From positions 1 to 64,000 of the forward strand of contig JANXSZ010000035.1 of assembly GCA_025356445.1 (NCBI GenBank): a DNA stretch of 64,000 bases. Reading direction: 5' to 3'. Position numbers and translations under genes: made by a program. The notes below the pieces were generated by a model, which worked only from the letters and a program-made list of their open reading frames with translations, did not search any database and was not told the origin of the DNA. Below, piece by piece: positions 1 through 64,000 of the stretch. Source of the stretch: Betaproteobacteria bacterium (GTDB taxonomy: Bacteria; Pseudomonadota; Gammaproteobacteria; Burkholderiales; Burkholderiaceae_C). The stretch's first letter is position 1, and each line of letters begins with the position of its first letter.

Positions 1-170
1 CACTTGGCGCGGCGCTTTCACGGGCTGGGCATACTGGCGAGCTGACCGTGCATTCGGACCAGGGCTGGCACTACAAGATGCAGCCCTATCGGATGATGCT
101 TGCGCGTTACGGTGTCACGCAAAGCATGAGCCGCAAGGGTACCGCCTCGCGCTTCGGCCAAAAGCTATGA
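1..170 (+). pseudogene. IS3-family transposase (OrfB) fragment, truncated at both ends
   Basis: In the frame ending with TGA at 168-170 the translation contains HSDQGWHYKM followed by QSMSRKG. These are the DDE integrase-core block around the second catalytic Asp of IS3/IS150-type OrfB transposases. In intact members the SMSRKG block is followed by N-C-x-D-N-A and, further on, the catalytic Glu. Here the reading diverges at once to TASRFGQKL and stops, so the Glu region is lost. The 5' part lies outside the window. The piece cannot be functional. It marks a mobile-DNA scar beside a toxin-antitoxin pair and a tRNA fragment. The terminal inverted repeat is not recognisable. Confidence 0.8.
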
Positions 171-280
171 CCAGTCATCGGGTGGGTGGCCTGATCCCAG
201 CATTTTCCGAAACACACGGCTACGGTTCTTCGCTGCTCTTGTATCGTATTTTGAGAAGGCGAGGCCACGTAAATGGTGTG

Positions 281-601
281 TCAAATTTTCAGAAGTCGTC
301 TTGTTAGCAGCGTTGGGAAATCCTGTCGATGCGAAGCAATGACGTACACATAAACGTCACTGTCAATTCGCCGATAAACCAGCTTGTGGTGTGACGTAAA
401 AACGGTTTTGTACTCAAAGATGCCAACGGAGGCAAGCTCCTGAACGGGCGCCCCAGTCAAAAGTCCTGTGTCAACCAGTGCAAGTTTTTCGAATATTTCG
501 TTTTCGGCATTGAGCCAGTCAGTCTCGCTCCACTTGTTGAGCATGTACTCCTGAAGCGAGAGCAAGTCTTCCTGTGCTTCGGGAAGAATGATGATGGCCA
601 T
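281..601 (-). CDS. RelE/ParE-family toxin of a type II toxin-antitoxin pair
   Basis: 106 residues, the usual size of RelE/ParE toxins. The N-terminal strand ends in PEAQEDLLSL and is followed by a helical hairpin. The C-terminal part has the family pattern KLVYRRIDSDVYVYVIASHRQDFP: a basic Tyr-Arg-Arg strand, then Ser-His-Arg-Gln-Asp. ParE members poison gyrase and RelE members cleave ribosome-bound mRNA; the sequence alone does not decide between them. The ATG overlaps the antitoxin stop by one base (TAATG), so the two are translationally coupled with the antitoxin first. The pair lies between an IS3 fragment and a tRNA 3' fragment, which fits cargo of an integrated element. Confidence 0.82.
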   Translation of the reverse strand: MAIIILPEAQEDLLSLQEYMLNKWSETDWLNAENEIFEKLALVDTGLLTGAPVQELASVGIFEYKTVFTSHHKLVYRRIDSDVYVYVIASHRQDFPTLLTRRLLKI

Positions 602-879
602 TACTTGCGGCGCTGGCGAGCTGCTGCCAGTTGCGCCCGTGACTCGGCAACGGAAATGCCTCTGCCTTGCAAGCGATCTTTTTCACCCAAGGCCATGACC
701 TTCAGTGCGGCAATCAGTGATTCCTTTTCTTGGTATTGCTTGACGCTTTCAATCACCATGCTGGCTTCGCCATTCTGGGTGATGAAAAAAGGCGTGCCGT
801 TCATCTCCAGGTCTTCGGAAATCTGGGCTGCATGGCTTTTCAGGTAGGAGATGGATTTAATGTTGGCGGCGTTCAGCAT
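601..879 (-). CDS. Phd/YefM-family antitoxin
   Basis: 92 residues. The N-terminal half (ANIKSISYLKSHAAQISEDL, then GTPFFITQNGEASMVIES) is the Phd/YefM DNA-binding fold with its typical 'T-x-N-G-x-x-x-x-V' strand. The charged C-terminal tail (RGISVAESRAQLAAARQRRK) is the probable toxin-binding segment that is disordered when free. It is the first gene of the operon and shares one base with the toxin start. A perfect 8-bp inverted repeat lies 25 nt upstream of its ATG, the expected place for an autoregulatory operator. The toxin gene directly behind it supports the assignment. Confidence 0.82.
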   Translation of the reverse strand: MLNAANIKSISYLKSHAAQISEDLEMNGTPFFITQNGEASMVIESVKQYQEKESLIAALKVMALGEKDRLQGRGISVAESRAQLAAARQRRK

Positions 880-903
880 ACCGATCCTTGAATGTCATTA
901 AGT

Positions 904-925
904 CTGAATTTAGGACCAAATTCAG
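904..925. promoter_or_regulatory. Palindromic operator candidate of the toxin-antitoxin operon
   Basis: CTGAATTT (904-911), a 6-nt spacer and AAATTCAG (918-925) form a perfect inverted repeat just upstream of the antitoxin ATG (879, minus strand). Antitoxins of the Phd/YefM type bind such repeats to repress their own operon. Binding here is inferred from position and symmetry only. Confidence 0.5.
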
Positions 926-1084
926 TTGAAGTCAAGCGCGTATGCCAAAATTGAATCGCTAGCTTTCCAAGAAAATGGGGGCACAATATCATTCACTTAG
1001 GTCATCCACTTCACCCCACTTTTTTAATTACTGGAATGTGTGAAAGTGAGCGTTGGTGCGGGTTTGCGGGCGATTTACCCCAAA

Positions 1085-1112
1085 GTGGGTTCGATCCCCG
1101 CCAGCGGCACCA
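1085..1112 (+). other. tRNA 3'-end fragment, probable integration-site (att) remnant
   Basis: A 5-bp T-stem (GTGGG/CCCGC), a 7-nt T-loop TTCGATC, a 3' acceptor strand CAGCGGC, discriminator A and encoded CCA are all present. The matching 5' acceptor strand (GCCGCTG), D-arm and anticodon arm are absent in the preceding 150 bases, so this is not a complete tRNA. Tyrosine integrases insert at tRNA 3' ends and leave an intact tRNA at one junction and a short 3' duplicate at the other. The orientation implies that the element and the intact tRNA lie to the left, outside the window. Confidence 0.65.
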
Positions 1113-1145
1113 ATTGGATTTTTTTTAGCGTCCTACAGAGTCTCG

Positions 1146-1179
1146 AAACCCGCATGCTTACTGGCATTGCGGGTTTTTT
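1146..1179 (+). terminator. Rho-independent terminator, probably the original terminator of the disrupted tRNA
   Basis: The inverted repeat AAACCCGCA / TGCGGGTTT is followed by a run of T on the plus strand, 33 nt after the tRNA CCA end. No plus-strand gene other than the tRNA fragment ends here. It is therefore most simply the old terminator of the tRNA gene that has been displaced. Confidence 0.7.
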
Positions 1180-1313
1180 GTTGTCCTATCTGGGTTATAT
1201 GAAGCGGCGACATTCCAGCAAACGTTGGTTGGTGGGTGCCTGGAGGCAAATGACGTTGCTGTTGAGCATCCACCTTGTCGTTTCTCTGGCTGAGCGCCAA
1301 GAGTGCAAATTCT

Positions 1314-2120
1314 CTAGCGTACGCGGCTGGAGCGCAACAACATGGAAATGGTGTTGGCTGCCTCACGCAAAGCGGGCAGCATGGTCTGCTGCATGGTCTC
1401 GGCGCTGCTGCGGTTGGCCTGACCTGAAATGTTCAGCGCCGCCACCGTCACACCGGCCTGATTGAACACCGGAGCGGCCATGGAGATCAGGCCCTCTTCC
1501 AACTCCTGGTCTACCAGGCACCAGCCCTGGGTGCGCACCTGCTGCACCTGTCTCAGCAACGCTGCTGGGTCGGTCAACGTATGGCTGGTGCGCGCCTGCA
1601 GATCACTGGTGCGCAAATGATCTTCCACTTCGGTATCGTGCAAACCCGCCAGCAGCACCCGGCCCAGGGAGGTGCAGTAGGCCGGCAAACGCGAACCCAC
1701 GCCCAGATTCAGCGACATGATTTTGTGCGTATGCACACGCAGCACGTAGACGATGTCGCTGCGGTCCAGCACGGCGGCAGAGCACGACTCTTTGACCTGG
1801 TCGGCCAGGCGCTCCATCACCGGCTCGGCCAGGTTCCAGATCGGCAAGGACGACAGATAGGCAAAGCCCAGCTCCAGGATGCGCGGCGTGAGGTGGAAAT
1901 ACTTGCCGTCGCCGTCCACATAGCCCAGGGTTTGCAAGGTCAGCAGGATGCGGCGTGCTCCGGCGCGAGTCAGGCCGGAGCTGGCCGCCACCTCGCTCAG
2001 GGTTTGCTGTTGGGCCTGCGCATGGAAGGAACGGATCACCTCCAGCCCACGGGCGAACGACTGCACGTAGCTGTCGCCGGGCTCGGGCGTGCTCTTCGAC
2101 CGGACTGCGGAATTTGCCAT
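1314..2120 (-). CDS. pcaR: IclR-family transcriptional regulator of the beta-ketoadipate (pca) genes
   Basis: 268 residues. The N-terminal winged helix-turn-helix (about residues 20-80, with FARGLEVIRSF and SGLTRAGARRILLTLQ) is followed by the IclR effector-binding domain (about 95-260). The motif SRLPAYCTSLGRVLLAG is typical of the PcaR/PobR/PcaU branch, whose members sense protocatechuate, p-hydroxybenzoate or beta-ketoadipate. It is divergent from pcaI-pcaJ across a 100-bp region with a palindrome at 2152-2163, a standard layout for a local pca activator. The effector cannot be read from sequence. The pca assignment rests on subfamily pattern plus neighbours. Confidence 0.8.
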   Translation of the reverse strand: MANSAVRSKSTPEPGDSYVQSFARGLEVIRSFHAQAQQQTLSEVAASSGLTRAGARRILLTLQTLGYVDGDGKYFHLTPRILELGFAYLSSLPIWNLAEPVMERLADQVKESCSAAVLDRSDIVYVLRVHTHKIMSLNLGVGSRLPAYCTSLGRVLLAGLHDTEVEDHLRTSDLQARTSHTLTDPAALLRQVQQVRTQGWCLVDQELEEGLISMAAPVFNQAGVTVAALNISGQANRSSAETMQQTMLPALREAANTISMLLRSSRVR

Positions 2121-2151
2121 AGTCAGTGAAATCTTTTAAAATTCATTATAC

Positions 2152-2174
2152 GAACATTTGTTCTTATTATGAAC
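2152..2174. promoter_or_regulatory. Candidate IclR-type operator between pcaR and pcaI
   Basis: GAACATTTGTTC (2152-2163) is a perfect 12-bp palindrome. A further GAAC at 2171-2174 pairs with the GTTC at 2160-2163, giving three half-sites in the short AT-rich region shared by both divergent promoters. Family members bind two or three such half-sites. Binding is inferred, not shown. Confidence 0.45.
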
Positions 2175-2220
2175 AACGAGACACCGCACCCTTTGCGGAA
2201 ACTATTGCAGGAGTGTGCGT

Positions 2221-2937
2221 GTGATCAACAAAATCGCCGCCTCGGTCGCCGAGGCATTGTCAGGTATCCAGGACGGAGCCACCGTGCTGATCGGTGGCTT
2301 TGGCACCGCCGGTATCCCCAACGAACTCATTGACGGTTTGATAGACCAAGGTGCCCGCGACCTGACCGTGGTCAACAACAACGCGGGCAACGGCGAGTCC
2401 GGGCTGGCCGCGCTGCTCAAGGCCGGGCGGGTACGCAAGATCATCTGCAGCTTTCCGCGCCAGGCCGACAGCCAGGTGTTTGACGGCCTGTACCGCAGTG
2501 GCCAGCTGGAACTGGAACTGGTGCCCCAGGGCAACCTGGCCGAGCGCCTGCGCGCCGCCGGGGCGGGCGTGGGTGCATTCTTTACCCCCACCGGCTTTGG
2601 TACGGAACTGGCCAAAAATTCCGACGGTAGCCTCAAGGAAACCCGCGTCATCAACGGCAAGCCGTACGTACTGGAGTACCCGATTTACGGCGATGTGGCG
2701 CTGATCAAGGCCGAGAGCGGCGACCGCTGGGGCAATCTGGTCTACCGCAAGGCGGCGCGTAACTTTGGCCCGGTGATGGCCACTGCTGCCAAGCACACCG
2801 TGGCCACCGTGCATTCCATCGTGGATCTAGGCACGCTGGACCCCGAGGCCATCGTCACGCCCGGTATCCACGTATTCAAGATCGTCCAAATCGACCACGT
2901 GGCCACCCAAGCCGGTGGCTTCAAACACGCCGAATAG
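2221..2937 (+). CDS. pcaI: 3-oxoadipate CoA-transferase, subunit A
   Basis: 238 residues, the normal size of the alpha subunit of class I CoA-transferases. The start is the GTG at 2221, because AGGAG at 2209-2213 is 7 nt away. The GTG at 2215 is too close, and family members begin M-I-N-K-I. The glycine-rich CoA-binding block (VLIGGFGTAGIPNELIDGL) is near residue 22, followed by VVNNNAGNGE. With PcaJ it transfers CoA from succinyl-CoA to 3-oxoadipate, the penultimate step of protocatechuate/catechol degradation. pcaJ follows after 14 nt. A CatI or acetoacetate transferase is possible, but the divergent IclR regulator and the pcaF remnant favour the pca role. Confidence 0.88.
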   Translation: MINKIAASVAEALSGIQDGATVLIGGFGTAGIPNELIDGLIDQGARDLTVVNNNAGNGESGLAALLKAGRVRKIICSFPRQADSQVFDGLYRSGQLELELVPQGNLAERLRAAGAGVGAFFTPTGFGTELAKNSDGSLKETRVINGKPYVLEYPIYGDVALIKAESGDRWGNLVYRKAARNFGPVMATAAKHTVATVHSIVDLGTLDPEAIVTPGIHVFKIVQIDHVATQAGGFKHAE

Positions 2938-2951
2938 GCCGGAAATACAGC

Positions 2952-3596
2952 ATGAGCAGCTACCAAAAACGCAGCAAAGACCAACTCGCCCAGCGCGTGG
3001 CGCAAGACATCCACGACGGGGCCTACGTCAACCTCGGCATCGGCCAGCCCACCCTGGTAGCCAACCACATTCCGGCCCACCGGGAAGTGGTGCTGCACAG
3101 CGAAAACGGCATCCTCGGCATGGGCCCGGCCCCCGCTGCGGGCGAGGAAGACTACGACCTGATCAACGCGGGCAAGCAACCGGTGACCTTGCTGGATGGC
3201 GGCGCGTACTTCCACCACGCTGACAGCTTTGCCATGATGCGCGGCGGCCACCTGGACATCTGCGTGCTGGGCGCGTTCCAGGTTTCGGCCACGGGTGACC
3301 TGGCCAACTGGAGCACCGGCGAGCCAGGCTCCATCCCTGCCGTCGGCGGCGCCATGGACTTGGCCATCGGTGCCAAACAGACCTGGGTGATGATGGATTT
3401 GCTGACCAAAAAGGGCGAAAGCAAAGTGGTCCAGGCCTGCAGCTACCCCTTGACCGGTATCGCCTGCGTTAAGCGCATCTACGCCGACTTGGCCACACTG
3501 GAATGCACGCCGCAAGGCCTCAAGCTGATCGACAAGGTAGAGGGGCTGGCGCACGCCGAGCTGGAGCGTCTGGTGGGTTTGCCCATCCAAGCCTGA
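2952..3596 (+). CDS. pcaJ: 3-oxoadipate CoA-transferase, subunit B
   Basis: 214 residues, the usual beta-subunit length. The N-terminal GAYVNLGIGQPTLVANHI is the conserved class I block. SENGILGMGP (near residue 50) contains the glutamate that forms the acyl and CoA thioester intermediates. The central MDLAIGAKQTWVMM and the end CVKRIYADLA are also conserved. It forms a heterodimer or heterotetramer with PcaI in the cytoplasm. It is downstream of pcaI in the same operon. Directly after its stop lies a decayed piece of a beta-ketoadipyl-CoA thiolase, so the operon has lost the enzyme of the next step at this locus. Confidence 0.88.
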   Translation: MSSYQKRSKDQLAQRVAQDIHDGAYVNLGIGQPTLVANHIPAHREVVLHSENGILGMGPAPAAGEEDYDLINAGKQPVTLLDGGAYFHHADSFAMMRGGHLDICVLGAFQVSATGDLANWSTGEPGSIPAVGGAMDLAIGAKQTWVMMDLLTKKGESKVVQACSYPLTGIACVKRIYADLATLECTPQGLKLIDKVEGLAHAELERLVGLPIQA

Positions 3597-3605
3597 AAAC
3601 CACCG

Positions 3606-3689
3606 TTGACCACCATCGGCTGGCGCTTTATCAACAAGCTGATGAAAGAGCAGTACGGCGTGGACTCCATGCCCCTGGGCATGGATTGA
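3606..3689 (+). pseudogene. Remnant of beta-ketoadipyl-CoA thiolase (pcaF)
   Basis: From 3609 the frame reads TTIGWRFINKLMK, then EQYGVDSMP, and stops at 3687-3689. This matches, from memory, the internal block of PcaF-type thiolases that reads like TTIGWRF-x-N-x-LMK-x-QYGVDSMPET. In an intact enzyme it lies around residues 125-150 of about 400. Nothing before or after in any frame continues the thiolase, and after SMP the reading becomes LGMD-stop. The position directly after pcaJ is where pcaF normally sits, so this is a deletion scar of the pcaIJF operon. Confidence 0.7.
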
Positions 3690-3997
3690 CACCGAAGTAG
3701 CACCTGGCCAGGGCTGCATAAACCTTCTGCTTCTGACCCCGTTGGAAAATGGGGGCATTACCTTGCACGGAGTACGCCGCATACAATCAGAGCGAAGAAC
3801 GAGTGTCAAATGCCAGTGACAAATGACACTTTGATACATGGTGGTGCTTATGGTGGTACTTAGCCAAACATAAATCATTGAACCCCATCGCCATGGAGGG
3901 TTCAAGTCGTTTTGTGGCTCCCGCCAGCGCGCCAAGTGGATTTACCAACAGCAGCCTACGGATTCGGACGCTTGCAGTCCCCAGGCTTGGAGTTTGT
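3690..3997. other. Gene-free stretch with a short inverted repeat
   Basis: No supported gene. AGTGTCA near 3802 and TGACACT near 3825 form a 7-bp inverted repeat in an AT-richer patch, a possible operator. The end carries TTGGAG (3987-3992), the ribosome-binding site of the following NfeD gene. The open frame reaching back to 3878 is not needed, because it lacks a ribosome-binding site and the membrane protein begins naturally at 3998. Confidence 0.4.
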
Positions 3998-4462
3998 ATG
4001 ACGGCATTGATGATGTTCTGGTCTGTGCTCGCAGTCGCTGCTTTGGCGGTCGCGGTCATCACCAGAATCACCCCTTTGATTATTTCAGCCTTTGGCTTTG
4101 GCTGTGCCGCTGCCTTGGTTTGGCTCGACTACGGGTTTGCGTACCAAGCTGGTGTGGCCGTGCTGCTGCTGATGGTGGGTATTTTTCTGTGGGCCCGCCA
4201 AGTCAAAATTCCGCAGGAACACCACAACGAAGCTGGCCCCTCACGTTTGAGCGGTATGGGCGCACTGAGCAATTTCAGCGCCTTTAGTGATGAGTCCGAT
4301 GAAGTCAAGGTCGACAAATGGGATGACACTGAGACCACTGTCGTATTCCGTGGCCGCGTTTGGAAAGCCAAACTGGCCAAAGGGGCGAGGGCAGAGTCGG
4401 GCCTCTACAAGGTGCGTGAAGTCAGAGACGGCAAGTTGGTGCTCGACGAAGTGATCGACTGA
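3998..4462 (+). CDS. NfeD-like membrane protein (short form)
   Basis: 154 residues from the ATG at 3998, preceded by GGAG with a 5-nt spacer. Two or three hydrophobic helices (about residues 3-65) are followed by a soluble C-terminal OB-fold domain with the family pattern VVFRGRVWKAKLAKGA and GKLVLDEV. Short NfeD proteins usually act with SPFH/stomatin proteins in membrane microdomains or quality control. No stomatin gene is adjacent. A paralogue of similar length and the same C-terminal pattern lies at 38219-38653. It is isolated between the pca unit and a convergent binding-protein gene. Confidence 0.72.
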   Translation: MTALMMFWSVLAVAALAVAVITRITPLIISAFGFGCAAALVWLDYGFAYQAGVAVLLLMVGIFLWARQVKIPQEHHNEAGPSRLSGMGALSNFSAFSDESDEVKVDKWDDTETTVVFRGRVWKAKLAKGARAESGLYKVREVRDGKLVLDEVID

Positions 4463-4486
4463 GCACCACCTCAGCTTGACGCTGGC

Positions 4487-5740
4487 TCAAGGCCGCGTCA
4501 TCTTGCACTCCGTGCCCTGCGCCAGCTCATTGCCGGTGTACACCGCATCGGTGCGGAACCCGTAGTTCGTTCCCTCCCAGCCCGTTTTCACGGTCTTGCC
4601 GTCCACCGGCGCAATGGTGTTCACCACCTGGGGCAGCAGCAGCTGGTGGTCTTCTCCCCGCATCCGCACCGTGCCCACCACCGAGTCATAGCTCAAATCT
4701 TCCATTGCTCTGGCGATGCGCACCGGCTCCAGCGATTTCGCCTTGTTGATGGCTGTTGCCAGCATGTGCGTGGTGAACTCAATGCGTGGCGCTAAAAAGT
4801 CCTTGCCCGTCTTCAGTTTGTAGGCCTTGGACAGTGCTTCCGCCTTGGGCACACCTTCCTCACCGGGATGCCACTCTGCCACCCAGGTCAGCTGCCCGAT
4901 TTTGGATTGAGACATCGCCAGCACCGTGCCAGGGATAGATCCTGCGCTATGGTTAAAGTAGCGCAGGTTATAGCCTGCGTCTCCCGCAGCACGCAGCAGC
5001 AGCGTCATGTCCTGCCCCCAGTTGCCGGTAATCAGGCTGTCGGCCCCGGTGGCTTTGACTTTGGAGATGTAGGGCGAAAAGTCTTTCACCCGGCCAATCG
5101 CATGCAAATCCTGACCGACAAATTTCACATCAGGCCGCGCCAAACCCACCATCTCTTGCCCGTAGCGCGCCCACTGTCTGCCATGCGCGTAATCCTGGTT
5201 CAGCAGATAGACGTTTTTGATCTCTGGCTGCTTCTTGATGTAGTTCGCCAGTGCCTTCATTTTCATCGCCGTGTTGGCCTCAAACTGAAAATGCCAAAAG
5301 CTACAGGCCTTGCCCGTCAGATCCGGGTCAATGGACGAATGGTTGAGGATCAGCACCGCTTTGTCGGGGTTGCGTTCGTTGTGTTTGGCGGCTGTCTGCA
5401 CCAGTGCGGCCACCACCGACGAGCCTGAGCCACCCGTCAAAATCGCCCGCGCACCCTGGTCAATGGCCGCTTGCAGCGCAATTTGGCTTTCTTGCGCCGA
5501 GAGCTTGCTGTCGAATTGCAGCAGTTGGAGCTTGGTACCAGCCTTGCCATTGACCAGCACGCCGCCCTTGGCATTGATGTCCTCCACCGCGTACTGGATG
5601 TGGCTCAGCATCAGTTCACCCACGTTCGCAAATGGCCCGCTCAAGGGGTCGATATAGGCAATTTTGAAGGTTTCCTGCGCAAAAGCGGGTGTAGTCAGCA
5701 AAGCGGTAGCGGCAGCGACCGCAGTCAACAAGTATTTCAT
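4487..5740 (-). CDS. Liv-type (branched-chain amino acid family) ABC transporter substrate-binding protein
   Basis: 417 residues from the ATG at 5740, which gives a clean signal peptide (MKYLLTAVAAATALLTTPAFA, cut after AFA). Longer frames upstream would bury the signal. The mature part begins QETFKIAYIDPLSGPFANVG, the canonical start of the periplasmic LivJ/LivK fold, with GGSGSSVVAALVQTA in the first lobe. These proteins bind amino acids, aromatic acids, amides or other small organics in the periplasm. No permease or ATPase is adjacent. It is divergent from an acyl-CoA ligase and carboxylase pair, so it may deliver the substrate of that pathway, or serve the Liv cluster at 18.8-25.9 kb. Confidence 0.82.
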   Translation of the reverse strand: MKYLLTAVAAATALLTTPAFAQETFKIAYIDPLSGPFANVGELMLSHIQYAVEDINAKGGVLVNGKAGTKLQLLQFDSKLSAQESQIALQAAIDQGARAILTGGSGSSVVAALVQTAAKHNERNPDKAVLILNHSSIDPDLTGKACSFWHFQFEANTAMKMKALANYIKKQPEIKNVYLLNQDYAHGRQWARYGQEMVGLARPDVKFVGQDLHAIGRVKDFSPYISKVKATGADSLITGNWGQDMTLLLRAAGDAGYNLRYFNHSAGSIPGTVLAMSQSKIGQLTWVAEWHPGEEGVPKAEALSKAYKLKTGKDFLAPRIEFTTHMLATAINKAKSLEPVRIARAMEDLSYDSVVGTVRMRGEDHQLLLPQVVNTIAPVDGKTVKTGWEGTNYGFRTDAVYTGNELAQGTECKMTRP

Positions 5741-5925
5741 CAAGGCATCCTGGTCAAAGCAAACAAAGAAAAGAAGGGACAGCGTCAAAAAGACGGAAAA
5801 GAGAGATGAGGGCCGGTGTGTCGCGAAGGGCATAGCCATCGTCTACCGCGAGCGCTACATTGGCAAGCCACCCAAGAGCCCCAACGCCTAGCGATAACCC
5901 TGAGAGTGACGCCCTGGAGACAAGC

Positions 5926-7593
5926 ATGCCGATCCCCCAAACCACCCCGCCCGCCATCCCCCACGCAGCCTCTCAACCTCTGCATGCCCACCTGCGTCGG
6001 CACGCCCAAGAGCGCCCTCACGCTGCCGCCATCCTCTGGTACGGTCACACCGTCACCTGGGCTGAGCTAGACTGCGCCAGTGATGCCTTCGCCGCCCGTT
6101 TGGCGGCGTTGGGTGTGCAAAAAGGTGACCCCATCGCCTTGTTCATGAACAACTGCCCGCAGTACGTGATGGCGCACTACGGCATCCAAAAACTAGGCGC
6201 TATCGTCTGCCCCTGTGGTCCGCTGTACAAAGAACACGAACTCGAATACCAGCTGAACGACCTGCAAGCCCGCGTCATCGTGGCCGCCGATGTGCTGCTG
6301 CCCATCGTGGACAAGGTGCGTGCCAAAACCGCGCTGGAACATGTTTTCGTTGTCCGCTACGGGGACTTGCTACCCCAGTTGCCTGGCCTGCCCACGGTGG
6401 ATATTCCCGCTGAACTGTTGGCGATGCAAGCTGCCTCCTCACTTGAACCTACCCCCGCCGACACCGAAGACTTCCTTGCTGTCACTCGTTCCGGTGCCGC
6501 TTGTCCACCGGTTGATCTGGTGATGGACGACGTGGCCCTGATGACCTACACCTCTGGCACCACCGGCCTGCCCAAAGGCGCGATGCTGAGCTACGGCAAT
6601 GCCCTTTTCAAAACCGCCGCTGCCGCTCAGTGCAATGGCGTGGGCTCTGCCGATGTGCTGCTGTCCATCGCCCCGCTGTACCACATCGCCGGGATGGTGA
6701 TGGGCATCAACGTGCCGGTCTACACCGGGGCCACCAGCGTGCTGCTGTACCGGTTTGACCCCAGCGCCGTGCTACAAGCCGTCTCGCGCCACCGCGTCAC
6801 CTGGTGGTACAGCATCGCCCCGATGAACGTGGCCGTGATGGCCGCACCTGGTGCGAAAGACCCGGCCCGCTATGACCTCAGCAGCTTGCGCATGAACCCT
6901 GTCACCAGCTTCGGCATCACCTTCACCGAAGCCCTGGCCCAGCAGTGGCGCGGGTTTGCCGTGAACTGCGCTTCTTTCGAGGCCGCCTACGGCCTGAGTG
7001 AAACCCACACCGTAGACACCTACATGCCGCATGACGCTGTTCGCTGGGGCGCACACGGCAAAGCCGTCCCTGGCAACACACTGCGCATCCTCAACCCTGA
7101 CACGGGCATCGAAGTTCCTTGCGGCGAGGTGGGTGAAATCACCATCGAAGGCCCTGGCAACTTCAAGGGCTACTGGAACAACCCTGTCGCTACCGCCAAA
7201 ACCCTGAAAGACGGCATCGTCTACACCGGCGACATGGGCCGCATGGACGTTGACGGCTACCTCACCTTCATGGGCCGGTTCAAAGAGATGATCAAAGTCT
7301 CTGGCTACAGCGTGTTCCCCGAAGAGGTAGAAACCTACCTCATCAAACACCCCGCCGTAGCCCAAGCCGCCGTCATCGGTGTGCCTGACGCGCAAAAGGG
7401 CGAAAGCATCCGTGCTTTCATCGTGCTCAAAGCCGGTCAACGTGTCGGTGTGGACATCGACGCTCCTGCCCTCATCGCCTGGGCACGCGACAACATGGCC
7501 AGCTACAAAGCCCCGCGTGACGTGCGTTTCATCGACGCGCTGCCCGCCACCGGGGCGGGCAAAGTCCTGCGCCGCCTGCTCAAAGACCTTTGA
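5926..7593 (+). CDS. Class I adenylate-forming acyl-CoA ligase
   Basis: 555 residues. The start at 5926 follows GGAGA at a good distance, and the frame extending to 5860 has no such site. The AMP-binding P-loop TYTSGTTGLPKG is near residue 208, the A5-type block YGLSET and the hinge/TGD block YTGDMGRMDVDGYL come later, and the C-terminal lysine motif is ATGAGKVLRR. It activates a carboxylic acid to its CoA thioester through an acyl-adenylate. The acyl chain is not predictable. It is followed after 40 nt by a biotin-dependent acyl-CoA carboxylase, so the product is probably carboxylated next. Medium- or long-chain, branched or isoprenoid acids are all possible. Confidence 0.82.
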   Translation: MPIPQTTPPAIPHAASQPLHAHLRRHAQERPHAAAILWYGHTVTWAELDCASDAFAARLAALGVQKGDPIALFMNNCPQYVMAHYGIQKLGAIVCPCGPLYKEHELEYQLNDLQARVIVAADVLLPIVDKVRAKTALEHVFVVRYGDLLPQLPGLPTVDIPAELLAMQAASSLEPTPADTEDFLAVTRSGAACPPVDLVMDDVALMTYTSGTTGLPKGAMLSYGNALFKTAAAAQCNGVGSADVLLSIAPLYHIAGMVMGINVPVYTGATSVLLYRFDPSAVLQAVSRHRVTWWYSIAPMNVAVMAAPGAKDPARYDLSSLRMNPVTSFGITFTEALAQQWRGFAVNCASFEAAYGLSETHTVDTYMPHDAVRWGAHGKAVPGNTLRILNPDTGIEVPCGEVGEITIEGPGNFKGYWNNPVATAKTLKDGIVYTGDMGRMDVDGYLTFMGRFKEMIKVSGYSVFPEEVETYLIKHPAVAQAAVIGVPDAQKGESIRAFIVLKAGQRVGVDIDAPALIAWARDNMASYKAPRDVRFIDALPATGAGKVLRRLLKDL

Positions 7594-7633
7594 ACGCCGC
7601 TCATCACCTCTGAATCCTTCCGAAAGCTGTTTG

Positions 7634-10600
7634 ATGTTCCAGAAAATTCTGATCGCCAACCGGGGCGAAATCGCCGTGCGCCTGGTACGTGCCGTGGCCG
7701 ACATGGGCATTCAAAGCGTGGCTGTCTACGCCCAGGACGACGCCCAAGCCCTGCATGTGCAAGCCGCAGACGAAGCCGTCGCACTGGGTCAACCCGGTGA
7801 GGCCCATGCCTTGGGTGCAGCCGCCTACCTCAACATCCCCCGCCTGATTGCCATCGCCCTGCAAACCGGCTGCGATGCCATCCACCCCGGCTACGGCTTC
7901 CTGAGCGAACGCGCTGATTTCGCCATTGCCTGTGCTGAGGCCGGTCTGTGCTTCATCGGCCCTACCCCCGCGCAACTGGCTTTGTTCGGCGACAAAGCCA
8001 GCGCCCGTGCCTTGGCCCTGACGCACCATGTCCCGCTGATGCCCGGCAGCCAAAGCGCCGTCACACTGGCCCAAGCGCAGGCCTTTTTTGCCGCGCAACA
8101 GCCAGCGTCTTCCGTGCAAATGTTGCCTGTCGGCATCATGGTCAAAGCCATTGGCGGCGGTGGCGGACGTGGGATGCGTGCCGTGTTGAGCGCTGACGCC
8201 CTGCCTGAAGCCTATGCCCGCTGCGTCTCCGAAGCCCGCGCCGCTTTCGGGGTGGACGGTGTGTACGTCGAGCGCCTGATGGCCAACGCCCGCCACATTG
8301 AGATCCAAATCTTGGGCGATGGCGAATCCGTCATGTCCCTGGGTGAGCGTGAATGCAGCTTACAACGCCGCTTTCAAAAACTCGTCGAAATCGCCCCCAG
8401 CCCCTCGCTGTCGCCCGCCTTGCGCGAACAAGTTACCGCCGCCGCACTGAAGCTCGCCCGTGCCGTCCATTACCAAAGCCTGGGCACTTTCGAGTTTCTG
8501 GTGGACGAAGCTTCCACCGATCTGCCCTTCGTCTTCATCGAAGCCAACCCGCGCCTGCAAGTCGAGCACACCATCACCGAAGCCGTCACCGGACTGGACT
8601 TGGTGCAGCTGCAAATCAGCGTGGCAGCCGGTCAAAGCCTGCAAACGCTGGGCCTCAATCCGGCTCAACCCCCGCAGCCCCAAGGCTTCGCTCTCCAGTG
8701 GCGTATCAATGCCGAGACGCTGGACGTCCAAGGCAACGCCCGCCCCACCAGCGGCACGCTGACGCGTTTTGACTTGGCCCAAGGCCCCGGTATCCGTGTC
8801 GATACCCATGGTTTTGGCGGCTGCACGCCTTCACCGCATTACGACACACTGCTGGCCAAGCTGATCGTCCACAGCCCTGGCACCTTCGTTGGGGCCGCCC
8901 GCCGCGCCCGCCGTGCCCTGGCCGAATGCCGCATTGAAGGCCTGGGCACCAATCTGCCTCTGCTGCAAGCCCTGGCGGCCAGACCCGAGTTCGACACGCA
9001 GCAGGTGCATACCCGCTTCGTGGAAGCGCATTTGGGCGAGTTGCTCGCCTCAGCCTCTGGGTTCAGCGTTGCTCCTGAAAAAGAAGCGACTCTAGCATGT
9101 CCCGTAAGCGATGAAGGCGTATTTGGCACCTCAAAATACGCACTTGACCCCTCTCAAACCGCCGTTTTGGCCCCCATGCCCGCCCGCCTCGTGCAGCTCA
9201 ACGTGGCCGTGGGCGATGTGGTGCCCGCAGGCCATCAGGTGGCGGTGCTGGAGGCCATGAAGATGGAGCACCTGCTACTGGCTGATGCCCCAGGCCGTGT
9301 GCTGGACATCCGCGCCGCCGTGGGCGATTACCTGAGCGAAGGCCAGTCCCTGGTCGTGCTTGAGCCGGTAGATGCCGCCGTTATCGCCACCACCACCGCC
9401 CACGCCCTAGATCCCGACCACATCCGCCCCGATTTGCAACGCGTGCGCGACCGCCACGCTTTCACGCTCGATGCCAACCGCCCTGCAGCCGTCGCCAAAC
9501 GCCATGCCCAGGGTGGCCGCACCGCCCGCGAAAACGTCGCTGACCTGTGCGATCTGGACGCCACCACAGAGGCCGTTGAGGGCAACGCCATCGGCAACTT
9601 CATGGGTAGCTTTATTGAATATGGCGCCCTTGCCATCGCCGCCCAAACCCGCCGTCGCGGCCTCGCTGACCTCATCGCCAACACGCCCGCCGACGGCATG
9701 GTGACGGGCATAGGTACGGTCAACGCTGCGCATTTCGGTCCCGAGAAGTCCCGCTGCATCGTCATGGCCTACGATTACACCGTGCTGGCCGGTACGCAGG
9801 GGATGCGCAACCACCACAAAAAAGACCGCATGCTGGCCTTGGCCCACCAGCTCAAGCTGCCGGTGGTGCTGTTTGCTGAAGGTGGCGGGGGCCGACCGGG
9901 CGACACCGACATGCCCATCGTTGCGGGTCTGAACAACCACACCTTCAGCCAGTTCGCCGCGCTCTCCGGCAAAGTCCCTGTGGTCGGCATCGTGCATGGC
10001 CGTTGCTTCGCAGGTAACGCTGCGCTCTTGGGCTGCGCCGATGTCATCATCGCTACGAAAATGAGCAATATCGGCATGAGCGGCCCCGCGATGATCGAAG
10101 GCGGCGGCTTGGGCCAGTTCAAACCCGAGCAAATTGGCCCCAGCGACGTGCAATCGCGCAACGGCGTGATCGACGTGCTGGTCGCCGATGAAGCCGAGGC
10201 CGTCGCCGTCGCCAAACGCTACATCGCGTACTTCCAGGGGGATTTGCCCACCTGGACATGCCCCGATCAGCGCCTGCTGCGCCAGGCTATCCCCGAAAAC
10301 CGCCTGCGCGTCTACGACATTCGCCACGTCATGCAGGGTCTGGTGGACACCGATTCCCTGCTTGAATTGCGCGCTGGTTTTGGCCCCGGTATCCTCACAG
10401 CGCTTGCCCGTATTGCAGGACGTGCTATTGGAATAATAGCGAATAACCCCAAGCATTTGGGAGGAGCCATCGATGTGGACGCCGCCGACAAAGCCGCCCG
10501 CTTCATGCAGCTCTGCAACGCCCATGGCCTGCCCATGGTCTCGTTGATGGACACGCCCGGCTTCATGGTCGGCCCTGACATCGAAGCCCAAGCCCAAGTC

Positions 10601-11026
10601 CGCCACGTCTGCCGCCTGTTCGTGGTCGCCGCCCACCTGCAAGTGCCCTTCTTCAGCGTCGTCTTGCGTAAAGGCTACGGCCTGGGTGCCCAAGCGATGG
10701 CCGCAGGCGGCTTTGATGCGCCCGTATTCAACGTCGCGTGGCCCACTGGCGAATTTGGCGCGATGGGTCTGGAAGGCGCTGTGCGCCTGGGCTTTCGCAA
10801 AGAGTTGGAAGCTGCCGAAGAAGGCCCAGTGCGCGACGCGCTGTTCAAACAGCTCGTGGACGAGCAGTACAGCAACGGCGAAGCCATGAACATGGCCGCT
10901 ACGCTGGAGATCGACGCCGTGATCGACCCAGCAGCGACGCGGGATTGGCTGATGAATGGGCTGGCTTCGGTGGGTAAGGTGGGTGAAGGCAGGGCTACGG
11001 GGGGGCGGTTTGTGGATACGTGGTGA
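7634..11026 (+). CDS. Single-chain multidomain acyl-CoA carboxylase (biotin carboxylase, biotin carrier, carboxyltransferase)
   Basis: 1130 residues from the ATG at 7634, where the biotin carboxylase signature FQKILIANRGEIAVRLVRA begins. Order: biotin carboxylase/ATP-grasp (about 1-445; glycine-rich GGGGGRGMR, ANPRLQVEHTITEAVTGLD), a short linker, a biotinyl domain with EAMKMEH (biotinylated Lys543), then a carboxyltransferase with both halves (about 610-1130; oxyanion-type segments GRCFAGNAALLG and SNIGMSGPAMIEGG in one half, GGAID and DTPGFMVGP in the other). All activities on one chain match the long-chain acyl-CoA carboxylase architecture known from actinobacteria and some proteobacteria. 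Databases often mislabel such proteins as carbamoyl-phosphate synthase. The substrate is unknown. The ligase 40 nt upstream probably supplies the acyl-CoA. Confidence 0.85.
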   Translation: MFQKILIANRGEIAVRLVRAVADMGIQSVAVYAQDDAQALHVQAADEAVALGQPGEAHALGAAAYLNIPRLIAIALQTGCDAIHPGYGFLSERADFAIACAEAGLCFIGPTPAQLALFGDKASARALALTHHVPLMPGSQSAVTLAQAQAFFAAQQPASSVQMLPVGIMVKAIGGGGGRGMRAVLSADALPEAYARCVSEARAAFGVDGVYVERLMANARHIEIQILGDGESVMSLGERECSLQRRFQKLVEIAPSPSLSPALREQVTAAALKLARAVHYQSLGTFEFLVDEASTDLPFVFIEANPRLQVEHTITEAVTGLDLVQLQISVAAGQSLQTLGLNPAQPPQPQGFALQWRINAETLDVQGNARPTSGTLTRFDLAQGPGIRVDTHGFGGCTPSPHYDTLLAKLIVHSPGTFVGAARRARRALAECRIEGLGTNLPLLQALAARPEFDTQQVHTRFVEAHLGELLASASGFSVAPEKEATLACPVSDEGVFGTSKYALDPSQTAVLAPMPARLVQLNVAVGDVVPAGHQVAVLEAMKMEHLLLADAPGRVLDIRAAVGDYLSEGQSLVVLEPVDAAVIATTTAHALDPDHIRPDLQRVRDRHAFTLDANRPAAVAKRHAQGGRTARENVADLCDLDATTEAVEGNAIGNFMGSFIEYGALAIAAQTRRRGLADLIANTPADGMVTGIGTVNAAHFGPEKSRCIVMAYDYTVLAGTQGMRNHHKKDRMLALAHQLKLPVVLFAEGGGGRPGDTDMPIVAGLNNHTFSQFAALSGKVPVVGIVHGRCFAGNAALLGCADVIIATKMSNIGMSGPAMIEGGGLGQFKPEQIGPSDVQSRNGVIDVLVADEAEAVAVAKRYIAYFQGDLPTWTCPDQRLLRQAIPENRLRVYDIRHVMQGLVDTDSLLELRAGFGPGILTALARIAGRAIGIIANNPKHLGGAIDVDAADKAARFMQLCNAHGLPMVSLMDTPGFMVGPDIEAQAQVRHVCRLFVVAAHLQVPFFSVVLRKGYGLGAQAMAAGGFDAPVFNVAWPTGEFGAMGLEGAVRLGFRKELEAAEEGPVRDALFKQLVDEQYSNGEAMNMAATLEIDAVIDPAATRDWLMNGLASVGKVGEGRATGGRFVDTW
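10424..10440. repeat. AT-rich inverted repeat inside the carboxylase gene
   Basis: GCTATT, 5-nt loop, AATAGC: the same stem and loop length as at 48322-48338. It encodes the conserved AIGIIANN stretch of the carboxyltransferase, so here the motif replaced synonymous codons rather than adding residues. Confidence 0.45.
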
Positions 11027-11067
11027 CGTGCTGCGGGCCAGCGCTTGGCGCACCTGCAAGATGCCGC

Positions 11068-11484
11068 TTAAACCAGCACCCCACCTGTTTGCGCCAAGGC
11101 ATCGCGCAAATCACCGTCCAGCGTCGCCAAGGGCAGGCCTTCTCGCAAGGCCAGCTCCAAATACGATGCATCGTAAGACGACAAGTTGAATCGGCGGGCC
11201 AGATGCAGCGTATCCCCCAGTGCCCGGCTTGCGGTGCTGGTGTCGGTGGTGATGGGCATGAGGTGAAGCAAGCCCAGAAACTCGGCAACGCGGGCAACCG
11301 ATACCCGGCCTTTGGCTTGGGATTTGAGGATGACGTTGGCGGCCTCCAGGCTCCAAATGCCGGGTACGAGGGCTTCGGCTTGCTCTAACAGCACAAGCAC
11401 CTTGTCGGCATAGGCCAAGCGCTCAGCACTGCCATCCTCTAGCAGCCAGCGCATGACCACCGAGTTGTCCAGCACGAAGCGCAT
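11068..11484 (-). CDS. PIN-domain ribonuclease toxin (VapC family)
   Basis: 138 residues. The first PIN aspartate is in MRFVLDNSVVMRWLL (Asp6). The conserved Glu is in SLEAANVI, followed by LSSYDASYLELAL and LATLDGDLRDAL, which supply the remaining acidic metal ligands. VapC toxins cleave specific RNAs, often tRNAs, with Mg2+. The ATG overlaps the antitoxin stop by one base (TGATG). It is convergent with the carboxylase gene. All four acidic positions appear present, so the toxin is probably functional. Confidence 0.85.
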   Translation of the reverse strand: MRFVLDNSVVMRWLLEDGSAERLAYADKVLVLLEQAEALVPGIWSLEAANVILKSQAKGRVSVARVAEFLGLLHLMPITTDTSTASRALGDTLHLARRFNLSSYDASYLELALREGLPLATLDGDLRDALAQTGGVLV

Positions 11485-11735
11485 CAGTCGCGGCCTTCGT
11501 TCATCAGCGCCTTGATGTCTACCGGCGCACCTTGCGGCGCTTCCCGCATAAAGCGCCGCATGCGGCTTGCGGCTTCAGCACTAACACGATGGGCGCTTGA
11601 GCCTGTGGGGAGTAACTCAGCCACCGGTTCACCGCGTTGGGTGATCGTGAAGCCTTGCCCCGCCCCGACACGGCGCAAAATTTCCGCCAAATGGGTCTTG
11701 GTTTCGTATGTGCCAATGGCTTGGAGTGAGGGCAT
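11484..11735 (-). CDS. Phd/YefM-type antitoxin paired with the PIN toxin
   Basis: 83 residues. The N-terminal part AIGTYETKTHLAEILRRV and then GFTITQRGEPVAELLP is the Phd/YefM fold that binds operator DNA. The C-terminal part (SRMRRFMREAPQGAPVDIKALMNEGRD) would wrap the toxin. Gene order antitoxin then toxin with a one-base overlap is classic. A direct repeat GTAGAC occurs upstream, near 11755 and 11768. The partner is a VapC-like PIN protein, although this antitoxin is Phd-like rather than AbrB- or RHH-like; such mixed pairs are common. Confidence 0.83.
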   Translation of the reverse strand: MPSLQAIGTYETKTHLAEILRRVGAGQGFTITQRGEPVAELLPTGSSAHRVSAEAASRMRRFMREAPQGAPVDIKALMNEGRD

Positions 11736-11810
11736 GGTGGGCTTTGGACAATGAGTAGACCAAATTGTAGACTTGTTGATGGTTTGCGTCAGAAACTCCC
11801 TTCCGCATGA

Positions 11811-11834
11811 AAAGGCCCGTCAAAACGGGCCTTT
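11811..11834 (-). terminator. Rho-independent terminator after the fatty acyl-CoA reductase
   Basis: AAAGGCCCGT and ACGGGCCTTT form a perfect 10-bp stem with a 4-nt loop. Read on the minus strand it ends in a T-run and lies 32 nt after the reductase stop. It separates that gene from the toxin-antitoxin pair further downstream on the same strand. Confidence 0.8.
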
Positions 11835-11865
11835 CATCTTTCACTCATCCAAACCGTCGCTCAGC

Positions 11866-13872
11866 TTAGAAATGAATCCCCCGCATCATCTGCGCCATCG
11901 CAATCGCTTCGGGTGACAGCGTAGGCTTGCCCAGCTTTTCGCCCCTGGCACCTTTCGCCGCCGCGCTGTCCGGGAACATGCGGAAGGTGGTGTTCATCAG
12001 GATTTGCGTGATGCGCGGCACGGCGGCGTGCAGCAGCTCTACCGAGATGCCCAGACGGGTGGCCACGCGCACGGGTTTGTCCACCACGGCTTGCACGATC
12101 AGGTCAGAGGCTTCGTCGGTGGACAAGAGCGGCATGCTGTCGTAAATCTTGGTCGGTGCGGTCATCGGCGTGCGCACCAGGGGCATGTTGACGGTGGTGA
12201 AGGTCACGCCCTGGTCGGCGAACTCGCTGGCGGCGCAGGCTGTCCACGCATCCAAGGCAGCTTTAGAGGCCACATAGGCCGAGAAGCGCGGCGCATTCAC
12301 CAGCACGCTGATCGAACTGATGTTGACCACATGGCCCTTCTTTTTGGCGACCATGCCGGGCAGCAAGCCCATGGTGACGCGCAGTGAGCCGAAATAGTTG
12401 AGCTGCATGGTGCGCTCGTAGTCGTGGAAGCGGTCGTAGCTGGCCTCGATGGCGCGCCGGATCGAGCGGCCTGCGTTGTTGATGAGGAAGTCCACGCCGC
12501 CGTGCTCGGCTTCCAGCTTTTCAACCAGGGCTTTACAGCTTTCTTCGTTGGCGATATCGGCCGAGTAGGTGATGACGATGGCGTCTTTGCCTGCTGTACC
12601 CAGGATTTCTGCTTTGGCTTCGGCCAGCTTGGCCTCGTCGCGGGCGCAGATGATGGTGATGGCACCAGCTTCTGCGAATTTGGCGGCTGCAGCCAAGCCA
12701 ATGCCGGACGAGCCACCGGTGATCAGCACCACTTTGCCGGCCACAGTGCCGCGCAGGGAATGGTCGATCTTGAGGGCTGGGTCGAGGTGGCGTTCCCAAT
12801 AGTCCCACAAGCGCCAAGCGTAGTCGGCGAATTTGGGGCAGTCAATGTCCGAGCCTTTTAGCGCAGCGGTGGTGTCGCGGCAGTCGTAGCGGGTGGGGAA
12901 GTTGATGAAGGTGAACATGTCCTCGGGCAGACCCAAGTCCTTCATGATGGCCCCTTTCACGCGGCGTACCGGGGCCAGTGCCATCAGGCCCTTTTTGACC
13001 GATTTGGGGATGAAGCCCAGCAGTGCGGCGTTGATGAACAGGTTCATCTTGGGCGCGTGTGCGGCCCGGCTCAGGATGTCCAGCACGTCACCGACGCGGT
13101 AGCCTTCGGGGTCTACCAAATGGAAGCATTTTTTGTTCAGCTCGCCCTTTTGGTGGCTGATGTGGTCAAGGGACGCCACCACAAAGTCCACAGGGACGAT
13201 GTTGATGCGTCCGCCCTCCAGGCCCACGCTGGGCATCCACGGGGGCAAGATTTGCCGCATCCGCTGGATGAGTTTGAAGAAGTAGTAAGGCCCGTCAATC
13301 TTGTCCATTTCGCCGGTTTGCGAATCCCCCACCACCAGCGCAGGGCGGTAGACCGTCCAGGGCATTTTGGCTTCTTTGCGCACGATTTTTTCGCTCTCGT
13401 GCTTGGTCATGAAGTAGGGGTGATCGATGTTTTCGGCTTCTTCAAACATGTCTTCGCGGAACACGCCTTCGTACAACCCGGCAGCGGCGATGGACGACAC
13501 ATGGTGCAGGTGCGTGGCATCAATTGCTTTGGCGAAGTCCACGGTGTTGCGCGTGCCGTCAATGTTCACGGCGACTTGGCTTTCCTCGTCGGCGCTCAAA
13601 TCGTAGACGGCAGCAAGGTGGTAAAAATGGTCGATCTTGCCTTTGAGCTTCTTCACCTCGTCAGCGGCCACACCCAGTTTTTTGCTGGTCAGGTCGCCAA
13701 ACACAGGTACGGCACGGGCGGTGGTGGTGCCCCAGTACTCGCGCAGCGCGGCGACTTTGCCTTCACTCTCCTTGCGCAGCAAGAAGTAAACGACCGAGCC
13801 TTTGCGCGCCAATAATTTTTTAACCAGCCGTTTACCAATAAAGCCAGTGGCGCCAGTGACGAAATACTGCAT
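11866..13872 (-). CDS. Two-domain SDR protein, probable fatty acyl-CoA (aldehyde) reductase
   Basis: 668 residues with two Rossmann units. The N-terminal extended-SDR/male-sterility-type domain (about 1-370) has VTGATGFIGKRLVKKL and the active-site Y-x-x-x-K in PYFMTKHESEK. The C-terminal classical SDR (about 375-640) has ITGGSSGIGLAAA near residue 381, NNAGRSIRR and the second active site in YVASKAALDAW near residue 531. From memory, length, domain order and the C-terminal MMRGIHF closely resemble the alcohol-forming reductase Maqu_2507 of Marinobacter, which reduces acyl-CoA or aldehyde to fatty alcohol with NADPH. It is divergent from a phasin gene across about 210 bp. A steroid- or sugar-type SDR is less likely because of the double domain. 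Confidence 0.75.
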   Translation of the reverse strand: MQYFVTGATGFIGKRLVKKLLARKGSVVYFLLRKESEGKVAALREYWGTTTARAVPVFGDLTSKKLGVAADEVKKLKGKIDHFYHLAAVYDLSADEESQVAVNIDGTRNTVDFAKAIDATHLHHVSSIAAAGLYEGVFREDMFEEAENIDHPYFMTKHESEKIVRKEAKMPWTVYRPALVVGDSQTGEMDKIDGPYYFFKLIQRMRQILPPWMPSVGLEGGRINIVPVDFVVASLDHISHQKGELNKKCFHLVDPEGYRVGDVLDILSRAAHAPKMNLFINAALLGFIPKSVKKGLMALAPVRRVKGAIMKDLGLPEDMFTFINFPTRYDCRDTTAALKGSDIDCPKFADYAWRLWDYWERHLDPALKIDHSLRGTVAGKVVLITGGSSGIGLAAAAKFAEAGAITIICARDEAKLAEAKAEILGTAGKDAIVITYSADIANEESCKALVEKLEAEHGGVDFLINNAGRSIRRAIEASYDRFHDYERTMQLNYFGSLRVTMGLLPGMVAKKKGHVVNISSISVLVNAPRFSAYVASKAALDAWTACAASEFADQGVTFTTVNMPLVRTPMTAPTKIYDSMPLLSTDEASDLIVQAVVDKPVRVATRLGISVELLHAAVPRITQILMNTTFRMFPDSAAAKGARGEKLGKPTLSPEAIAMAQMMRGIHF

Positions 13873-14083
13873 GTAAAAACCTCCAAGTTGTGCGCAGAAT
13901 TGTGCCTAAGCCCGGTACCTAGCCAACACCGCACAAACCCGCGCCAGCCATAGAGCCACGCCTCTAGAGAGTTAGAAAGCCCTGTCTACAACAACCGGGT
14001 GCAAAGACTTACATTCGGTGTCACGGTTGCGGGCTTGCCCGCAGCACATTCAATTCAATCTACGTCCTGTCTGGAGAACCCCC

Positions 14084-14746
14084 ATGGTCAAGAAGCTGCA
14101 AAAACTGTCTGCTACCCAAAAATCTGCCACGCCTTTGAGCGGTGCTGTAAAAGACTCGGCCCAACAAATTTGGCTCGCGGGTCTGGGTGCTTTTGCCAAG
14201 GCGCAAGAAGAAGGCGGCAAAGTGTTTGAAGCCTTGGTCAAAGAAGGCCTGGGCCTGCAGCGCAAGACGCAAGCCGTTGCCGAAGAAAAAATCTCGGAAA
14301 CCACCAGCAAGCTGGCTGATATGGCCAATGGCCTGACCTCGGGTCTGACGGCCAAGACCAGCGGCATCACGTCCATGGCCACCGGCCAATGGGACAAGCT
14401 GGAAAACATCTTTGAAGACCGCGTGGCCAAAGCCTTGAACAAGCTCGGTATGCCTTCGTCCAAAGACGTGCAAGCTTTGGTGGCCCGCATTGACGAGTTG
14501 ACCAAGACCGTGAACAAGCTGTCGGCCAAGCCTGCCGCTGCTAAGCCCGTGACGGCCAAGGCGGCTGCGGTCAAAGCCGAAGCGCCTGTTGTTGCTGCCA
14601 AGCCCGCTGCGAAAGCCCGCGTTAAAGCAGTCACGAAGGCCGCAGTGAAGGCCTCGACCAATGGCGCGACCAAGCCCGCTGCCACCCGCGCTGCGGTGCG
14701 CAAGGCTGAGCCTGCTATCGAAGTTGTAGCTGCTCCCGCAGTCTGA
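14084..14746 (+). CDS. Phasin-type granule-associated protein with a lysine/alanine-rich tail
   Basis: 220 residues. The ATG at 14084 follows CTGGAG, so the longer frame starting at 14018 is unnecessary. The N-terminal amphipathic helical part (about 15-140: IWLAGLGAFAKAQEEGGKVFEALVKEGL) is the PhaI/PhaF phasin domain. The tail from about residue 145 is low-complexity Ala-Lys-Pro-Val, like the histone-like tails of PhaF-type proteins that contact DNA. Phasins coat polyhydroxyalkanoate or other lipid granules. It stands alone between divergent and terminator signals, next to the acyl-CoA reductase and a TetR regulator. Phasins also occur away from PHA genes as general lipid-surface proteins. 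Confidence 0.8.
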   Translation: MVKKLQKLSATQKSATPLSGAVKDSAQQIWLAGLGAFAKAQEEGGKVFEALVKEGLGLQRKTQAVAEEKISETTSKLADMANGLTSGLTAKTSGITSMATGQWDKLENIFEDRVAKALNKLGMPSSKDVQALVARIDELTKTVNKLSAKPAAAKPVTAKAAAVKAEAPVVAAKPAAKARVKAVTKAAVKASTNGATKPAATRAAVRKAEPAIEVVAAPAV

Positions 14747-14776
14747 TAGCGCGCACCAGCCACGTATGGGCTGAAA

Positions 14777-14799
14777 AGGGCACTGCGGTGCCCTTTTTT
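14777..14799 (+). terminator. Rho-independent terminator after the phasin gene
   Basis: AGGGCAC, loop TGCG, GTGCCCT, then T-run on the plus strand, 30 nt after the phasin stop. It isolates the phasin as a single-gene transcript. Confidence 0.85.
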
Positions 14800-14943
14800 A
14801 CGCCTGTCAGCCCTGTCTGGGTGAGCCCAGGGCGCTGGCGTCACCTGGTTTGTGGCAATAGATCACACCCATGCTCGCCATCCCTAATGCCTACGGTCAC
14901 TGGACTGGGTTAAAGTCTGAACGCAACAACCAAGTGGAGCACT

Positions 14944-15612
14944 ATGGCGAAAAAAGCGCCACGACGCACGGCAGAGAGGATTTTGGAGGTCACGCTGGAC
15001 TTGTTCAACCGGTTCGGCGAACCCAATGTGTCCACCACATTGATCTCGGCGGAGCTGCACATCAGTCCCGGCAACCTTTACTACCACTACCCTGCCAAAG
15101 ACGAGCTCATCAACTCGCTGTTTGACCGTTACGAGCGCGCCCTGAGCGAGCTGCTGAACGCCAGCGATGGTGTGCGCAATGTTGAAGACGCCTGGTTCTT
15201 TATGCACACGCTGTTTGAGTTGATCTGGCAGTACCGGTTTTTGTACCGTGACCTGAACGATTTGCTCAGTAAAAACCGCCGTCTGGAAACCCATTTTCAG
15301 TGGATCTTGAAAAACAAAACCCGTGCAGTGAAAAGCATGCTGGACAGCATGAGCCGCGCAGGTGCCGTCAGCATTGATTCCCGCGAGGTTGAGGCAACGG
15401 CCACCAGCATGGTGGTGGTGCTGACCTACTGGCTGAGCTTTGAGTACGTGCGTGACCCACGTCGTGCGCTGGAGCCTGAAAGTGCCCAGCACGCCTTATT
15501 ACGGGGTGCGCAGCATGTGTTGAATTTGCTGGTGCCCTATTTAGAAGTGGGCCAACGTCAGCATCTATTGAGTTTGGTGGGTGCTTACCAGCAGCCTGCA
15601 ACATCCCCCTAA
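14944..15612 (+). CDS. TetR-family transcriptional regulator
   Basis: 222 residues. The N-terminal helix-turn-helix is clear: RILEVTLDLFNRFGEPNVSTTLISAELHISPGNLYYHYPAKDELI (about residues 12-58), given here as a range with its hallmark YYHY turn. The rest is a helical ligand domain with WQYRFLYRDL and HFQWILKNKTRAV. This type is common in betaproteobacteria near phasin, PHA or fatty acid genes (PhaD-like). It is cotranscribed with the following repeat protein (24 nt gap). The ligand is not predictable. Neighbours suggest acyl-CoA or lipid sensing, which is inference. Confidence 0.8.
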   Translation: MAKKAPRRTAERILEVTLDLFNRFGEPNVSTTLISAELHISPGNLYYHYPAKDELINSLFDRYERALSELLNASDGVRNVEDAWFFMHTLFELIWQYRFLYRDLNDLLSKNRRLETHFQWILKNKTRAVKSMLDSMSRAGAVSIDSREVEATATSMVVVLTYWLSFEYVRDPRRALEPESAQHALLRGAQHVLNLLVPYLEVGQRQHLLSLVGAYQQPATSP

Positions 15613-15636
15613 AACACGGTCAACAAGGAGACAACC

Positions 15637-16410
15637 ATGGCCAAATGGACCGCTTTTCCCTATGCAGGGGACTATGACTTCGATGCCACCAGTGTCAAAA
15701 AGAACTGGGCACGTCTGCATGTCGGCGATACCGAGCCGCTGCCCAAAGAGGCCAAGGTGCTGGACGCTTGGGCGCTGTTCCACAGTGGGGACTTTCAAAA
15801 AGCTGCTGAAGCAGGCCTGAAAGCGGGTGGGGCTGGCCTTACTGTCGCCAACAAAGCCACCTGCATCTACGCCAACTACCTGGAGACCAAAGAAAAAACC
15901 AAGCTCGACATGTTCATGGAGGTGGCCACCCGTGCCGAGGCACAAGCCGCTGAGGACCCTAAAAATGCCAATGCGTTCTACTGGCAGGCCTATGCACTGG
16001 GGCGTTATGGTCAGGGTATCAGCGTTGCAAAAGCGCTGGCCCAAGGTCTGGGTGGCAAGGTCAAAGCGGCGCTGGAAACCGCCATCAAGCTGCAACCCAA
16101 ACACGCCGATGCCCACATCGCGCTGGCAGCGTTCCATGCCGAGGTGATAGACAAAGTAGGCGCACTCATTGGGGGCATGACGTACGGTGCCAAGAAAGAC
16201 ACCGGCTTGAAACTCTTCCAGGAGTCGCTCAAGTTGAACCCCTTGTCTGCCATTGGGATGATCGAATACGCCAACGGCATGGTGATGCTGGAAGGCGATA
16301 AAAAAATGAAAGAAGCCACCAAGCTGTACGAACAGGCAGCAGCCTCCAAGCCAATGGATGCGATGGAGCGGCTGGACGTGGAAATGGCGAAAGAAGAATT
16401 GGCGGATTAA
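15637..16410 (+). CDS. Conserved hypothetical helical-repeat (TPR-like) protein
   Basis: 257 residues with a good ribosome-binding site (AAGGAG before ATG). There is no signal peptide. Helical pairs with TPR-like spacing run through the protein: WALFHSGDFQKAAEAGLKAG, NAFYWQAYALGRYGQG, ALETAIKLQPKHADAHIALAAFHAE and ATKLYEQAAASKP. No catalytic motif is visible. It lies 24 nt after the TetR gene and before a strong terminator, so the two form a small operon. I know similar uncharacterised proteins in Burkholderiales, but no function. A cytoplasmic scaffold role is the most that can be said. Confidence 0.7.
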   Translation: MAKWTAFPYAGDYDFDATSVKKNWARLHVGDTEPLPKEAKVLDAWALFHSGDFQKAAEAGLKAGGAGLTVANKATCIYANYLETKEKTKLDMFMEVATRAEAQAAEDPKNANAFYWQAYALGRYGQGISVAKALAQGLGGKVKAALETAIKLQPKHADAHIALAAFHAEVIDKVGALIGGMTYGAKKDTGLKLFQESLKLNPLSAIGMIEYANGMVMLEGDKKMKEATKLYEQAAASKPMDAMERLDVEMAKEELAD

Positions 16411-16452
16411 GGCTCGGCTGAGCGGCTGCCGTCAGCCTGCTTTCCCATGCCA

Positions 16453-16492
16453 TCCCGGTAGCACCTGTCGCCAGGTGCACCGGGATTTTTTT
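16453..16492 (+). terminator. Strong Rho-independent terminator
   Basis: The stem TCCCGGT-(A)-GCACCTG pairs with CAGGTGCACCGGGA around a short loop and is followed by seven T on the plus strand. It ends the TetR/TPR operon and stands between convergent genes. Confidence 0.88.
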
Positions 16493-16512
16493 GGGTCTTT
16501 TTTCGAGTTTTC

Positions 16513-17820
16513 TTATTTCACAGTATCAAAAAACGCTTTGGCTTGGGCGTTGCAAAACGGTGGCTCGTAGCCGCCGTGGTAGCTGCCGTAGTAGGTGGCA
16601 AACGCTGCGGTAGTGGGGTCTGTTGGTGCTTTGCCGCCAGTGCCATAGGTGGCTTGGATGAAGGCATCCACATCCACCGAGGTGACGTTGGTCACGCCAC
16701 GTTTGTCAAAGTCAGCCTTCATCACCGCTTGGTGAACCGCTGGTGGCACTGTGGGGTCGCCAGCACCGCCGCACAGCAGCACCTTGGCTTTAGGTGTCCA
16801 GCCCAGCAGGTCATTCTTTTGGGCCGCGATGTAAGTTCCGCTGCTGTTGTTCGTTAGGATGTCTGCCGTATAGGCCGCTTGGAACAGAGCATCCCGCGCC
16901 TGGTTCGGCGTTTCGCCACTGGCACCGGGCAACTTGCCTGATGTGACCAGCGTGGTGTACGTCAGTGTGGCGCTGGGCAGCAAGCTTTCGATGTAATCCG
17001 AGTAGGGGGCTTTGAACACGGTTTTCACATCGGTGTACAGCGTGCCATAGACCTTCTGCCATGCCGTCACCAGGAACGGCACAAAGAACTGCACACCCGC
17101 CACAGCAGAAGGCACTTTCAGCGAGCCTGAGAGGTTGTACGGCCCTGCCAGATGCGCGCCGCCCACCACGTTGATTTCACCGGCGTTGTCGCGCTCAATC
17201 GTACGGTGTGCCGCCATGGACGAATGGCCGCCTTGCGAATAACCCGTCAGCATGACCTTGCCGGAGAGGGGGGCGCCCATGGTGCCGGCCGCATTGCGTG
17301 CAGCACGGATGGAGTCGATCACTGCGCTGGCTTCCGAGTCAGCGTGCAGATAGGGGTGGAAGCTGTAGCTGGATTTGGCAAAGCCCAGGTAGTCCGTTGC
17401 GACCACTGCATAGCCTTGCGCTGCGTACATGGACGCCATCAAAAACGTTTCGCCATCGGCCGGGTTGGCCATGGTGCGTACTTTGGAGACTTCAGTGCCT
17501 CGGGCGTAAGCCACCAGTGGCGCTGCTGTCGCGCTGCAGGTGCCACTTGGCACCAGCATCACGCCTGATGCATTGGCTGACTCGCCCTTCACGCCAGCGG
17601 TGAAGTAGTTCAGTGCCACCACCTTCACGTCGCACTTGGCTTTGCCTGTCAGGGCTTGCAGGCCACTCGCCGCCGTGCTGGCGTCGATCTGCGCAGCAGT
17701 CAGCGTGGTGACGGTGGTGGCCGCTTCCACCAGCGAGCCTCGGGCCGGATCAGAAGAACCGCCGCAGGCGGCCAGCAAGGCTGTGGCACTTGCCACACAG
17801 GCTAGTTTGAAAGGGGTCAT
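16513..17820 (-). CDS. Secreted alpha/beta-hydrolase lipoprotein (secretory lipase-like)
   Basis: 435 residues from the ATG at 17820, which follows AAGGA. The signal ends in a lipobox LLAAC (Cys19), so it is a lipoprotein. The nucleophile elbow is GYSQGG (Ser195). The later GDPTVPP (Asp) and SYHGGY (His) complete a plausible triad. The HPYLHADSEASAVIDSIRAAR stretch before the elbow is typical of the secretory lipase (LIP) group. It likely hydrolyses esters such as lipids or polyesters at the cell surface. It is separated from the next upstream gene, a Crp/Fnr regulator on the same strand, by about 124 bp. The substrate cannot be assigned. Confidence 0.75.
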   Translation of the reverse strand: MTPFKLACVASATALLAACGGSSDPARGSLVEAATTVTTLTAAQIDASTAASGLQALTGKAKCDVKVVALNYFTAGVKGESANASGVMLVPSGTCSATAAPLVAYARGTEVSKVRTMANPADGETFLMASMYAAQGYAVVATDYLGFAKSSYSFHPYLHADSEASAVIDSIRAARNAAGTMGAPLSGKVMLTGYSQGGHSSMAAHRTIERDNAGEINVVGGAHLAGPYNLSGSLKVPSAVAGVQFFVPFLVTAWQKVYGTLYTDVKTVFKAPYSDYIESLLPSATLTYTTLVTSGKLPGASGETPNQARDALFQAAYTADILTNNSSGTYIAAQKNDLLGWTPKAKVLLCGGAGDPTVPPAVHQAVMKADFDKRGVTNVTSVDVDAFIQATYGTGGKAPTDPTTAAFATYYGSYHGGYEPPFCNAQAKAFFDTVK

Positions 17821-17944
17821 GGGATTTCCTTGGGTTAACAACGGACACAAACGAACACAAAGGGTGGTTCTTTCCGGCTCGGTTTGCTTGGTTTTCACAA
17901 ACTGCCAAAGCCAGCCGCATCCTCACGCTTAGCGCTCAAACAAA

Positions 17945-18700
17945 CTACTGGGGGAAACGCGAAGACTGCTGCACGCGCGACAGCACATCGCTTGACCGCA
18001 GTGCCGCCAAATTCAGTACCCGCAAACCACCATACTCGACCTGAATCGCGCCCTGCTTTGCCAAATCATTCAGAGCCTCGTTCACCCGTTGCCGCGACAG
18101 GCCAACGAGATACGCTAATTCTTGCTGGGTGATGCGCAATATCTCCCCCACACCGGGGTACAGCACCGGGTTGAACAGCGTGGCCAAGGTGCGTGCTACG
18201 CGGATGTTCGGGTTGTTCATGCGGTCAATCTCACGCGCTGCGATGAACTGACCCAAGCGCTCGTTGAGCTGGTTCATGATGAAGCGGTTGAACCCAATCG
18301 AGTGGTCCAGCAGCGCGTGGAAGGTATCGACCGGCAGACCGGCCACCACACTTTTGCGCAGCGTCTGGATGTTGTAGCGGTAGGGTTCGCGCTTCAGTGC
18401 CGTGCCCTCGCCAAACCAGCCACCCGGTGCAACGCCTGTGAAGGTGACGGCAGGGTTTTGGCTGTCGTCATTGCTCATCTTCATCAGACCTTCAATCAAC
18501 CCAAACCAGTAGGTGACGGGTTTACCGATGCGGCACAAATAGTCACCCGGCTGTGCATCGCCCACATGGACTGCGGCTTCGGCCATGCGGCGCTCGTCAG
18601 GCGTGAGGTGGGCCATCCAAGGGATGCTGTTGAGCTCGTCTCTGGTGGGATGGCGCACGCGCTGCTGCAAAGGCAGCCGTTGCGATGATGAGGTCTGCAT
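17945..18700 (-). CDS. Crp/Fnr-family transcriptional regulator
   Basis: 251 residues. The cyclic-nucleotide-type beta-roll spans about 45-145 (GDYLCRIGKPVTYWFGLIEGLMKM, GGWFGEGTAL). The C-terminal winged helix spans about 165-235 with recognition helix LAYLVGLSRQRVNEALNDL. There are no Cys residues of the FNR cluster type, so a small-molecule or redox effector is more likely than iron-sulphur. It is divergent from the acyl-CoA synthetase/ABC cluster at 18823, and the shared region has an 18-bp symmetric site (18733-18750). It probably regulates that cluster and itself. The effector is unknown. Confidence 0.82.
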   Translation of the reverse strand: MQTSSSQRLPLQQRVRHPTRDELNSIPWMAHLTPDERRMAEAAVHVGDAQPGDYLCRIGKPVTYWFGLIEGLMKMSNDDSQNPAVTFTGVAPGGWFGEGTALKREPYRYNIQTLRKSVVAGLPVDTFHALLDHSIGFNRFIMNQLNERLGQFIAAREIDRMNNPNIRVARTLATLFNPVLYPGVGEILRITQQELAYLVGLSRQRVNEALNDLAKQGAIQVEYGGLRVLNLAALRSSDVLSRVQQSSRFPQ

Positions 18701-18732
18701 AGGGGTATGTCCGATGGGGATTGACCCGTAAA

Positions 18733-18750
18733 TTGTCGTCGGAATGACAA
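18733..18750. promoter_or_regulatory. Symmetric Crp-type site in the divergent region
   Basis: TTGTC, 8 nt, GACAA is a perfect inverted repeat in the 122-bp region between the Crp/Fnr gene and the acyl-CoA synthetase gene. The spacing suits a Crp-fold dimer. It is the obvious operator candidate for the neighbouring regulator. Confidence 0.45.
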
Positions 18751-18822
18751 CATGGCGTCAAACTTACTTCTACTATTCGTACTGTTCATTGTGCGCAGAC
18801 CTGTATCAAAGAAAGACGCTGA

Positions 18823-20769
18823 ATGGAGACAACTTTTCCCCGACTCCTGCTGGCCCACGCGGCCCAGCGCCCTGAAGCGCCCGCGATGCGCGAGAAGGAG
18901 TACGGTATCTGGCAAGCCCGCACGTGGGCTGATTTGGCTTCGCTGGTTGAGCAGGTGGCCTGCGGTTTGCACCAGCTTGGTTTGCAGCGGGGCGAGCACA
19001 TGGTCGTTGTCGGTGCCAACCGCCCCCGGCTTTACGCCACCATGCTGGCGGCGCAATCGTTGGGTGCAGTGCCCATCCCGCTGTACCAAGACGCCGCCGG
19101 GCCGGAATGCGTGTTTCCTATCAACAATGCCGAGGTGCGTTTCGCTTTTGCTGAAGACCAAGAGCAGGTAGACAAGCTGCTGGAGATCCGCGAGCAGTGC
19201 CCGCAGCTCGCCCACATCGTGTACGACGAGCCGCGTGGTTTGCGCAACTACAACGAGCCAGGTTTGCTGTCGCTCGACACCTTGATTGAATCAGGCAAAG
19301 CGTTTGCCGCCGCCCATCCTGCGCTGTTCAGCGCTGAGGTGAACAAGGCCCAGCCCGGCGACGTGGCCGCCATGTTTTTCACCAGCGGCACCACGGGCAA
19401 CCCCAAAGGTGTCGTTCACACCCACCGCAGCCTGCTTGACCGCGCCAAAGCCGGTGCCGACTTTGACCACCTCACCAGCCATGAGGAGGTGCTCGCCTAC
19501 ATGCCCCCCGCGTGGGTTGGGCAAAACATCTTCAGCTACGGCCAGTGGCTGGCCTGTGGCTACGTGGTGAACTGCCCAGAGAGCGCCGCCACGGTGATGA
19601 TCGACCTGAAGGAAATCGGCCCCACCTACTACTTCGCCCCACCCCGCGTGTTTGAGGCCTTGCTGACCAGCGTGATGATCCGCATGGAAGACGCCGGTGC
19701 CCTCAAGCGACGTATGTTCCATTACTTTTTGGATTTGGCCAAACGCGTTGGCCCCAGCCTGATGGACGGCTTGCCCGTCAGCACAGGCGACAAGTTCATG
19801 TACGCCTTGGGCGCGCTTTGTGTCTACGGCCCGCTGCGCAACAACCTTGGCATGAGCCGTGTGCGTATTGCCTATACGGCTGGTGAGGCGATTGGCCCAG
19901 ATTTATTCACGTTCTACCGTTCGATCGGCGTCAACATCAAACAGCTTTACGGCTCCACGGAAACAGCGGTGTTCGTCTGCCAGCAGCCTGACAACCAAGC
20001 CAAATCTGACACCGTTGGCGTGCCTTGCCATGGTGTAGAAATCAAAGTGGCAGCCAATGGCGAAGTGCTGGTAAGGTCGCCTGGCTTGTTCAAGGAATAC
20101 TACAAAAACCCTGCGGCCACCGCTGAAGTGTTGATGCGCGACGGCTGGTACCACACCAGCGATGCCGGGTTTTTTGATGCCCAAGGCCACCTCAAAATCA
20201 TCGATCGTGTGAAAGACGTGGGCCGCATAGCGGGCGGTGCGAATGACGGTGCCATGTTTGCGCCCAAGTACGTCGAAAACAAGCTCAAATTTTTCCCCCA
20301 CATCAAAGAAGTGGTGGCCTATGGCGATGGCCGCGATAAGGTCTGCGTGATGGTCAACATCGACTTTGACGCCGTGGGCAACTGGGCCGAGCGCCGCAAC
20401 CTGCCCTACGCCGGCTACACCGATCTGGCGCAAAAGCCCGAGGTCTACCAACTCATCAAGGACTGCATGGAAAAGGTGAATGCCGATTTGAGCGTGGATG
20501 CGCTCCTGGCAGGCTCGCAGGTCAGCCGTTTCCTGGTGCTGCACAAGGAGCTGGACGCGGACGATGGCGAGTTGACCCGCACCAACAAGGTCCGCAGGGG
20601 CTTCATCGCTGAAAAATACGGGGTGCTGGTGGATGCACTGTACGGCGGCAAAACCGAGCAGTTCATTGAAACGCAGGTCAAGTTTGAAGATGGCCGTACT
20701 GGCAGCGTCAGCGCCACGCTGAAGCTGTCGGACGCGAAAACCTTCGCACCCGTGAAGGTGGCGGCATGA
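18823..20769 (+). CDS. Long-chain-type acyl-CoA synthetase (AMP-binding), first gene of an ABC transporter operon
   Basis: 648 residues, the size of long-chain FACS enzymes. The P-loop is FFTSGTTGNPKGVVHTHRS near residue 184. QLYGSTE and the TSDAGFFDAQGHLKIIDRVKDV block follow. The long C-terminal part ends without the usual short lysine tail but has NKVRRGF. It converts a carboxylic acid to acyl-CoA. Its stop overlaps the start of the next ABC ATPase gene (ATGA), so expression is coupled to a Liv-type importer. In related betaproteobacteria this arrangement is a recurring unit, probably for uptake and activation of organic acids. The acid itself is unknown. It is divergent from a Crp/Fnr regulator. 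Confidence 0.83.
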   Translation: METTFPRLLLAHAAQRPEAPAMREKEYGIWQARTWADLASLVEQVACGLHQLGLQRGEHMVVVGANRPRLYATMLAAQSLGAVPIPLYQDAAGPECVFPINNAEVRFAFAEDQEQVDKLLEIREQCPQLAHIVYDEPRGLRNYNEPGLLSLDTLIESGKAFAAAHPALFSAEVNKAQPGDVAAMFFTSGTTGNPKGVVHTHRSLLDRAKAGADFDHLTSHEEVLAYMPPAWVGQNIFSYGQWLACGYVVNCPESAATVMIDLKEIGPTYYFAPPRVFEALLTSVMIRMEDAGALKRRMFHYFLDLAKRVGPSLMDGLPVSTGDKFMYALGALCVYGPLRNNLGMSRVRIAYTAGEAIGPDLFTFYRSIGVNIKQLYGSTETAVFVCQQPDNQAKSDTVGVPCHGVEIKVAANGEVLVRSPGLFKEYYKNPAATAEVLMRDGWYHTSDAGFFDAQGHLKIIDRVKDVGRIAGGANDGAMFAPKYVENKLKFFPHIKEVVAYGDGRDKVCVMVNIDFDAVGNWAERRNLPYAGYTDLAQKPEVYQLIKDCMEKVNADLSVDALLAGSQVSRFLVLHKELDADDGELTRTNKVRRGFIAEKYGVLVDALYGGKTEQFIETQVKFEDGRTGSVSATLKLSDAKTFAPVKVAA

Positions 20770-21566
20770 AAAAAATCGGCGACATCATTCTGGATGTGCA
20801 AAACATCTCACTCAGCTTCGGCGGCGTGAAAGCCTTGACAGACATCTCCTTCAACGTCAAAGAGCATGAAATCCGCGCCATCATCGGTCCCAACGGCGCG
20901 GGCAAAAGCTCCATGCTGAACTGCATCAACGGCGTGTACGTGCCGCAACAGGGCACCATCAGCTTCAAAGGCCAAACCTTCAGCCACATGAACAGCCGCC
21001 AAGTGGCTGAAATGGGCGTGGCGCGCACCTTCCAGAATCTGGCCTTGTTCAAAGGCATGAGCGTGCTCGACAACATCATGACCGGGCGCAACCTGCACAT
21101 CAAAAGCAACCTGTTCACGCAGGCCTTTCGTAACCCGTTTGGCATCTGGGGTCTGGGCGGTGCTGACCGTGAAGAGACGCGCCACCGCGAGTTCGTCGAA
21201 CACATCATCGATTTCCTGGAAATCCAGGCCCACCGCAAAACCCCTGTGGGGCAACTCCCCTATGGCTTGCAAAAGCGCGTTGACTTGGGCCGTGCGCTGG
21301 CGATGCAGCCGCAGGTGCTGCTGCTCGACGAGCCGATGGCGGGCATGAACGTCGAAGAAAAGCAGGACATGTGCCGCTTCGTGCTCGACGTGAATGACGA
21401 ATTTGGCATGACGGTGGTGCTGATCGAGCATGACATGGGCGTGGTGATGGACATTTCTGATCGTGTGGTGGTGCTGGATTACGGCAAAAAAATCGGTGAC
21501 GGTGCGCCCAATGAGGTGCGCAACAACCCCGAAGTCATCAAAGCCTACTTAGGCACATCCCATTAA
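20766..21566 (+). CDS. livG: Liv-type ABC transporter ATP-binding protein (LivG-like)
   Basis: 266 residues. Walker A is GPNGAGKSS near residue 42, a Q-loop follows, then the signature region VGQLPYGLQKRVDLGRAL (a LivG-type variant of LSGGQ), Walker B VLLLDEPMAG and the H-loop IEHDMG. It energises import together with the LivF-like ATPase further down. Its ATG overlaps the acyl-CoA synthetase stop by 4 nt. The substrate of this importer is probably an organic acid rather than an amino acid, judged only from the flanking CoA ligases. Confidence 0.85.
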   Translation: MKKIGDIILDVQNISLSFGGVKALTDISFNVKEHEIRAIIGPNGAGKSSMLNCINGVYVPQQGTISFKGQTFSHMNSRQVAEMGVARTFQNLALFKGMSVLDNIMTGRNLHIKSNLFTQAFRNPFGIWGLGGADREETRHREFVEHIIDFLEIQAHRKTPVGQLPYGLQKRVDLGRALAMQPQVLLLDEPMAGMNVEEKQDMCRFVLDVNDEFGMTVVLIEHDMGVVMDISDRVVVLDYGKKIGDGAPNEVRNNPEVIKAYLGTSH

Positions 21567-21584
21567 CGGCATCAAGGACACAAC

Positions 21585-22514
21585 ATGGGATTTTTCTTAG
21601 AAACCTTACTCGGTGGCCTGATGGCCGGGATGCTCTATTCCCTGGTTGCACTGGGCTTTGTGCTGATTTTCAAAGCCTCTGGTGTTTTCAACTTCGCCCA
21701 AGGTGCCATGGTGCTGTTTGCCGCTTTGGCGATGGCGCGGTTCGCCGAATGGATTCCGCAGTTGACGGGTCTTGACAACAAATTCATAGCAAACTTCCTA
21801 GCGTTCATAGGTGCTGGCATCGTGATGTTTGTGGTGGCCTGGACCATTGAGCGGCTGGTGTTGCGCCACCTCGTTAACCAGGAAGGCACCACGCTGCTGA
21901 TGGCCACGCTGGGCATCAGCTATTTCATGGACGGCTTGGGGCAGAGCATCTTTGGCAGCAGCATCTACAAAATTGATATCGGGATGCCTAAGGATCCCAT
22001 CATGGCCTTTGAATCCGCGTTTGAAGGCGGCATTCTCATCAACAAGGAAGACCTCTATGCGGCCTTGATTGCCGCTGTGCTGGTTGCTGCCTTGAGCCTC
22101 TTTTTCCAAAAAACCGCCACAGGCCGTGCCTTGCGTGCGGTGGCCGACGATCACCAGGCTGCGCAATCTATTGGCATCCCGCTGAACCGCATTTGGGTGA
22201 TCGTGTGGTGCGTGGCAGGCGTCGTGGCCCTGGTGGCCGGGATGATCTGGGGCAGCAAGTTGGGTGTGCAGTTCTCGCTGACCACGGTGGCGATGCGGGC
22301 CTTGCCGGTGGTGATTCTGGGTGGCCTCACCTCGGTGCCGGGTGCGATTGTGGGTGGGCTGATCATTGGCGTCGGCGAGAAACTTTCCGAGGTGTACCTG
22401 GGCCACTATGTGGGTGGTGGCATCGAGATTTGGTTTGCTTATGTGTTGGCGCTGGGGTTCTTGCTGTTTCGGCCGCAGGGTTTGTTTGGCGAGAAAATTA
22501 TTGATCGGGTCTGA
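21585..22514 (+). CDS. livH: Liv-type ABC transporter permease (LivH-like)
   Basis: 309 residues, strongly hydrophobic with about eight membrane segments. The N-terminal LLGGLMAGMLYSLVALGFVLIFKASGVFNFAQGA is the LivH hallmark, and the coupling-loop region ADDHQAAQSIGIPLNRIW contacts the ATPase. The C-terminal VILGGLTSVPGAIVGGLIIG is also conserved. It lies 18 nt after livG and 2 nt before livM. It forms half of the inner-membrane channel. Confidence 0.86.
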   Translation: MGFFLETLLGGLMAGMLYSLVALGFVLIFKASGVFNFAQGAMVLFAALAMARFAEWIPQLTGLDNKFIANFLAFIGAGIVMFVVAWTIERLVLRHLVNQEGTTLLMATLGISYFMDGLGQSIFGSSIYKIDIGMPKDPIMAFESAFEGGILINKEDLYAALIAAVLVAALSLFFQKTATGRALRAVADDHQAAQSIGIPLNRIWVIVWCVAGVVALVAGMIWGSKLGVQFSLTTVAMRALPVVILGGLTSVPGAIVGGLIIGVGEKLSEVYLGHYVGGGIEIWFAYVLALGFLLFRPQGLFGEKIIDRV

Positions 22515-22516
22515 AG

Positions 22517-23593
22517 ATGTTTTACAGAGAAAACGGTCAGTTCAAGACCAGCTACCGGTCTGATCAGCAAATACTGCCCATAACGCAAGATCGGTGGGCT
22601 ATAGCAGCTATTCTTTTGGTAGCGTTTGCTGTGGTGCCCCTGTTGGCCAGCGATTACCTGTTTCGGGCGATTTTGATCCCGTTCCTGATCCTTTCGCTGG
22701 CGGCTTTGGGCGTCAACATCTTGGTGGGCTACTGCGGACAAATCTCGCTGGGCTCAGGGGCGTTCATGGCGGTGGGGGCTTATGGGGCGTACAACTTCTT
22801 TATCCGTATCCCCAACATGCCCCTGGTACCCGCGCTGATTTTGGGCGGGCTGTGTGCTACGGCGTTTGGTATCTTGTTTGGTCTGCCCAGCTTGCGTGTG
22901 AAGGGGCTGTATTTGGCCGTTGCCACACTGGCAGCCCAGTTTTTCAGCGACTGGATGTTTCTGCGGATCAAGTGGTTCACGGCAGATTCACCGTCCGGTT
23001 CGGTGTCGGTGTCCAACTTGCAGGTGTTGGGTTTGCCGATTGACAGCGCACTTTCCAAATACTGGTTTTGCCTGTGCATTTTGGTAGTGATTGCGCTGCT
23101 GGCGAAAAACCTGGTGCGCTCTGCGATTGGCCGGGAATGGATGGCGATACGCGACATGGACGTGGCTGCCGCCGTGATCGGCATCCGCCCGATGTACGCC
23201 AAGCTCAGCGCCTTTGCTGTCAGCTCGTTCATCATCGGTGTGGCTGGGGGCTTGTGGGGCTTCGTCTACCTCGGTGCGTGGGAGCCTGCGGCGTTCTCGG
23301 TAGACCAGTCGTTTCGGCTGCTGTTCATGGTGATTATTGGTGGCTTGGGTTCCATCATGGGCAGCTTTTTTGGCGCGGCGTTCATTGCGGTGCTGCCGAT
23401 TGCGCTCAGCCAGTTGCTGCCTGCGTTGGCGGGCATGGTGGGCATCCATATTTCTACTGCGGGCGTATCCCATGCTGAGCTGATGATTTTTGGCGGGTTG
23501 ATTGTGTGGTTCCTGATTGTCGAGCCGCATGGTTTGGCCAAGCTGTGGGCTGTGGGCAAGCAAAAGTTGCGTTTGTGGCCTTTCCCGCATTGA
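22517..23593 (+). CDS. livM: Liv-type ABC transporter permease (LivM-like)
   Basis: 358 residues, about nine or ten membrane helices. NILVGYCGQISLGSGAFMAVGAY is the LivM signature. The coupling segment is AIRDMDVAAAVIGIRPMYAKLSAFAVSS. Only two bases separate it from livH. An AT-rich patch near 22598-22614 encodes the first membrane helix and resembles a motif repeated elsewhere in this window. It pairs with LivH in the inner membrane. Confidence 0.85.
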   Translation: MFYRENGQFKTSYRSDQQILPITQDRWAIAAILLVAFAVVPLLASDYLFRAILIPFLILSLAALGVNILVGYCGQISLGSGAFMAVGAYGAYNFFIRIPNMPLVPALILGGLCATAFGILFGLPSLRVKGLYLAVATLAAQFFSDWMFLRIKWFTADSPSGSVSVSNLQVLGLPIDSALSKYWFCLCILVVIALLAKNLVRSAIGREWMAIRDMDVAAAVIGIRPMYAKLSAFAVSSFIIGVAGGLWGFVYLGAWEPAAFSVDQSFRLLFMVIIGGLGSIMGSFFGAAFIAVLPIALSQLLPALAGMVGIHISTAGVSHAELMIFGGLIVWFLIVEPHGLAKLWAVGKQKLRLWPFPH

Positions 23594-23655
23594 TCTGTAT
23601 TGCTGTTGGTAGTGTGTTTTCGGTGTCTGTTGTTCATCCTGACTGGAGTTAAACC

Positions 23656-24984
23656 ATGAAGCTTCGTAACCTCGTTTTAGCTGTCGCGTGCGTCGCGGCT
23701 GGTGCTTCGTCATTCGTGACGACCAGCGCCTACGCGCAAGCCAAAGAGCAGTTTTTCCCTGTGCTGTCGTACCGCACTGGCCCTTACGCGCCTAACGGTG
23801 TGCCTTGGGCCAACGGCTATGTGGACTACCTCAAGCTGACCAATGCACGTGGCGGCATCAATGGCGTCAAAATTTCGTTTGAAGAGTGCGAAACCGGCTA
23901 TGACACTGCCCGCAGCGTGGAATGCTATGAGCGCTTGAAGGGCAAGGGCACCACGCTGGTACAGCCGCTCTCCACTGGAGCCACCTTCGCCATCACCGAA
24001 AAAGCCCCTGCTGACAAAATCTCCGTGGTCACCGTGGGCTATGGCCGCAGTGAAAGCGCAGACGGCTCGGTCTTCAAATGGAACTTCCCTATCGCGGGCA
24101 CCTACTGGGTGGCCGCTGACACGATTTTGCAAGCCATTGTCAAAAAAGAAGGCGGCTGGGACAAGCTGAAAGGCAAAAAGATTGCACTGGTCTACCACGA
24201 CAGCCCGTTTGGCAAAGAGCCTATCCCACTGATGCAAGAGCGCTCCAAGATGCACGGGTTCGAGTTGCAGCTGCTGCCCGTGACGGCCCCTGGTGTCGAG
24301 CAAAAAGCCACCTGGTTGCAAGTGCGTCAAAGCAAGCCTGATTACACCGTGCTGTGGGGCTGGGGCGTGATGAATTCCACCGCCATCAAAGAAGCGCAAG
24401 CCACTGGCTACCCGCGTGAAAAGATGTACGGCGTATGGTGGGCTGGTGCGGAGCCTGACGTCAAAGACGTGGCGGATGGCGCCAAGGGCTACAACGCAGT
24501 CACTTTGCAGCACGGTGCCGAGCCGAATTCCAAGGTGGTGAAAGACATGATGACGATGGTGCACGACAAAGGCCAGGGCACTGGGCCCAAAGACGAAGTG
24601 GGCCAAGTGCTGTACCTGCGCGGTGCCATGAGCGCCATGCTGGCCGTGGAAGGCGTGCGTGCGGCGCAAGAGCGCTACGGCAAAGGCAAAGTCATGGACG
24701 GCGACCAGGTTCGCTGGGGTCTGGAGAACCTGAACCTCACGCAGGCCAAGCTCGATACCCTGGGCTTTGCCGGTGTGATGCGTCCCATCAGCACCTCGTG
24801 TACCGACCACATGGGTGCGTCATGGGCGCGCATCCACACGTGGGATGGCAAGGCCTGGAAGTTCACCTCCGACTGGTTGCAGGGTGATGAGCAGGTCATC
24901 AAGCCTTTGGTGAAAGCCACTGCCGCCAAGTACGCTGCAGACAAGAAGCTGACGCCACGTACCGGCGCAGATTGCCAGTCGTAA
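23656..24984 (+). CDS. Liv-type ABC transporter substrate-binding protein
   Basis: 442 residues with a cleavable signal peptide ending in SAYAQA (about residue 28). The mature domain starts EQFFPVLSYRTGPYAPNGVPWANGYVDYL and follows the LivK-like two-lobe fold; GWGVMNSTAIKEAQATGYP is in the second lobe. It is the periplasmic receptor of the flanking Liv importer. It shows little resemblance to the binding protein at 4487-5740 beyond the fold. A pair of overlapping hairpins follows the stop, before the livF-like gene, which may set its expression apart from the rest of the operon. Confidence 0.83.
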   Translation: MKLRNLVLAVACVAAGASSFVTTSAYAQAKEQFFPVLSYRTGPYAPNGVPWANGYVDYLKLTNARGGINGVKISFEECETGYDTARSVECYERLKGKGTTLVQPLSTGATFAITEKAPADKISVVTVGYGRSESADGSVFKWNFPIAGTYWVAADTILQAIVKKEGGWDKLKGKKIALVYHDSPFGKEPIPLMQERSKMHGFELQLLPVTAPGVEQKATWLQVRQSKPDYTVLWGWGVMNSTAIKEAQATGYPREKMYGVWWAGAEPDVKDVADGAKGYNAVTLQHGAEPNSKVVKDMMTMVHDKGQGTGPKDEVGQVLYLRGAMSAMLAVEGVRAAQERYGKGKVMDGDQVRWGLENLNLTQAKLDTLGFAGVMRPISTSCTDHMGASWARIHTWDGKAWKFTSDWLQGDEQVIKPLVKATAAKYAADKKLTPRTGADCQS

Positions 24985-25018
24985 GTTAAACGCCTGAGCA
25001 AGGCACGGTATTGGCATA

Positions 25019-25080
25019 TTGGCAGCTCGCAAGAGCTGCCAATCGACAGGCCAGGAACGGTATCCCCGCCTGTCGATTGG
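25019..25080 (+). repeat. Two overlapping inverted repeats between the binding-protein gene and livF
   Basis: Hairpin 1: TTGGCAGCTC (25019-25028), loop GCAA, GAGCTGCCAA (25033-25042). Hairpin 2: CCAATCGACAGGC (25039-25051) with GCCTGTCGATTGG (25068-25080), a perfect 13-bp stem. They share CCAA at 25039-25042, so both cannot form in full at once. No T-run follows, so neither is a standard terminator. A role in mRNA stability or in uneven expression of the binding protein is plausible. Confidence 0.65.
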
Positions 25081-25095
25081 CAAAGAAGAAACCCC

Positions 25096-25929
25096 ATGGA
25101 CACATCCCTCCCCACACCCCCAACCGTCCCCAACATCGTCCTGAATGTCAATGGCATTGAGGTTATCTACAACCACGTCATTCTGGTGCTCAAAGGCGTC
25201 TCGCTGCAAGTGCCCGAGGGCGGTATCGTCGCTATCTTGGGTGGCAACGGTGCAGGCAAAACCACCACGCTGCGGGCCATTTCCAACCTGCTCAAGGGCG
25301 AGCGCGGTGCGGTCACCAAAGGCAGCATTGAGTTGCGCGGTGAGCGCATCGAAAATCTCTCGCCGTCAGATCTTGTGCAGCGTGGCGTGGTACAGGTGAT
25401 GGAAGGCCGCCATTGCTTTGCCCACCTCACCATCGAAGAAAACCTGCTGACCGGTGGCTACACCCGCAAAGACCCTGCCGAAGTGGCGCGCAACCTGGAA
25501 AAGGTCTATACCTATTTCCCCCGCCTGAAAACCCGGCGCACCTCGCAGGCAGCCTATACCTCGGGTGGCGAACAGCAGATGTGCGCCATTGGCCGCGCAC
25601 TGATGGCCAACCCCAGCATGGTGCTGCTGGACGAGCCGTCCATGGGCCTCGCACCGCAAATCGTGGAAGAGGTGTTTGAGATCGTCAAAGACCTCAACGC
25701 CAAAGAAAAAGTCACCTTCCTGCTGGCCGAGCAAAACACCAACATGGCGCTGAAATACGCTGACTATGGTTACATCATGGAAAGTGGCCGCGTGGTGATG
25801 GACGGCGTGGCCAGCGATCTGGCCAACAACGAAGATGTGAAAGAGTTCTACCTGGGCGTTGGCGGCACCGAGCGCAAAAGCTTCAAGGACGTGAAAAGCT
25901 ACAAGCGCCGTAAACGCTGGTTGGCTTAA
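25096..25929 (+). CDS. livF: Liv-type ABC transporter ATP-binding protein (LivF-like)
   Basis: 277 residues. Walker A is GGNGAGKTT, the Q-loop region has VVQVMEGRHCFAHLTIEENL, the signature is YTSGGEQQMCAIGRAL, Walker B is VLLDEPSMGLAP, and the switch is LAEQNTNMALKYADYGYIMESG. Its extended C-terminus (KSFKDVKSYKRRKRWLA) is the basic tail seen in family members from betaproteobacterial acid-uptake clusters. It is separated from the binding-protein gene by a 111-bp hairpin region and followed after 48 nt by the broken CoA ligase. Confidence 0.85.
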   Translation: MDTSLPTPPTVPNIVLNVNGIEVIYNHVILVLKGVSLQVPEGGIVAILGGNGAGKTTTLRAISNLLKGERGAVTKGSIELRGERIENLSPSDLVQRGVVQVMEGRHCFAHLTIEENLLTGGYTRKDPAEVARNLEKVYTYFPRLKTRRTSQAAYTSGGEQQMCAIGRALMANPSMVLLDEPSMGLAPQIVEEVFEIVKDLNAKEKVTFLLAEQNTNMALKYADYGYIMESGRVVMDGVASDLANNEDVKEFYLGVGGTERKSFKDVKSYKRRKRWLA

Positions 25930-25977
25930 ACCCGTCATCCTTCAATACTCCCCAAAAGAACCGCAAGAAAGAACCCT

Positions 25978-27236
25978 ATGAGCGATTTTTTTGATGCGCT
26001 AGAGCAGCGCGATCCGGCTGCCCGTGAAGCTGCACTGCTCGCCGCCTTGCCCGTCCAAATCGCCCACGCACAGGCCCATGCCCCGGCTTTTGCCCGTATC
26101 TTGCACGGTGTGACGGCGGCCAGCATCACCAGCCGTGCTGCCTTGGCCCAGCTGCCTGTTACCCGAAAAAGTGAACTGCTCGAATTGCAGCAGAAACACC
26201 GTGCAGTGGACGTCTTTGGCGGTTTTGGTGCTGTCAAGTTTGGAGCGAACATGCCTCGCATCTTCGCCAGCCCTGGCACGCTGTACGAACCAGACGGTCT
26301 GGGGCCTGACATTGGCGCATGGCACGTGCGATGTTCGCGGCGGGCTTCAGACCGGGGCAACTGATCCACAACTGCTTCAGCTACCACTTTGTGCCTGCTG
26401 GCGCGATGATGGAAAGTGGCGCCCATGCGCTGGGTTGCACGGTGTTTCCTGGAGGAACCGGTCAAACCGAGCAGCAGGTGATGGCGATGGTCGATTTGTT
26501 ACCCGCAGGCTACATCGGTACGCCCAGCTTCCTCAAAATCATTCTGGAAAAAGCCGCTGAAATGGGCGTAGCCCTGCCCAGCGTGACCAAGGCGCTGTTT
26601 GGCGGCGAGGCCTTCCCGCCTTCGCTGCGCGACTGGTACCTGGCCCACGGCGTGACGGGTTACCAATGCTATGCCACCGCCGATCTGGGTTTGATTGCCT
26701 ACGAGACGTCTGCCCGTGAAGGCTTGGTACTCGACGAAGGCGTGATTCTGGAAATCGTCCGCCCCGGTACCGGTGAACCTGTGCCAGACGGTGAAGTGGG
26801 CGAGGTGGTCATCACCACCTTCAGCACCGGTTACCCGTTGATCCGTTTTGGCACCGGCGATTTGTCTGCCGTGTTACCCGGCCATTGCCCCACGGGCCGT
26901 ACCAATACCCGCATCAAAGGCTGGTTAGGGCGGGCTGACCAAACCACCAAGATTCGCGGTATGTTCGTCCATCCCAGCCAGGTGGCAGACATTGCCAAGC
27001 GTTTCCCGCAGGTGCTGCGCTCGCGCCTGGTGGTCGCAGGTGAGATGGCGAACGACCAGATGACGCTGAAAGTGGAAGTCACCTCCGAGGCCGTCGCTGA
27101 CAGGGACGCACTGGTGCTGGCGCTGGGCCAAGCGGTACGCGATGTCACCAAACTGCGCGGCGACGTGCTGATCGTGCCTACAGGCAGCCTGCCTAACGAT
27201 GGCAAGGTGATTGAGGATGCCCGCAGCTACGCCTGA
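25978..27236 (+). pseudogene. Phenylacetate-CoA-ligase-like protein, interrupted by a -1 frameshift
   Basis: Two frames together make one adenylate-forming enzyme of about 419 residues, similar in size to PaaK. Frame 1 (from 25978) runs to GPDIGAW at 26322. Frame 2 resumes at once with ARAMFAAGFRPGQLIHNCFSYHF and continues to 27236. One G appears to be missing at about 26320-26322 (TGG-CAC where TGG-GCA is expected). Later blocks are intact: GYIGTPSFLK, LFGGEAFPPSLR, YATADLG, IRFGTGDLSAV, and the C-terminal LIVPTGSLPNDGKVIEDAR. The frameshift may be a real inactivation or a sequence error. Its position at the end of the Liv cluster suggests activation of an imported, perhaps aromatic, acid. 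Confidence 0.78.
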
Positions 27237-27367
27237 GCACCGCTAATTTCAGTCAGCATCCGGTCAGCTTGTAAGTAGTTACCGCGTTATAGGCTAAGCG
27301 GCTTGCCGCTACAGTCGCCATTCGTCCCCTGTTGGCCTTTTGGATGTGTTTGAACCTTGGAATGCTC

Positions 27368-28360
27368 ATGAATAAATTATTGACCCTGACTTTGGCGGTT
27401 GCCGCCACCTTCTCTGTGCTGTCATCGGCACAAGCCTCGGACTTTCCGATCAAAGACAAGCCGATCACCATCATCGTGCCCTTTACCGCTGGTGGCCCCA
27501 CCGACCGAGTGGCCCGTGATTTGGCCGAATCCCTGCGCAAGCCGCTGGGTGCGTCTGCTGTGGTGATTGAGAACGCTCCTGGTGCTGGCAGTTCCATTGG
27601 CGCCAACAAGGTTGCCAAAGCCTCGCCTGATGGCCACACGCTGTTGCTGAACCACATTGGCATGGCCACCATTCCCACGCTGGTGCGCAGCGTGCCGTTC
27701 AAGGTGGAAACCGATTTTGAATACCTGGGCATGATCAACGAAGTGCCGATGACGCTGGTCAGCAAGCCCACGCTGCCTGCCAAAAACTACAAAGAGCTGG
27801 TCACGTGGATCGCAGCCAACAAAGGCAAGATCAACCTCGGTAATGCCGGTATCGGCTCGGCCTCACACCTGTGCGGCTTGTTGCTTCAAACAGCCTTGCA
27901 AACCGACATGACCACCATCCCCTACAAAGGCACGTCGGCCGCGATGAACGACCTGCTGGGTGGCCAGATCGACTTGATGTGTGACCAAACCACCAACACC
28001 ACGGGCCAGATCGAAGCCAAAAAGATCAACGCCTACGCCGTCACCACCACCAAGCACCTCACCATCCCCGCGCTCAAAGACCTGCCCACGTTGCAAGAGT
28101 CGGGCTTGAAGGGCTTTGAGATCACCATCTGGCACGGCCTGTACGCCCCCAAAGGCACACCGCCCGAGATCGTGAAGAAGATCAACGATGCCCTTAAAGT
28201 GGCATTGAAAGACCCCGAATTCATCAAGAAAGAAGAAGGTTTGGGCGCGATCATCATCAGCGACAAGCGCGTGGAGCCTGCTGAGCATAAAAAATACGTG
28301 GCGTCAGAAATCGCCAAGTGGAGCCCCATCATCAAGGCAGCTGGCGTTTACGCGGATTAA
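27368..28360 (+). CDS. Bug-family (TctC-type) periplasmic solute-binding protein
   Basis: 330 residues from the ATG at 27368; 27362 is an alternative start. The signal peptide NKLLTLTLAVAATFSVLSSAQA is cut before SDFP. The mature part has the Bug hallmarks KPITIIVPFTAGGPTDRVARDLAESL and ENAPGAGSSIGANKVAKASPDGHTLL. Such proteins bind carboxylates such as citrate, glutarate, nicotinate or aromatic acids for tripartite tricarboxylate transporters. No TctA/TctB membrane genes are adjacent, so it is an orphan receptor, as is common in Burkholderiales. A second Bug gene follows after a terminator. Confidence 0.85.
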   Translation: MNKLLTLTLAVAATFSVLSSAQASDFPIKDKPITIIVPFTAGGPTDRVARDLAESLRKPLGASAVVIENAPGAGSSIGANKVAKASPDGHTLLLNHIGMATIPTLVRSVPFKVETDFEYLGMINEVPMTLVSKPTLPAKNYKELVTWIAANKGKINLGNAGIGSASHLCGLLLQTALQTDMTTIPYKGTSAAMNDLLGGQIDLMCDQTTNTTGQIEAKKINAYAVTTTKHLTIPALKDLPTLQESGLKGFEITIWHGLYAPKGTPPEIVKKINDALKVALKDPEFIKKEEGLGAIIISDKRVEPAEHKKYVASEIAKWSPIIKAAGVYAD

Positions 28361-28413
28361 GCCTGCGCTTGCTACGCTGATCTGCGCGTAACGGGCTACA
28401 GTAGCCCACCACC

Positions 28414-28449
28414 AGCCACCTTGACGCTAGCGCGTGGGGTGGCTTTTTT
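28414..28449 (+). terminator. Rho-independent terminator between the two Bug genes
   Basis: AGCCACC and GGTGGCT form a stem around a GC-rich internal loop, followed by TTTTTT on the plus strand, about 55 nt after the first Bug stop. The second Bug gene therefore has its own promoter or relies on read-through. Confidence 0.75.
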
Positions 28450-28483
28450 CATGGGGATTTCACCCCTTCGACGGAGACAATGC

Positions 28484-29521
28484 ATGAACCAGTTCCAGCC
28501 CGCAGTCCCAGCCGTTTTCAAGCCAAAACGCCATTTTCTGCTTACTGCATCGGCTTTAGCAGCTTCTTTTTTCATAGCAATTCCGGTGCTGGCTCAAACC
28601 ACATGGCCCACCAAACCGGTCAAAATTGTTGTGCCCTTTGCGGCGGGGGGCACCACAGACATCTTGGCGCGCGCCATGGCGCCTGAGCTGTCCAAAGCGT
28701 TTGGCCAGCAGTTCATTGTCGAAAATCGCCCTGGTGCCGGGGGCAATCTGGGGGCTGATGTGGTCGCTAAATCGCCCGCAGACGGCTACACCTTGCTGAT
28801 GGGCACCGTGGGCACGCACGGCATCAACCGCGCGCTGTACGACAAGATGCCCTTCGATTCGATCAAAGACTTTGCACCCGTCACCCTGGTGGCGGCTGTG
28901 CCCAATGTGATGGTGGTGAATGCCGAGGCCGCGCGTGCGCGTGGCATCAACACCGTGGCGGACTTCATCAAATACGCCAAAGCCAATCCTGGCAAGCTCA
29001 GCATGGCGTCCAGCGGCAACGGCACGTCGATTCACCTCGCCGGTGAGCTGTTCAAAACCATGACCGGCACCTTCATGACGCACATTCCCTACCGGGGCTC
29101 AGGCCCGGCGCTGCTCGACATGGTGGGCGGTAATGTGGATGTGATGTTCGACAACTTGCCTTCCTCCATGCCACAAATCAAAGGCGGCAAGCTCAAAGCC
29201 CTGGCGGTGACCAGTGCCCAGCGCTCTGCGGCCATGCCCGATGTGCCCACGCTGGAGCAGGCCGGTGGCGCAGCGCTCAAAGGCTATGACGCCAGCTCGT
29301 GGTTTGGTCTGTTGGCTCCCGCAGGCACACCTGCGGATGTGGTGAGCCGCATCCAGCAAGAGGTGGCCAAGTCGCTCAGTACCCCGGCGATCAAGGAAAA
29401 GCTGTTGGCCCAAGGGGCGATTCCCAGTGGTAACACGCCGCAGGAGTTCGTGACCTTCATTGCCGCTGAGCACAAGAAGTGGGCACAGGTCGTCAAAGCT
29501 TCGGGCGCGAGGGTGGACTGA
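28484..29521 (+). CDS. Bug-family periplasmic solute-binding protein
   Basis: 345 residues from the ATG at 28484, preceded by GGAGA. Longer frames lack a site and run through the terminator. A long n-region (about 18 residues) precedes the hydrophobic core [20 protein letters not shown]. The family blocks are [26 protein letters not shown] and [26 protein letters not shown]. The signal-peptide codons around 28558-28585 are AT-rich and contain ATAGCAATT, resembling the repeated motif of this window. The ligand is unknown, probably a carboxylate. It is an orphan like its neighbour. Confidence 0.85.
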
Positions 29522-29554
29522 ACACAAGGCCTGGGCAAGACATAGACTAGGGCG

Positions 29555-31033
29555 ATGATTTTTCGCTTGAACCTCGCCGCCTTTACCGTGGCCGTCGTGG
29601 TCTTGTGCGCTGCTTTACCGGCGCCAGCCCAGACCCTTTTCCCGCCTGAGATCGACGCGGCCCTCACCCGTGCCAAGCTGCCCAAAGACGCCATCAGCAT
29701 CCTGGTGATGGACGCCGCCCTGGGCCGCACCGCACCGCGCCTGAGCTACCGGGCCAACATCCCCGTGAACCCGGCCTCGGTGATGAAGCTGGTGACGACC
29801 TATGCCGCGTTGGATTTGCTCGGCCCCGCTTACACCTGGAACACACCGGTTTACTTGGATGGCTCCGTGCACAACGGCATACTGCAAGGCAACCTCATCA
29901 TCAAGGGCGTGGGCGACCCCAAGCTGGTGATGGAGCGCCTGTGGTTGCTGTTGCGCCGCGTGCAGGGCCTGGGCATCAAGACCATCGCGGGTGACATCAT
30001 TCTCGACCACAGTGCGTTCGATGTGCCAGAGGTTGACCCGGCCAGCTTTGACGGCGAGGCACTGCGCCCCTACAACGCGGCACCCGATGCGCTGCTGCTG
30101 AACTTCAAATCCGTCATCATGACTTTCAGTCCTGATCGGGGGGCTGGCGTCGCGCAAATTGGCACAGATCCTCCGTTAGCCGGTGTGCAGCTGCCCACCA
30201 GCGTACCCTTGCAAGCGGGAGACTGCGGCGATTACCGTGCCGCCTTGAAAGCCGATTTCAGCGATGCAAACCGCATTCGCTTGGCCGGTGCCTACCCCGC
30301 CAATTGCGGTGAAAAAATCTGGCCCGTGGCCTACGCCGACCCGAAAAGCTACGCTGCGCGTGCCGTTGAAGGCCAGTGGCGTGACCTGGGTGGCAAGCTC
30401 ACAGGCCGGGTTCGCGACGGAGCCGTCCCGGCGGGGTTACGCCCCGCTTTTGAGCAGGCCTCGCCCCCGTTGGCCGACGTGGTGCGTGACATCAACAAGT
30501 ACAGCAACAACGTGATGGCACAGCAGGTGTTTTTGAGCTTGAGTTTGCCGCCATCGCTACCCGTACCTTCAGCTGGATTTCCAGCGCCACCCGCCGCCAC
30601 GTTTGAAGCCTCCCGTGAGGTGGTGCGCAGCTGGTGGAAAGAGCGCCTGCCCGGTGTGGATGCCCCCACGCTGGAGAACGGCTCAGGCCTTTCCCGCAAT
30701 GAGCGCATCACCGCACAGGCCCTGGGGCAGATGCTGCAAGCCGCCTACCAGTCGCCCGTGATGCCCGAGCTGATGTCGTCGCTCCCGATTGCGGGGGTGG
30801 ATGGCACACTGCGGCGCGCCAAAACACGCACAGCACAGGGAGTCGCTCACCTGAAAACAGGCAGCCTGCGCGATGTGACTGCGGTGGCGGGGTATGTGCT
30901 GGGGGCCAGCGGGCGGCGCTATGTGCTGGTCGCCATCGTCAACCACCCCACGCTGGTGAACAACGCCCGCCCGGTGTTTGAGGCCCTCGTGGAATGGACT
31001 TTGAAGGACGATGATCAAAGGCGACGCGATTAA
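29555..31033 (+). CDS. dacB: D-alanyl-D-alanine carboxypeptidase/endopeptidase (PBP4 type)
   Basis: 492 residues, the family size. A signal peptide ends in APAQ (about residue 26). Serine peptidase S13 motifs are complete: Ser75-Val-Met-Lys78 (PASVMKL), the SxN motif in KYSNNVMAQQ, and KTG in HLKTGSLRDV. The insert domain between motifs 1 and 2 is present. It trims or cleaves peptidoglycan peptide crosslinks in the periplasm. It starts 33 nt after a Bug gene but is functionally unrelated. The following chemoreceptor has its own leader region. Confidence 0.88.
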   Translation: MIFRLNLAAFTVAVVVLCAALPAPAQTLFPPEIDAALTRAKLPKDAISILVMDAALGRTAPRLSYRANIPVNPASVMKLVTTYAALDLLGPAYTWNTPVYLDGSVHNGILQGNLIIKGVGDPKLVMERLWLLLRRVQGLGIKTIAGDIILDHSAFDVPEVDPASFDGEALRPYNAAPDALLLNFKSVIMTFSPDRGAGVAQIGTDPPLAGVQLPTSVPLQAGDCGDYRAALKADFSDANRIRLAGAYPANCGEKIWPVAYADPKSYAARAVEGQWRDLGGKLTGRVRDGAVPAGLRPAFEQASPPLADVVRDINKYSNNVMAQQVFLSLSLPPSLPVPSAGFPAPPAATFEASREVVRSWWKERLPGVDAPTLENGSGLSRNERITAQALGQMLQAAYQSPVMPELMSSLPIAGVDGTLRRAKTRTAQGVAHLKTGSLRDVTAVAGYVLGASGRRYVLVAIVNHPTLVNNARPVFEALVEWTLKDDDQRRRD

Positions 31034-31168
31034 TCCTCTTGCGCTGTGGGTGGCCTGCGGCAAACGCTTAACCCCAGGCCGCGATATGGTTTTGGCTTGG
31101 CCCCGCTTTGGTCTTGGTGGATTGCAGTAAGCTGCATTGCGCTTGTGCATATCCATGGGACACACACT

Positions 31169-32950
31169 ATGAAATTTGGTAATTTTGGTATCGCCGCACG
31201 CTTGTATCTGGCTGCAGCCGTTTTAGTGCTGGGTTTTGTGGGCGTTTCGGTGGTGAGTTGGAACAAATCCAACAACGTCCAGTCGTTTGTCGATCACACC
31301 AGTAACGTGACGATGGTTCAGTTGTCGCGTGTTTCGGAGATGGAGCTTAACGTCACCCGGGTTTCTCTTCAGTTGCGCCACGGTATGCTGGTGAAAACGC
31401 CCGCTGACAAAGCCACTACCCTGGCCGATATTGCGGTCAAGCGCAAACTCCTTGACACGCTGTTGACCGAATTCGAGAACACGCTGGAAACACCTGAGAA
31501 GAAAGCCGGCTTTGCCAACGTGCACAAGGGGTTTGCCGATTTTTGGGCGGATGGTGTGGCCAACATCAAATTGATTGAGGCGGATCAAAAAGACGAAGCC
31601 TTCACTTACCTTGTGGACAAAACCATCCCCACGCGCAACCTTCTTTTGGCGTTGCTGTCGGGTGAGAAAAAACGGCTGGCCACACAACTTTCCGATGAGA
31701 TTCACGGCGTGGTCTCCAATTCGACCGATGTGCGTAACTATGTTGCGGTTGCGACGCTGCTGGGAGCGGTCATTTTGCTGTTTGTTGTTTGGCATGTCGG
31801 TGCCCTGCTGCGGCACCGTGTGGCTTTGGCAGGAAGCATGGCGACACGTGTGCGTGATGGCGATTTGGTCACCACGGTTGATGACACTGCCCACGATGAA
31901 TTCAGTCCCTTGCTGAGTGCGCTGAATGACATGCAGGCCTCATTGATCCGTGTGGTCAGCACTGTGCGCGTGAATGCTGACAGTGTGGCTACGGCCAGTG
32001 CCGAGATTGCACAAGGGAACAACGATTTGTCGCAACGCACGGAGCAGCAGGCCAGTGCGCTGGAAGAAACTGCCGCGTCCATGGAGCAACTGGGGGCCAC
32101 GGTGCGCCACAACGCGGACAACGCCAAGCAGGCCAGCCAATTGGCGTTCAAAGCGTCCTCCGTGGCGGTGGCAGGCGGCGATGTGGTGAGCCAAGTGGTG
32201 GACACCATGAAGGGCATCAACGAGTCATCGCGCAAAATCTCGGACATCATCGGAGTGATCGACGGTATCGCTTTCCAGACCAACATCCTGGCGCTGAATG
32301 CCGCTGTCGAGGCGGCCCGCGCGGGTGAGCAAGGCCGTGGCTTTGCGGTGGTGGCTGGCGAAGTGCGCAGTCTGGCGCAGCGCAGTGCCGATGCCGCCAA
32401 GGAAATCAAAAGCCTCATCAGTGCCAGCGTAGAGCGCGTTGGCCATGGCACCGTGCTGGTGGACAAGGCCGGTGAAACCATGGCCGAGGTGGTGAGTTCC
32501 ATCAAGCGCGTCACGGACATCGTCGGCGAGATCAGCTCTGCCAGCCAAGAGCAGAGCATGGGCGTGCAGCAGGTGGGCCAGGCCGTGACGCAAATGGACC
32601 AGGCTACGCAGCAAAACGCCGCACTGGTGGAAGAGTCCGCCGCGGCTGCTGATACGCTGAAGGTGCAGGCGTTGACGCTGGTAGAGGCGGTCGCAGTGTT
32701 CCAGTTGCCCGGTGGGCGCAGCATGGCCCCTCCACCTGCCGTCTCCGTGAAGCGTGCCGCGACCAGCACACCATCCCCCGCACGTGCACCGCAGCACAAA
32801 CCGGCGTCGCTGGCGGCAGCCAGTGCCCCCCGCATGGCCCCTGCGAAACCGGCTGCGCGGCCTCCCGCCGCGTTGTCATCCCCCAAAGCCTCTGCCCCTT
32901 CACCGTCACCCAAGGCGGCAGGCGGTAACGATGATTGGGAAAGCTTTTGA
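31169..32950 (+). CDS. Methyl-accepting chemotaxis protein with C-terminal CheR-binding pentapeptide
   Basis: 593 residues from the ATG at 31169, where the natural [23 protein letters not shown] membrane start lies. TM1 is about 8-32, a periplasmic four-helix-bundle sensor about 33-188, TM2 about 190-213 and HAMP to about 268. The signalling domain (about 290-520) contains the hairpin tip [36 protein letters not shown], cited here as one continuous conserved range. A flexible Ala-Pro-Ser linker follows, and the protein ends in DWESF, matching the x-W-x-x-F CheR/CheB tether of Tar and Tsr. The ligand is unknown. No other chemotaxis genes are adjacent. Confidence 0.88.
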
Positions 32951-32952
32951 AA

Positions 32953-32988
32953 AAAGCCCCCTGTGTCAAACTTGACACAGGGGGCTTT
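32953..32988. terminator. Perfect 17-bp hairpin between convergent genes, bidirectional terminator
   Basis: AAAGCCCCCTGTGTCAA pairs exactly with TTGACACAGGGGGCTTT around a 2-nt loop, starting 3 nt after the chemoreceptor stop. Flanking A and T runs allow termination in both directions, serving the chemoreceptor and the convergent SGNH gene. Confidence 0.85.
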
Positions 32989-33016
32989 GGTGGGTACGCC
33001 CGCCGTCGGTGATGGC

Positions 33017-33976
33017 TTACCAGCGTGCGCGCAAGCGGGTGTAAGCGTAGGTGCCAAACAGGATGTTGGCCGCTGGGGTGAAGTAAATCAGGTCGGCAAA
33101 CGTGTACTTGGTGTAGTCCAAGCCCGTCGCGATGGTGCTTGTGTTGCACAGCGACGAATTGACCTGACCCGTACCAATACCGATGCCGTTATTGGTATCG
33201 GTCGAGGTGCACACCACCGACGTGGAGTCAAGCAACGCGTAGGCGGTGGGCGCGTTGGTAATCAGGTTGAAGTAGTAGGCCGCGTCCACATAGAGCACGT
33301 TGGTGCCCAGGTTCACGATATTGACGAGCAACTGCTCGTTGAATTTGGCGCTGGCGGTGCTGATGTTGGCGGTTTGCGCCGTGTTGGAGATAGCCCACGG
33401 GGACTTGCCCATGTTGTAGGCACCCGCAACCACCACGTATTTCGCACCGGCTTTCACCAGGCGCTGGATCTGGTTGGCCAAATCCACGCCCGCTTGTCCT
33501 GCGTTGGCGATCATCTGCGCGCTGGTTTGCGTGCCTGCGTTCAGCGCCGCCATTTCAGCGATGGTGTCGCTGATGCCGCCGTTGATCAGCACCACGTCTG
33601 TCACGCCAAAGCTGCCGGTGGCCAAAAACTTGTCGATTTGCTGCGTTACGGAGAGCGTGGTGGTTTTACCCGCTGCATCGGTGGTGTTGGTGACGCGGGC
33701 ATTGCCTTGCGCGTAGCTGGTGCCGCCAGCGGACACGGCCGTCAGCCCCAAGCCAAAGCTGTTGGCGAGTTGGGCCGTCCAGATGTTGAAGCTGCCGTCA
33801 TTTACCGTGTAGCGGCTGCCGTTTTGGCCGACATCACTGAAGCCATCACCAAACGAGATGAAGCGTTTGGGCGTCAAGGCCGATTCAATCGTGCCCGAGC
33901 CACAGGCTGTCAGCACGCTGGCGGCCCCTGCTGCCAAGAGAAAGCCACGTCGACTTGATTGCGCTGTTCCAGCCAT
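33017..33976 (-). CDS. Tat-exported lipoprotein of the SGNH-hydrolase fold, catalytic residues replaced
   Basis: 319 residues. The N-terminus SSRRGFLLAAGAA is a twin-arginine signal and SVLTAC (Cys25) a lipobox. The fold blocks of GDSL/SGNH esterases are recognisable but altered. Block I reads FGDGFSDVG, with Gly45 where the nucleophile Ser is expected. Block III reads NGGISD, with Ser136 where the Asn is expected. Block V reads ADLIYFTP, with Asp295 kept but Tyr298 in the His position. SYAQGNARV (block II) is near normal. Loss of three catalytic residues with an otherwise intact protein suggests a non-enzymatic, perhaps binding or structural, role at the cell surface. Confidence 0.72.
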   Translation of the reverse strand: MAGTAQSSRRGFLLAAGAASVLTACGSGTIESALTPKRFISFGDGFSDVGQNGSRYTVNDGSFNIWTAQLANSFGLGLTAVSAGGTSYAQGNARVTNTTDAAGKTTTLSVTQQIDKFLATGSFGVTDVVLINGGISDTIAEMAALNAGTQTSAQMIANAGQAGVDLANQIQRLVKAGAKYVVVAGAYNMGKSPWAISNTAQTANISTASAKFNEQLLVNIVNLGTNVLYVDAAYYFNLITNAPTAYALLDSTSVVCTSTDTNNGIGIGTGQVNSSLCNTSTIATGLDYTKYTFADLIYFTPAANILFGTYAYTRLRARW

Positions 33977-34105
33977 TCAGTTCTCCAAATTCACAAGTTC
34001 AATAAAGCACGCATTCGATGCGGCAAACGCCAGCTTCAAAGCCGCTGGCCCAGTTCCTCCGAGTTTAACCAGCCCCGGCACCGGCGCGGTTACCGTGCCG
34101 AGGGT

Positions 34106-35140
34106 TTACGCCGTTTTTACCGTGGTTGGCGCTGAAACTACTGTTGCCGCCGTGGCGCGTTGCAGCCGGTCGCGCACGCCTTCCCAGGCCACGTCGTCAG
34201 GTGGGGTTTCAATCCAGATCAGTTTGCAGCCTTGGTCGTCAAAGCTGCGCAGCATGGCAAACAGTTGCTGGGCGGTGGCTACGGCGTCGTCGGGCATGCG
34301 GCGCACCAGCAGTTGGGCAGCACGCACTTGCAACGGGCTGCGTGACCAGATCGCCAGGCCTGACGCACCCGGCCCCAGGATGTCGATAGCGGTTTGCAGC
34401 GCTTTGGCGCTCATCAGGCGGACTGGGGCTTTGGGGGCGTAATGGGCTTCCAAGGTGCCAGAGGCCCGTGGTGCAATCTGGGTGGGCATTAGTAGCTCTT
34501 TATTCAATAGCAAATCCAGTCCGCAAGCGGCCTTGATCTGTGTACGCGTGATGCCGCCAGGGCGCAGCAGCACAGGCACGCCTCGGGTGCAGTCGATGAT
34601 GGTGGACTCAATGCCTACGCTGCACGCCCCGCCGTCCAGGATCAGCAGCCCGTCGCCAAACTCTGCCTGAACATGCGCAGCCGTGGTGGGGCTGACACGG
34701 CCAAACTGGTTGGCACTGGGGGCTGCCAAGCCCCGCACGCCCAAGTCGCGGCAGGCTTGCAGCAGCGCCAGTGCCACCGGGTGTGCCGGGCAGCGCAGGC
34801 CAATTGAATCTTGCCCACCCGCTGCAGCCTGCGCGGTACCGGGTGCGCGTGGCACGATCAGGGTCAGTGGGCCTGGCCAAAAAGCCTGCATCAGCTGGCG
34901 TGCGAAGGTGGGCAGGCGGTCGGCGAAGTGCTCGGCATCTGCCATGTCCGCCACATGGACGATCAGCGGGTGGTCGCTGGGTCGGCCCTTGGCGCTGAAG
35001 ATTTTGGCGACTGCTGCTGCCTGTGTGGCGTCCGCGGCGAGGCCATAGACGGTTTCGGTGGGCAGGCCGAGCAGCTCACCGCGTTGCAGGGCCTGCGCTG
35101 CGGTGGCGATCGCGTCGGGGGTGTTGCCGTCGAGGATCAT
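34106..35140 (-). CDS. tsaC: L-threonylcarbamoyladenylate synthase (Sua5 type)
   Basis: 344 residues from the ATG at 35140, whose first bases overlap the purK stop (ATGA). The long frame upstream of it is inside purK. The YrdC domain (about 1-205) has GELLGLPTETVYGLAADA, KIFSAKGRPSDHPLIVH, AFWPGPLTLIV and SANQFGRVSPTTAAHV. The extra C-terminal domain (about 230-340) marks the Sua5 rather than the short TsaC form. It makes threonylcarbamoyl-AMP for the universal tRNA t6A37 modification. The linker between domains (34486-34515) is AT-rich and holds the TAGCTC...AATAGC motif. It is the third gene of a tightly coupled operon with purE and purK. Confidence 0.88.
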   Translation of the reverse strand: MILDGNTPDAIATAAQALQRGELLGLPTETVYGLAADATQAAAVAKIFSAKGRPSDHPLIVHVADMADAEHFADRLPTFARQLMQAFWPGPLTLIVPRAPGTAQAAAGGQDSIGLRCPAHPVALALLQACRDLGVRGLAAPSANQFGRVSPTTAAHVQAEFGDGLLILDGGACSVGIESTIIDCTRGVPVLLRPGGITRTQIKAACGLDLLLNKELLMPTQIAPRASGTLEAHYAPKAPVRLMSAKALQTAIDILGPGASGLAIWSRSPLQVRAAQLLVRRMPDDAVATAQQLFAMLRSFDDQGCKLIWIETPPDDVAWEGVRDRLQRATAATVVSAPTTVKTA

Positions 35141-36513
35141 GCGGGTGTCGCAGGGGGCAGATTGCCACCGCCCAGCACCCAGGGCGCAATACCCAGCAGT
35201 TGCGCGGCTTGCAGTGCGGTGGCTTGCGTGGCCTCGATCGTTGTGCCGGTGATGTTCAGGTGGCCCATCTTGCGCCCCGGGCTGGCTTTGAGCTTGCCAT
35301 AGAGGTGCAGGTGTGTGCCGGGCAGGGCGAGCACCGCATCCCAGGCGGGCGTGCCCTTGGCCCACAGGTCGCCCAGCAGGTTGAGCATGATGGCGGGGCT
35401 GTGCTGGCGTGGTTGTGTCAATGGCAAACCCGCCAGGGTGCGCACTTGCAGGTCAAACTGCGAGCTGTCACAGGCGTCCATGCTGTAGTGGCCGCTGTTG
35501 TGCGGGCGCGGTGCGATTTCATTGACGACCAAGCCGCCCAGGGCCAAGGCGTCGGGTGAGCCTTCTTGGAGCACGAAGAATTCCACGCACAGCACACCGA
35601 CGTAATTCAAATCGTTTGCTATGGATTTCGCAGCTGCTACAGCCCGCTGGGCCAGCACCGAAGGGATGTTTCCTTCAAAAACCTGGGTAACGGCCAGGAT
35701 GCCGTCACGGTGCAGGTTCAGCTGGACAGGGAAATTCACCACCTGCCCATCGCGCCCACGTGCCAGGATGACGGAGCATTCCGCAGCCAGGGGCAGTTTT
35801 TTCTCCAGCACGCAAGGCACGTAGTGCAGGTGTTCCCAGGCCAGGGTCAGCGCCGTGGGGCTGTCAACCGAGGCTTGTCCCTTGCCGTCGTAGCCCATGC
35901 GGGTGGTTTTGACGATGCCGGGGAACAGGCTGGTGTCTACAGCGCGCAGTTGCGCCACGGTTTCGATCAGTGCGTAAGGCGCGCAGGGCACACCGCAGCG
36001 GCCGAAATGGGCTTTTTCCAGGGCGCGGTCTTGGGCGATGGCGACCGCGTCGGCACTGGGGGCGACAGGGCGCACTTTGGCCAGCGCCTCCAGCGCAGGC
36101 GCAGGCACGTTTTCAAACTCGGTGGTGATGGCGTCGCACTGGGCCGTCAACAGCGCCAGACCGGCTTCGTCCAGGTAGTCGGTTTGCACATGGCTGTGGC
36201 TGACATGCCCAGCAGGGCTGGACGCGTCAGGGTCCAGCACGGCGGTGAAGTAGCCCATGCGCTGTGCGGCGTGGGCGAACATGCGCCCCAGTTGGCCACC
36301 GCCCATCACGCCCAGCGTCATCTGGTGCTCGCCACCCATGGTGCCAGGGCGGCTCTCACGCTGGGGTGCTGGGGGGGTGTGCAGCGAGATGCCGCCTTCG
36401 CTGTTCGTGCTCACCTGGTGGTCTCCCACGTGGGCGATCGGGGCGAGGTGGTCTGGCCATTGCGCATTCGGAAGATTGCCAGGAAGCAGCACAGGCACAG
36501 GTGCGGTGCTCAT
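35137..36513 (-). CDS. purK: 5-(carboxyamino)imidazole ribonucleotide synthase, with an N-terminal insertion
   Basis: 458 residues, against roughly 370-400 for relatives. The ATG at 36513 overlaps the purE stop (ATGA). The beginning APVPVLLPG matches the usual betaproteobacterial N-terminus, but residues 13-65 interrupt it before [14 protein letters not shown], the nucleotide-binding start. The ATP-grasp core is intact: [25 protein letters not shown]-like [19 protein letters not shown] and [19 protein letters not shown]. It carboxylates AIR with ATP and bicarbonate, and PurE then moves the carboxyl group. An internal start at residue 59 (MGGEHQM) would bypass most of the insertion, so the true start needs protein data. 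Confidence 0.85.
36319..36477 (-). repeat. In-frame 159-nt insertion within the purK N-terminus
   Basis: It corresponds to PurK residues 13-65, between LLPG and [11 protein letters not shown], which are normally almost adjacent. The segment contains the perfect palindrome CCCACGTGGG and a duplicated GACCACC, and encodes Pro/Arg/Gly-rich, unstructured sequence. It looks like intergenic or repeat DNA captured in frame. Confidence 0.5.
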
Positions 36514-37001
36514 ACTGGGGGCAGCGTCATGCCACGCGCGGTTTCGGTTTGGGCCTGGCGAAAGGCGTCCAGTTGGGCTCGCAGGGCGGGGTCACTGCAG
36601 GCCAGCATGGCCACGGCAAACAGCGCCGCGTTGGCGGCCCCGGCGGCACCAATGGCGAATGTGGCCACCGGCACGCCCTTGGGCATTTGCACAATGCTGT
36701 AGAGCGAGTCCACGCCTTGCAGGTGCTTGCTGGCCACGGGCACACCGAGCACCGGTACGGTCGTCTTGGCCGCCAGCATGCCCGGCAGGTGCGCGGCCCC
36801 GCCAGCCCCGGCAATGATGGCGCGCAGGCCGCGCCCTACCGCCGCTTCGGCATAGCTGAACATGTCATCCGGCATGCGGTGGGCGGATACCACCTGGGCT
36901 TCGTGCGGAATGCCGAAGTGCTGCAAAATTTGTACCGCATGGTGCATGGTTTCCCAGTCAGAACTGGAACCCATCACCACGCCAACGAGGGGGGATGTCA
37001 T
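36510..37001 (-). CDS. purE: N5-carboxyaminoimidazole ribonucleotide mutase
   Basis: 163 residues, normal for class I PurE. The N-terminal [14 protein letters not shown] is the phosphate-binding loop. [14 protein letters not shown] contains the catalytic His. [25 protein letters not shown] and [20 protein letters not shown] are the family core. It converts N5-CAIR to CAIR in purine synthesis. It is the first gene of purE-purK-tsaC, with a 4-nt stop/start overlap to purK. Confidence 0.92.
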
Positions 37002-37168
37002 AAAGTAGGTGGTCGGTAGGGCGGTTAAGCGGTTGGCCCAAGTTGCCGGATGGCCTGCGCACAGGCCTAGCCCGTAAACTTGCCGTATTTAAAAGTCAAC
37101 GAATTTTAAGGTTTCAACCTGAGCCCTTGTTTGAAACATGATTTGAAACATTACCTGAGCACCTTCCG

Positions 37169-38131
37169 ATGATTGACGTCACTATGCAAAACTTTGAGGC
37201 CGATGTGATCGCGGCCTCTATGACCACCCCCGTTTTGGTGGATTTTTGGGCGCCTTGGTGTGGCCCTTGTAAATCCCTCGGCCCCGTGCTGGAAAAGCTG
37301 GAAACCGACTACGAAGGCCGTTTTAATCTGGTCAAAATTGACTTTGACAACGAGCAGCAGCTCGCTGGGGCCTTCGGTGTGCGCAGCATTCCAACCTGTA
37401 TTCTGGTGGTAAATGGCCAACCGGTGGACGGTTTTACCGGCGCGCTGCCCGAAGGCCAGGTTCGCACCTTCCTCGACAAGCATGTGCCCGCTGGCGAAGC
37501 GCACCAGGCCGCTGACGAGGTTAATGAGGCTGACGATGCCCAAGCGTTGGCCGTTTCCGACCCTGAGCTGGCGCTGGTCAAGCTGCAAGAAGCCCTGGCG
37601 GTGAACCCTGCCAATGACGATGCCCGCTTCGACTACGTGAAGTTGCTCATCAGCCTGGGCTACCTGCCGGAAGCGCACAGTGCACTGGCCCCTGCGATGG
37701 TGCAAATACCGGTGCAACTGCGGTTTGACGCCTTGTTCCAATGGTTGAAAGCCATGGAATTTGTCGCTACAGATGCCCGTGCAACGTGGACGGTCCCCCA
37801 GTTTGACGCTGAAATCGCTAAAAACAAACGCGACTTCGACACCCGATTCGCCAAAAGCCAGGTGCTGATGGCCCAAGGCGCGATGATCGAAGCCATGGAC
37901 GAGCTGCTGGAAATCATCATGCGGGACAAAGCCTGGAACGCACAGGCTCCACGCAAAACCTATGTGGCCATTTTGGAGTTGCTGACCCCGCCCAAGCCCA
38001 AGGCGGTTGCGGATGCTTCGGGCAAAACAGCAGGAGGCATCGAGTTGGCGGGCAAAGCTGCCGTGAAAGAAGACCCGCAAGCGGCCCTGGTATCGACCTA
38101 CCGCCGCCGTCTGAGCATGGTGCTGAACTGA
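37169..38131 (+). CDS. cnoX: Thioredoxin-domain/TPR co-chaperone (CnoX/YbbN-like)
   Basis: 320 residues. The N-terminal thioredoxin fold (about 1-110) has FWAPWCGPCKSLGP with an intact C31-G-P-C34 pair, unlike E. coli YbbN, which lacks the second Cys. The cis-Pro loop is RSIPTCILV. A helical TPR-like C-terminal part (about 125-320) follows (DPELALVKLQEALAVNPANDDARFDYVKLLISLGYLPEA as a range). Proteins of this group bind unfolding clients and pass them to GroEL or DnaK during oxidative stress. It is cytoplasmic, with no signal peptide. It stands alone, convergent with an nfeD gene. Confidence 0.82.
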   Translation: MIDVTMQNFEADVIAASMTTPVLVDFWAPWCGPCKSLGPVLEKLETDYEGRFNLVKIDFDNEQQLAGAFGVRSIPTCILVVNGQPVDGFTGALPEGQVRTFLDKHVPAGEAHQAADEVNEADDAQALAVSDPELALVKLQEALAVNPANDDARFDYVKLLISLGYLPEAHSALAPAMVQIPVQLRFDALFQWLKAMEFVATDARATWTVPQFDAEIAKNKRDFDTRFAKSQVLMAQGAMIEAMDELLEIIMRDKAWNAQAPRKTYVAILELLTPPKPKAVADASGKTAGGIELAGKAAVKEDPQAALVSTYRRRLSMVLN

Positions 38132-38167
38132 CCTGCATCAGCTGGCTTGTGACATGCAGGCATAAAA

Positions 38168-38189
38168 AAACCGGCTGAAAAACCGGTTT
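38168..38189 (-). terminator. Terminator between convergent cnoX and nfeD-like genes
   Basis: AAACCGG and CCGGTTT form the stem. On the minus strand it is followed by a run of seven T, making it a good terminator for the nfeD-like gene. On the plus strand the T-run is short, so termination of cnoX is weaker. Confidence 0.75.
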
Positions 38190-38218
38190 GTCATGAGCCA
38201 TCCGCCGCAGCGCGAAAG

Positions 38219-38653
38219 TCAGTCTTTTTTCTCTTCCAGAATCAGCTTGCCTTCGCGCACTTCACGCACCATGTACTGGCCGCGATGGGCTTGTGAGCCT
38301 TTGGCCAGCTTGGCTTCCCAGTTGCGGCCTTTGAACACCACGTCCACATGGTCGCCTGAATCCCACTGTGAAATATGAACCTCGTCGCCATCGTCACTGA
38401 TGACGCTGTAGCGGGATTCTTCGGCCACTTGCAGCGCTTGGCCTGTAGGTGAGCGGCGCAGCCACCAGAGGCAGCCACCGCCTACCAGCACGGCGACGAT
38501 CAGCTCGAACACAAAGCCAAACCCCATCCAGGCAAACAGTGCAGCCATACCGAAACCAATGGCAATGGCCAACAAAGTGAATGTCCTCGTCAGCATTTCG
38601 AGGAAAACGGCCACCAAGGCCAAAACTACCCAAATCATCAGACTTCCGCTCAC
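38219..38653 (-). CDS. NfeD-like membrane protein (short form, second copy)
   Basis: 144 residues. The N-terminal half is two hydrophobic segments (MIWVVLALVAVFLEMLTRTFTLLAIAIGFGMAALFAW as a range). The C-terminal OB-fold has HVDVVFKGRNWEAKLAKG and GKLILEEKKD, parallel to the copy at 3998-4462. It lacks the serine protease domain of long NfeD proteins. No stomatin partner is next to it. It is monocistronic, with about 250 bp of non-coding sequence upstream in which I see no further gene. Confidence 0.75.
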   Translation of the reverse strand: MSGSLMIWVVLALVAVFLEMLTRTFTLLAIAIGFGMAALFAWMGFGFVFELIVAVLVGGGCLWWLRRSPTGQALQVAEESRYSVISDDGDEVHISQWDSGDHVDVVFKGRNWEAKLAKGSQAHRGQYMVREVREGKLILEEKKD

Positions 38654-38904
38654 GTGTACTTCTCCTTGTGTTTGGAACTCAGTGTAAATACTGAGTCAAG
38701 GCTGACCATACTGGTTTTTCGGTCAGTTTCCGATCTCTCCTTGGTAATCTCTGCTGTCTGCGAAGGTTAATTTGTGAAAAACTGTGCAAATGCCAGCTAA
38801 ACCTATGGCATTGATCTCGCTTTACTGTCGCGTCAAGGTCAACGGTTTTAACTTGTCTTGCAATGGCTGGATTGTAATCATTTGCCCATTTTCAGGGGGC
38901 GTGC

Positions 38905-41900
38905 TCAGTGCCCAGCGTGGCCCGTCATCAGCGTGACATTCCCGCCAGCTGCGGTGGTGTTGACGGTCAGGGTCTGCTCGGCGCAAAACCGGATCAGATA
39001 GTGCGGCCCGCCGGCTTTCGGCCCTGTGCCGCTCAAGCCTTCACCGCCAAACGGCTGCAAGCCCACCACCGCCCCGATGATGTTGCGGTTGACATACACG
39101 TTGCCCGTGTGTGCCAGCGCGGCAAGGGCCTGTGCGCGGCTGTCAATGCGGGTTTGGATGCCCAACGTAAGGCCATAGCCCAGTTGATTAATCTGAGCGA
39201 TGACGGCAGCCGGATCGCTCAGCGTGCCACTGCCCCAGCGGACGATATGCAGCACGGGGCCAAAAATCTCCTGTGTCACGTCGCTGATACCGGCCACCTC
39301 AAATGCCTTGGGGGCAATTAAATTGATAGCATTTGTAGCTGATTCAACCTGCTCAAAAATCGGTTTTGCAGTGCTGTTCAGGCGCGCAACATGCTGCACG
39401 ATGCCAGTGAATGCCTCGGTGTCTATCACCGGCCCCACGTCGGTGGCCACATCTGCGGGGTTGCCCACGTTCAATTCCAGCGCCGCGCCATGCACCATGG
39501 CGATCACGCTGTCGGCAATCGCCTCGTGGACGCACAGCAGCCGCAGCGCCGAGCACCGCTGCCCTGCACTGCGGAAGGCGCTTTGCACCACCGCATCTGC
39601 CACCTGCTCGGGCAGCGCGGTGGAGTCCACCAGCATCGCGTTGATGCCGCCTGTCTCGGCAATCAGCGGCGTGATGGGGCCGTCTTTCGCCGCCAGGGCG
39701 CGGTTGATGATTTTGGCGACCTGGGTTGAACCGGTGAACACCACGCCCGCAATCCCCGGGTGCGTGACCAGCGCGGCGCCCACCGTCTCTCCTGGGCCAT
39801 GGAACAGCTGCAATGCGTCCACCGGCACGCCTGCTGCGTGCAACAGTTGGATGGCTGCTGCAGCGATGCCAGGGGTTTGCTCGGCTGGTTTGGCCAGCAC
39901 GGTGTTGCCTGTGGCCAATGCTGCAGCGACTTGGCCCATGAAGATGGCCAGCGGGAAATTCCACGGGCTGATGCACACCCAGGGGCCGCGTGCGGTCAGG
40001 CGCAGTGTGTTGCTTTCGCCGGTGATGCCCAAGTTCTCCCCCGCCGCCTGAGCGGGCATCGCCATCGGCTGCATCAAGCGTTCTGCTTCAGCGGCGTAGT
40101 AGCGCAAAAAGTCCACCGCTTCACGCACTTCCCCGACGGCATCGCCCCAGGTTTTGAAGGCTTCTTTGACCAGCAGCGCGCAAAAATGCGGCATCTGGGC
40201 TTGCAATGCATCGGCCGCGTGGCGCAGCAGGGCCGCACGCGTTGTGACTGGTGTTTTGCTCCAAATTTGATAGCTGCTCAAGCTCTTGGAAAGGGCGCTG
40301 TCGATGGTTTTCACGTCAAACTCGGCCACCACAGGCACCACGGTGGTGGTGTGGGCTGCCAGCAGCGGTGCCAGCATGCCATGCACGGCCAAATCCAGGC
40401 CCTGGCTGTTGCGGCGGGACGGGCCAAACAGATCAGCGGGCAAGGCTACTGCGCTGTCCGCTTCCAGCCTCAGGGGGGAGATCAGCAGCTCTTCCATGCC
40501 CACTGATTCATCTGCCAGCTGGTGGACGAAGGATGAATTCGCCCCGTTTTCCAGCAAGCGCCGCACCAGGTACGCCAGCAGGTCTTTGTGTGCGCCGACG
40601 GGAGCGTAGACGCGGCAGGCGATGAGGGGGTTTTTCAAAACTTCCCGATAGACGCCTTCGCCCATGCCGTGCAGGCGCTGCAATTCAAAGCTGGATGTGT
40701 TGGATTTCGCAGCCATCTGCAAAATCGCTGCGATGGTGGCGGCGTTGTGCGTTGCAAACTGGGGGTAAATCGCATCCGGCACATTCAGCATGGCCTGGGC
40801 GCAGGCGAGGTAGGACACATCGGTGTGGTGCTTGTGCGTGAACACCGGGTAGGCGGGCAGACCCAGTTCTTGGGCACGCTTGATTTCAGCGTCCCAGTAC
40901 GCGCCTTTGACGAGGCGGCACATCAGGCGAACTTGGTGCTTGCGGGCCAGTGCTGTGACCTGTTCAATCAGTTCCAGCGCCCGCGTTTGGTAGGCTTGCA
41001 GTGCGAGACCCAAGCCGCCCCACTGGGGGTAATGCTGTGCCACTTGGGCGATCAGCGCCTCGAACACATCGAGCGAGAGCTCCAGCCGGTCAACCTCTTC
41101 CGCGTCAATGGTCAGGTTGATATTGGCCTTGGCGGCCTGTTCACACAGCCCCCATACGCGCGGCACCAGCTCGGCCATCACGCGGGCGTGCTGGGTGTGC
41201 TCGTAGCGCGGGTGCAGGGCGCTCAGCTTGATGGAAATACCATCGTTTCGCTCTACTGCGCCTGCTGCATGAGCTTTGGCAGCTATGGTTTGTATAGCGT
41301 TGGTGTAGTTGGCCAGGTAGTGTTGCGCATCGGCTTCGGTGCGCGCGCCTTCGCCCAGCATGTCGTAGCTGAAGGTGAGTTGCCCCCACGCTGGTTGCTG
41401 CGCATACGGCGCTGCCCCCCGAGGGGGCTGTTCCACCTTAGAGCGGCCCGGCGGCGTAACGTTGGCTGTGCGCTTGCGGGCACTGTCCGCCTCATGCATC
41501 GCGTCGGTGATGGTCTGGCCCAGCACAAACTGTTTGCCCAACAGCTGCACCGCCCGTACTGTCGCCGCCACTACGGTTTTAGCACCGAGTTGGGTGACCA
41601 AGTTGGGCTGGTTGCCGCCTTCATGGGGCAAAAACTTCTTCGACATGGCGATGGCGGCTGACGACAAATTGGCCAGCATCCCGTCGCTGCCGCCTTCAAA
41701 GTCCGCCCGGCCCAGCTGGTCGGCGGTGAGGGCGATGGCAGTTTGCGCATCAGGCACGCGCAGCAAGGCCTCAGCCAGCCGCATCAGCGCCAAGCCTTCG
41801 GCGCTGGAGATGGGGTATTCCTTGAGCAGGCTTTCCATGGCCCAAAACGGCGGCGGGTTGTCGCGCACCGCCTGCACCCAGGGTTTGGCGCTGCGGGCTG

Positions 41901-41997
41901 CGCTGGCCCAGTCAAGTGCGCCACCGTGCAAGACACGCAGGCGCTCAGCCAGGACTTGGGCTTCAGGTCGGTAGGGAAAGGGCAGGCGGTCTGACAT
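38905..41997 (-). CDS. putA: Bifunctional proline dehydrogenase / L-glutamate-5-semialdehyde dehydrogenase
   Basis: 1030 residues from the ATG at 41997, which follows GAGGA. There is no N-terminal ribbon-helix-helix DNA-binding domain, so this is the shorter type A PutA. The FAD-dependent PRODH barrel (about 205-530) contains ISIKLSALHPRYEH, LMCRLVKGAYWD and YAPVGAHKDLLAYLVRRLLENGAN. The aldehyde dehydrogenase (about 570-1010) contains ETGGINAMLVD and GQRCSAL with the catalytic Cys near residue 812. It oxidises proline to glutamate with channelled P5C. Residues 180-206 look like an in-frame repeat insertion. It is divergent from an Lrp-type regulator. AT-rich motifs occur at three places in the gene. 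Confidence 0.92.
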   Translation of the reverse strand: MSDRLPFPYRPEAQVLAERLRVLHGGALDWASAARSAKPWVQAVRDNPPPFWAMESLLKEYPISSAEGLALMRLAEALLRVPDAQTAIALTADQLGRADFEGGSDGMLANLSSAAIAMSKKFLPHEGGNQPNLVTQLGAKTVVAATVRAVQLLGKQFVLGQTITDAMHEADSARKRTANVTPPGRSKVEQPPRGAAPYAQQPAWGQLTFSYDMLGEGARTEADAQHYLANYTNAIQTIAAKAHAAGAVERNDGISIKLSALHPRYEHTQHARVMAELVPRVWGLCEQAAKANINLTIDAEEVDRLELSLDVFEALIAQVAQHYPQWGGLGLALQAYQTRALELIEQVTALARKHQVRLMCRLVKGAYWDAEIKRAQELGLPAYPVFTHKHHTDVSYLACAQAMLNVPDAIYPQFATHNAATIAAILQMAAKSNTSSFELQRLHGMGEGVYREVLKNPLIACRVYAPVGAHKDLLAYLVRRLLENGANSSFVHQLADESVGMEELLISPLRLEADSAVALPADLFGPSRRNSQGLDLAVHGMLAPLLAAHTTTVVPVVAEFDVKTIDSALSKSLSSYQIWSKTPVTTRAALLRHAADALQAQMPHFCALLVKEAFKTWGDAVGEVREAVDFLRYYAAEAERLMQPMAMPAQAAGENLGITGESNTLRLTARGPWVCISPWNFPLAIFMGQVAAALATGNTVLAKPAEQTPGIAAAAIQLLHAAGVPVDALQLFHGPGETVGAALVTHPGIAGVVFTGSTQVAKIINRALAAKDGPITPLIAETGGINAMLVDSTALPEQVADAVVQSAFRSAGQRCSALRLLCVHEAIADSVIAMVHGAALELNVGNPADVATDVGPVIDTEAFTGIVQHVARLNSTAKPIFEQVESATNAINLIAPKAFEVAGISDVTQEIFGPVLHIVRWGSGTLSDPAAVIAQINQLGYGLTLGIQTRIDSRAQALAALAHTGNVYVNRNIIGAVVGLQPFGGEGLSGTGPKAGGPHYLIRFCAEQTLTVNTTAAGGNVTLMTGHAGH
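41380..41460 (-). repeat. In-frame GC-rich palindromic element inside putA
   Basis: It encodes PutA residues 180-206 (Pro/Arg/Gly/Gln-rich), between ARKRTAN and LTFSYDMLGEG, which lie nearly adjacent in other PutA proteins. The DNA holds GCCCCC-CGA-GGGGGC (41414-41428) and then GCGGCCCGGC, typical of intergenic palindromic repeats that I recall from Comamonadaceae. Its length (81 nt) keeps the frame. Confidence 0.6.
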
Positions 41998-42102
41998 GGC
42001 GAAATCCTCTTTGTGATGAATATGCCTATAGTTCAGCAATTCCAGATGAATTTCTCACTGAAAATAAAGCCTTGTACCGAATAATCAAACGATAGATGCA
42101 CC

Positions 42103-42570
42103 ATGACGCTGCCTGACCTTGACCGCATCGACCTGAAGATTCTGAACCTGTTGCAGCACGATGGCCGCTTGTCCAACCTCAAATTGGCCGAAGCCGTCAC
42201 CCTGTCGCCCACTGCCGTGCTGGCCCGCACCCAGCGCTTGAGTCGGGAGGGTTTCATTCTGGGCTATGAGGCCAGGCTGAAACCGCTCAAACTCGGGCGC
42301 GGCATGATGGTGTTCGTCGAGGTGCTGCTGGATCGCACCACGCCGAACGTGTTTGAGCAGTTCAAGGCGGCGATGCAGGTGCAAGACGCTATCCTGGAAT
42401 GCCACATGGTGGCCGGTGGCTTTGATTACCTGCTCAAAACCCGCATGGCCGACATGGCGGCATACCGTGAATTTGCGGGCACGGTGCTGTGGCAACTGCC
42501 TGGGGTGCGCGAGACACGCACCTACGCGGTGATGGAAGAGGTGAAAAACACGACGAGGCTCCCTCTCTAG
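42103..42570 (+). CDS. putR: Lrp/AsnC-family regulator, probable activator of putA
   Basis: 155 residues. The N-terminal HTH is LDRIDLKILNLLQHDGRLSNLKLAEAVTLSPTAVLARTQRL (residues about 5-48, given as a range). The C-terminal RAM domain binds amino acids (HMVAGGFDYLLKTRMADMAAYREFA). It lies divergent from putA across 105 bp. In alphaproteobacteria and betaproteobacteria the adjacent Lrp member (PutR) activates putA in response to proline. That role is inferred from position. Confidence 0.83.
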   Translation: MTLPDLDRIDLKILNLLQHDGRLSNLKLAEAVTLSPTAVLARTQRLSREGFILGYEARLKPLKLGRGMMVFVEVLLDRTTPNVFEQFKAAMQVQDAILECHMVAGGFDYLLKTRMADMAAYREFAGTVLWQLPGVRETRTYAVMEEVKNTTRLPL

Positions 42571-42589
42571 GCGAGCTGTTGATAGCGCA

Positions 42590-43300
42590 TTAAGTTTTTA
42601 ACACCCTGGCCCGCTCGCCAAAAATCGCCGTCCCCACCCGTACCATCGTGCTGCCCGCTTGAATGGCGGCGTCCAGGTCGGCGCTCATGCCCATTGAGAG
42701 CGTGTCAAACCCTGCTGCATGCTGGCCCAAGCTGGTTTTTATCTGGTCAAACAGGGCTGCTGCGCGCTTGTGTACGGCTAACTGTGCTTCAAATTCAATA
42801 GCGGGTTCTGGTATGGTCATGAGGCCACGCAAGGTCAGCCGGGGCAGTGCTGCCACCGCCAGTGCCAAGGCCTGTGCGTCCTCTGGGGTTACGCCAGATT
42901 TGGTGTCGCCGCCGTCGATATTGACCTGCAGGCACACCTGCAAGGGGGGCAAGTCGGCGGGGCGCTGTTCGCTCAGGCGCTGGGCGATTTTCAGGCGGTC
43001 AATGCTGTGAACCCAGTCAAACTGTTCTGCCACAGGCTTTGTTTTGTTGCTTTGGAGCGGGCCAATGCAGTGCCATTGCAGCGGTAAATCATGCAGAGCG
43101 GCGATTTTCTCCAGTGCTTCTTGAATGTAGTTCTCTCCGAACGCGGTAAGTCCGGCCCCGTAAGCCTCGCGCAGCGCGGATGGGCTTTGCGTTTTGGAGA
43201 CGGCCAGCAGGGTGACGCTGGCCAGATTGCGTTTTGCCGTGGCGCAGGCTTGGGCAATTTGCGCCTGCACCGTCTGTAGGTTCTGGGGAATCGTGGTCAT
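42590..43300 (-). CDS. yggS: PLP-homeostasis protein (YggS/PLPBP family)
   Basis: 236 residues from the ATG at 43300; the upstream TTG has no advantage. LLAVSKTQ holds the PLP-binding lysine, GENYIQEA and WHCIGPLQSNK are conserved, and the end has LSMGMSADLDAAIQAGSTMVRVGTAIFG with the phosphate-binding SMGMS. It is a single-domain fold III PLP protein without enzyme activity, which controls free PLP and amino acid balance. It sits divergent from pilT with a 60-bp gap, the same neighbourhood as in many proteobacteria. Confidence 0.9.
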   Translation of the reverse strand: MTTIPQNLQTVQAQIAQACATAKRNLASVTLLAVSKTQSPSALREAYGAGLTAFGENYIQEALEKIAALHDLPLQWHCIGPLQSNKTKPVAEQFDWVHSIDRLKIAQRLSEQRPADLPPLQVCLQVNIDGGDTKSGVTPEDAQALALAVAALPRLTLRGLMTIPEPAIEFEAQLAVHKRAAALFDQIKTSLGQHAAGFDTLSMGMSADLDAAIQAGSTMVRVGTAIFGERARVLKT

Positions 43301-43360
43301 AATTGCTTGCAAGCGTACCAAACCCTAGAACTCCCGCTTGCGCAACCCCGAGAGCACACC

Positions 43361-44404
43361 GTGGACATCACCCAACTGCTGGCCTTCAGCGTCAAAAACA
43401 AAGCGTCTGACTTGCACTTATCCGCCGGTCTGCCCCCCATGATTCGGGTGCATGGCGATGTGCGCCGCATCAACGTGGAGCCGCTGGACCACAAGGCGGT
43501 ACACGCCATGGTCTACGACATCATGAACGACAGCCAGCGCAAGGTGTTTGAAGAGTTTTTGGAGATCGATTTCTCTTTTGAAATCGAAGGCTTGGCGCGT
43601 TTTCGGGTGAACGCGTTTAACCACCAGCGTGGGGCGGGCGGTGTGTTCCGAACGATTCCATCCAAAATCCTGTCGCTGGAGCAATTGGGCGCGCCCAAAA
43701 TTTTTGCTGATCTGGCCATGAAACCACGTGGCATGGTGCTGGTGACAGGGCCTACCGGTTCGGGCAAGTCCACCACGCTGGCCGCCATGGTGAATTACCT
43801 CAACGAGAACGAATACGGTCACATCCTGACGGTGGAAGACCCGATTGAGTTCGTCCACGAGTCCAAAAAATGCCTGATTAACCAGCGCGAGGTGGGGCCG
43901 CACACGATGAGCTTTGCAGCCGCGCTGAAATCTGCGCTGCGCGAGGATCCAGACGCCATTCTGGTGGGTGAAATGCGTGATCTGGAGACGATTCGCTTGG
44001 CCATGACGGCCGCTGAAACCGGTCATCTGGTGTTCGGCACCCTGCACACCAGCAGTGCGGCGAAGACCATCGACCGGATTATTGACGTGTTCCCCGCTGA
44101 AGAAAAAGAGATGGTGCGGGCCATGCTTTCCGAGTCGTTGCAGGCGGTGATTTCGCAAACCCTGTGCAAAACCAAAGATGGCCAGGGCCGGATTGCTGCG
44201 CACGAGATCATGATTGGCACGCCAGCCATCCGTAATTTGATTCGTGAGGCGAAGGTGGCGCAGATGTACTCGTCGATCCAGACCGGCAGCAGTTACGGGA
44301 TGCAGACGTTGGACCAAAATTTGTCTGACTTGGTCAAGCGAAACATCATTTCTGGTGCTGAAGCGCGCGGCAAAGCCAAGATCCCCGAGAATTTTCCGAA
44401 CTAA
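43361..44404 (+). CDS. pilT: Type IV pilus retraction ATPase PilT
   Basis: 347 residues, the standard PilT length, if the GTG at 43361 is used. It has GAGAG 7 nt upstream and gives the canonical start DITQLLAFSVKNKASDLHLSAG. Walker A is GPTGSGKSTT (residues 130-138), the Asp box is LTVEDPIEFVH, Walker B is ILVGEMRDLET and the His box is GHLVFGTLHTSSA. The C-terminal AIRNLIREAKVAQMYSSIQTG carries the AIRNLIRE retraction motif. It powers pilus retraction (twitching, DNA uptake, adhesion). It is followed by pilU after 12 nt. The dprA gene at 58 kb fits natural competence. Confidence 0.93.
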   Translation: MDITQLLAFSVKNKASDLHLSAGLPPMIRVHGDVRRINVEPLDHKAVHAMVYDIMNDSQRKVFEEFLEIDFSFEIEGLARFRVNAFNHQRGAGGVFRTIPSKILSLEQLGAPKIFADLAMKPRGMVLVTGPTGSGKSTTLAAMVNYLNENEYGHILTVEDPIEFVHESKKCLINQREVGPHTMSFAAALKSALREDPDAILVGEMRDLETIRLAMTAAETGHLVFGTLHTSSAAKTIDRIIDVFPAEEKEMVRAMLSESLQAVISQTLCKTKDGQGRIAAHEIMIGTPAIRNLIREAKVAQMYSSIQTGSSYGMQTLDQNLSDLVKRNIISGAEARGKAKIPENFPN

Positions 44405-44416
44405 TCAGGATTTGCC

Positions 44417-45553
44417 ATGGAACGCGATCAGGCCAGCCGCTTCATCAACGATTTGCTCAAACTTTTGGTCAGCCGCAACGGCAGTGACCTGTTCATCACG
44501 GCTGAATTCCCCCCTGCCATCAAGGTGGACGGCAAGATCACCAAAGTCTCGCCCCAACCCTTGGACGCCAGCCACACGATGGCGCTGGCCCGCTCGGCCA
44601 TGAGTGACAAGCAAGCCTCGGACTTTGAGCGAACCAAAGAATGTAATTTTGCTATTTCGCCGCCCGGCATTGGTCGTTTTCGCGTGAACGCCTTTATCCA
44701 GCAGGGGCGCGTCGGCATGGTGATGCGGGTGATTCCTTCCGAGCTGCCCACCATTGACGGCTTGGCTTTGCCGCAGGTGCTGAAAGAAGTCGCTTTGATC
44801 AAGCGCGGGTTGGTGATTTTTGTCGGTGGCACAGGCTCGGGCAAATCCACCAGTCTGGCGGCAATGATCGACTGGCGCAACATCAACACCTATGGCCACA
44901 TCATTACCGTGGAAGACCCGGTGGAGTTTGTGCATCCGCACAAAAACTGCATCGTCACCCAGCGCGAAGTGGGACTGGACACGGACAGCTGGGAGGCGGC
45001 CCTCAAAAACACCCTGCGTCAAGCGCCTGATGTGATTTTGATGGGTGAAATCCGCGACCGTGAAACCATGGAGCACGCCGTGGCCTTCGCCGAAACAGGC
45101 CACCTGTGCATGGCCACGTTACATGCCAACAGTGCCAACCAGGCACTGGACCGGATCATCAATTTTTTCCCTGAAGAGCGGCGTGCGCAGCTGCTGATGG
45201 ACTTGTCGCTCAACCTCAAAGGCTTGGTATCGCAGCGGCTTATCCCCAAGCAAAACACCAAAGGCCGTGCGGCGGCAGTGGAGATTTTGCTCAACACCCC
45301 GCTGATCTCTGATTTGATCTTCAAAGGGGATGTGACCGAGATCAAAGAAATCATGAAGAAAAGCCGCAACCTGGGGATGCAGACCTTCGACCAGGCGCTG
45401 TTTGATTTGTTTGAGGCCAATACCATTTCCTACGAAGACGCGCTGCGCTTTGCCGATTCGGTGAACGACCTGCGCTTGCAAATCAAGCTCAACAGCCAGC
45501 GTGCCAAATCGCAAGACTTGGCGGCGGGCACCGAGCACTTTGCCCTGGTTTGA
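44417..45553 (+). CDS. pilU: PilT-dependent accessory retraction ATPase PilU
   Basis: 378 residues. It parallels PilT but has Walker A GGTGSGKSTS, Asp box ITVEDPVEFVHPHKNC, Walker B ILMGEIRDRETM and His box TGHLCMATLHANSA. It lacks the AIRNLIRE motif and has a longer C-terminal tail, both PilU features. It increases retraction force together with PilT at the pilus base. It is in an operon with pilT. Confidence 0.92.
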   Translation: MERDQASRFINDLLKLLVSRNGSDLFITAEFPPAIKVDGKITKVSPQPLDASHTMALARSAMSDKQASDFERTKECNFAISPPGIGRFRVNAFIQQGRVGMVMRVIPSELPTIDGLALPQVLKEVALIKRGLVIFVGGTGSGKSTSLAAMIDWRNINTYGHIITVEDPVEFVHPHKNCIVTQREVGLDTDSWEAALKNTLRQAPDVILMGEIRDRETMEHAVAFAETGHLCMATLHANSANQALDRIINFFPEERRAQLLMDLSLNLKGLVSQRLIPKQNTKGRAAAVEILLNTPLISDLIFKGDVTEIKEIMKKSRNLGMQTFDQALFDLFEANTISYEDALRFADSVNDLRLQIKLNSQRAKSQDLAAGTEHFALV

Positions 45554-45605
45554 TGGGTTGTGATTTTTCCCAAGTGTGTTCCTTCCTCTTTTAATTCTTT
45601 GCTGT

Positions 45606-46547
45606 ATGTCGTCTATTAACTCTAAAACCTACGAAGCTTCTGCTCCGCAAAAAATCGCTTTCATCGGTCTGGGCGTCATGGGCTACCCCATGGCGGGCCA
45701 TTTGGCACGTGCGGGTCATACGGTCACGGTGTACAACCGTACCGAATCAAAATCCATAGCATGGTGTGCTGAATTCATGGGTGCTGGCGCGGGTTCCGTG
45801 TTCCATGCCCCGACCCCCCGTGAGGCTGCACAGGATGCGGATATCGTTTTCTGCTGCGTCGGTAATGACGACGATTTGCGCGCTGTGAGCCTGGGTGCCC
45901 CCAGTTCTGCTGACCGTGCGGACGGTGCTTTTGACGGCATGAAGCCCGGTGCGGTGTTTGTTGACCACACCACAGCTTCTGCCCAGGTGGCCCGTGAGTT
46001 GAGTGCCGCCGCTTTGGTGCGGGGGTTGAATTTCATCGATGCACCGGTATCCGGCGGCCAGGCGGGTGCACAAAACGGCATGCTGACGGTGATGTGTGGC
46101 GGCGATGCGGCTGTGTTTGAGCGGGTGAGGCCTGTGGGACTGGCTTTTTCACGTGCGTTCACGCTGTTGGGCGAAAGCGGTGCGGGTCAACTGGCCAAGA
46201 TGGTGAACCAGATTTGCATTGCGGGTCTGGTGCAGGGCTTGAGCGAGGCGATTGCATTTGGCCAAAACGCCGGGCTGGACATGAACCAGGTGCTGGACGT
46301 GATCGGCAAAGGCGCGGCCCAAAGTTGGCAAATGGAAAACCGGGGCAAAACCATGGCTGCTGACCAGTTTGAATTTGGCTTTGCGGTGGACTGGATGCGC
46401 AAGGACTTGGGGCTGGTGCTGAGCGAGGCCCAGCGCAACGGCTCACGCGTGCCTGTGACGGCGCTGGTAGACCAGTTTTATGGCGACGTGCAGCACATGG
46501 GTGGACGCCGCTGGGACACGTCGAGCCTGATCAAACGGCTGAAATAA
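45606..46547 (+). CDS. NAD(P)-dependent beta-hydroxyacid dehydrogenase (3-hydroxyisobutyrate dehydrogenase family)
   Basis: 313 residues from the ATG at 45606; a longer non-ATG frame begins at 45576. The Rossmann start is AFIGLGVMGYPMAGHL, the substrate signature DAPVSGGQAGAQNGMLTVMCGG, and the catalytic Lys lies in GQLAKMVNQICIAG. The end WDTSSLIKRL is typical. It oxidises or reduces short 3-hydroxyacids such as hydroxyisobutyrate or tartronate semialdehyde; which one is not resolvable. An AT-rich stretch near 45748-45765 lies in the first domain. It is convergent with the dolP-like gene (3 nt gap). Confidence 0.8.
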   Translation: MSSINSKTYEASAPQKIAFIGLGVMGYPMAGHLARAGHTVTVYNRTESKSIAWCAEFMGAGAGSVFHAPTPREAAQDADIVFCCVGNDDDLRAVSLGAPSSADRADGAFDGMKPGAVFVDHTTASAQVARELSAAALVRGLNFIDAPVSGGQAGAQNGMLTVMCGGDAAVFERVRPVGLAFSRAFTLLGESGAGQLAKMVNQICIAGLVQGLSEAIAFGQNAGLDMNQVLDVIGKGAAQSWQMENRGKTMAADQFEFGFAVDWMRKDLGLVLSEAQRNGSRVPVTALVDQFYGDVQHMGGRRWDTSSLIKRLK

Positions 46548-46550
46548 CGC

Positions 46551-47249
46551 TTATTTCACTGGCGTTGCCGTCGCATCCGAGGTTGGGGCTGATGTGACCG
46601 GCGCTGGTGTGGTGGCCGGTGCGGCAATGCGCTGCAGTTCTTCTTCGCTGATGATCTCCAGTGAGCGCACCAAGCGCTGAACGCCTGAGACGCCGCGTAC
46701 GACTTCAGTCGCCCGCGTGGCTTCGCGCTGGGTGACACGACCCATCAGGTAGGTGGTGCCGCGCTCTGTGACCACTTTGAATGCATTTGCATAGAGGTCC
46801 CGGGCATCGACCAAAGCGGCTTTGGCACGGCCTGTCACCAAGCTGTCGGACGAGCGCTGTGTCAGCGTGGCATTGCCCATCACGCCCAATTCGTTCACCA
46901 CCGAGCGCACGTTTTCAACGCGGGAAACGATGTCGCCGATTTTTTGCTTGTCTTGCTCTGTAGGCGCTTCACCCGTGATCAGCACTTGGCGGTTGTAGCT
47001 GGTGACGTTGACATGGGCGCGGTCGTCCAGAGCGTCGCGGATACGCGAACTGCTGCGCAGCTCAATGCCCTCGTCTTCCAGTTGAGCGCCTGAAGTGCGA
47101 CGGTCAGATGCCACCAAACCACCGCCAACCAGCGCACTGCCCAGCAAAATGGGGGCGCAGGCGCTGAGTGTGGCGCCAAGGCCTGCTACCGCCATCAGGG
47201 CACAAAGCAGGCGGGAGGCCGCCAAAGTGGAGATCAATGAGGTTTTCAT
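46551..47249 (-). CDS. dolP: Outer-membrane lipoprotein with two BON domains (DolP-like)
   Basis: 232 residues. The signal ends in a lipobox LSAC (about Cys31). Two BON domains follow (about 65-125 with [17 protein letters not shown]; about 140-205 with [21 protein letters not shown]). The tail is Pro/Ala/Thr-rich. DolP binds anionic phospholipids and supports outer-membrane integrity and cell division. The ATG overlaps the stop of the SIS-domain gene by 4 nt. Order rsmI, yraN, diaA, dolP is the same neighbourhood as in E. coli without lpoA, which supports the assignment. Confidence 0.85.
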
Positions 47250-47845
47250 GGGTTGCTGTCCAGTTCGCCAAGGAGTTGGGTGTCTACGCCATCACAGATG
47301 CAATGCAGCGCCAAAAGATGCACTTCCTGCACGCGGGCGGTGCGCTCGTGCGGCACGCAAATGTGGACGTCGGTTTCCCGCAGCTTCGCGTTCATCAGGC
47401 CACCGCCGCGCCCGGTCATGGCGACCACTGTCATTTCGCGCTCGTGGGCTGCTTCAACCGCGGCCAGCACATTGGCCGAATTACCGCTGGTCGTAATCGC
47501 CAGCAGCACATCGCCAGGCTGCCCCAAGCCGCGCACCTGCTTGGAGAAGATGGCATTGAAGTTGTAGTCGTTGGCAATGGCGGTGAGGATGGAGCTGTCG
47601 GTGGTCAGCGCAACCGCGGCCAGTTCAGGGCGTTCGCGCTCGAAACGGCCCATGAACTCAGCGGCGAAGTGCTGGGCATCGGCCGCCGAGCCGCCGTTGC
47701 CGCAGGCCAGTACTTTGCCTCCGCTGGTGACGCAGGCCAGGATGGCCTGAACGGCAGCCGCAATGGGTTTGCTCAAGGCCTCGGCCGATTGGTATTTGAG
47801 GTCTGCACTGTCAATGAAGTGCTGTTGGATGCGTTGTTCTAACAT
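47246..47845 (-). CDS. diaA: SIS-domain protein, DiaA / phosphoheptose isomerase family
   Basis: 199 residues. One SIS domain: [31 protein letters not shown], the second half [19 protein letters not shown], and [25 protein letters not shown]. The family includes GmhA (sedoheptulose-7-phosphate isomerase of LPS heptose synthesis) and DiaA (DnaA-binding initiation factor). Sequence motifs of GmhA are kept, so isomerase activity is possible. The yraN/dolP context favours DiaA. Its start is divergent in function but codirectional with yraN, 76 nt downstream of it. Confidence 0.8.
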
Positions 47846-47921
47846 AGCTTGGAATGATACCTGCCTTCAAAAAAGCGTCTGGCATGTGTTGATGCCGTGG
47901 TGGCGGTCATGCGGCGTCACA

Positions 47922-48308
47922 TCACGACGCGTCAAAAGCGGCCTGCAGCCATTGGGCCTGCCCGCTTTCACCTTCCAGGATCACCACGTCAAAGCGGCAG
48001 GGCGGCTCTGTTGGCAGGCGCATCAGAAAATGCCGTGCCGCGAAGATGATGCGCCGTTGCTTCACTGCGCTGACGCTGGCCGCTGCACCGCCAAAGCGGG
48101 TGGTGGCACGGTGCTTGACTTCGACAAACACCAGTGTGCCGTCAGGTGACCGCACAATCAGGTCGATCTCGCCGCCACCCCGCCCCGGCGTCCGATAATT
48201 GCGCTGTACCAGCCGCAGTCCTGCGGCTTGCAGGTGGCGCAATGCGGCGTCTTCGGCAGCGTCACCCTGCTGTTTGGTCGTCTTGGCGGTGTTTGCAGTG
48301 CTGGCCAT
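47922..48308 (-). CDS. yraN: YraN-family (UPF0102) nuclease-fold protein
   Basis: 128 residues from the ATG at 48308, the family length. The frame extending to 48401 runs through a repeat and is unlikely. The restriction-endonuclease-like motif is visible: GDAAEDAALRHLQAAG, RNYRTPGRGGGEIDLIV and VFVEVKHR (E-x-K after the D of EIDL). The function is unproven; a nuclease role in DNA processing is suspected for the family. It is divergent from rsmI over 95 bp occupied by the AT-rich repeat. Confidence 0.85.
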   Translation of the reverse strand: MASTANTAKTTKQQGDAAEDAALRHLQAAGLRLVQRNYRTPGRGGGEIDLIVRSPDGTLVFVEVKHRATTRFGGAAASVSAVKQRRIIFAARHFLMRLPTEPPCRFDVVILEGESGQAQWLQAAFDAS

Positions 48309-48390
48309 AGAGACTTTGGTTGCTATTTTATTAATAGCTGATGCTGGCCGTCTAGCAAGCACCTCAGCCATTTTTGAGGCTATTTTTTTG
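48309..48390. repeat. AT-rich hairpin repeat between yraN and rsmI
   Basis: GCTATT (48322-48327), 5-nt loop, AATAGC (48333-48338), then GCTGATGCTGGC, and a second stem CCTCA (48362-48366) / TGAGG (48375-48379) followed by CTATTTTTTT. Shorter pieces of the same motif occur inside several genes here (for example 10424-10440, 40257-40285, 56168-56195). This is the most complete copy in the window. Confidence 0.6.
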
Positions 48391-48403
48391 TGAAGGAACA
48401 CGT

Positions 48404-49354
48404 TTGAGCGCCTTTTTTGCTAAAGCCCTGGAGGCCGCGCACGATGCAGCGGCTGCCCAGCATTATCCGCAGGGCGCTTTGTACGTCGTCGCGACACCCA
48501 TTGGCAATTTGGCCGACATCAGCCTGCGTGCCTTGCATGTGCTGCAACTGGTCGACTGCGTGGCCTGTGAGGACACGCGCCATACGCAAACCCTGTTGCG
48601 GGCCTATGGTCTAGACAAAACCGGTGCCCAACTGCTGGCCGTTCACCAGCACAACGAGGCCGAGGCGGCCCAACAGGTCATCGAGCGCTTGCGACAGGGC
48701 CAGCGCGTCGCCTACGTGAGCGATGCAGGTACCCCTGCCGTCAGTGACCCTGGTGCGCGCTTGGTGGCGGCCGTGCGTGCCGTGGGGCTGCCCATAAGCC
48801 CGTTGCCGGGGGCAAGCAGCATCACGGCTGCGATCAGCGCCAGCGGTGCGGTAGCGCGGGGCGATGACGATGGAGGGTTTGTTTTTGCCGGGTTTTTGCC
48901 TCCCAAAGCGCTGATGCGACAGACCGCTGTGCAGCAGTTGCAGGCCGAGCGCCGCGCTGTGGTGCTGCTGGAAGCGCCGCACCGCATTGAAGCCCTGGCG
49001 CTGGCTCTGGCGGTGCTGGGCGAGCGGCAAGTCACGGTGGCGCGTGAGATCACCAAGCAGTTTGAAGAGATTGCCACCGTGGCTGCATCGGCCTTTCCCG
49101 CGTGGCTGAGCGCTCAGCCGAACCGCTTGCGGGGCGAGTTTGTGGTGGTGCTGCACCCGGTGGAAGTCGTGGCAGATACGGCGCACAGCGAGCGGGTGTT
49201 GACTTTGTTGCTGGCAGAATTGCCGTTGAAAACCGCGGTCAAGTTGGCGGCAGACATCACTGGCGAGCCTCGCAATGGGCTGTACACGCGGGCCTTGGCG
49301 TTGAAACCCGGGAAGACTCCTCACGTGGATGAGGACGACGAAACCTCGGATTAA
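48404..49354 (+). CDS. rsmI: 16S rRNA (cytidine1402-2'-O)-methyltransferase
   Basis: 316 residues from a TTG at 48404, which has AAGGA about 7 nt upstream. The longer frame starts inside the repeat. The tetrapyrrole-methylase fold is clear: GALYVVATPIGNLADISLRAL, CEDTRHTQTLLRAYG, YVSDAGTPAVSDPGARLV and LPGASSITAAISASG, with FAGFLPPK and LLEAPHRI further on. It 2'-O-methylates C1402 of 16S rRNA with SAM. It is the plus-strand head of the conserved rsmI/yraN/diaA/dolP group. Confidence 0.92.
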   Translation: MSAFFAKALEAAHDAAAAQHYPQGALYVVATPIGNLADISLRALHVLQLVDCVACEDTRHTQTLLRAYGLDKTGAQLLAVHQHNEAEAAQQVIERLRQGQRVAYVSDAGTPAVSDPGARLVAAVRAVGLPISPLPGASSITAAISASGAVARGDDDGGFVFAGFLPPKALMRQTAVQQLQAERRAVVLLEAPHRIEALALALAVLGERQVTVAREITKQFEEIATVAASAFPAWLSAQPNRLRGEFVVVLHPVEVVADTAHSERVLTLLLAELPLKTAVKLAADITGEPRNGLYTRALALKPGKTPHVDEDDETSD

Positions 49355-49364
49355 CGCTTCAGCT

Positions 49365-49604
49365 TCACGCTGCAGGTTCCGGTGCGGTCTGCGCGGATGC
49401 GGCGCACGTTTGGCAAACACAGGCCATTTTTTGCGCCTGCTGGGGCACTCTGGCGAGCAATTCAGGCGTGAAGGTGGCTGTCATGCACCAGCAGGGGGGT
49501 TGTGCCATGCCGGTTTGTTCTTCTTGCACCATGGCACAAGCATTGGTTTTACCGCAAAGTGGGCAAAGTGCTGGCGGAAAGAGGCGCCCCACCATGGTAC
49601 TCAC
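49365..49604 (-). CDS. Cysteine-rich CWC family small protein
   Basis: 79 residues with a GTG start overlapping the upstream Crp/Fnr stop (GTGA), or 76 from the ATG at 49595. Cysteines are spaced as CPLCG, ACAM, PCWC and ACVCQTCA, the pattern of the small CWC family, probably a metal-binding knuckle. The function of the family is unknown. Coupling to the Crp/Fnr gene suggests joint expression. It ends 11 bases from the convergent rsmI stop. Confidence 0.72.
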   Translation of the reverse strand: MSTMVGRLFPPALCPLCGKTNACAMVQEEQTGMAQPPCWCMTATFTPELLARVPQQAQKMACVCQTCAASAQTAPEPAA

Positions 49605-50329
49605 CAGCGTGCAGGGAAGGGTTTCAAAATCACCATCCGCCTGTCCACGATGGCGAGATAGCCGCCGGCCTCCAGGTCTTTGAGCAAGCGGCTGATCATT
49701 TCGCGCGAGCAGGCGACATGGCTGGCTATGTCCAAGTGGGTGAGGCGATCCAACACCACGCGGGTACCGTCATGTTGAGAGGTTGCCAGCTGGTCGAGCA
49801 GGCGGGTGAGACGTCCATAGGTGTCGATGAGCGCAAGGCTGCGCACGCTCTCGGTGGCCAGGCGGGCGCGGCGTATCAGGCGCGACATCATCTCCAACGC
49901 AAAATCAGGGTGGCTGGCAATGTGGCTGCGCAACGTATCGCGGCTGACCACTGAGCACACCGTGGGAACCAGTGTTTGTACATTGGCAGAGCGGGGGCCG
50001 CCATCCAGCGCCATCTCCCCGACGTAGTCGCCCGCGCCAAAAACCCCCAGTGTGATCTCTTTGCCCCGTTCGCCAGAAGAGAATGCCCGCAGCTTGCCAG
50101 ACAGAATGATGTACAGCGTATCGCCTAAATCGCCCTCTTGAATCAGCAGCGTGAAGGCGTTGTAGCGGCGCTGGACGCCTTTTTCAGCCAGTTCGGTGAT
50201 GCCGTTAATCGCTGGGAACGAGCTGCTCATCAATTTTGTCGGTTGAACGGCAGGCCATGCAGGCAGTTCAACGGTGATGGCCTGCGGTTCTGTTGGACTG
50301 CGGAGAGGGATGATTTTTGCGCGTGCCAT
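49601..50329 (-). CDS. Crp/Fnr-family transcriptional regulator
   Basis: 242 residues. The cyclic-nucleotide-type domain (about 40-155) has LIQEGDLGDTLYIILSGKLRAFSSGERGKEI and GDYVGEMALDGGPRSANV with the phosphate-binding-cassette-like Gly-Glu-Met-Ala...Arg-Ser-Ala, so cAMP or c-di-GMP binding is conceivable. The helix-turn-helix (about 190-230) is LTHLDIASHVACSREMISRLLKDLEAGGY. It is distinct from the regulator at 17945-18700. It sits upstream of and overlaps the CWC gene. Its targets are unknown. Confidence 0.83.
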   Translation of the reverse strand: MARAKIIPLRSPTEPQAITVELPAWPAVQPTKLMSSSFPAINGITELAEKGVQRRYNAFTLLIQEGDLGDTLYIILSGKLRAFSSGERGKEITLGVFGAGDYVGEMALDGGPRSANVQTLVPTVCSVVSRDTLRSHIASHPDFALEMMSRLIRRARLATESVRSLALIDTYGRLTRLLDQLATSQHDGTRVVLDRLTHLDIASHVACSREMISRLLKDLEAGGYLAIVDRRMVILKPFPARW

Positions 50330-50388
50330 GCGAACAGAATGTAAAGCATACGGTTTGTTTATGCTGTATCTATTATATGACGTTGGTA

Positions 50389-51282
50389 TTAATGGGTGAG
50401 ACGCGCTAATGCATCACGGTACTTTTGCGCAGTATGTTCAATTACTTTTTGAGGCAGGCGTGGCGCAGGCGGGGTTTTGTCCCATGATGTTTGCGTTTCC
50501 AGCCAGTCGCGCAAAAACTGTTTGTCGTAGCTGGGAGGGTTGCTGCCCTCAGCCAAGCTTTGTTCGTAAGATTCTTCAGGCCAGAACCGGGACGAATCGG
50601 GTGTCAATACCTCGTCCATCAGCACCATATTGCCGGCATCGTCCAGGCCAAATTCAAACTTGGTATCGGCAATGATGATGCCCTTGGCCGCTGCGATTTT
50701 GCTGGCGGCCACATAAAGCTGAATGCTGATGTCCCGCATTTGGCGTGCCAAATCGGCACCAATGGTCTGCTCAACTTGTGCGTAGCTGATGTTCTCGTCA
50801 TGCTCGCCTACAGCGGCTTTGGCTGCGGGGGTGAAGATGGGTTCAGGCAGTCGACTGGCATTTTTCAAGCCAGGGGGCAGGGGGACGCCGCAAACGGTTT
50901 GGGATTCTTGGTATTCCTTCCAGCCACTGCCGGCCAAGTAACCGCGCACCACCGCCTCGACGGGCAGTGGCTTCAAGCGCTTGACGAGCATCGAGCGGCC
51001 TGTGACTTGCGCCACTTCATCGGCCCGCACTGCGCTTTCAGGCGCATCGCCCGTCAGGTGGTTAGGGCAAATGTCACCCAGCTTGTCGAACCAAAACAAC
51101 GCCATTTGCGTCAGCAGCGTACCTTTGCCGGGAATGGGTTCACCCATGATGACATCGAAGGCGCTGATACGGTCGCTGGCAACCATGAGGATGCGGTCAT
51201 CGCCCACGGCGTAGTTGTCCCGTACTTTGCCACGGGCGAGCAAGGGAAGAGAGGCGAGGGAAGAGGTGTGGAGAGCGTTCAT
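50389..51282 (-). CDS. purC: Phosphoribosylaminoimidazole-succinocarboxamide synthase
   Basis: 297 residues from the ATG at 51282, matching the long PurC form of proteobacteria. [33 protein letters not shown] (start range), [26 protein letters not shown] and [16 protein letters not shown]-like [18 protein letters not shown] are all present. It condenses CAIR with aspartate using ATP. It is on the same strand as fba, 122 bp downstream of the fba stop; a hairpin lies between. Confidence 0.93.
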
Positions 51283-51316
51283 AGGTACTGAGTGTATTGC
51301 GCGTGACGGCGTGAGC

Positions 51317-51360
51317 AGGGCCGCTAAGCGGTGTCGATTTTGTGACACTTTAGCGGCCCT
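51317..51360 (-). repeat. Nested hairpin between fba and purC
   Basis: AGGGCCGCTAA (51317-51327) pairs with TTAGCGGCCCT (51350-51360), enclosing GTGTC/GACAC (51331-51335, 51344-51348). No T-run follows on the minus strand, so it may be a Rho-dependent or processing site rather than a simple terminator. Confidence 0.55.
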
Positions 51361-51404
51361 TTGGGCTCAGGCTTGATTTTTTGCGCTCAATAGCGCTCGC
51401 GGCC

Positions 51405-52469
51405 TCAGTTCACCATCTGCGCCAGCTGCCCTAGCGCGTATTTGCCAGCCACTACTTGCAGGCTATCACCCTTGATTTTGCTGCCCTGGCCTTCGCAGCC
51501 GAACTGCAAATAGCGCTGCTTGCAAATCATCTTCGCCGCTTCGCGGGCAGGCTTGAGGTAATCGCGGGGGTCGAATTTGTCGGGGTTCTGGGTCAGGTAA
51601 AGGCGAATCGCTGCTGTCATGGCCAAGCGCACATCGGTGTCGATATTGATCTTGCGCACGCCAAATTTGATGGCTTCCTGGATTTCTTCGACGGGTACGC
51701 CGTAGGTTTCCTTCATGGCTCCACCGTTTTGGCGGATGATTTCCAGCAGGTCTTGCGGTACGCTGCTTGATCCGTGCATCACCAAATGGGTGTTGGGGAT
51801 GCGGCGGTGGATTTCCTTGATGCGGCTGATGGCCAGATTGTCACCGGTGGGCTAGCGGGTGAACTTGTATGCGCCGTGGCTGGTGCCAATGGCGATAGCC
51901 AGGGCGTCGAGCTGGGTGCGTTTCACGAAATCGGCGGCTTGTTCGGGGTCGGTCAGCAGCTGTTCCATGGTCATGGTGGAATCGGTGCCATGGCCGTCTT
52001 CCTTGTCGCCCTTCATGGTTTCCAGGGAACCCAGGCAGCCCAGCTCGCCTTCTACCGTCACGCCTTGGGCATGCGCCATGGCGACGACTTTTTTGGTAAC
52101 TTCGATGTTGTATTCGTAGCTGGCAATGGTTTTGCCATCGGCTTCCAGGCTGCCGTCCATCATCACCGAGCTGAAGCCCAGTTTCATCGCGCCTTGGCAG
52201 ACTTCGGGGTTCTGGCCGTGGTCTTGGTGCATCACCAGGGGGATATGCGGATATGCTTCAATAGCGGCCTGAATCAGGTGTTTGATGAACGCTTCGCCCG
52301 CGTACTTGCGCGCACCAGCGCTGGCCTGCAAGATGACGGGAGCCCCGACTTCGTCTGCCGCAGCCATCACCGCCTGGACTTGTTCCAGGTTGTTCACATT
52401 GAAAGCCGGAATGCCGTAGCCGTTGACGGCAGCGTGGTCCAGCAGTTCGCGCATTGAGACGAGAGCCAT
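51405..52469 (-). pseudogene. fba: Class II fructose-1,6-bisphosphate aldolase, interrupted by an in-frame amber codon
   Basis: The full frame is 354 codons plus stop, exactly the length of the proteobacterial enzyme. Codon 206 is TAG (51852-51854) where relatives have Lys (FTR-K-PTGD); AAG to TAG is one base change. Reading continues in the same frame with [32 protein letters not shown]. Residues before the stop include MHQDHGQN and GTSHGAYKF; the last zinc-ligand His (VMHGSS) and the substrate-binding [10 protein letters not shown] lie after it. A 205-residue product would be inactive. The gene is central to glycolysis and gluconeogenesis and the rest is perfectly conserved, so a base error or very recent mutation is likely. 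Confidence 0.85.
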
Positions 52470-52489
52470 GGTGAAAGTCCTTAAGGGTA

Positions 52490-52525
52490 AAAATTAGTAA
52501 CCAGTTTGTAACTGGCACTAATTTT
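52490..52525 (-). terminator. Rho-independent terminator between pyk and fba
   Basis: AAAATTAGT / ACTAATTTT with inner CCAG / CTGG forms a long hairpin. On the minus strand it is followed by a T-run, directly before the fba ribosome-binding site (AAGGA). It ends pyk transcripts and may attenuate read-through into fba. Confidence 0.7.
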
Positions 52526-52536
52526 AACTTCGCCAC

Positions 52537-52569
52537 ACCAAGCCCTGCCAGCGCTGGCAGGGGTTTGGT
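52537..52569 (-). terminator. GC-rich hairpin just after pyk
   Basis: ACCAA-G-CCCTGCCAGC and GCTGGCAGGG-G-TTTGGT form a nearly perfect palindrome 18 nt after the pyk stop. With the hairpin at 52490-52525 it makes a tandem stem-loop pair. Confidence 0.65.
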
Positions 52570-52586
52570 CGGTGGCTTTGGGCACG

Positions 52587-54035
52587 TTATCCCACGCGGC
52601 AAATTTTCAGCATGTTGGTGCCGCCCGGTGCACCCATGGGTTCGCCGCAGGTGATAGCGTACACATCGCCAGTTTTTACAATGCCGCGTTTCTTCAAATA
52701 CTTCTCGGCTTGTGTCAGCGCTGAGTCGCGGTCGGTGATGGTGGCCACCAGCAGCGGGCGCACGTTGCGGTAAATCGCCATTTTGCGCTGCGTGGCAATG
52801 CGGGGGGTTAAAGCGTAGATGGGCACGTCGATGCGGTGGCGGCTCATCCACAAAGGCGTGCTGCCGCTGTCAGTCAGTGCCACGATGGCCTTAGCACCCA
52901 GATGGTGGGCTGTGAACAAGGCGCCCATCGCGATGGTTTGGTCGATGCGGGTCGTGCTTTTGGTGGTGAACCCACCGTCCAGCTCCACATGCTCGGCTTT
53001 TTCAGCGGCTTCGCAGATGCGGCTCATCTCTTGCACCGTTTCCAGCGGGTACTTGCCTGACGCGGTTTCTGCGCTCAGCATCACGGCGTCGGTGCCGTCC
53101 AGCACGGCGTTGGCCACGTCACTCACTTCGGCGCGGGTGGGCATGGGCGCAGAAATCATGCTTTCCATCATCTGGGTCGCGGTGATGGCAAATTTGTCCA
53201 TGGCTCGGGCCATTTTGATCATGCGCTTTTGCAAGGCGGGCACGGCAGCGTTGCCTACCTCCACCGCCAAATCACCACGGGCTACCATGATGCCGTCGCT
53301 GGCCTTGAGGATGCTTTCCAGGTGTGGAATCGCCTCAGCACGCTCGATTTTGGCGATCATGCCGGGCTTGTGCTTGAATTCAGCAGCCGCCACGTTGCAG
53401 AGTTGGCGCGCCATTTCCATGTCGGTGGCGTTTTGCGGGAAGCTCACCGCCACGTAATCGGCCTGGAAGCTCATCGCTGTTTTGATGTCTTCCATGTCCT
53501 TTGCTGTCAGCGCCGGGGCGGTCAGGCCGCCGCCCTTTTTGTTGATGCCTTTGTTGTTGGACAACTCGCCGCCCAGGTTGACCGTGGTGTGTACCGCCTC
53601 GCCCACCACCTTGTCTACCGTCAGCATGATGAGGCCGTCGTTCAGCAGCAGCACATCACCCGCCTTGACATCCTGAGGCAGCTCTTTGTAATCGAGGCCC
53701 ACCGCGCTCACGTCACCCAGCTCTGTGCGCTCGCCGTCCAGCACAAACTTGGCACCGGGTTCCAAAAAGACTTTGCCTTCTGCGAACTTGCCCACGCGGA
53801 TTTTCGGGCCTTGCAGATCGGCCATGATGGCGACTTCGCGCCCTGCGCGGCGGGCTGCCTCGCGCACCATCATGGCCCGGTCGATGTGGTCTTGCGCCGT
53901 GCCGTGGCTGAAGTTCAGCCGTACCACGCTGACTTTGGCGCGGATCATCTTTTCGATCAGCTCCACCGTGTTGGACGCAGGTCCAAGGGTAGCCACAATT
54001 TTGGTGGCATGGCGGGGGATGTTTGTCTCCATCAT
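52587..54035 (-). CDS. pyk: Pyruvate kinase
   Basis: 482 residues from the ATG at 54035 (54032 is a second ATG); the long upstream extension has no family similarity. KIVATLGPASNT, VVRLNFSHGTAQDH, MADLQGPKIRVGKF, the active-site lysine block MIAKIERAEAI, DGIMVARGDLAVE and ATQMMESMI are complete. The C-terminal allosteric domain follows from about 350. It makes ATP and pyruvate from phosphoenolpyruvate. It is flanked by fba and pgk, the usual glycolytic cluster of Burkholderiales. Confidence 0.94.
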   Translation of the reverse strand: MMETNIPRHATKIVATLGPASNTVELIEKMIRAKVSVVRLNFSHGTAQDHIDRAMMVREAARRAGREVAIMADLQGPKIRVGKFAEGKVFLEPGAKFVLDGERTELGDVSAVGLDYKELPQDVKAGDVLLLNDGLIMLTVDKVVGEAVHTTVNLGGELSNNKGINKKGGGLTAPALTAKDMEDIKTAMSFQADYVAVSFPQNATDMEMARQLCNVAAAEFKHKPGMIAKIERAEAIPHLESILKASDGIMVARGDLAVEVGNAAVPALQKRMIKMARAMDKFAITATQMMESMISAPMPTRAEVSDVANAVLDGTDAVMLSAETASGKYPLETVQEMSRICEAAEKAEHVELDGGFTTKSTTRIDQTIAMGALFTAHHLGAKAIVALTDSGSTPLWMSRHRIDVPIYALTPRIATQRKMAIYRNVRPLLVATITDRDSALTQAEKYLKKRGIVKTGDVYAITCGEPMGAPGGTNMLKICRVG

Positions 54036-54150
54036 CGAATCTCTTTTCAGGTAGTTGAACCGGAATTGTGGCAGTGAAGTGCGGCTCTGGAGGAACAAGC
54101 GAGGAACGAAATTGGGCATCCCTCCACCCGCTGCTTTTGGGGTTGTCTGC

Positions 54151-55344
54151 TTATCCGTTCGCCCGCTTTTGCAAAATCTCAAACGCCGGCAGCGTTTTTC
54201 CTTCCAGCACTTCCAGGAAAGCCCCGCCGCCAGTGGAGATGTAACCCACCTGTTTTTCAATGCCGTATTTGGCAATAGCGGCCAGCGTGTCGCCTCCACC
54301 TGCTATCGAAAATGCAGCGCTGTCGGCGATGGCTCGGGCAATGGTTTGTGTGCCGTGGGCAAAGGCGTCGAACTCGAACACGCCGACGGGGCCGTTCCAG
54401 ACGATGGTGCCAGCGGCTTTGAGTTGGGCGGCTAAGCGGGCAGCGGTCTCTGGGCCAATGTCCAGTATCAAATCATCGTCAGCCACATCGGTGGCGGCTT
54501 TGACGGTGGCCACGGCATCGGCGCTGAAGCTTTTGGCGCACACTACGTCGGTGGGGATGGGCACATCCGCGCCACGGGCCTTCATGTCGGCGATCACCGT
54601 GCGGGCTTTGTCCACCAAATCAGGCTCAGCCAGGCTTTTGCCGATTTTCAAGCCAGCGGCCAGCATGAAGGTGTTGGCGATGCCGCCGCCCACGATCAAC
54701 CCGTCCACTTTGGAAGACAGCGCTTCCAAAATTGTCAATTTGGTGCTGACTTTGCTGCCCGCCACGATGGCGACGAGGGGGCGCTTGGGAGCCGCCAGCG
54801 CTTTGCTGATGGCGTCCATCTCGGCCGCGAGCAGGGGGCCAGCGCTGGCGATGGGTGCGAACTGGGCGATACCGTAGGTGGTGGCTTCAGCGCGGTGGGC
54901 GGTGCCGAAGGCGTCGTGGACGAAGATGTCGCACAGGGTGGCGAGCTTCTTGGCGAGGTCTTCACTGTTCTTTTTCTCGCCCTTGTTGACGCGGCAGTTT
55001 TCCAGCAGCACGACCTGGCCGGGAGCCACGGTAACGCCATCCACCCAGTTGCTCACCAGGGGTACGTCACGGCCCAAAAGTTCACCGAGGCGTTTGGCGA
55101 CGGGGGCCAAAGAGTCGGCAGGTTTGAACGCGCCTTCTGTGGGGCGACCCAGGTGCGACGTGACCATCACTGTGGCACCGGCATCCAGTGCCATCTGGAT
55201 GCAGGGCACGGAGGCGCGGATGCGTGTGTCTTCGGTGATCTGGCCGGCGTCGTCTTGCGGCACGTTCAGGTCTGCACGGATGAAGACGCGTTGGTTCTTG
55301 GCGCGGCCTTGGGCGCAGAGGTCAGAAAAGCGGATGAAGTTCAT
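54151..55344 (-). CDS. pgk: Phosphoglycerate kinase
   Basis: 397 residues, full length. [62 protein letters not shown] (range), [40 protein letters not shown] and [12 protein letters not shown] are all present. It interconverts 1,3-bisphosphoglycerate and 3-phosphoglycerate. It is upstream of pyk on the same strand, 115 bp apart, with nothing else in the gap. Confidence 0.95.
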
Positions 55345-55428
55345 GGCGTTGTCGTGATGTGTTTTAAAGGGGGCGGCGATGTCGGGTGTCGCTCGGCGCG
55401 CGCAGATTGTAGGTTTGGGTCGCCTGCG

Positions 55429-56439
55429 CTATTCATCAGAATTTGCAGGCGCACCCATCACCATGCCGGTGTGCAGCTCAAACCCGCGCAAGAAATCAGC
55501 CACTGGCAAACGTTTGCCGCCTGCGCGTTGCAGTGCGGTCAGGCGCAAGGGGGTTGAGCCGGTGTGGACGGTGATGAAATGGGTTTCTACGTGCAAAATC
55601 GTGCCGTAGTGCAATGCAGATGGGCACAAATTGCTATCATTTTTGATGATCTCGGCACCCCACACCTTGATTGACTCTGTACCGATCCCCGTGCTGGCAC
55701 CGGGGAAGGGGTTGAAGGCGCGGATGCGGCGCTCAATCACCTCGGCGGGCTGCGACCAGTCGATCAGCGCCTCGGCCTTGTCGATCTTGTGGGCGTAGGT
55801 GATGCCGTCTTCGGGCTGCTTCACAGGCTGCAGGCTCTTGGCTTGTACCCGCGTCAGTGCCTGCACTGCCATGCGGCCGCCCATGGCTGCGAGCTTGTCG
55901 TGCAGTGTGGCGGTGGTGTCGGTGGCGGCAATGGCGAGGTGCTCGGTCAGCAGCATGTCACCGGTGTCCAGGCCTGCGTCCATCTGCATCAGAGTGATGC
56001 CGGTTTGTGTGTCACCGGCTTCAATCGCACGGTGTATGGGGGCGGCACCTCGCCAACGGGGCAGCAGGCTGGCGTGGATGTTGAAGCAGCCGTGGCGGGG
56101 GGCTTGCAGCACCCATTCAGGAAGAATCAAGCCGTAAGCAGCCACCACAGCAGCGTCGGTAGCTGCGTTTTTGATAGCAATTTGCGCTGCTAAAGCTTCT
56201 TCGGGGTACTTGCCGTCCAGACGCAGGCTGCGGGGCTGGATGACGGGAATGCCGTGTTGCAGCGCCAACAGCTTCACGGCCGAGGCTTGCAGTTTCATGC
56301 CGCGCCCGGCGGGGCGGTCGGGTTGGGTGAGCACCAAGGGGACTTCAAAACCGGCGGAAAGCAATTCAGCCAAGGCCACGCTGGCGAATTCGGGCGTACC
56401 TGCAAAAATGACGCGACAAGGCGGGCGCGCGTTGTGCAT
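55429..56439 (-). CDS. fmt: Methionyl-tRNA formyltransferase
   Basis: 336 residues, slightly longer than usual. [48 protein letters not shown] (the [12 protein letters not shown] signature) and [24 protein letters not shown] are present. It formylates initiator Met-tRNA with 10-formyl-THF. The ATG shares one base with the def stop (TGATG). Two AT-rich, low-GC patches (56168-56195, encoding [10 protein letters not shown], and 55628-55650, encoding IIKNDSNLC) interrupt an otherwise GC-rich gene and match the repeated motif of the window. Together they account for the extra length. Confidence 0.92.
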
Positions 56440-56948
56440 CAGTCTTTGTCCTCGCGCTGGGCTTTGAGCATTTTGGTTTTGATGCGGTTGCGCTTGAGTG
56501 GCGAGAGGTACTCGACAAAGACTTTGCCCAGCAGGTGGTCCATCTCATGCTGCACACAAACGGCGAGCAGGCCATCGGCTTCAAAGCTGTGGGGCTGACC
56601 ATTTTTGTCCAGTGCCTTCACCCGCACCGAGGTGGCACGCTCTACGCCGTCGTAAATGCCGGGCACAGAGAGGCAGCCCTCTTCGTTCAGGATTTTCTCG
56701 GGGCTGGCCCAGGTGATTTCAGGGTTGATGAGCACCAGCGGCTGGTCGTGTTCCTCGGACACGTCGATGACGACCACGCGTTCATGCACATCGATCTGGC
56801 TGGCGGCCAAGCCTATGCCTTTGGCGTCGTACATGGTTTCCAGCATGTCGTCCACCAGGGTTTGGATGCGGGCATCGACCACAGAGACGGCACGGGCCAC
56901 GGTGTGCAGCTTGGGGTTGGGGTAGCAAAGAATAGGAAGAAGAGCCAT
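56439..56948 (-). CDS. def: Peptide deformylase
   Basis: 169 residues from the ATG at 56948; the longer frame would use a TTG and is not family-like. Motif 1 is GIGLAASQ, motif 2 EGCLSVPG with the metal-binding Cys, and motif 3 QHEMDHLLG with both metal-binding His and the catalytic Glu. It removes the N-formyl group from nascent proteins, the step paired with fmt, and is translationally coupled to it. Confidence 0.94.
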
Positions 56949-57135
56949 GGGGGAGACGTGAAAAAGTCGATAAGAAAACAAGAATGACGCTGAAAATGCG
57001 TCAGCAGAATGGTCTGCTGTGTCGCTATTTTCGCTACTTTCGGCGAGCGCTATAGTGTCAAATGAGATTCATCGTTGCCCAGTCAAGGGCTTGGGCGCAA
57101 AATCGCGCGAGATAGATTGAGGATTTCCTGACCGT

Positions 57136-58362
57136 ATGGACACCACAACCCCGTTATTCCCCGCATGGCGCCTGACGCTGCTGGCCTTGGCCCTGGGCGC
57201 GGTGCTTTCCCCCGTTGCGGCCCAGGTGGTGGCGCAAAACTACCCTGTTACCGTCAGCCAAAAGGCCACTGCGCAGCAAGTTGCTCAGGCGGGTGTGCCC
57301 TTGGAGGAGCTGGCTGCGGATGCGCCGGACAGCTACACGGTGAAGTCGGGCGATACGCTTTGGGCGATCTCAGGCCTGTTTTTGAAGCGCCCTTGGCGTT
57401 GGCCTGAGCTGTGGGGCATGAACCTGCAAGAGATTCAAAACCCGCACCGTATCTTTCCCGGTCAGCAGCTGTTTTTAGAAAAAAGTGGTGGTCGGGCGCG
57501 CTTACGTACTTCGCGATCGGACAGCGATACGTCAGACATGACCACCGTTCGTGTGTCGCCACGTACACGTTACGAGAGTCTGGCCGAGGCGGCACTGCCT
57601 ACCCTCAAAAACCAGCTGATTGAGCCGTTTTTGTCGGAACCTCTGATCGTTGACGAAGCCGGGCTGGCCAAGGCTCCCCGTATCGTGTCGGCGCAAGAGG
57701 GGCGTGTATTGCTAAGCAAGGGGGATCGTGCCTACGCACTGGGTGACCCGGCTACGCCGCTGACCGATGCCAAAGACCAGCCCAAGGCCTACCGCGTCTT
57801 TCGCAACGTGATTCCCCTGAAGGACCCGGACACGGCTGCTGTACTGGGCTATGAGGCCAAGTACGTTGGCAAAGCTGTTCTGGTGCGTGGACAGACCCTG
57901 CGCGAGCTTGTCGGCAAAGACGGCAAACCTCAGCTCGACATCGTGCCTGCCACCATCGACATAGTGGGCGCCAAAGAGGAAATGCGCGTAGGCGATCGCC
58001 TGTTGCCCGAGCCTCCCCACGAGATCACCAACTACGTGCCGCGCCCCCCGGATGGCCCTGTTGATGGCCGTATCGTTTCTGTCTATGGCAGTGCGGTGCT
58101 CAATGCCGCCCAGAACCAGATCGTGGTCATCAACAAAGGCACCCGTGATGGTTTGCAAGTGGGTCATGTGCTGGCCATGCTGAAAGACGGCCCCCGTGTG
58201 ATTGACCGCACCACGGGCGTACCCGTCGAGATCAAGCTGCCGAACGAGCGCAATGGCTTGGTGATGGTGTTCCGCCCCTTTGAGACACTGTCTTATGGCT
58301 TGATTTTGCAAATCACCGACGGTGCCAAGGTGGGTGACCGGGTGAGCAATCCCCGTCCGTGA
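57136..58362 (+). CDS. Exported LysM-domain protein
   Basis: 408 residues. A signal peptide ends in PVAAQVVAQ (about residue 34). A single LysM domain spans about 66-115 (SYTVKSGDTLWAISGLFLKRPWRWPELWGMN as a range), with the 'PW-x-WPELW' extension typical of a betaproteobacterial family. The remaining 290 residues are of unknown function, with repeats of beta-rich segments. LysM anchors it to peptidoglycan in the periplasm. It is divergent from def-fmt and overlaps the dprA start, the standard neighbourhood in Burkholderiales. Confidence 0.85.
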   Translation: MDTTTPLFPAWRLTLLALALGAVLSPVAAQVVAQNYPVTVSQKATAQQVAQAGVPLEELAADAPDSYTVKSGDTLWAISGLFLKRPWRWPELWGMNLQEIQNPHRIFPGQQLFLEKSGGRARLRTSRSDSDTSDMTTVRVSPRTRYESLAEAALPTLKNQLIEPFLSEPLIVDEAGLAKAPRIVSAQEGRVLLSKGDRAYALGDPATPLTDAKDQPKAYRVFRNVIPLKDPDTAAVLGYEAKYVGKAVLVRGQTLRELVGKDGKPQLDIVPATIDIVGAKEEMRVGDRLLPEPPHEITNYVPRPPDGPVDGRIVSVYGSAVLNAAQNQIVVINKGTRDGLQVGHVLAMLKDGPRVIDRTTGVPVEIKLPNERNGLVMVFRPFETLSYGLILQITDGAKVGDRVSNPRP

Positions 58363-59609
58363 GCGTGACAGGTGACGCCAGTGCCCTGGCTGCTTGGCTG
58401 AGACTGAGCTTGACGCCTGGTTTGGGGAACGAAGGTGCACGCAAACTGCTGGCGGCTTTTGGGCTGCCTGAGGCTATTTTTGGGGCCAGCCTTGCCGCTT
58501 TGCAGCAGGTGGTCAGTGCGAAGGTGGCTGATGCCGTGCGCCAGCTACCGCCTCAGTTTGCTGAAAAGTGGGCGCAAACCCAAGTGTGGTTGAACGGTGC
58601 AGAACCTGCATCCGCAACGCGCACCGTCCCGCGCTGTATCGTAACGCTGGGCGACAGCGCCTACCCTGCCGATCTGCTCCACATGGAAGACCCGCCTTTG
58701 CTGCTGTATGTGATGGGCGCAGGGGACGTGGCGCAGCTCTTGGCCAGCCACTGCATTGCGGTGGTGGGAAGCCGTAACCCGACGCCACAGGGCGAAGAAA
58801 ATGCGAGAGGGTTTGCCAAGGCGCTGGTCAGCGCAGGGTTGACCGTGGTGTCAGGCCTTGCGCTGGGGGTGGATGGTGCAGCCCATGAGGGGGCACTCGA
58901 GGCGGTGTTGGATGCTGAAAACAAGGCTGAAAAAAACGTTGAAAGCGCCCATCTGCAGGCGGCAGCACAGATGGCTACCGTGGCTGTGGTGGGTACTGGG
59001 TTAGACCGGGTCTACCCTAAACAGCACCTTGATTTGGCGCACCGCATTGCGGCGCGCGGTTTGTTGATCAGCGAATACCCGTTGGGAACACCACCACTGT
59101 CGGCGAATTTTCCGCGCCGTAACCGCCTTATTGCCGGGCTGTCCAAGGCCACGCTTGTGGTAGAGGCTGCGCTCAAGTCGGGCTCGTTGATTACCGCGCG
59201 CTTGGCCTCTGAGCAGGGCAAGGATGTTTTTGCTATTCCGGGGTCCATCCACGCTGCGCAGTCACGCGGCTGCCATGCGCTCATCAAGCAAGGGGCCAAG
59301 CTGGTGGAATCGGCTCAAGATGTGCTGGAGGAGTTTGGTCATTGGCGGCCTGCCAAAAGCAAAACTGCTACGAATAAGATAGCTATTGATGCCGATCTAT
59401 CAAGCACAAACACCTCTTTTGATTGGAAAGATGTCCCCGAGAGCAGTTTGCTGCAAGCGTTGGGCTTTGATCCGGTCGGTTTGGATGCGCTGCAAGCCCG
59501 CACAGGATTGCCTACCGCCATGCTGCAAGCCGAACTGTTGACGTTGGAGCTGGAAGGGCATCTGGCTCGCCTGCCTGGAGGCTTGTTCCAGCGAATGGGG
59601 GCAGCGTAA
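58359..59609 (+). CDS. dprA: DNA-processing protein DprA (natural transformation)
   Basis: 416 residues, with a GTG start overlapping the LysM gene stop. The Rossmann core has IAVVGSRNPTPQGEENARGFA, VVSGLALGVDGAAHEGAL, VVGTGLDRVYPKQHLDLAHRIA and SEYPLGTPPLSANFPRRNRLIAGLSKATLVVEAALKSGSLITARLA (range). A C-terminal winged helix follows (LLQALGFDPVGLDALQARTG). It loads RecA on incoming single strands. Two stretches look inserted relative to relatives: 58908-58970 (LDAENKAEKNVESAHL) and the AT-rich linker 59366-59405. It fits with pilT/pilU in a competent organism. Confidence 0.92.
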   Translation: MSVTGDASALAAWLRLSLTPGLGNEGARKLLAAFGLPEAIFGASLAALQQVVSAKVADAVRQLPPQFAEKWAQTQVWLNGAEPASATRTVPRCIVTLGDSAYPADLLHMEDPPLLLYVMGAGDVAQLLASHCIAVVGSRNPTPQGEENARGFAKALVSAGLTVVSGLALGVDGAAHEGALEAVLDAENKAEKNVESAHLQAAAQMATVAVVGTGLDRVYPKQHLDLAHRIAARGLLISEYPLGTPPLSANFPRRNRLIAGLSKATLVVEAALKSGSLITARLASEQGKDVFAIPGSIHAAQSRGCHALIKQGAKLVESAQDVLEEFGHWRPAKSKTATNKIAIDADLSSTNTSFDWKDVPESSLLQALGFDPVGLDALQARTGLPTAMLQAELLTLELEGHLARLPGGLFQRMGAA

Positions 59610-59613
59610 GCGC

Positions 59614-60474
59614 GTGATGCAATGGATGAAGAATTCAGGTGTTCTGCTGCTGCTATGGGGGGCTGTGCTGCAGGGGGTTTGTGCCCAAGCGGTGGCAGAT
59701 GTGGCAATCTCGCCTGATTTCACGCTGGGTCTGGCGCTGGGCCAAACTCAGTACCGTGCCACAGAGCGCAATGCCCTGGGCAACGTTACCAATCAGGAGT
59801 CCGGCAGCTTGCCGCATGCTATGGTGACGGGGCGTTGGCAGCACGGTGAATGGTTTGCTGAAGCTGCTTTGAGCGTGGCACGGCACGATGTGGCCTACCA
59901 GGGCTTCACGCAAATTGGTATTCCACTCACGACCACCACGGCGTTGGCCATGACCCAAAGCGGTTTACAAGGGGGCCGCCGCTGGCGCAGCGCCAGCTCT
60001 ACGCAGTGGCAGGTGTCGGGTGGGCTTGAGCGGTTGCAGATACAGCGTCACATCTTGCCTGGGTTGGGTTCGTCGCCACTGCGTGAGGTGTTAACCACCA
60101 CGCGTGCCGTGGCGAGTGTGGCGGTACAGCAGGACTTACCTGCCATTTGGGTGAGCGCTCCCGTTGCCTTGTCCGTTGGGCTGGACGTGATGCCCGCTTT
60201 GCGTTCGCGTCTGGATGTGGACAGCTTTGGCGTATTTGATCCTATTACCTTGCAGCCTGCACGCAGCACGGACTGGCGTGTCAAGCTGAAAACCGAGTTG
60301 GTGCTGAGCCGGCAAGCCATCCTTTGGTTGGGCTATACGCACGAATCGCTTCAACCCGGTGGTAGCAGCCTGGCGGTCTGGACACGCGGGGGGGTACCTA
60401 CTGCGGGGGTGCGCTATCCGGGAAGCCAGCAAAGTCTGCGCACGTTGTCTATGGGCCTGAGTTTGGGTTTTTAG
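59614..60474 (+). CDS. Exported protein, predicted outer-membrane beta-barrel
   Basis: 286 residues from the GTG at 59614 (or 285 from the ATG at 59617). A signal peptide (NSGVLLLLWGAVLQGVCAQA) is followed by alternating amphipathic strands such as FTLGLALGQTQY, AMVTGRWQHGEWFAEAALSVA, VALSVGLDVMPAL and ILWLGYTHESL. The protein ends in LSLGF with a terminal Phe, the BamA recognition signature of outer-membrane proteins. I recognise no family. It begins 4 nt after dprA, so it is probably cotranscribed with it. Confidence 0.6.
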   Translation: MMQWMKNSGVLLLLWGAVLQGVCAQAVADVAISPDFTLGLALGQTQYRATERNALGNVTNQESGSLPHAMVTGRWQHGEWFAEAALSVARHDVAYQGFTQIGIPLTTTTALAMTQSGLQGGRRWRSASSTQWQVSGGLERLQIQRHILPGLGSSPLREVLTTTRAVASVAVQQDLPAIWVSAPVALSVGLDVMPALRSRLDVDSFGVFDPITLQPARSTDWRVKLKTELVLSRQAILWLGYTHESLQPGGSSLAVWTRGGVPTAGVRYPGSQQSLRTLSMGLSLGF

Positions 60475-60573
60475 TGGTGAATATTCACGGCAATTCCCCC
60501 TGAACTCGGGGGTATTCAAGCTGACATGGGCTGACTAAAGTCGTTAACTTCTAACAAGATTTGGACACTTTTG

Positions 60574-61482
60574 ATGAACACCTCTCTCAAATTTCTCTTT
60601 ACAGCGGCTGCGGCAGCAGGCTTGGCGGCTTGTGGTGGCGGCGGTAGCAGTTCAATCACCACGGCACCTGCACCGGCGGCAACGACGCCTGCGCCAGCTG
60701 CGGTGACGCCCACACCGGCTGCCCCTGCACCAGCACCGGCCGTTGCGGGCCCCGTACCGTCACCGACGACGACACCTACCGCTACATTGGCAAGTACGCA
60801 GACCGAAGCCAGTGGTCTGGCGAGCGAGGCCAAAGCCGGTTTTGCGGCTGCGGCATCCGCGTCGGCAGGGGCCGGGTTCAAAGGGCCTTTGGGTATTGAG
60901 CTTTCTGCCCTGCCAAGTGGCATTGCGGCCACTATTTCTTGCAGCTCTCTTGCCGCAGGTGGAACTGGCAGCATCAGTTATGACTTTCCGAGCACAGTGC
61001 CTGCGGCAGGGTACACCTTGACTTACACGTACAACGCTTGTTCGTTCTCAGGCTACACCTACAACGGCACGTTCAAATTGGTGTACGACCGCTATGTGAG
61101 CCCCACAGATTTCACCTACACGGCCGAATATTTGAACTTCACCGTTGCCGGCAATGGGGTGGGCAGCCAAACCATCAGTGGCAAGCAGACTTGCAGCCTC
61201 TCGGCCGGTTCCGCCAGCTGCTATTACAACGATGGGTCACGCGGCTGGAGCAGCACGATGACCTACAGCGGTGGCGTAGTGAACGGTTCGTATGCGGTGA
61301 ATTACGGGAATGGCTCTGTACAAGTGACTTACGCCAACTTCGGCGCAACCAGTGGCACCGCCACCATGACTGGCTCTAACGGCAGCAAGGCTGTCATCAC
61401 CCGCACATCAGCTACCAGCTTCACGGTGTCCATCACCACGGCAACTGGCGGCGCGGCCACGTCTTACACCGTGACGCTGTAA
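60574..61482 (+). CDS. Lipoprotein with Pro/Ala/Thr-rich linker and beta-rich C-terminal domain
   Basis: 302 residues from the ATG at 60574. The lipobox is GLAAC (about Cys20), followed by GGGGSSS and an APAPA/TPTP linker to about residue 65, a typical stalk that holds a domain off the membrane. The C-terminal part (from about 105) is Ser/Gly/Thr/Tyr-rich with repeats like YTLTYTYNACSFSGYTYNGTF and paired cysteines (CSSL...NACSF; QTCSL...SCYY), suggesting a disulphide-bonded beta sandwich. I recognise no family. It stands alone after a small GC hairpin near 60495-60517. Confidence 0.6.
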   Translation: MNTSLKFLFTAAAAAGLAACGGGGSSSITTAPAPAATTPAPAAVTPTPAAPAPAPAVAGPVPSPTTTPTATLASTQTEASGLASEAKAGFAAAASASAGAGFKGPLGIELSALPSGIAATISCSSLAAGGTGSISYDFPSTVPAAGYTLTYTYNACSFSGYTYNGTFKLVYDRYVSPTDFTYTAEYLNFTVAGNGVGSQTISGKQTCSLSAGSASCYYNDGSRGWSSTMTYSGGVVNGSYAVNYGNGSVQVTYANFGATSGTATMTGSNGSKAVITRTSATSFTVSITTATGGAATSYTVTL

Positions 61483-61536
61483 CTTGGCGCAGGGCGTTTT
61501 ACGGTGCAGTGCTTGGTTTTGGGGACAAAAGCGGTG

Positions 61537-63861
61537 TCAGTTCAGCAGCCGTTCGGGGTTGGCATCGAGCTTGGCCAGCGCATTGCGGGTGGCGCGCACC
61601 GTCAACGCTTCTTCCTCTTGCGGTACCAATAGGCCTGCTTGCAAGTAGGCGGCCAACCGCCGTGCCTGGATCAGGTAGCTGCGCCCATCGACCGAGGCGA
61701 ACAGGTGCAACTGCTTACGCTCGCTGCGCCAGACAAACTGCACTTGGGTGGTCACGTTGCTGTGGTCCAAGGTGTACCAGGTGCCTGTTTGCAGCTCTTG
61801 GGCCCAGGCCATCATGGCTTGGCTGGGCTTGGAACCCCCATCGGCCACCACCACAATGGCGCTGGCGTCCAGACCGACCAGCATCTCAATGCTGGCGGCA
61901 TCCAGGGGGATGTCGCCCGTACCATCCTGGATGATGAAGTCTTCCAAGTGTGCCAAACGTTCCGCCATCGCATCGATACGGTCTTGCGGTATGGATTCAG
62001 TTTTCGACATGAAGGCATCGGCCAGCGTGTCTCCAATCAGCTTGATATGAACTTCTTGCTGTGCGCCCGCAAAGCCCAGCAGGGCCATGCCCTGGCGCAG
62101 TCGTTGCAGTAAAAATGGCAAATCGTTTATGACCTGTGCACGGTCACTGCGATTGGGCTTGGCGCTGGCCGCCCATACCAAATCAGAGGCCGAGCGCTTG
62201 AGCATGATCGTTTCTTCATGCTGCGGGCCATTTTTGATGGCAGCCACCGCCAGCACTTCGGCCCAGACTTTGAACAGAAATTCACGGATTTCTTCGCGCA
62301 CGGGCATGCTGTTGAGCATGTTGCGCATTTCAATCGTGTACTGGATTGCCAGTGTTTCTTTTTGTTCAACCTGCTGGGCCAGTGTGACCACGCGTTGAGA
62401 AGAGCTTTTTTCGGTCAGATACTTTGAAAGGAATTTTTGAAATTCGTCATACACAAGCTGAAATACCCGACGACCGGTATCAGGGTACTGTTCAATGACC
62501 TGCACCACGCGTTTGATCTCGCTTTCCAGCGCACTGCCGCTGATAGCGCGCGAGTCAAAACCCAGCACGCACGAGCCCATGTGGTCGATCAGCTTGCGGG
62601 CCGGATGGTGCAGTGTGCTGAAAAACTCAGGTTCAAACAGCGCAACCCGCATCACCGGCATTTGCAAACGGGCAAACCACACCCGAATAGAGGCGGGAAT
62701 ACGTTCTTCGGCCAAGATGCTTTGGAACATCAGCGCGACGATTTCAATGATGGCTTTTTCGGCAGAGGTGGAGGCTTGTTTTTTGAGCGATGAGGTGCGC
62801 TCACGCAAGCTGTCTGCCGCACGGGCAACCCCTGTGCCGTCAGATACCCCATCAAAGGCTAAATTTTCTCCGTTGGCACCCAGCGCAGCACGCTCTTGCT
62901 GCGCTTGCGCGGCAGATTGCCCCATGGCTTTAACCAACCCGGCGGACGGTGTGTGCGGCTGGGTCGCTACAAAATCTTGCCCACGGTCACCCAACGCCCG
63001 TTTTAACTGGCCAATCAGGCCTTGGGCACGAACTCTGGCACGGGTAATGGGGGAGTCGCTGTCGTCGTCAGATTGAGCTGTCCCCTGGTCGGGACGCGTA
63101 CGCCCTTCTGCAGCGGATTCTCCATCGGTGTTCGCCCCTGAGCGGTCGTTGTTCTGGGCTGTGTCGTAACGCCCCGCATGAGCAAGTGCATTCGCTGCTG
63201 TCGTAGACAAGGTTGAACGGCGAATCTGAGATTTCAGGTCAATTTCAGGCAGCACGCCTTGGCTGACAAGGAATTGGTTCGCGAGCTGGTAAGACTCGGT
63301 GATCGTTTCCAGCATGTGCTGCTGAACCACGTCCTGCACCAGCACCCATACAAAGCGTTCCAAGCCTGCGTGCGTCCACTGGTCAACCATCAGTTGGGCC
63401 ATGACCTCTGGGCGCAAGATATCGTGAGGCACCAATTCACGCGTGGCTTCCAGCTTCTGTATGCGCAAGCGCAATTCATTCAGTGCAGTACCTGCTTTGT
63501 CCATCATGCCCAGCGCCAAGCGGGATGCGAGAATTTTGTTCTCTACTACTTCGTTGCCAATCAGCGCTAACGTGGTGGATTCGTTTCGACCCTGCGCGTG
63601 GGGGGCTGGCCGAGCCAGACTTTTACGCCATGCAGAGACAGTACCACGCGTCCAATCGCTGTTCAGCTTGTGGTACGCCATAAGGGCATCCCGCCGCAGC
63701 TGGGCGTCGCGGGTGTTTTCGCTTTGGTCTACCAGCACCACCAGCCGTTCGGCAATAGCGGTGGACATTCCTGAAAGCACGCCCGCTGCGTGCGCTACAA
63801 ACTGTTCACGCACTTGCCGGGCAAGGCTGGTACCTGAGGGCGTGGATGCGGGCAAGGCCAT
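61537..63861 (-). CDS. DUF1631-family protein
   Basis: 774 residues, matching in length and style the DUF1631 proteins of Burkholderiales and gammaproteobacteria. The N-terminal half is helical and charged (MTAQ-free, no signal peptide) with FLVSQGVLPEID. The middle has FQSILAEERIPASIRVWFARLQMPVMRVALFEPEFF and HPARKLIDHMGSC. The C-terminal part (about 640-765) has TWYTLDHSNVTTQVQFVWRSERKQLHLFASVDGRSYLIQARRLA, a beta-rich segment that could be a PilZ-like ligand domain. No function is established. It is cytoplasmic. Its tail is convergent with the lipoprotein gene. Confidence 0.78.
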   Translation of the reverse strand: MALPASTPSGTSLARQVREQFVAHAAGVLSGMSTAIAERLVVLVDQSENTRDAQLRRDALMAYHKLNSDWTRGTVSAWRKSLARPAPHAQGRNESTTLALIGNEVVENKILASRLALGMMDKAGTALNELRLRIQKLEATRELVPHDILRPEVMAQLMVDQWTHAGLERFVWVLVQDVVQQHMLETITESYQLANQFLVSQGVLPEIDLKSQIRRSTLSTTAANALAHAGRYDTAQNNDRSGANTDGESAAEGRTRPDQGTAQSDDDSDSPITRARVRAQGLIGQLKRALGDRGQDFVATQPHTPSAGLVKAMGQSAAQAQQERAALGANGENLAFDGVSDGTGVARAADSLRERTSSLKKQASTSAEKAIIEIVALMFQSILAEERIPASIRVWFARLQMPVMRVALFEPEFFSTLHHPARKLIDHMGSCVLGFDSRAISGSALESEIKRVVQVIEQYPDTGRRVFQLVYDEFQKFLSKYLTEKSSSQRVVTLAQQVEQKETLAIQYTIEMRNMLNSMPVREEIREFLFKVWAEVLAVAAIKNGPQHEETIMLKRSASDLVWAASAKPNRSDRAQVINDLPFLLQRLRQGMALLGFAGAQQEVHIKLIGDTLADAFMSKTESIPQDRIDAMAERLAHLEDFIIQDGTGDIPLDAASIEMLVGLDASAIVVVADGGSKPSQAMMAWAQELQTGTWYTLDHSNVTTQVQFVWRSERKQLHLFASVDGRSYLIQARRLAAYLQAGLLVPQEEEALTVRATRNALAKLDANPERLLN

Positions 63862-63912
63862 AGTGAACGTGAACGGGTAACTTGTGCGCGAATGTTAAAA
63901 GTGGGCGACAGT

Positions 63913-64000
63913 TTAGACGGATGCGCCAGCATTGGGGTCGTTGGGGTCGCCCTCTTTTTTGGCCGCAGTTTTAACCAGATCTTCGCGCTTGATGCCCAGC
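63913..64000 (-). CDS. 3' end of an unidentified gene (partial)
   Basis: A frame open to the window edge encodes a 28-residue C-terminus, LGIKREDLVKTAAK then KEGDPNDPNAGASV, ending with TAA at 63913-63915. Its GC-rich third positions look coding. The rest lies beyond the window. I do not recognise the protein. It is codirectional with and 51 nt upstream of the DUF1631 gene. Confidence 0.5.
   Translation of the reverse strand, partial: LGIKREDLVKTAAKKEGDPNDPNAGASV

Follow-up and report, generated by a model that had tools for sequence, protein, structure and literature searches.

Has a betaproteobacterium lost its fructose-bisphosphate aldolase (FBA), or does an amber codon in the assembled gene conceal an enzyme that the living cell still makes? 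The question is raised by the fba locus in a 64,000-nucleotide stretch of contig JANXSZ010000035.1 (assembly GCA_025356445.1), hereafter the window. We followed the amber codon through the gene itself, its relatives, the rest of the genome and the enzymes that flank the aldolase in metabolism.

An amber codon in an otherwise complete aldolase frame

By its sequence, the minus-strand frame at 51405-52469 of the window is a class II (type B) FBA gene of 354 codons, running from an ATG at 52469 to a terminal TGA at 51405-51407. Codon 206 is TAG, and it is the sole internal stop. The fba frame is identical and open on either side of it (Table 1), and rereading the same frame reproduced the earlier note's description of an amber codon across which the frame does not change. 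When X was placed at codon 206, the translated frame scored 575.2 bits against TIGR01521 (cut-off, 496.35) and covered model positions 1-347 of 347, whereas residues 1-205, as terminated, scored 347.2 bits, under the cut-off. Thus the frame read with X is a member of the family and the terminated product is not accepted as one. In length, too, the frame is like the type B enzymes. All four motifs sought were kept in the frame: MHQDHG at 80, GTSHGAYKF at 195, MHGSSS at 231 and NIDTD at 275, the last two being C-terminal of the stop codon. We take these motifs to hold the metal-ligand His residues and NIDTD to be the substrate-binding block; on that assumption the truncated product would lack a zinc-ligand His and the substrate block, as had been predicted from the first reading.

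Table 1. Features of the fba region, in window coordinates
Feature	Position	Strand	Basis
In-frame amber codon TAG, fba codon 206	51852..51854	-	frame reading
fba codons 1-205, class IIB FBA N-terminal part with MHQDHG and GTSHGAYKF	51855..52469	-	profile and motifs
fba codons 207-354 and terminal TGA, with MHGSSS and NIDTD, no further stop	51405..51851	-	profile and motifs
pyk (pyruvate kinase), upstream neighbour, open frame	52587..54032	-	
pgk (phosphoglycerate kinase), open frame	54151..55344	-	
purC (SAICAR synthase), downstream neighbour, open frame	50389..51282	-	

The gene order in the window is pgk-pyk-fba-purC. Antisense to fba, a 227-codon open frame (51774-52457, plus strand) covers the TAG site and is most likely a shadow of codon usage. 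It is worth noting that the amber codon creates a CTAG, a tetranucleotide that is scarce in the sampled stretches of this genome (668 seen versus 1623 expected under a second-order model).

Codon 206 and the aldolase gene in relatives

Among 79 relatives from named genomes (80 loci minus L032, which is cut before the gene start), the residue at codon 206 was Lys in 62, Pro in 6, Gln in 5, Glu in 4, and Arg and Met in 1 each. At the codon level, 100 relatives had AAG (75), AAA (8), CAG (5), CCG (4), GAG (3), and CGG, GAA, CCA, CCC and ATG once each; 83 of them therefore encode Lys and the others Gln, Pro, Glu, Arg or Met. In these alignments, Lys at 206 is favoured and not required. The proposal of an AAG-to-TAG change at a conserved Lys is thus borne out as to the commonest codon, but the residue is not invariant.

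A homologue search of 100 genomes (own included) found the gene in 90, and a family-wide search found it in 375 of 399 family genomes, again with the own genome included; no congener was among the genomes searched. None of the 79 fba genes of relatives had an internal stop. In the 100-genome search, rows of nine relatives reported one; on rereading, five had no stop within the aligned part, and in the other four it was the terminal stop, at query position 345-346. Among the matches listed from the 399 family genomes (about 150), a stop occurred in the window's fba only. Read across these sequences, an internal stop is not a habit of fba; the frame is disrupted in the window and the gene is intact in relatives, as in a nonsense pseudogene.

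Sequence divergence on the two sides of the stop

Decay past the stop was examined against 100 relatives. The window's fba has six residues found in none of them after the stop and 0 before it (one-sided p 0.018), whereas such private residues number 71 before and 74 after in the 100 relatives pooled, and 2 of these relatives equal the window's count beyond the stop. Similarly, the conservation-weighted after/before ratio of fba ranked second of 101, 1 of the 100 relatives being higher, and the same ratio was ordinary for the neighbours (24 of 63 relatives higher for pyk and 22 of 71 for purC). Before the stop, conservation is no lower than usual, 70 of the 100 relatives scoring as more divergent. 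After the stop, 0 changes fell at positions at least 95% conserved and three at positions at least 90% conserved, a number equalled or exceeded in 25 of the 100 relatives. Against 13 near relatives, pairwise dN/dS was about 0.05-0.14 for the part before the stop and about 0.09-0.23 for the part behind it, and in this set of 14 the after/before dN ratio of fba came fifth. Terminal-branch ratios placed the window's fba 17th of 101 by protein, 25th by codon positions 1 and 2 and 15th by position 3, which means that synonymous sites are raised too. A first decay test, which took in 59 of 109 loci, had given p 0.105.

Judged from these comparisons, the signs of decay after the stop are mixed. The earlier note had seen no sign of other decay; the conserved positions, pairwise dN and branch ratios do not support decay, and the six private residues and the weighted ratio do. 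A gene that had been useless for long should decay in both parts, and neither part does. The stop, if real, is young.

Search for a second aldolase

The genome of the window (G000) comprises 3,953,405 bases in 84 contigs, with a completeness of 99.77%. PF01116 had a single match in it, which is the TAG-bearing gene itself, and PF01791, PF00274 and PF01950 had no match; no class I or archaeal-type FBA was found. The PF00274 profile at first matched none of 14 control genomes, and on a rerun it matched 7 of 11 genomes, G000 included, the other 10 having been picked for having no homologue of the window's fba. A second aldolase is therefore rejected as far as these four families tell, and the suggestion that a fresh mutation is rescued by a second fba or a class I aldolase found no support from the profiles.

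The seven matching genomes (G015, G021, G065, G068, G069, G071 and G095) are Burkholderiales without a homologue of the window's fba, and their PF00274 class I aldolase matches were four strong and three weak. G082, G089 and G098 had neither a PF00274 match nor a homologue of the window's fba, the latter as judged by homologue search.

Decoding of TAG in the genome

The tRNA search of the genome yielded 36 matches, of which ARAGORN typed 35. None of the typed tRNAs, a set found to be incomplete, has the anticodon CUA; Asp, Asn, Ile-GAT and Ala-TGC are missing from it despite the 99.77% completeness, probably because these genes fall in assembly gaps at repeats. Since obligatory tRNAs are absent from those found, a suppressor could likewise sit in an assembly gap. 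One tRNA-Leu whose anticodon is written 'tag' was set aside, as it reads Leu codons and is not a suppressor. The untyped and weakest match (L147:988-1041, contig C73) resembles the 3' portion of a tRNA-Lys, CCA end included, of the kind that insertion of an element at a tRNA gene may leave behind.

RF1 is present and has no stop inside (TIGR00019, 473.1 bits). Codon usage predicts 680 genes in 954,976 bases of the genome, and 78 of these end in TAG. TAG is an ordinary terminator here. The idea that TAG has become a sense codon throughout the genome, for which nothing speaks beyond the single fba codon, is rejected because RF1 is intact, TAG ends 78 of 680 genes and no CUA tRNA was found; we regard its probability as negligible.

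Error load of the assembly

We scanned 1,681,943 bases of the genome (42.5%, window included, with about 5.5 kb counted twice in overlapping short tRNA stretches) for in-frame stops with coding signal on both sides, about 30 codons each side, a design blind to stops that lie close to the ends of genes or in atypical ones. There were 8 candidates in 360,503 bases and 38 in 954,976 bases, fba being among both; extension to 1,681,943 bases listed 35 rows, 3 of which were window rows already in the 38-candidate list. Inspected by eye, the candidates other than fba were judged to be ordinary gene ends or spurious stretches, according to where the next start codon lay or the coding stretch ended, and more context was inspected for 8 and then 10 of them. 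No second comparable in-frame stop was seen in the 1,681,943 bases.

Within the sampled 42%, there is thus no sign that the genome is riddled with base errors. A base-error rate up to about 1e-5 is still compatible with the scan by our estimate. Near that rate, one or two error-made stops would be expected per genome, so a clean sample leaves room for an error in fba. Accordingly, the base error proposed in the earlier note survives as an explanation of this codon, and the roughly 42% of the genome that was sampled showed no pattern of random base errors such as might have accompanied it.

Enzymes of the fructose-1,6-bisphosphate node

No match to FBPase class I (PF00316) was found in the genome, although controls including E. 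coli matched, and none to phosphofructokinase (PFK; PF00365). Across 80 genomes, own included, PF00316 matched 64, 63 of them over the cut-off, and PF00365 matched 51, 50 of them over the cut-off. Among the 72 of these 80 with completeness of at least 90% and contamination of at most 5% (own included), 71 have FBPase and/or PFK, and the window's genome alone has neither. Eleven other good-quality genomes without FBPase all have PFK (G030, G067, G069, G070, G073, G074, G077, G080, G081, G082 and G085). G008, G009 and G039 also have neither enzyme, as expected from missing sequence since they are less complete. Absence of PFK alone is common in the family. A genome that is 99.77% complete thus lacks detectable FBPase I and PFK together.

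E. coli GlpX and Fbp had no match in the sampled 42% or so of the genome, which says little on the remainder. In relatives, fbp is adjoined by a gene of about 900 codons in 9 of 10 cases and, beyond it, by a shorter conserved gene in 8; we take the former to be pepN and the latter to be prmB/prmC-like. This neighbourhood did not occur in the sampled part (about 42%) of the window's genome. Furthermore, zwf and pgi are present in the genome and stop-free over the matched stretch. Together, the profile results suggest that the whole fructose-1,6-bisphosphate node may be gone, a reading beyond the options that the earlier note had listed.

Putative genes for sugar acids and polyols were seen at five loci (L203:9474-15750, L186:2589-4049, L231:9021-10239, L188:10180-11445 and L192:1419-2951). 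By appearance, they comprise IlvD/Edd-like dehydratases, a KDPGal-type aldolase, a gluconolactonase-like protein, a xylulokinase-like frame and a glycerol kinase; beyond appearance, there were sequence matches to E. coli glpK, edd and eda. They fit a sugar-using life-style.

Weighing the explanations

The reading that we put first, at about even chances of being right, is that a genuine, recent nonsense mutation would have inactivated the sole aldolase of a lineage seemingly without a fructose-1,6-bisphosphate node. In this Comamonadaceae-like bacterium, translation of the only FBA gene would stop after 205 residues. A product ending there would miss the third metal-ligand His and the NIDTD block, in the roles that we assume for them, and could therefore not be an aldolase. 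The loss would be tolerated because FBPase I and phosphofructokinase are undetectable too, which would leave fructose-1,6-bisphosphate a dead end. Hexose phosphates would then be obtained from imported sugars by way of glucose-6-phosphate isomerase and the pentose-phosphate and Entner-Doudoroff routes. We infer here that living cells carry the stop, that GlpX and all other FBPase types are missing, and that the life-style depends on sugars; without the absence of GlpX the reading would not hold. Against it stand, besides the constraint still kept after the stop, two further points. One base separates TAG from the AAG of most relatives, and a base error would look identical; and it would be unusual for a free-living relative of Rhodoferax with 4 Mb of DNA to do without upper gluconeogenesis. 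The broader proposition, that the entire node has been dismantled in a betaproteobacterium whose genome is not reduced (no phosphofructokinase, no FBPase, an aldolase just inactivated), and that the organism can make no hexose phosphate from C3 compounds and depends on sugars taken through the pentose-phosphate and Entner-Doudoroff routes, is one that we advance tentatively, as somewhat doubtful.

The main rival is that the draft consensus is wrong at this one base, or took it from a minority or a mixture of strains, in which case the living cells would have a sense codon and a working aldolase; this is a real possibility, if short of even chances. TAG is one substitution away from the AAG, CAG or GAG of 83 of the 100 relatives (75, 5 and 3), the rest of the frame is open with its four motifs kept, constraint past the stop is largely preserved, and no second aldolase turned up that could make good a loss. 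The nearest named relatives, moreover, are mostly MAGs, and the genome itself is an 84-contig draft. Against an error stand the 1,681,943 sampled bases with no second such stop and the absence of FBPase I and PFK from the same genome, which it leaves unexplained: a real loss explains the fba stop, the missing FBPase and the missing PFK, but a base error explains the codon only. Readthrough of a real TAG, by an amber-suppressor tRNA or near-cognate decoding, might also yield enough full-length aldolase. Most insertions at 206 would work, the position tolerating many residues (relatives have K, Q, P, E, R or M), the frame beyond the stop is still constrained, and the incomplete tRNA set leaves room for a suppressor in a gap. 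Yet none of the 35 typed tRNAs is CUA, RF1 is intact, TAG ends 78 of the 680 sampled genes and no other sampled gene was seen to need readthrough. We consider it improbable, and the earlier note's appeal to readthrough or a suppressor gained no positive support. Finally, fba might now be split in two: one fragment would have 205 residues, and a restart of translation at the TTG/GTG/ATG codons 229-231 would give a C-terminal one. The two would form a split TIM-barrel aldolase, or the N-terminal fragment would keep another job. The succession of possible starts at codons 229-231 and the N-terminal part, from which 70 of the 100 relatives are more divergent, fit this idea; but a restart would lose 23-25 residue positions of the fold, no split was seen in the relatives' genes read, and there is no stop-start overlap or short spacing as in translational coupling. 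It is very improbable.

Should the codon prove real, a central-carbon enzyme would have been caught in the first step of being lost, with the flanking enzymes of its substrate undetectable too, and free-living existence without upper gluconeogenesis could be put to the test in this organism. Should it be a base error, a pseudogene annotation would be wrong for this gene, and the absence of FBPase and PFK would still be noteworthy. A literature search found nothing on such a case, by which we do not claim that none is in print.

Comparison with known systems

Compared with amber suppression and readthrough systems, the window's fba is alike in having an in-frame TAG at a residue-tolerant position and unlike in that no suppressor tRNA was found and no second needy gene was present in the sample. 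Compared with class II FBA of type B (TIGR01521/PF01116), the gene is alike in length, frame, motifs and full HMM coverage with X, and differs by the TAG at 206 and by a terminated product under the family cut-off. The solved chains 5u4n and 5u7s of this type align to the window frame without gaps and have Pro, not TAG, at 206. The likeness to young bacterial pseudogenes with a single nonsense codon lies in the one stop, the otherwise open frame and the weak, mixed relaxation after it; the gene is unlike them in that it would encode a central enzyme of which a 3.95 Mb genome has no further copy, which we hold to be unusual.
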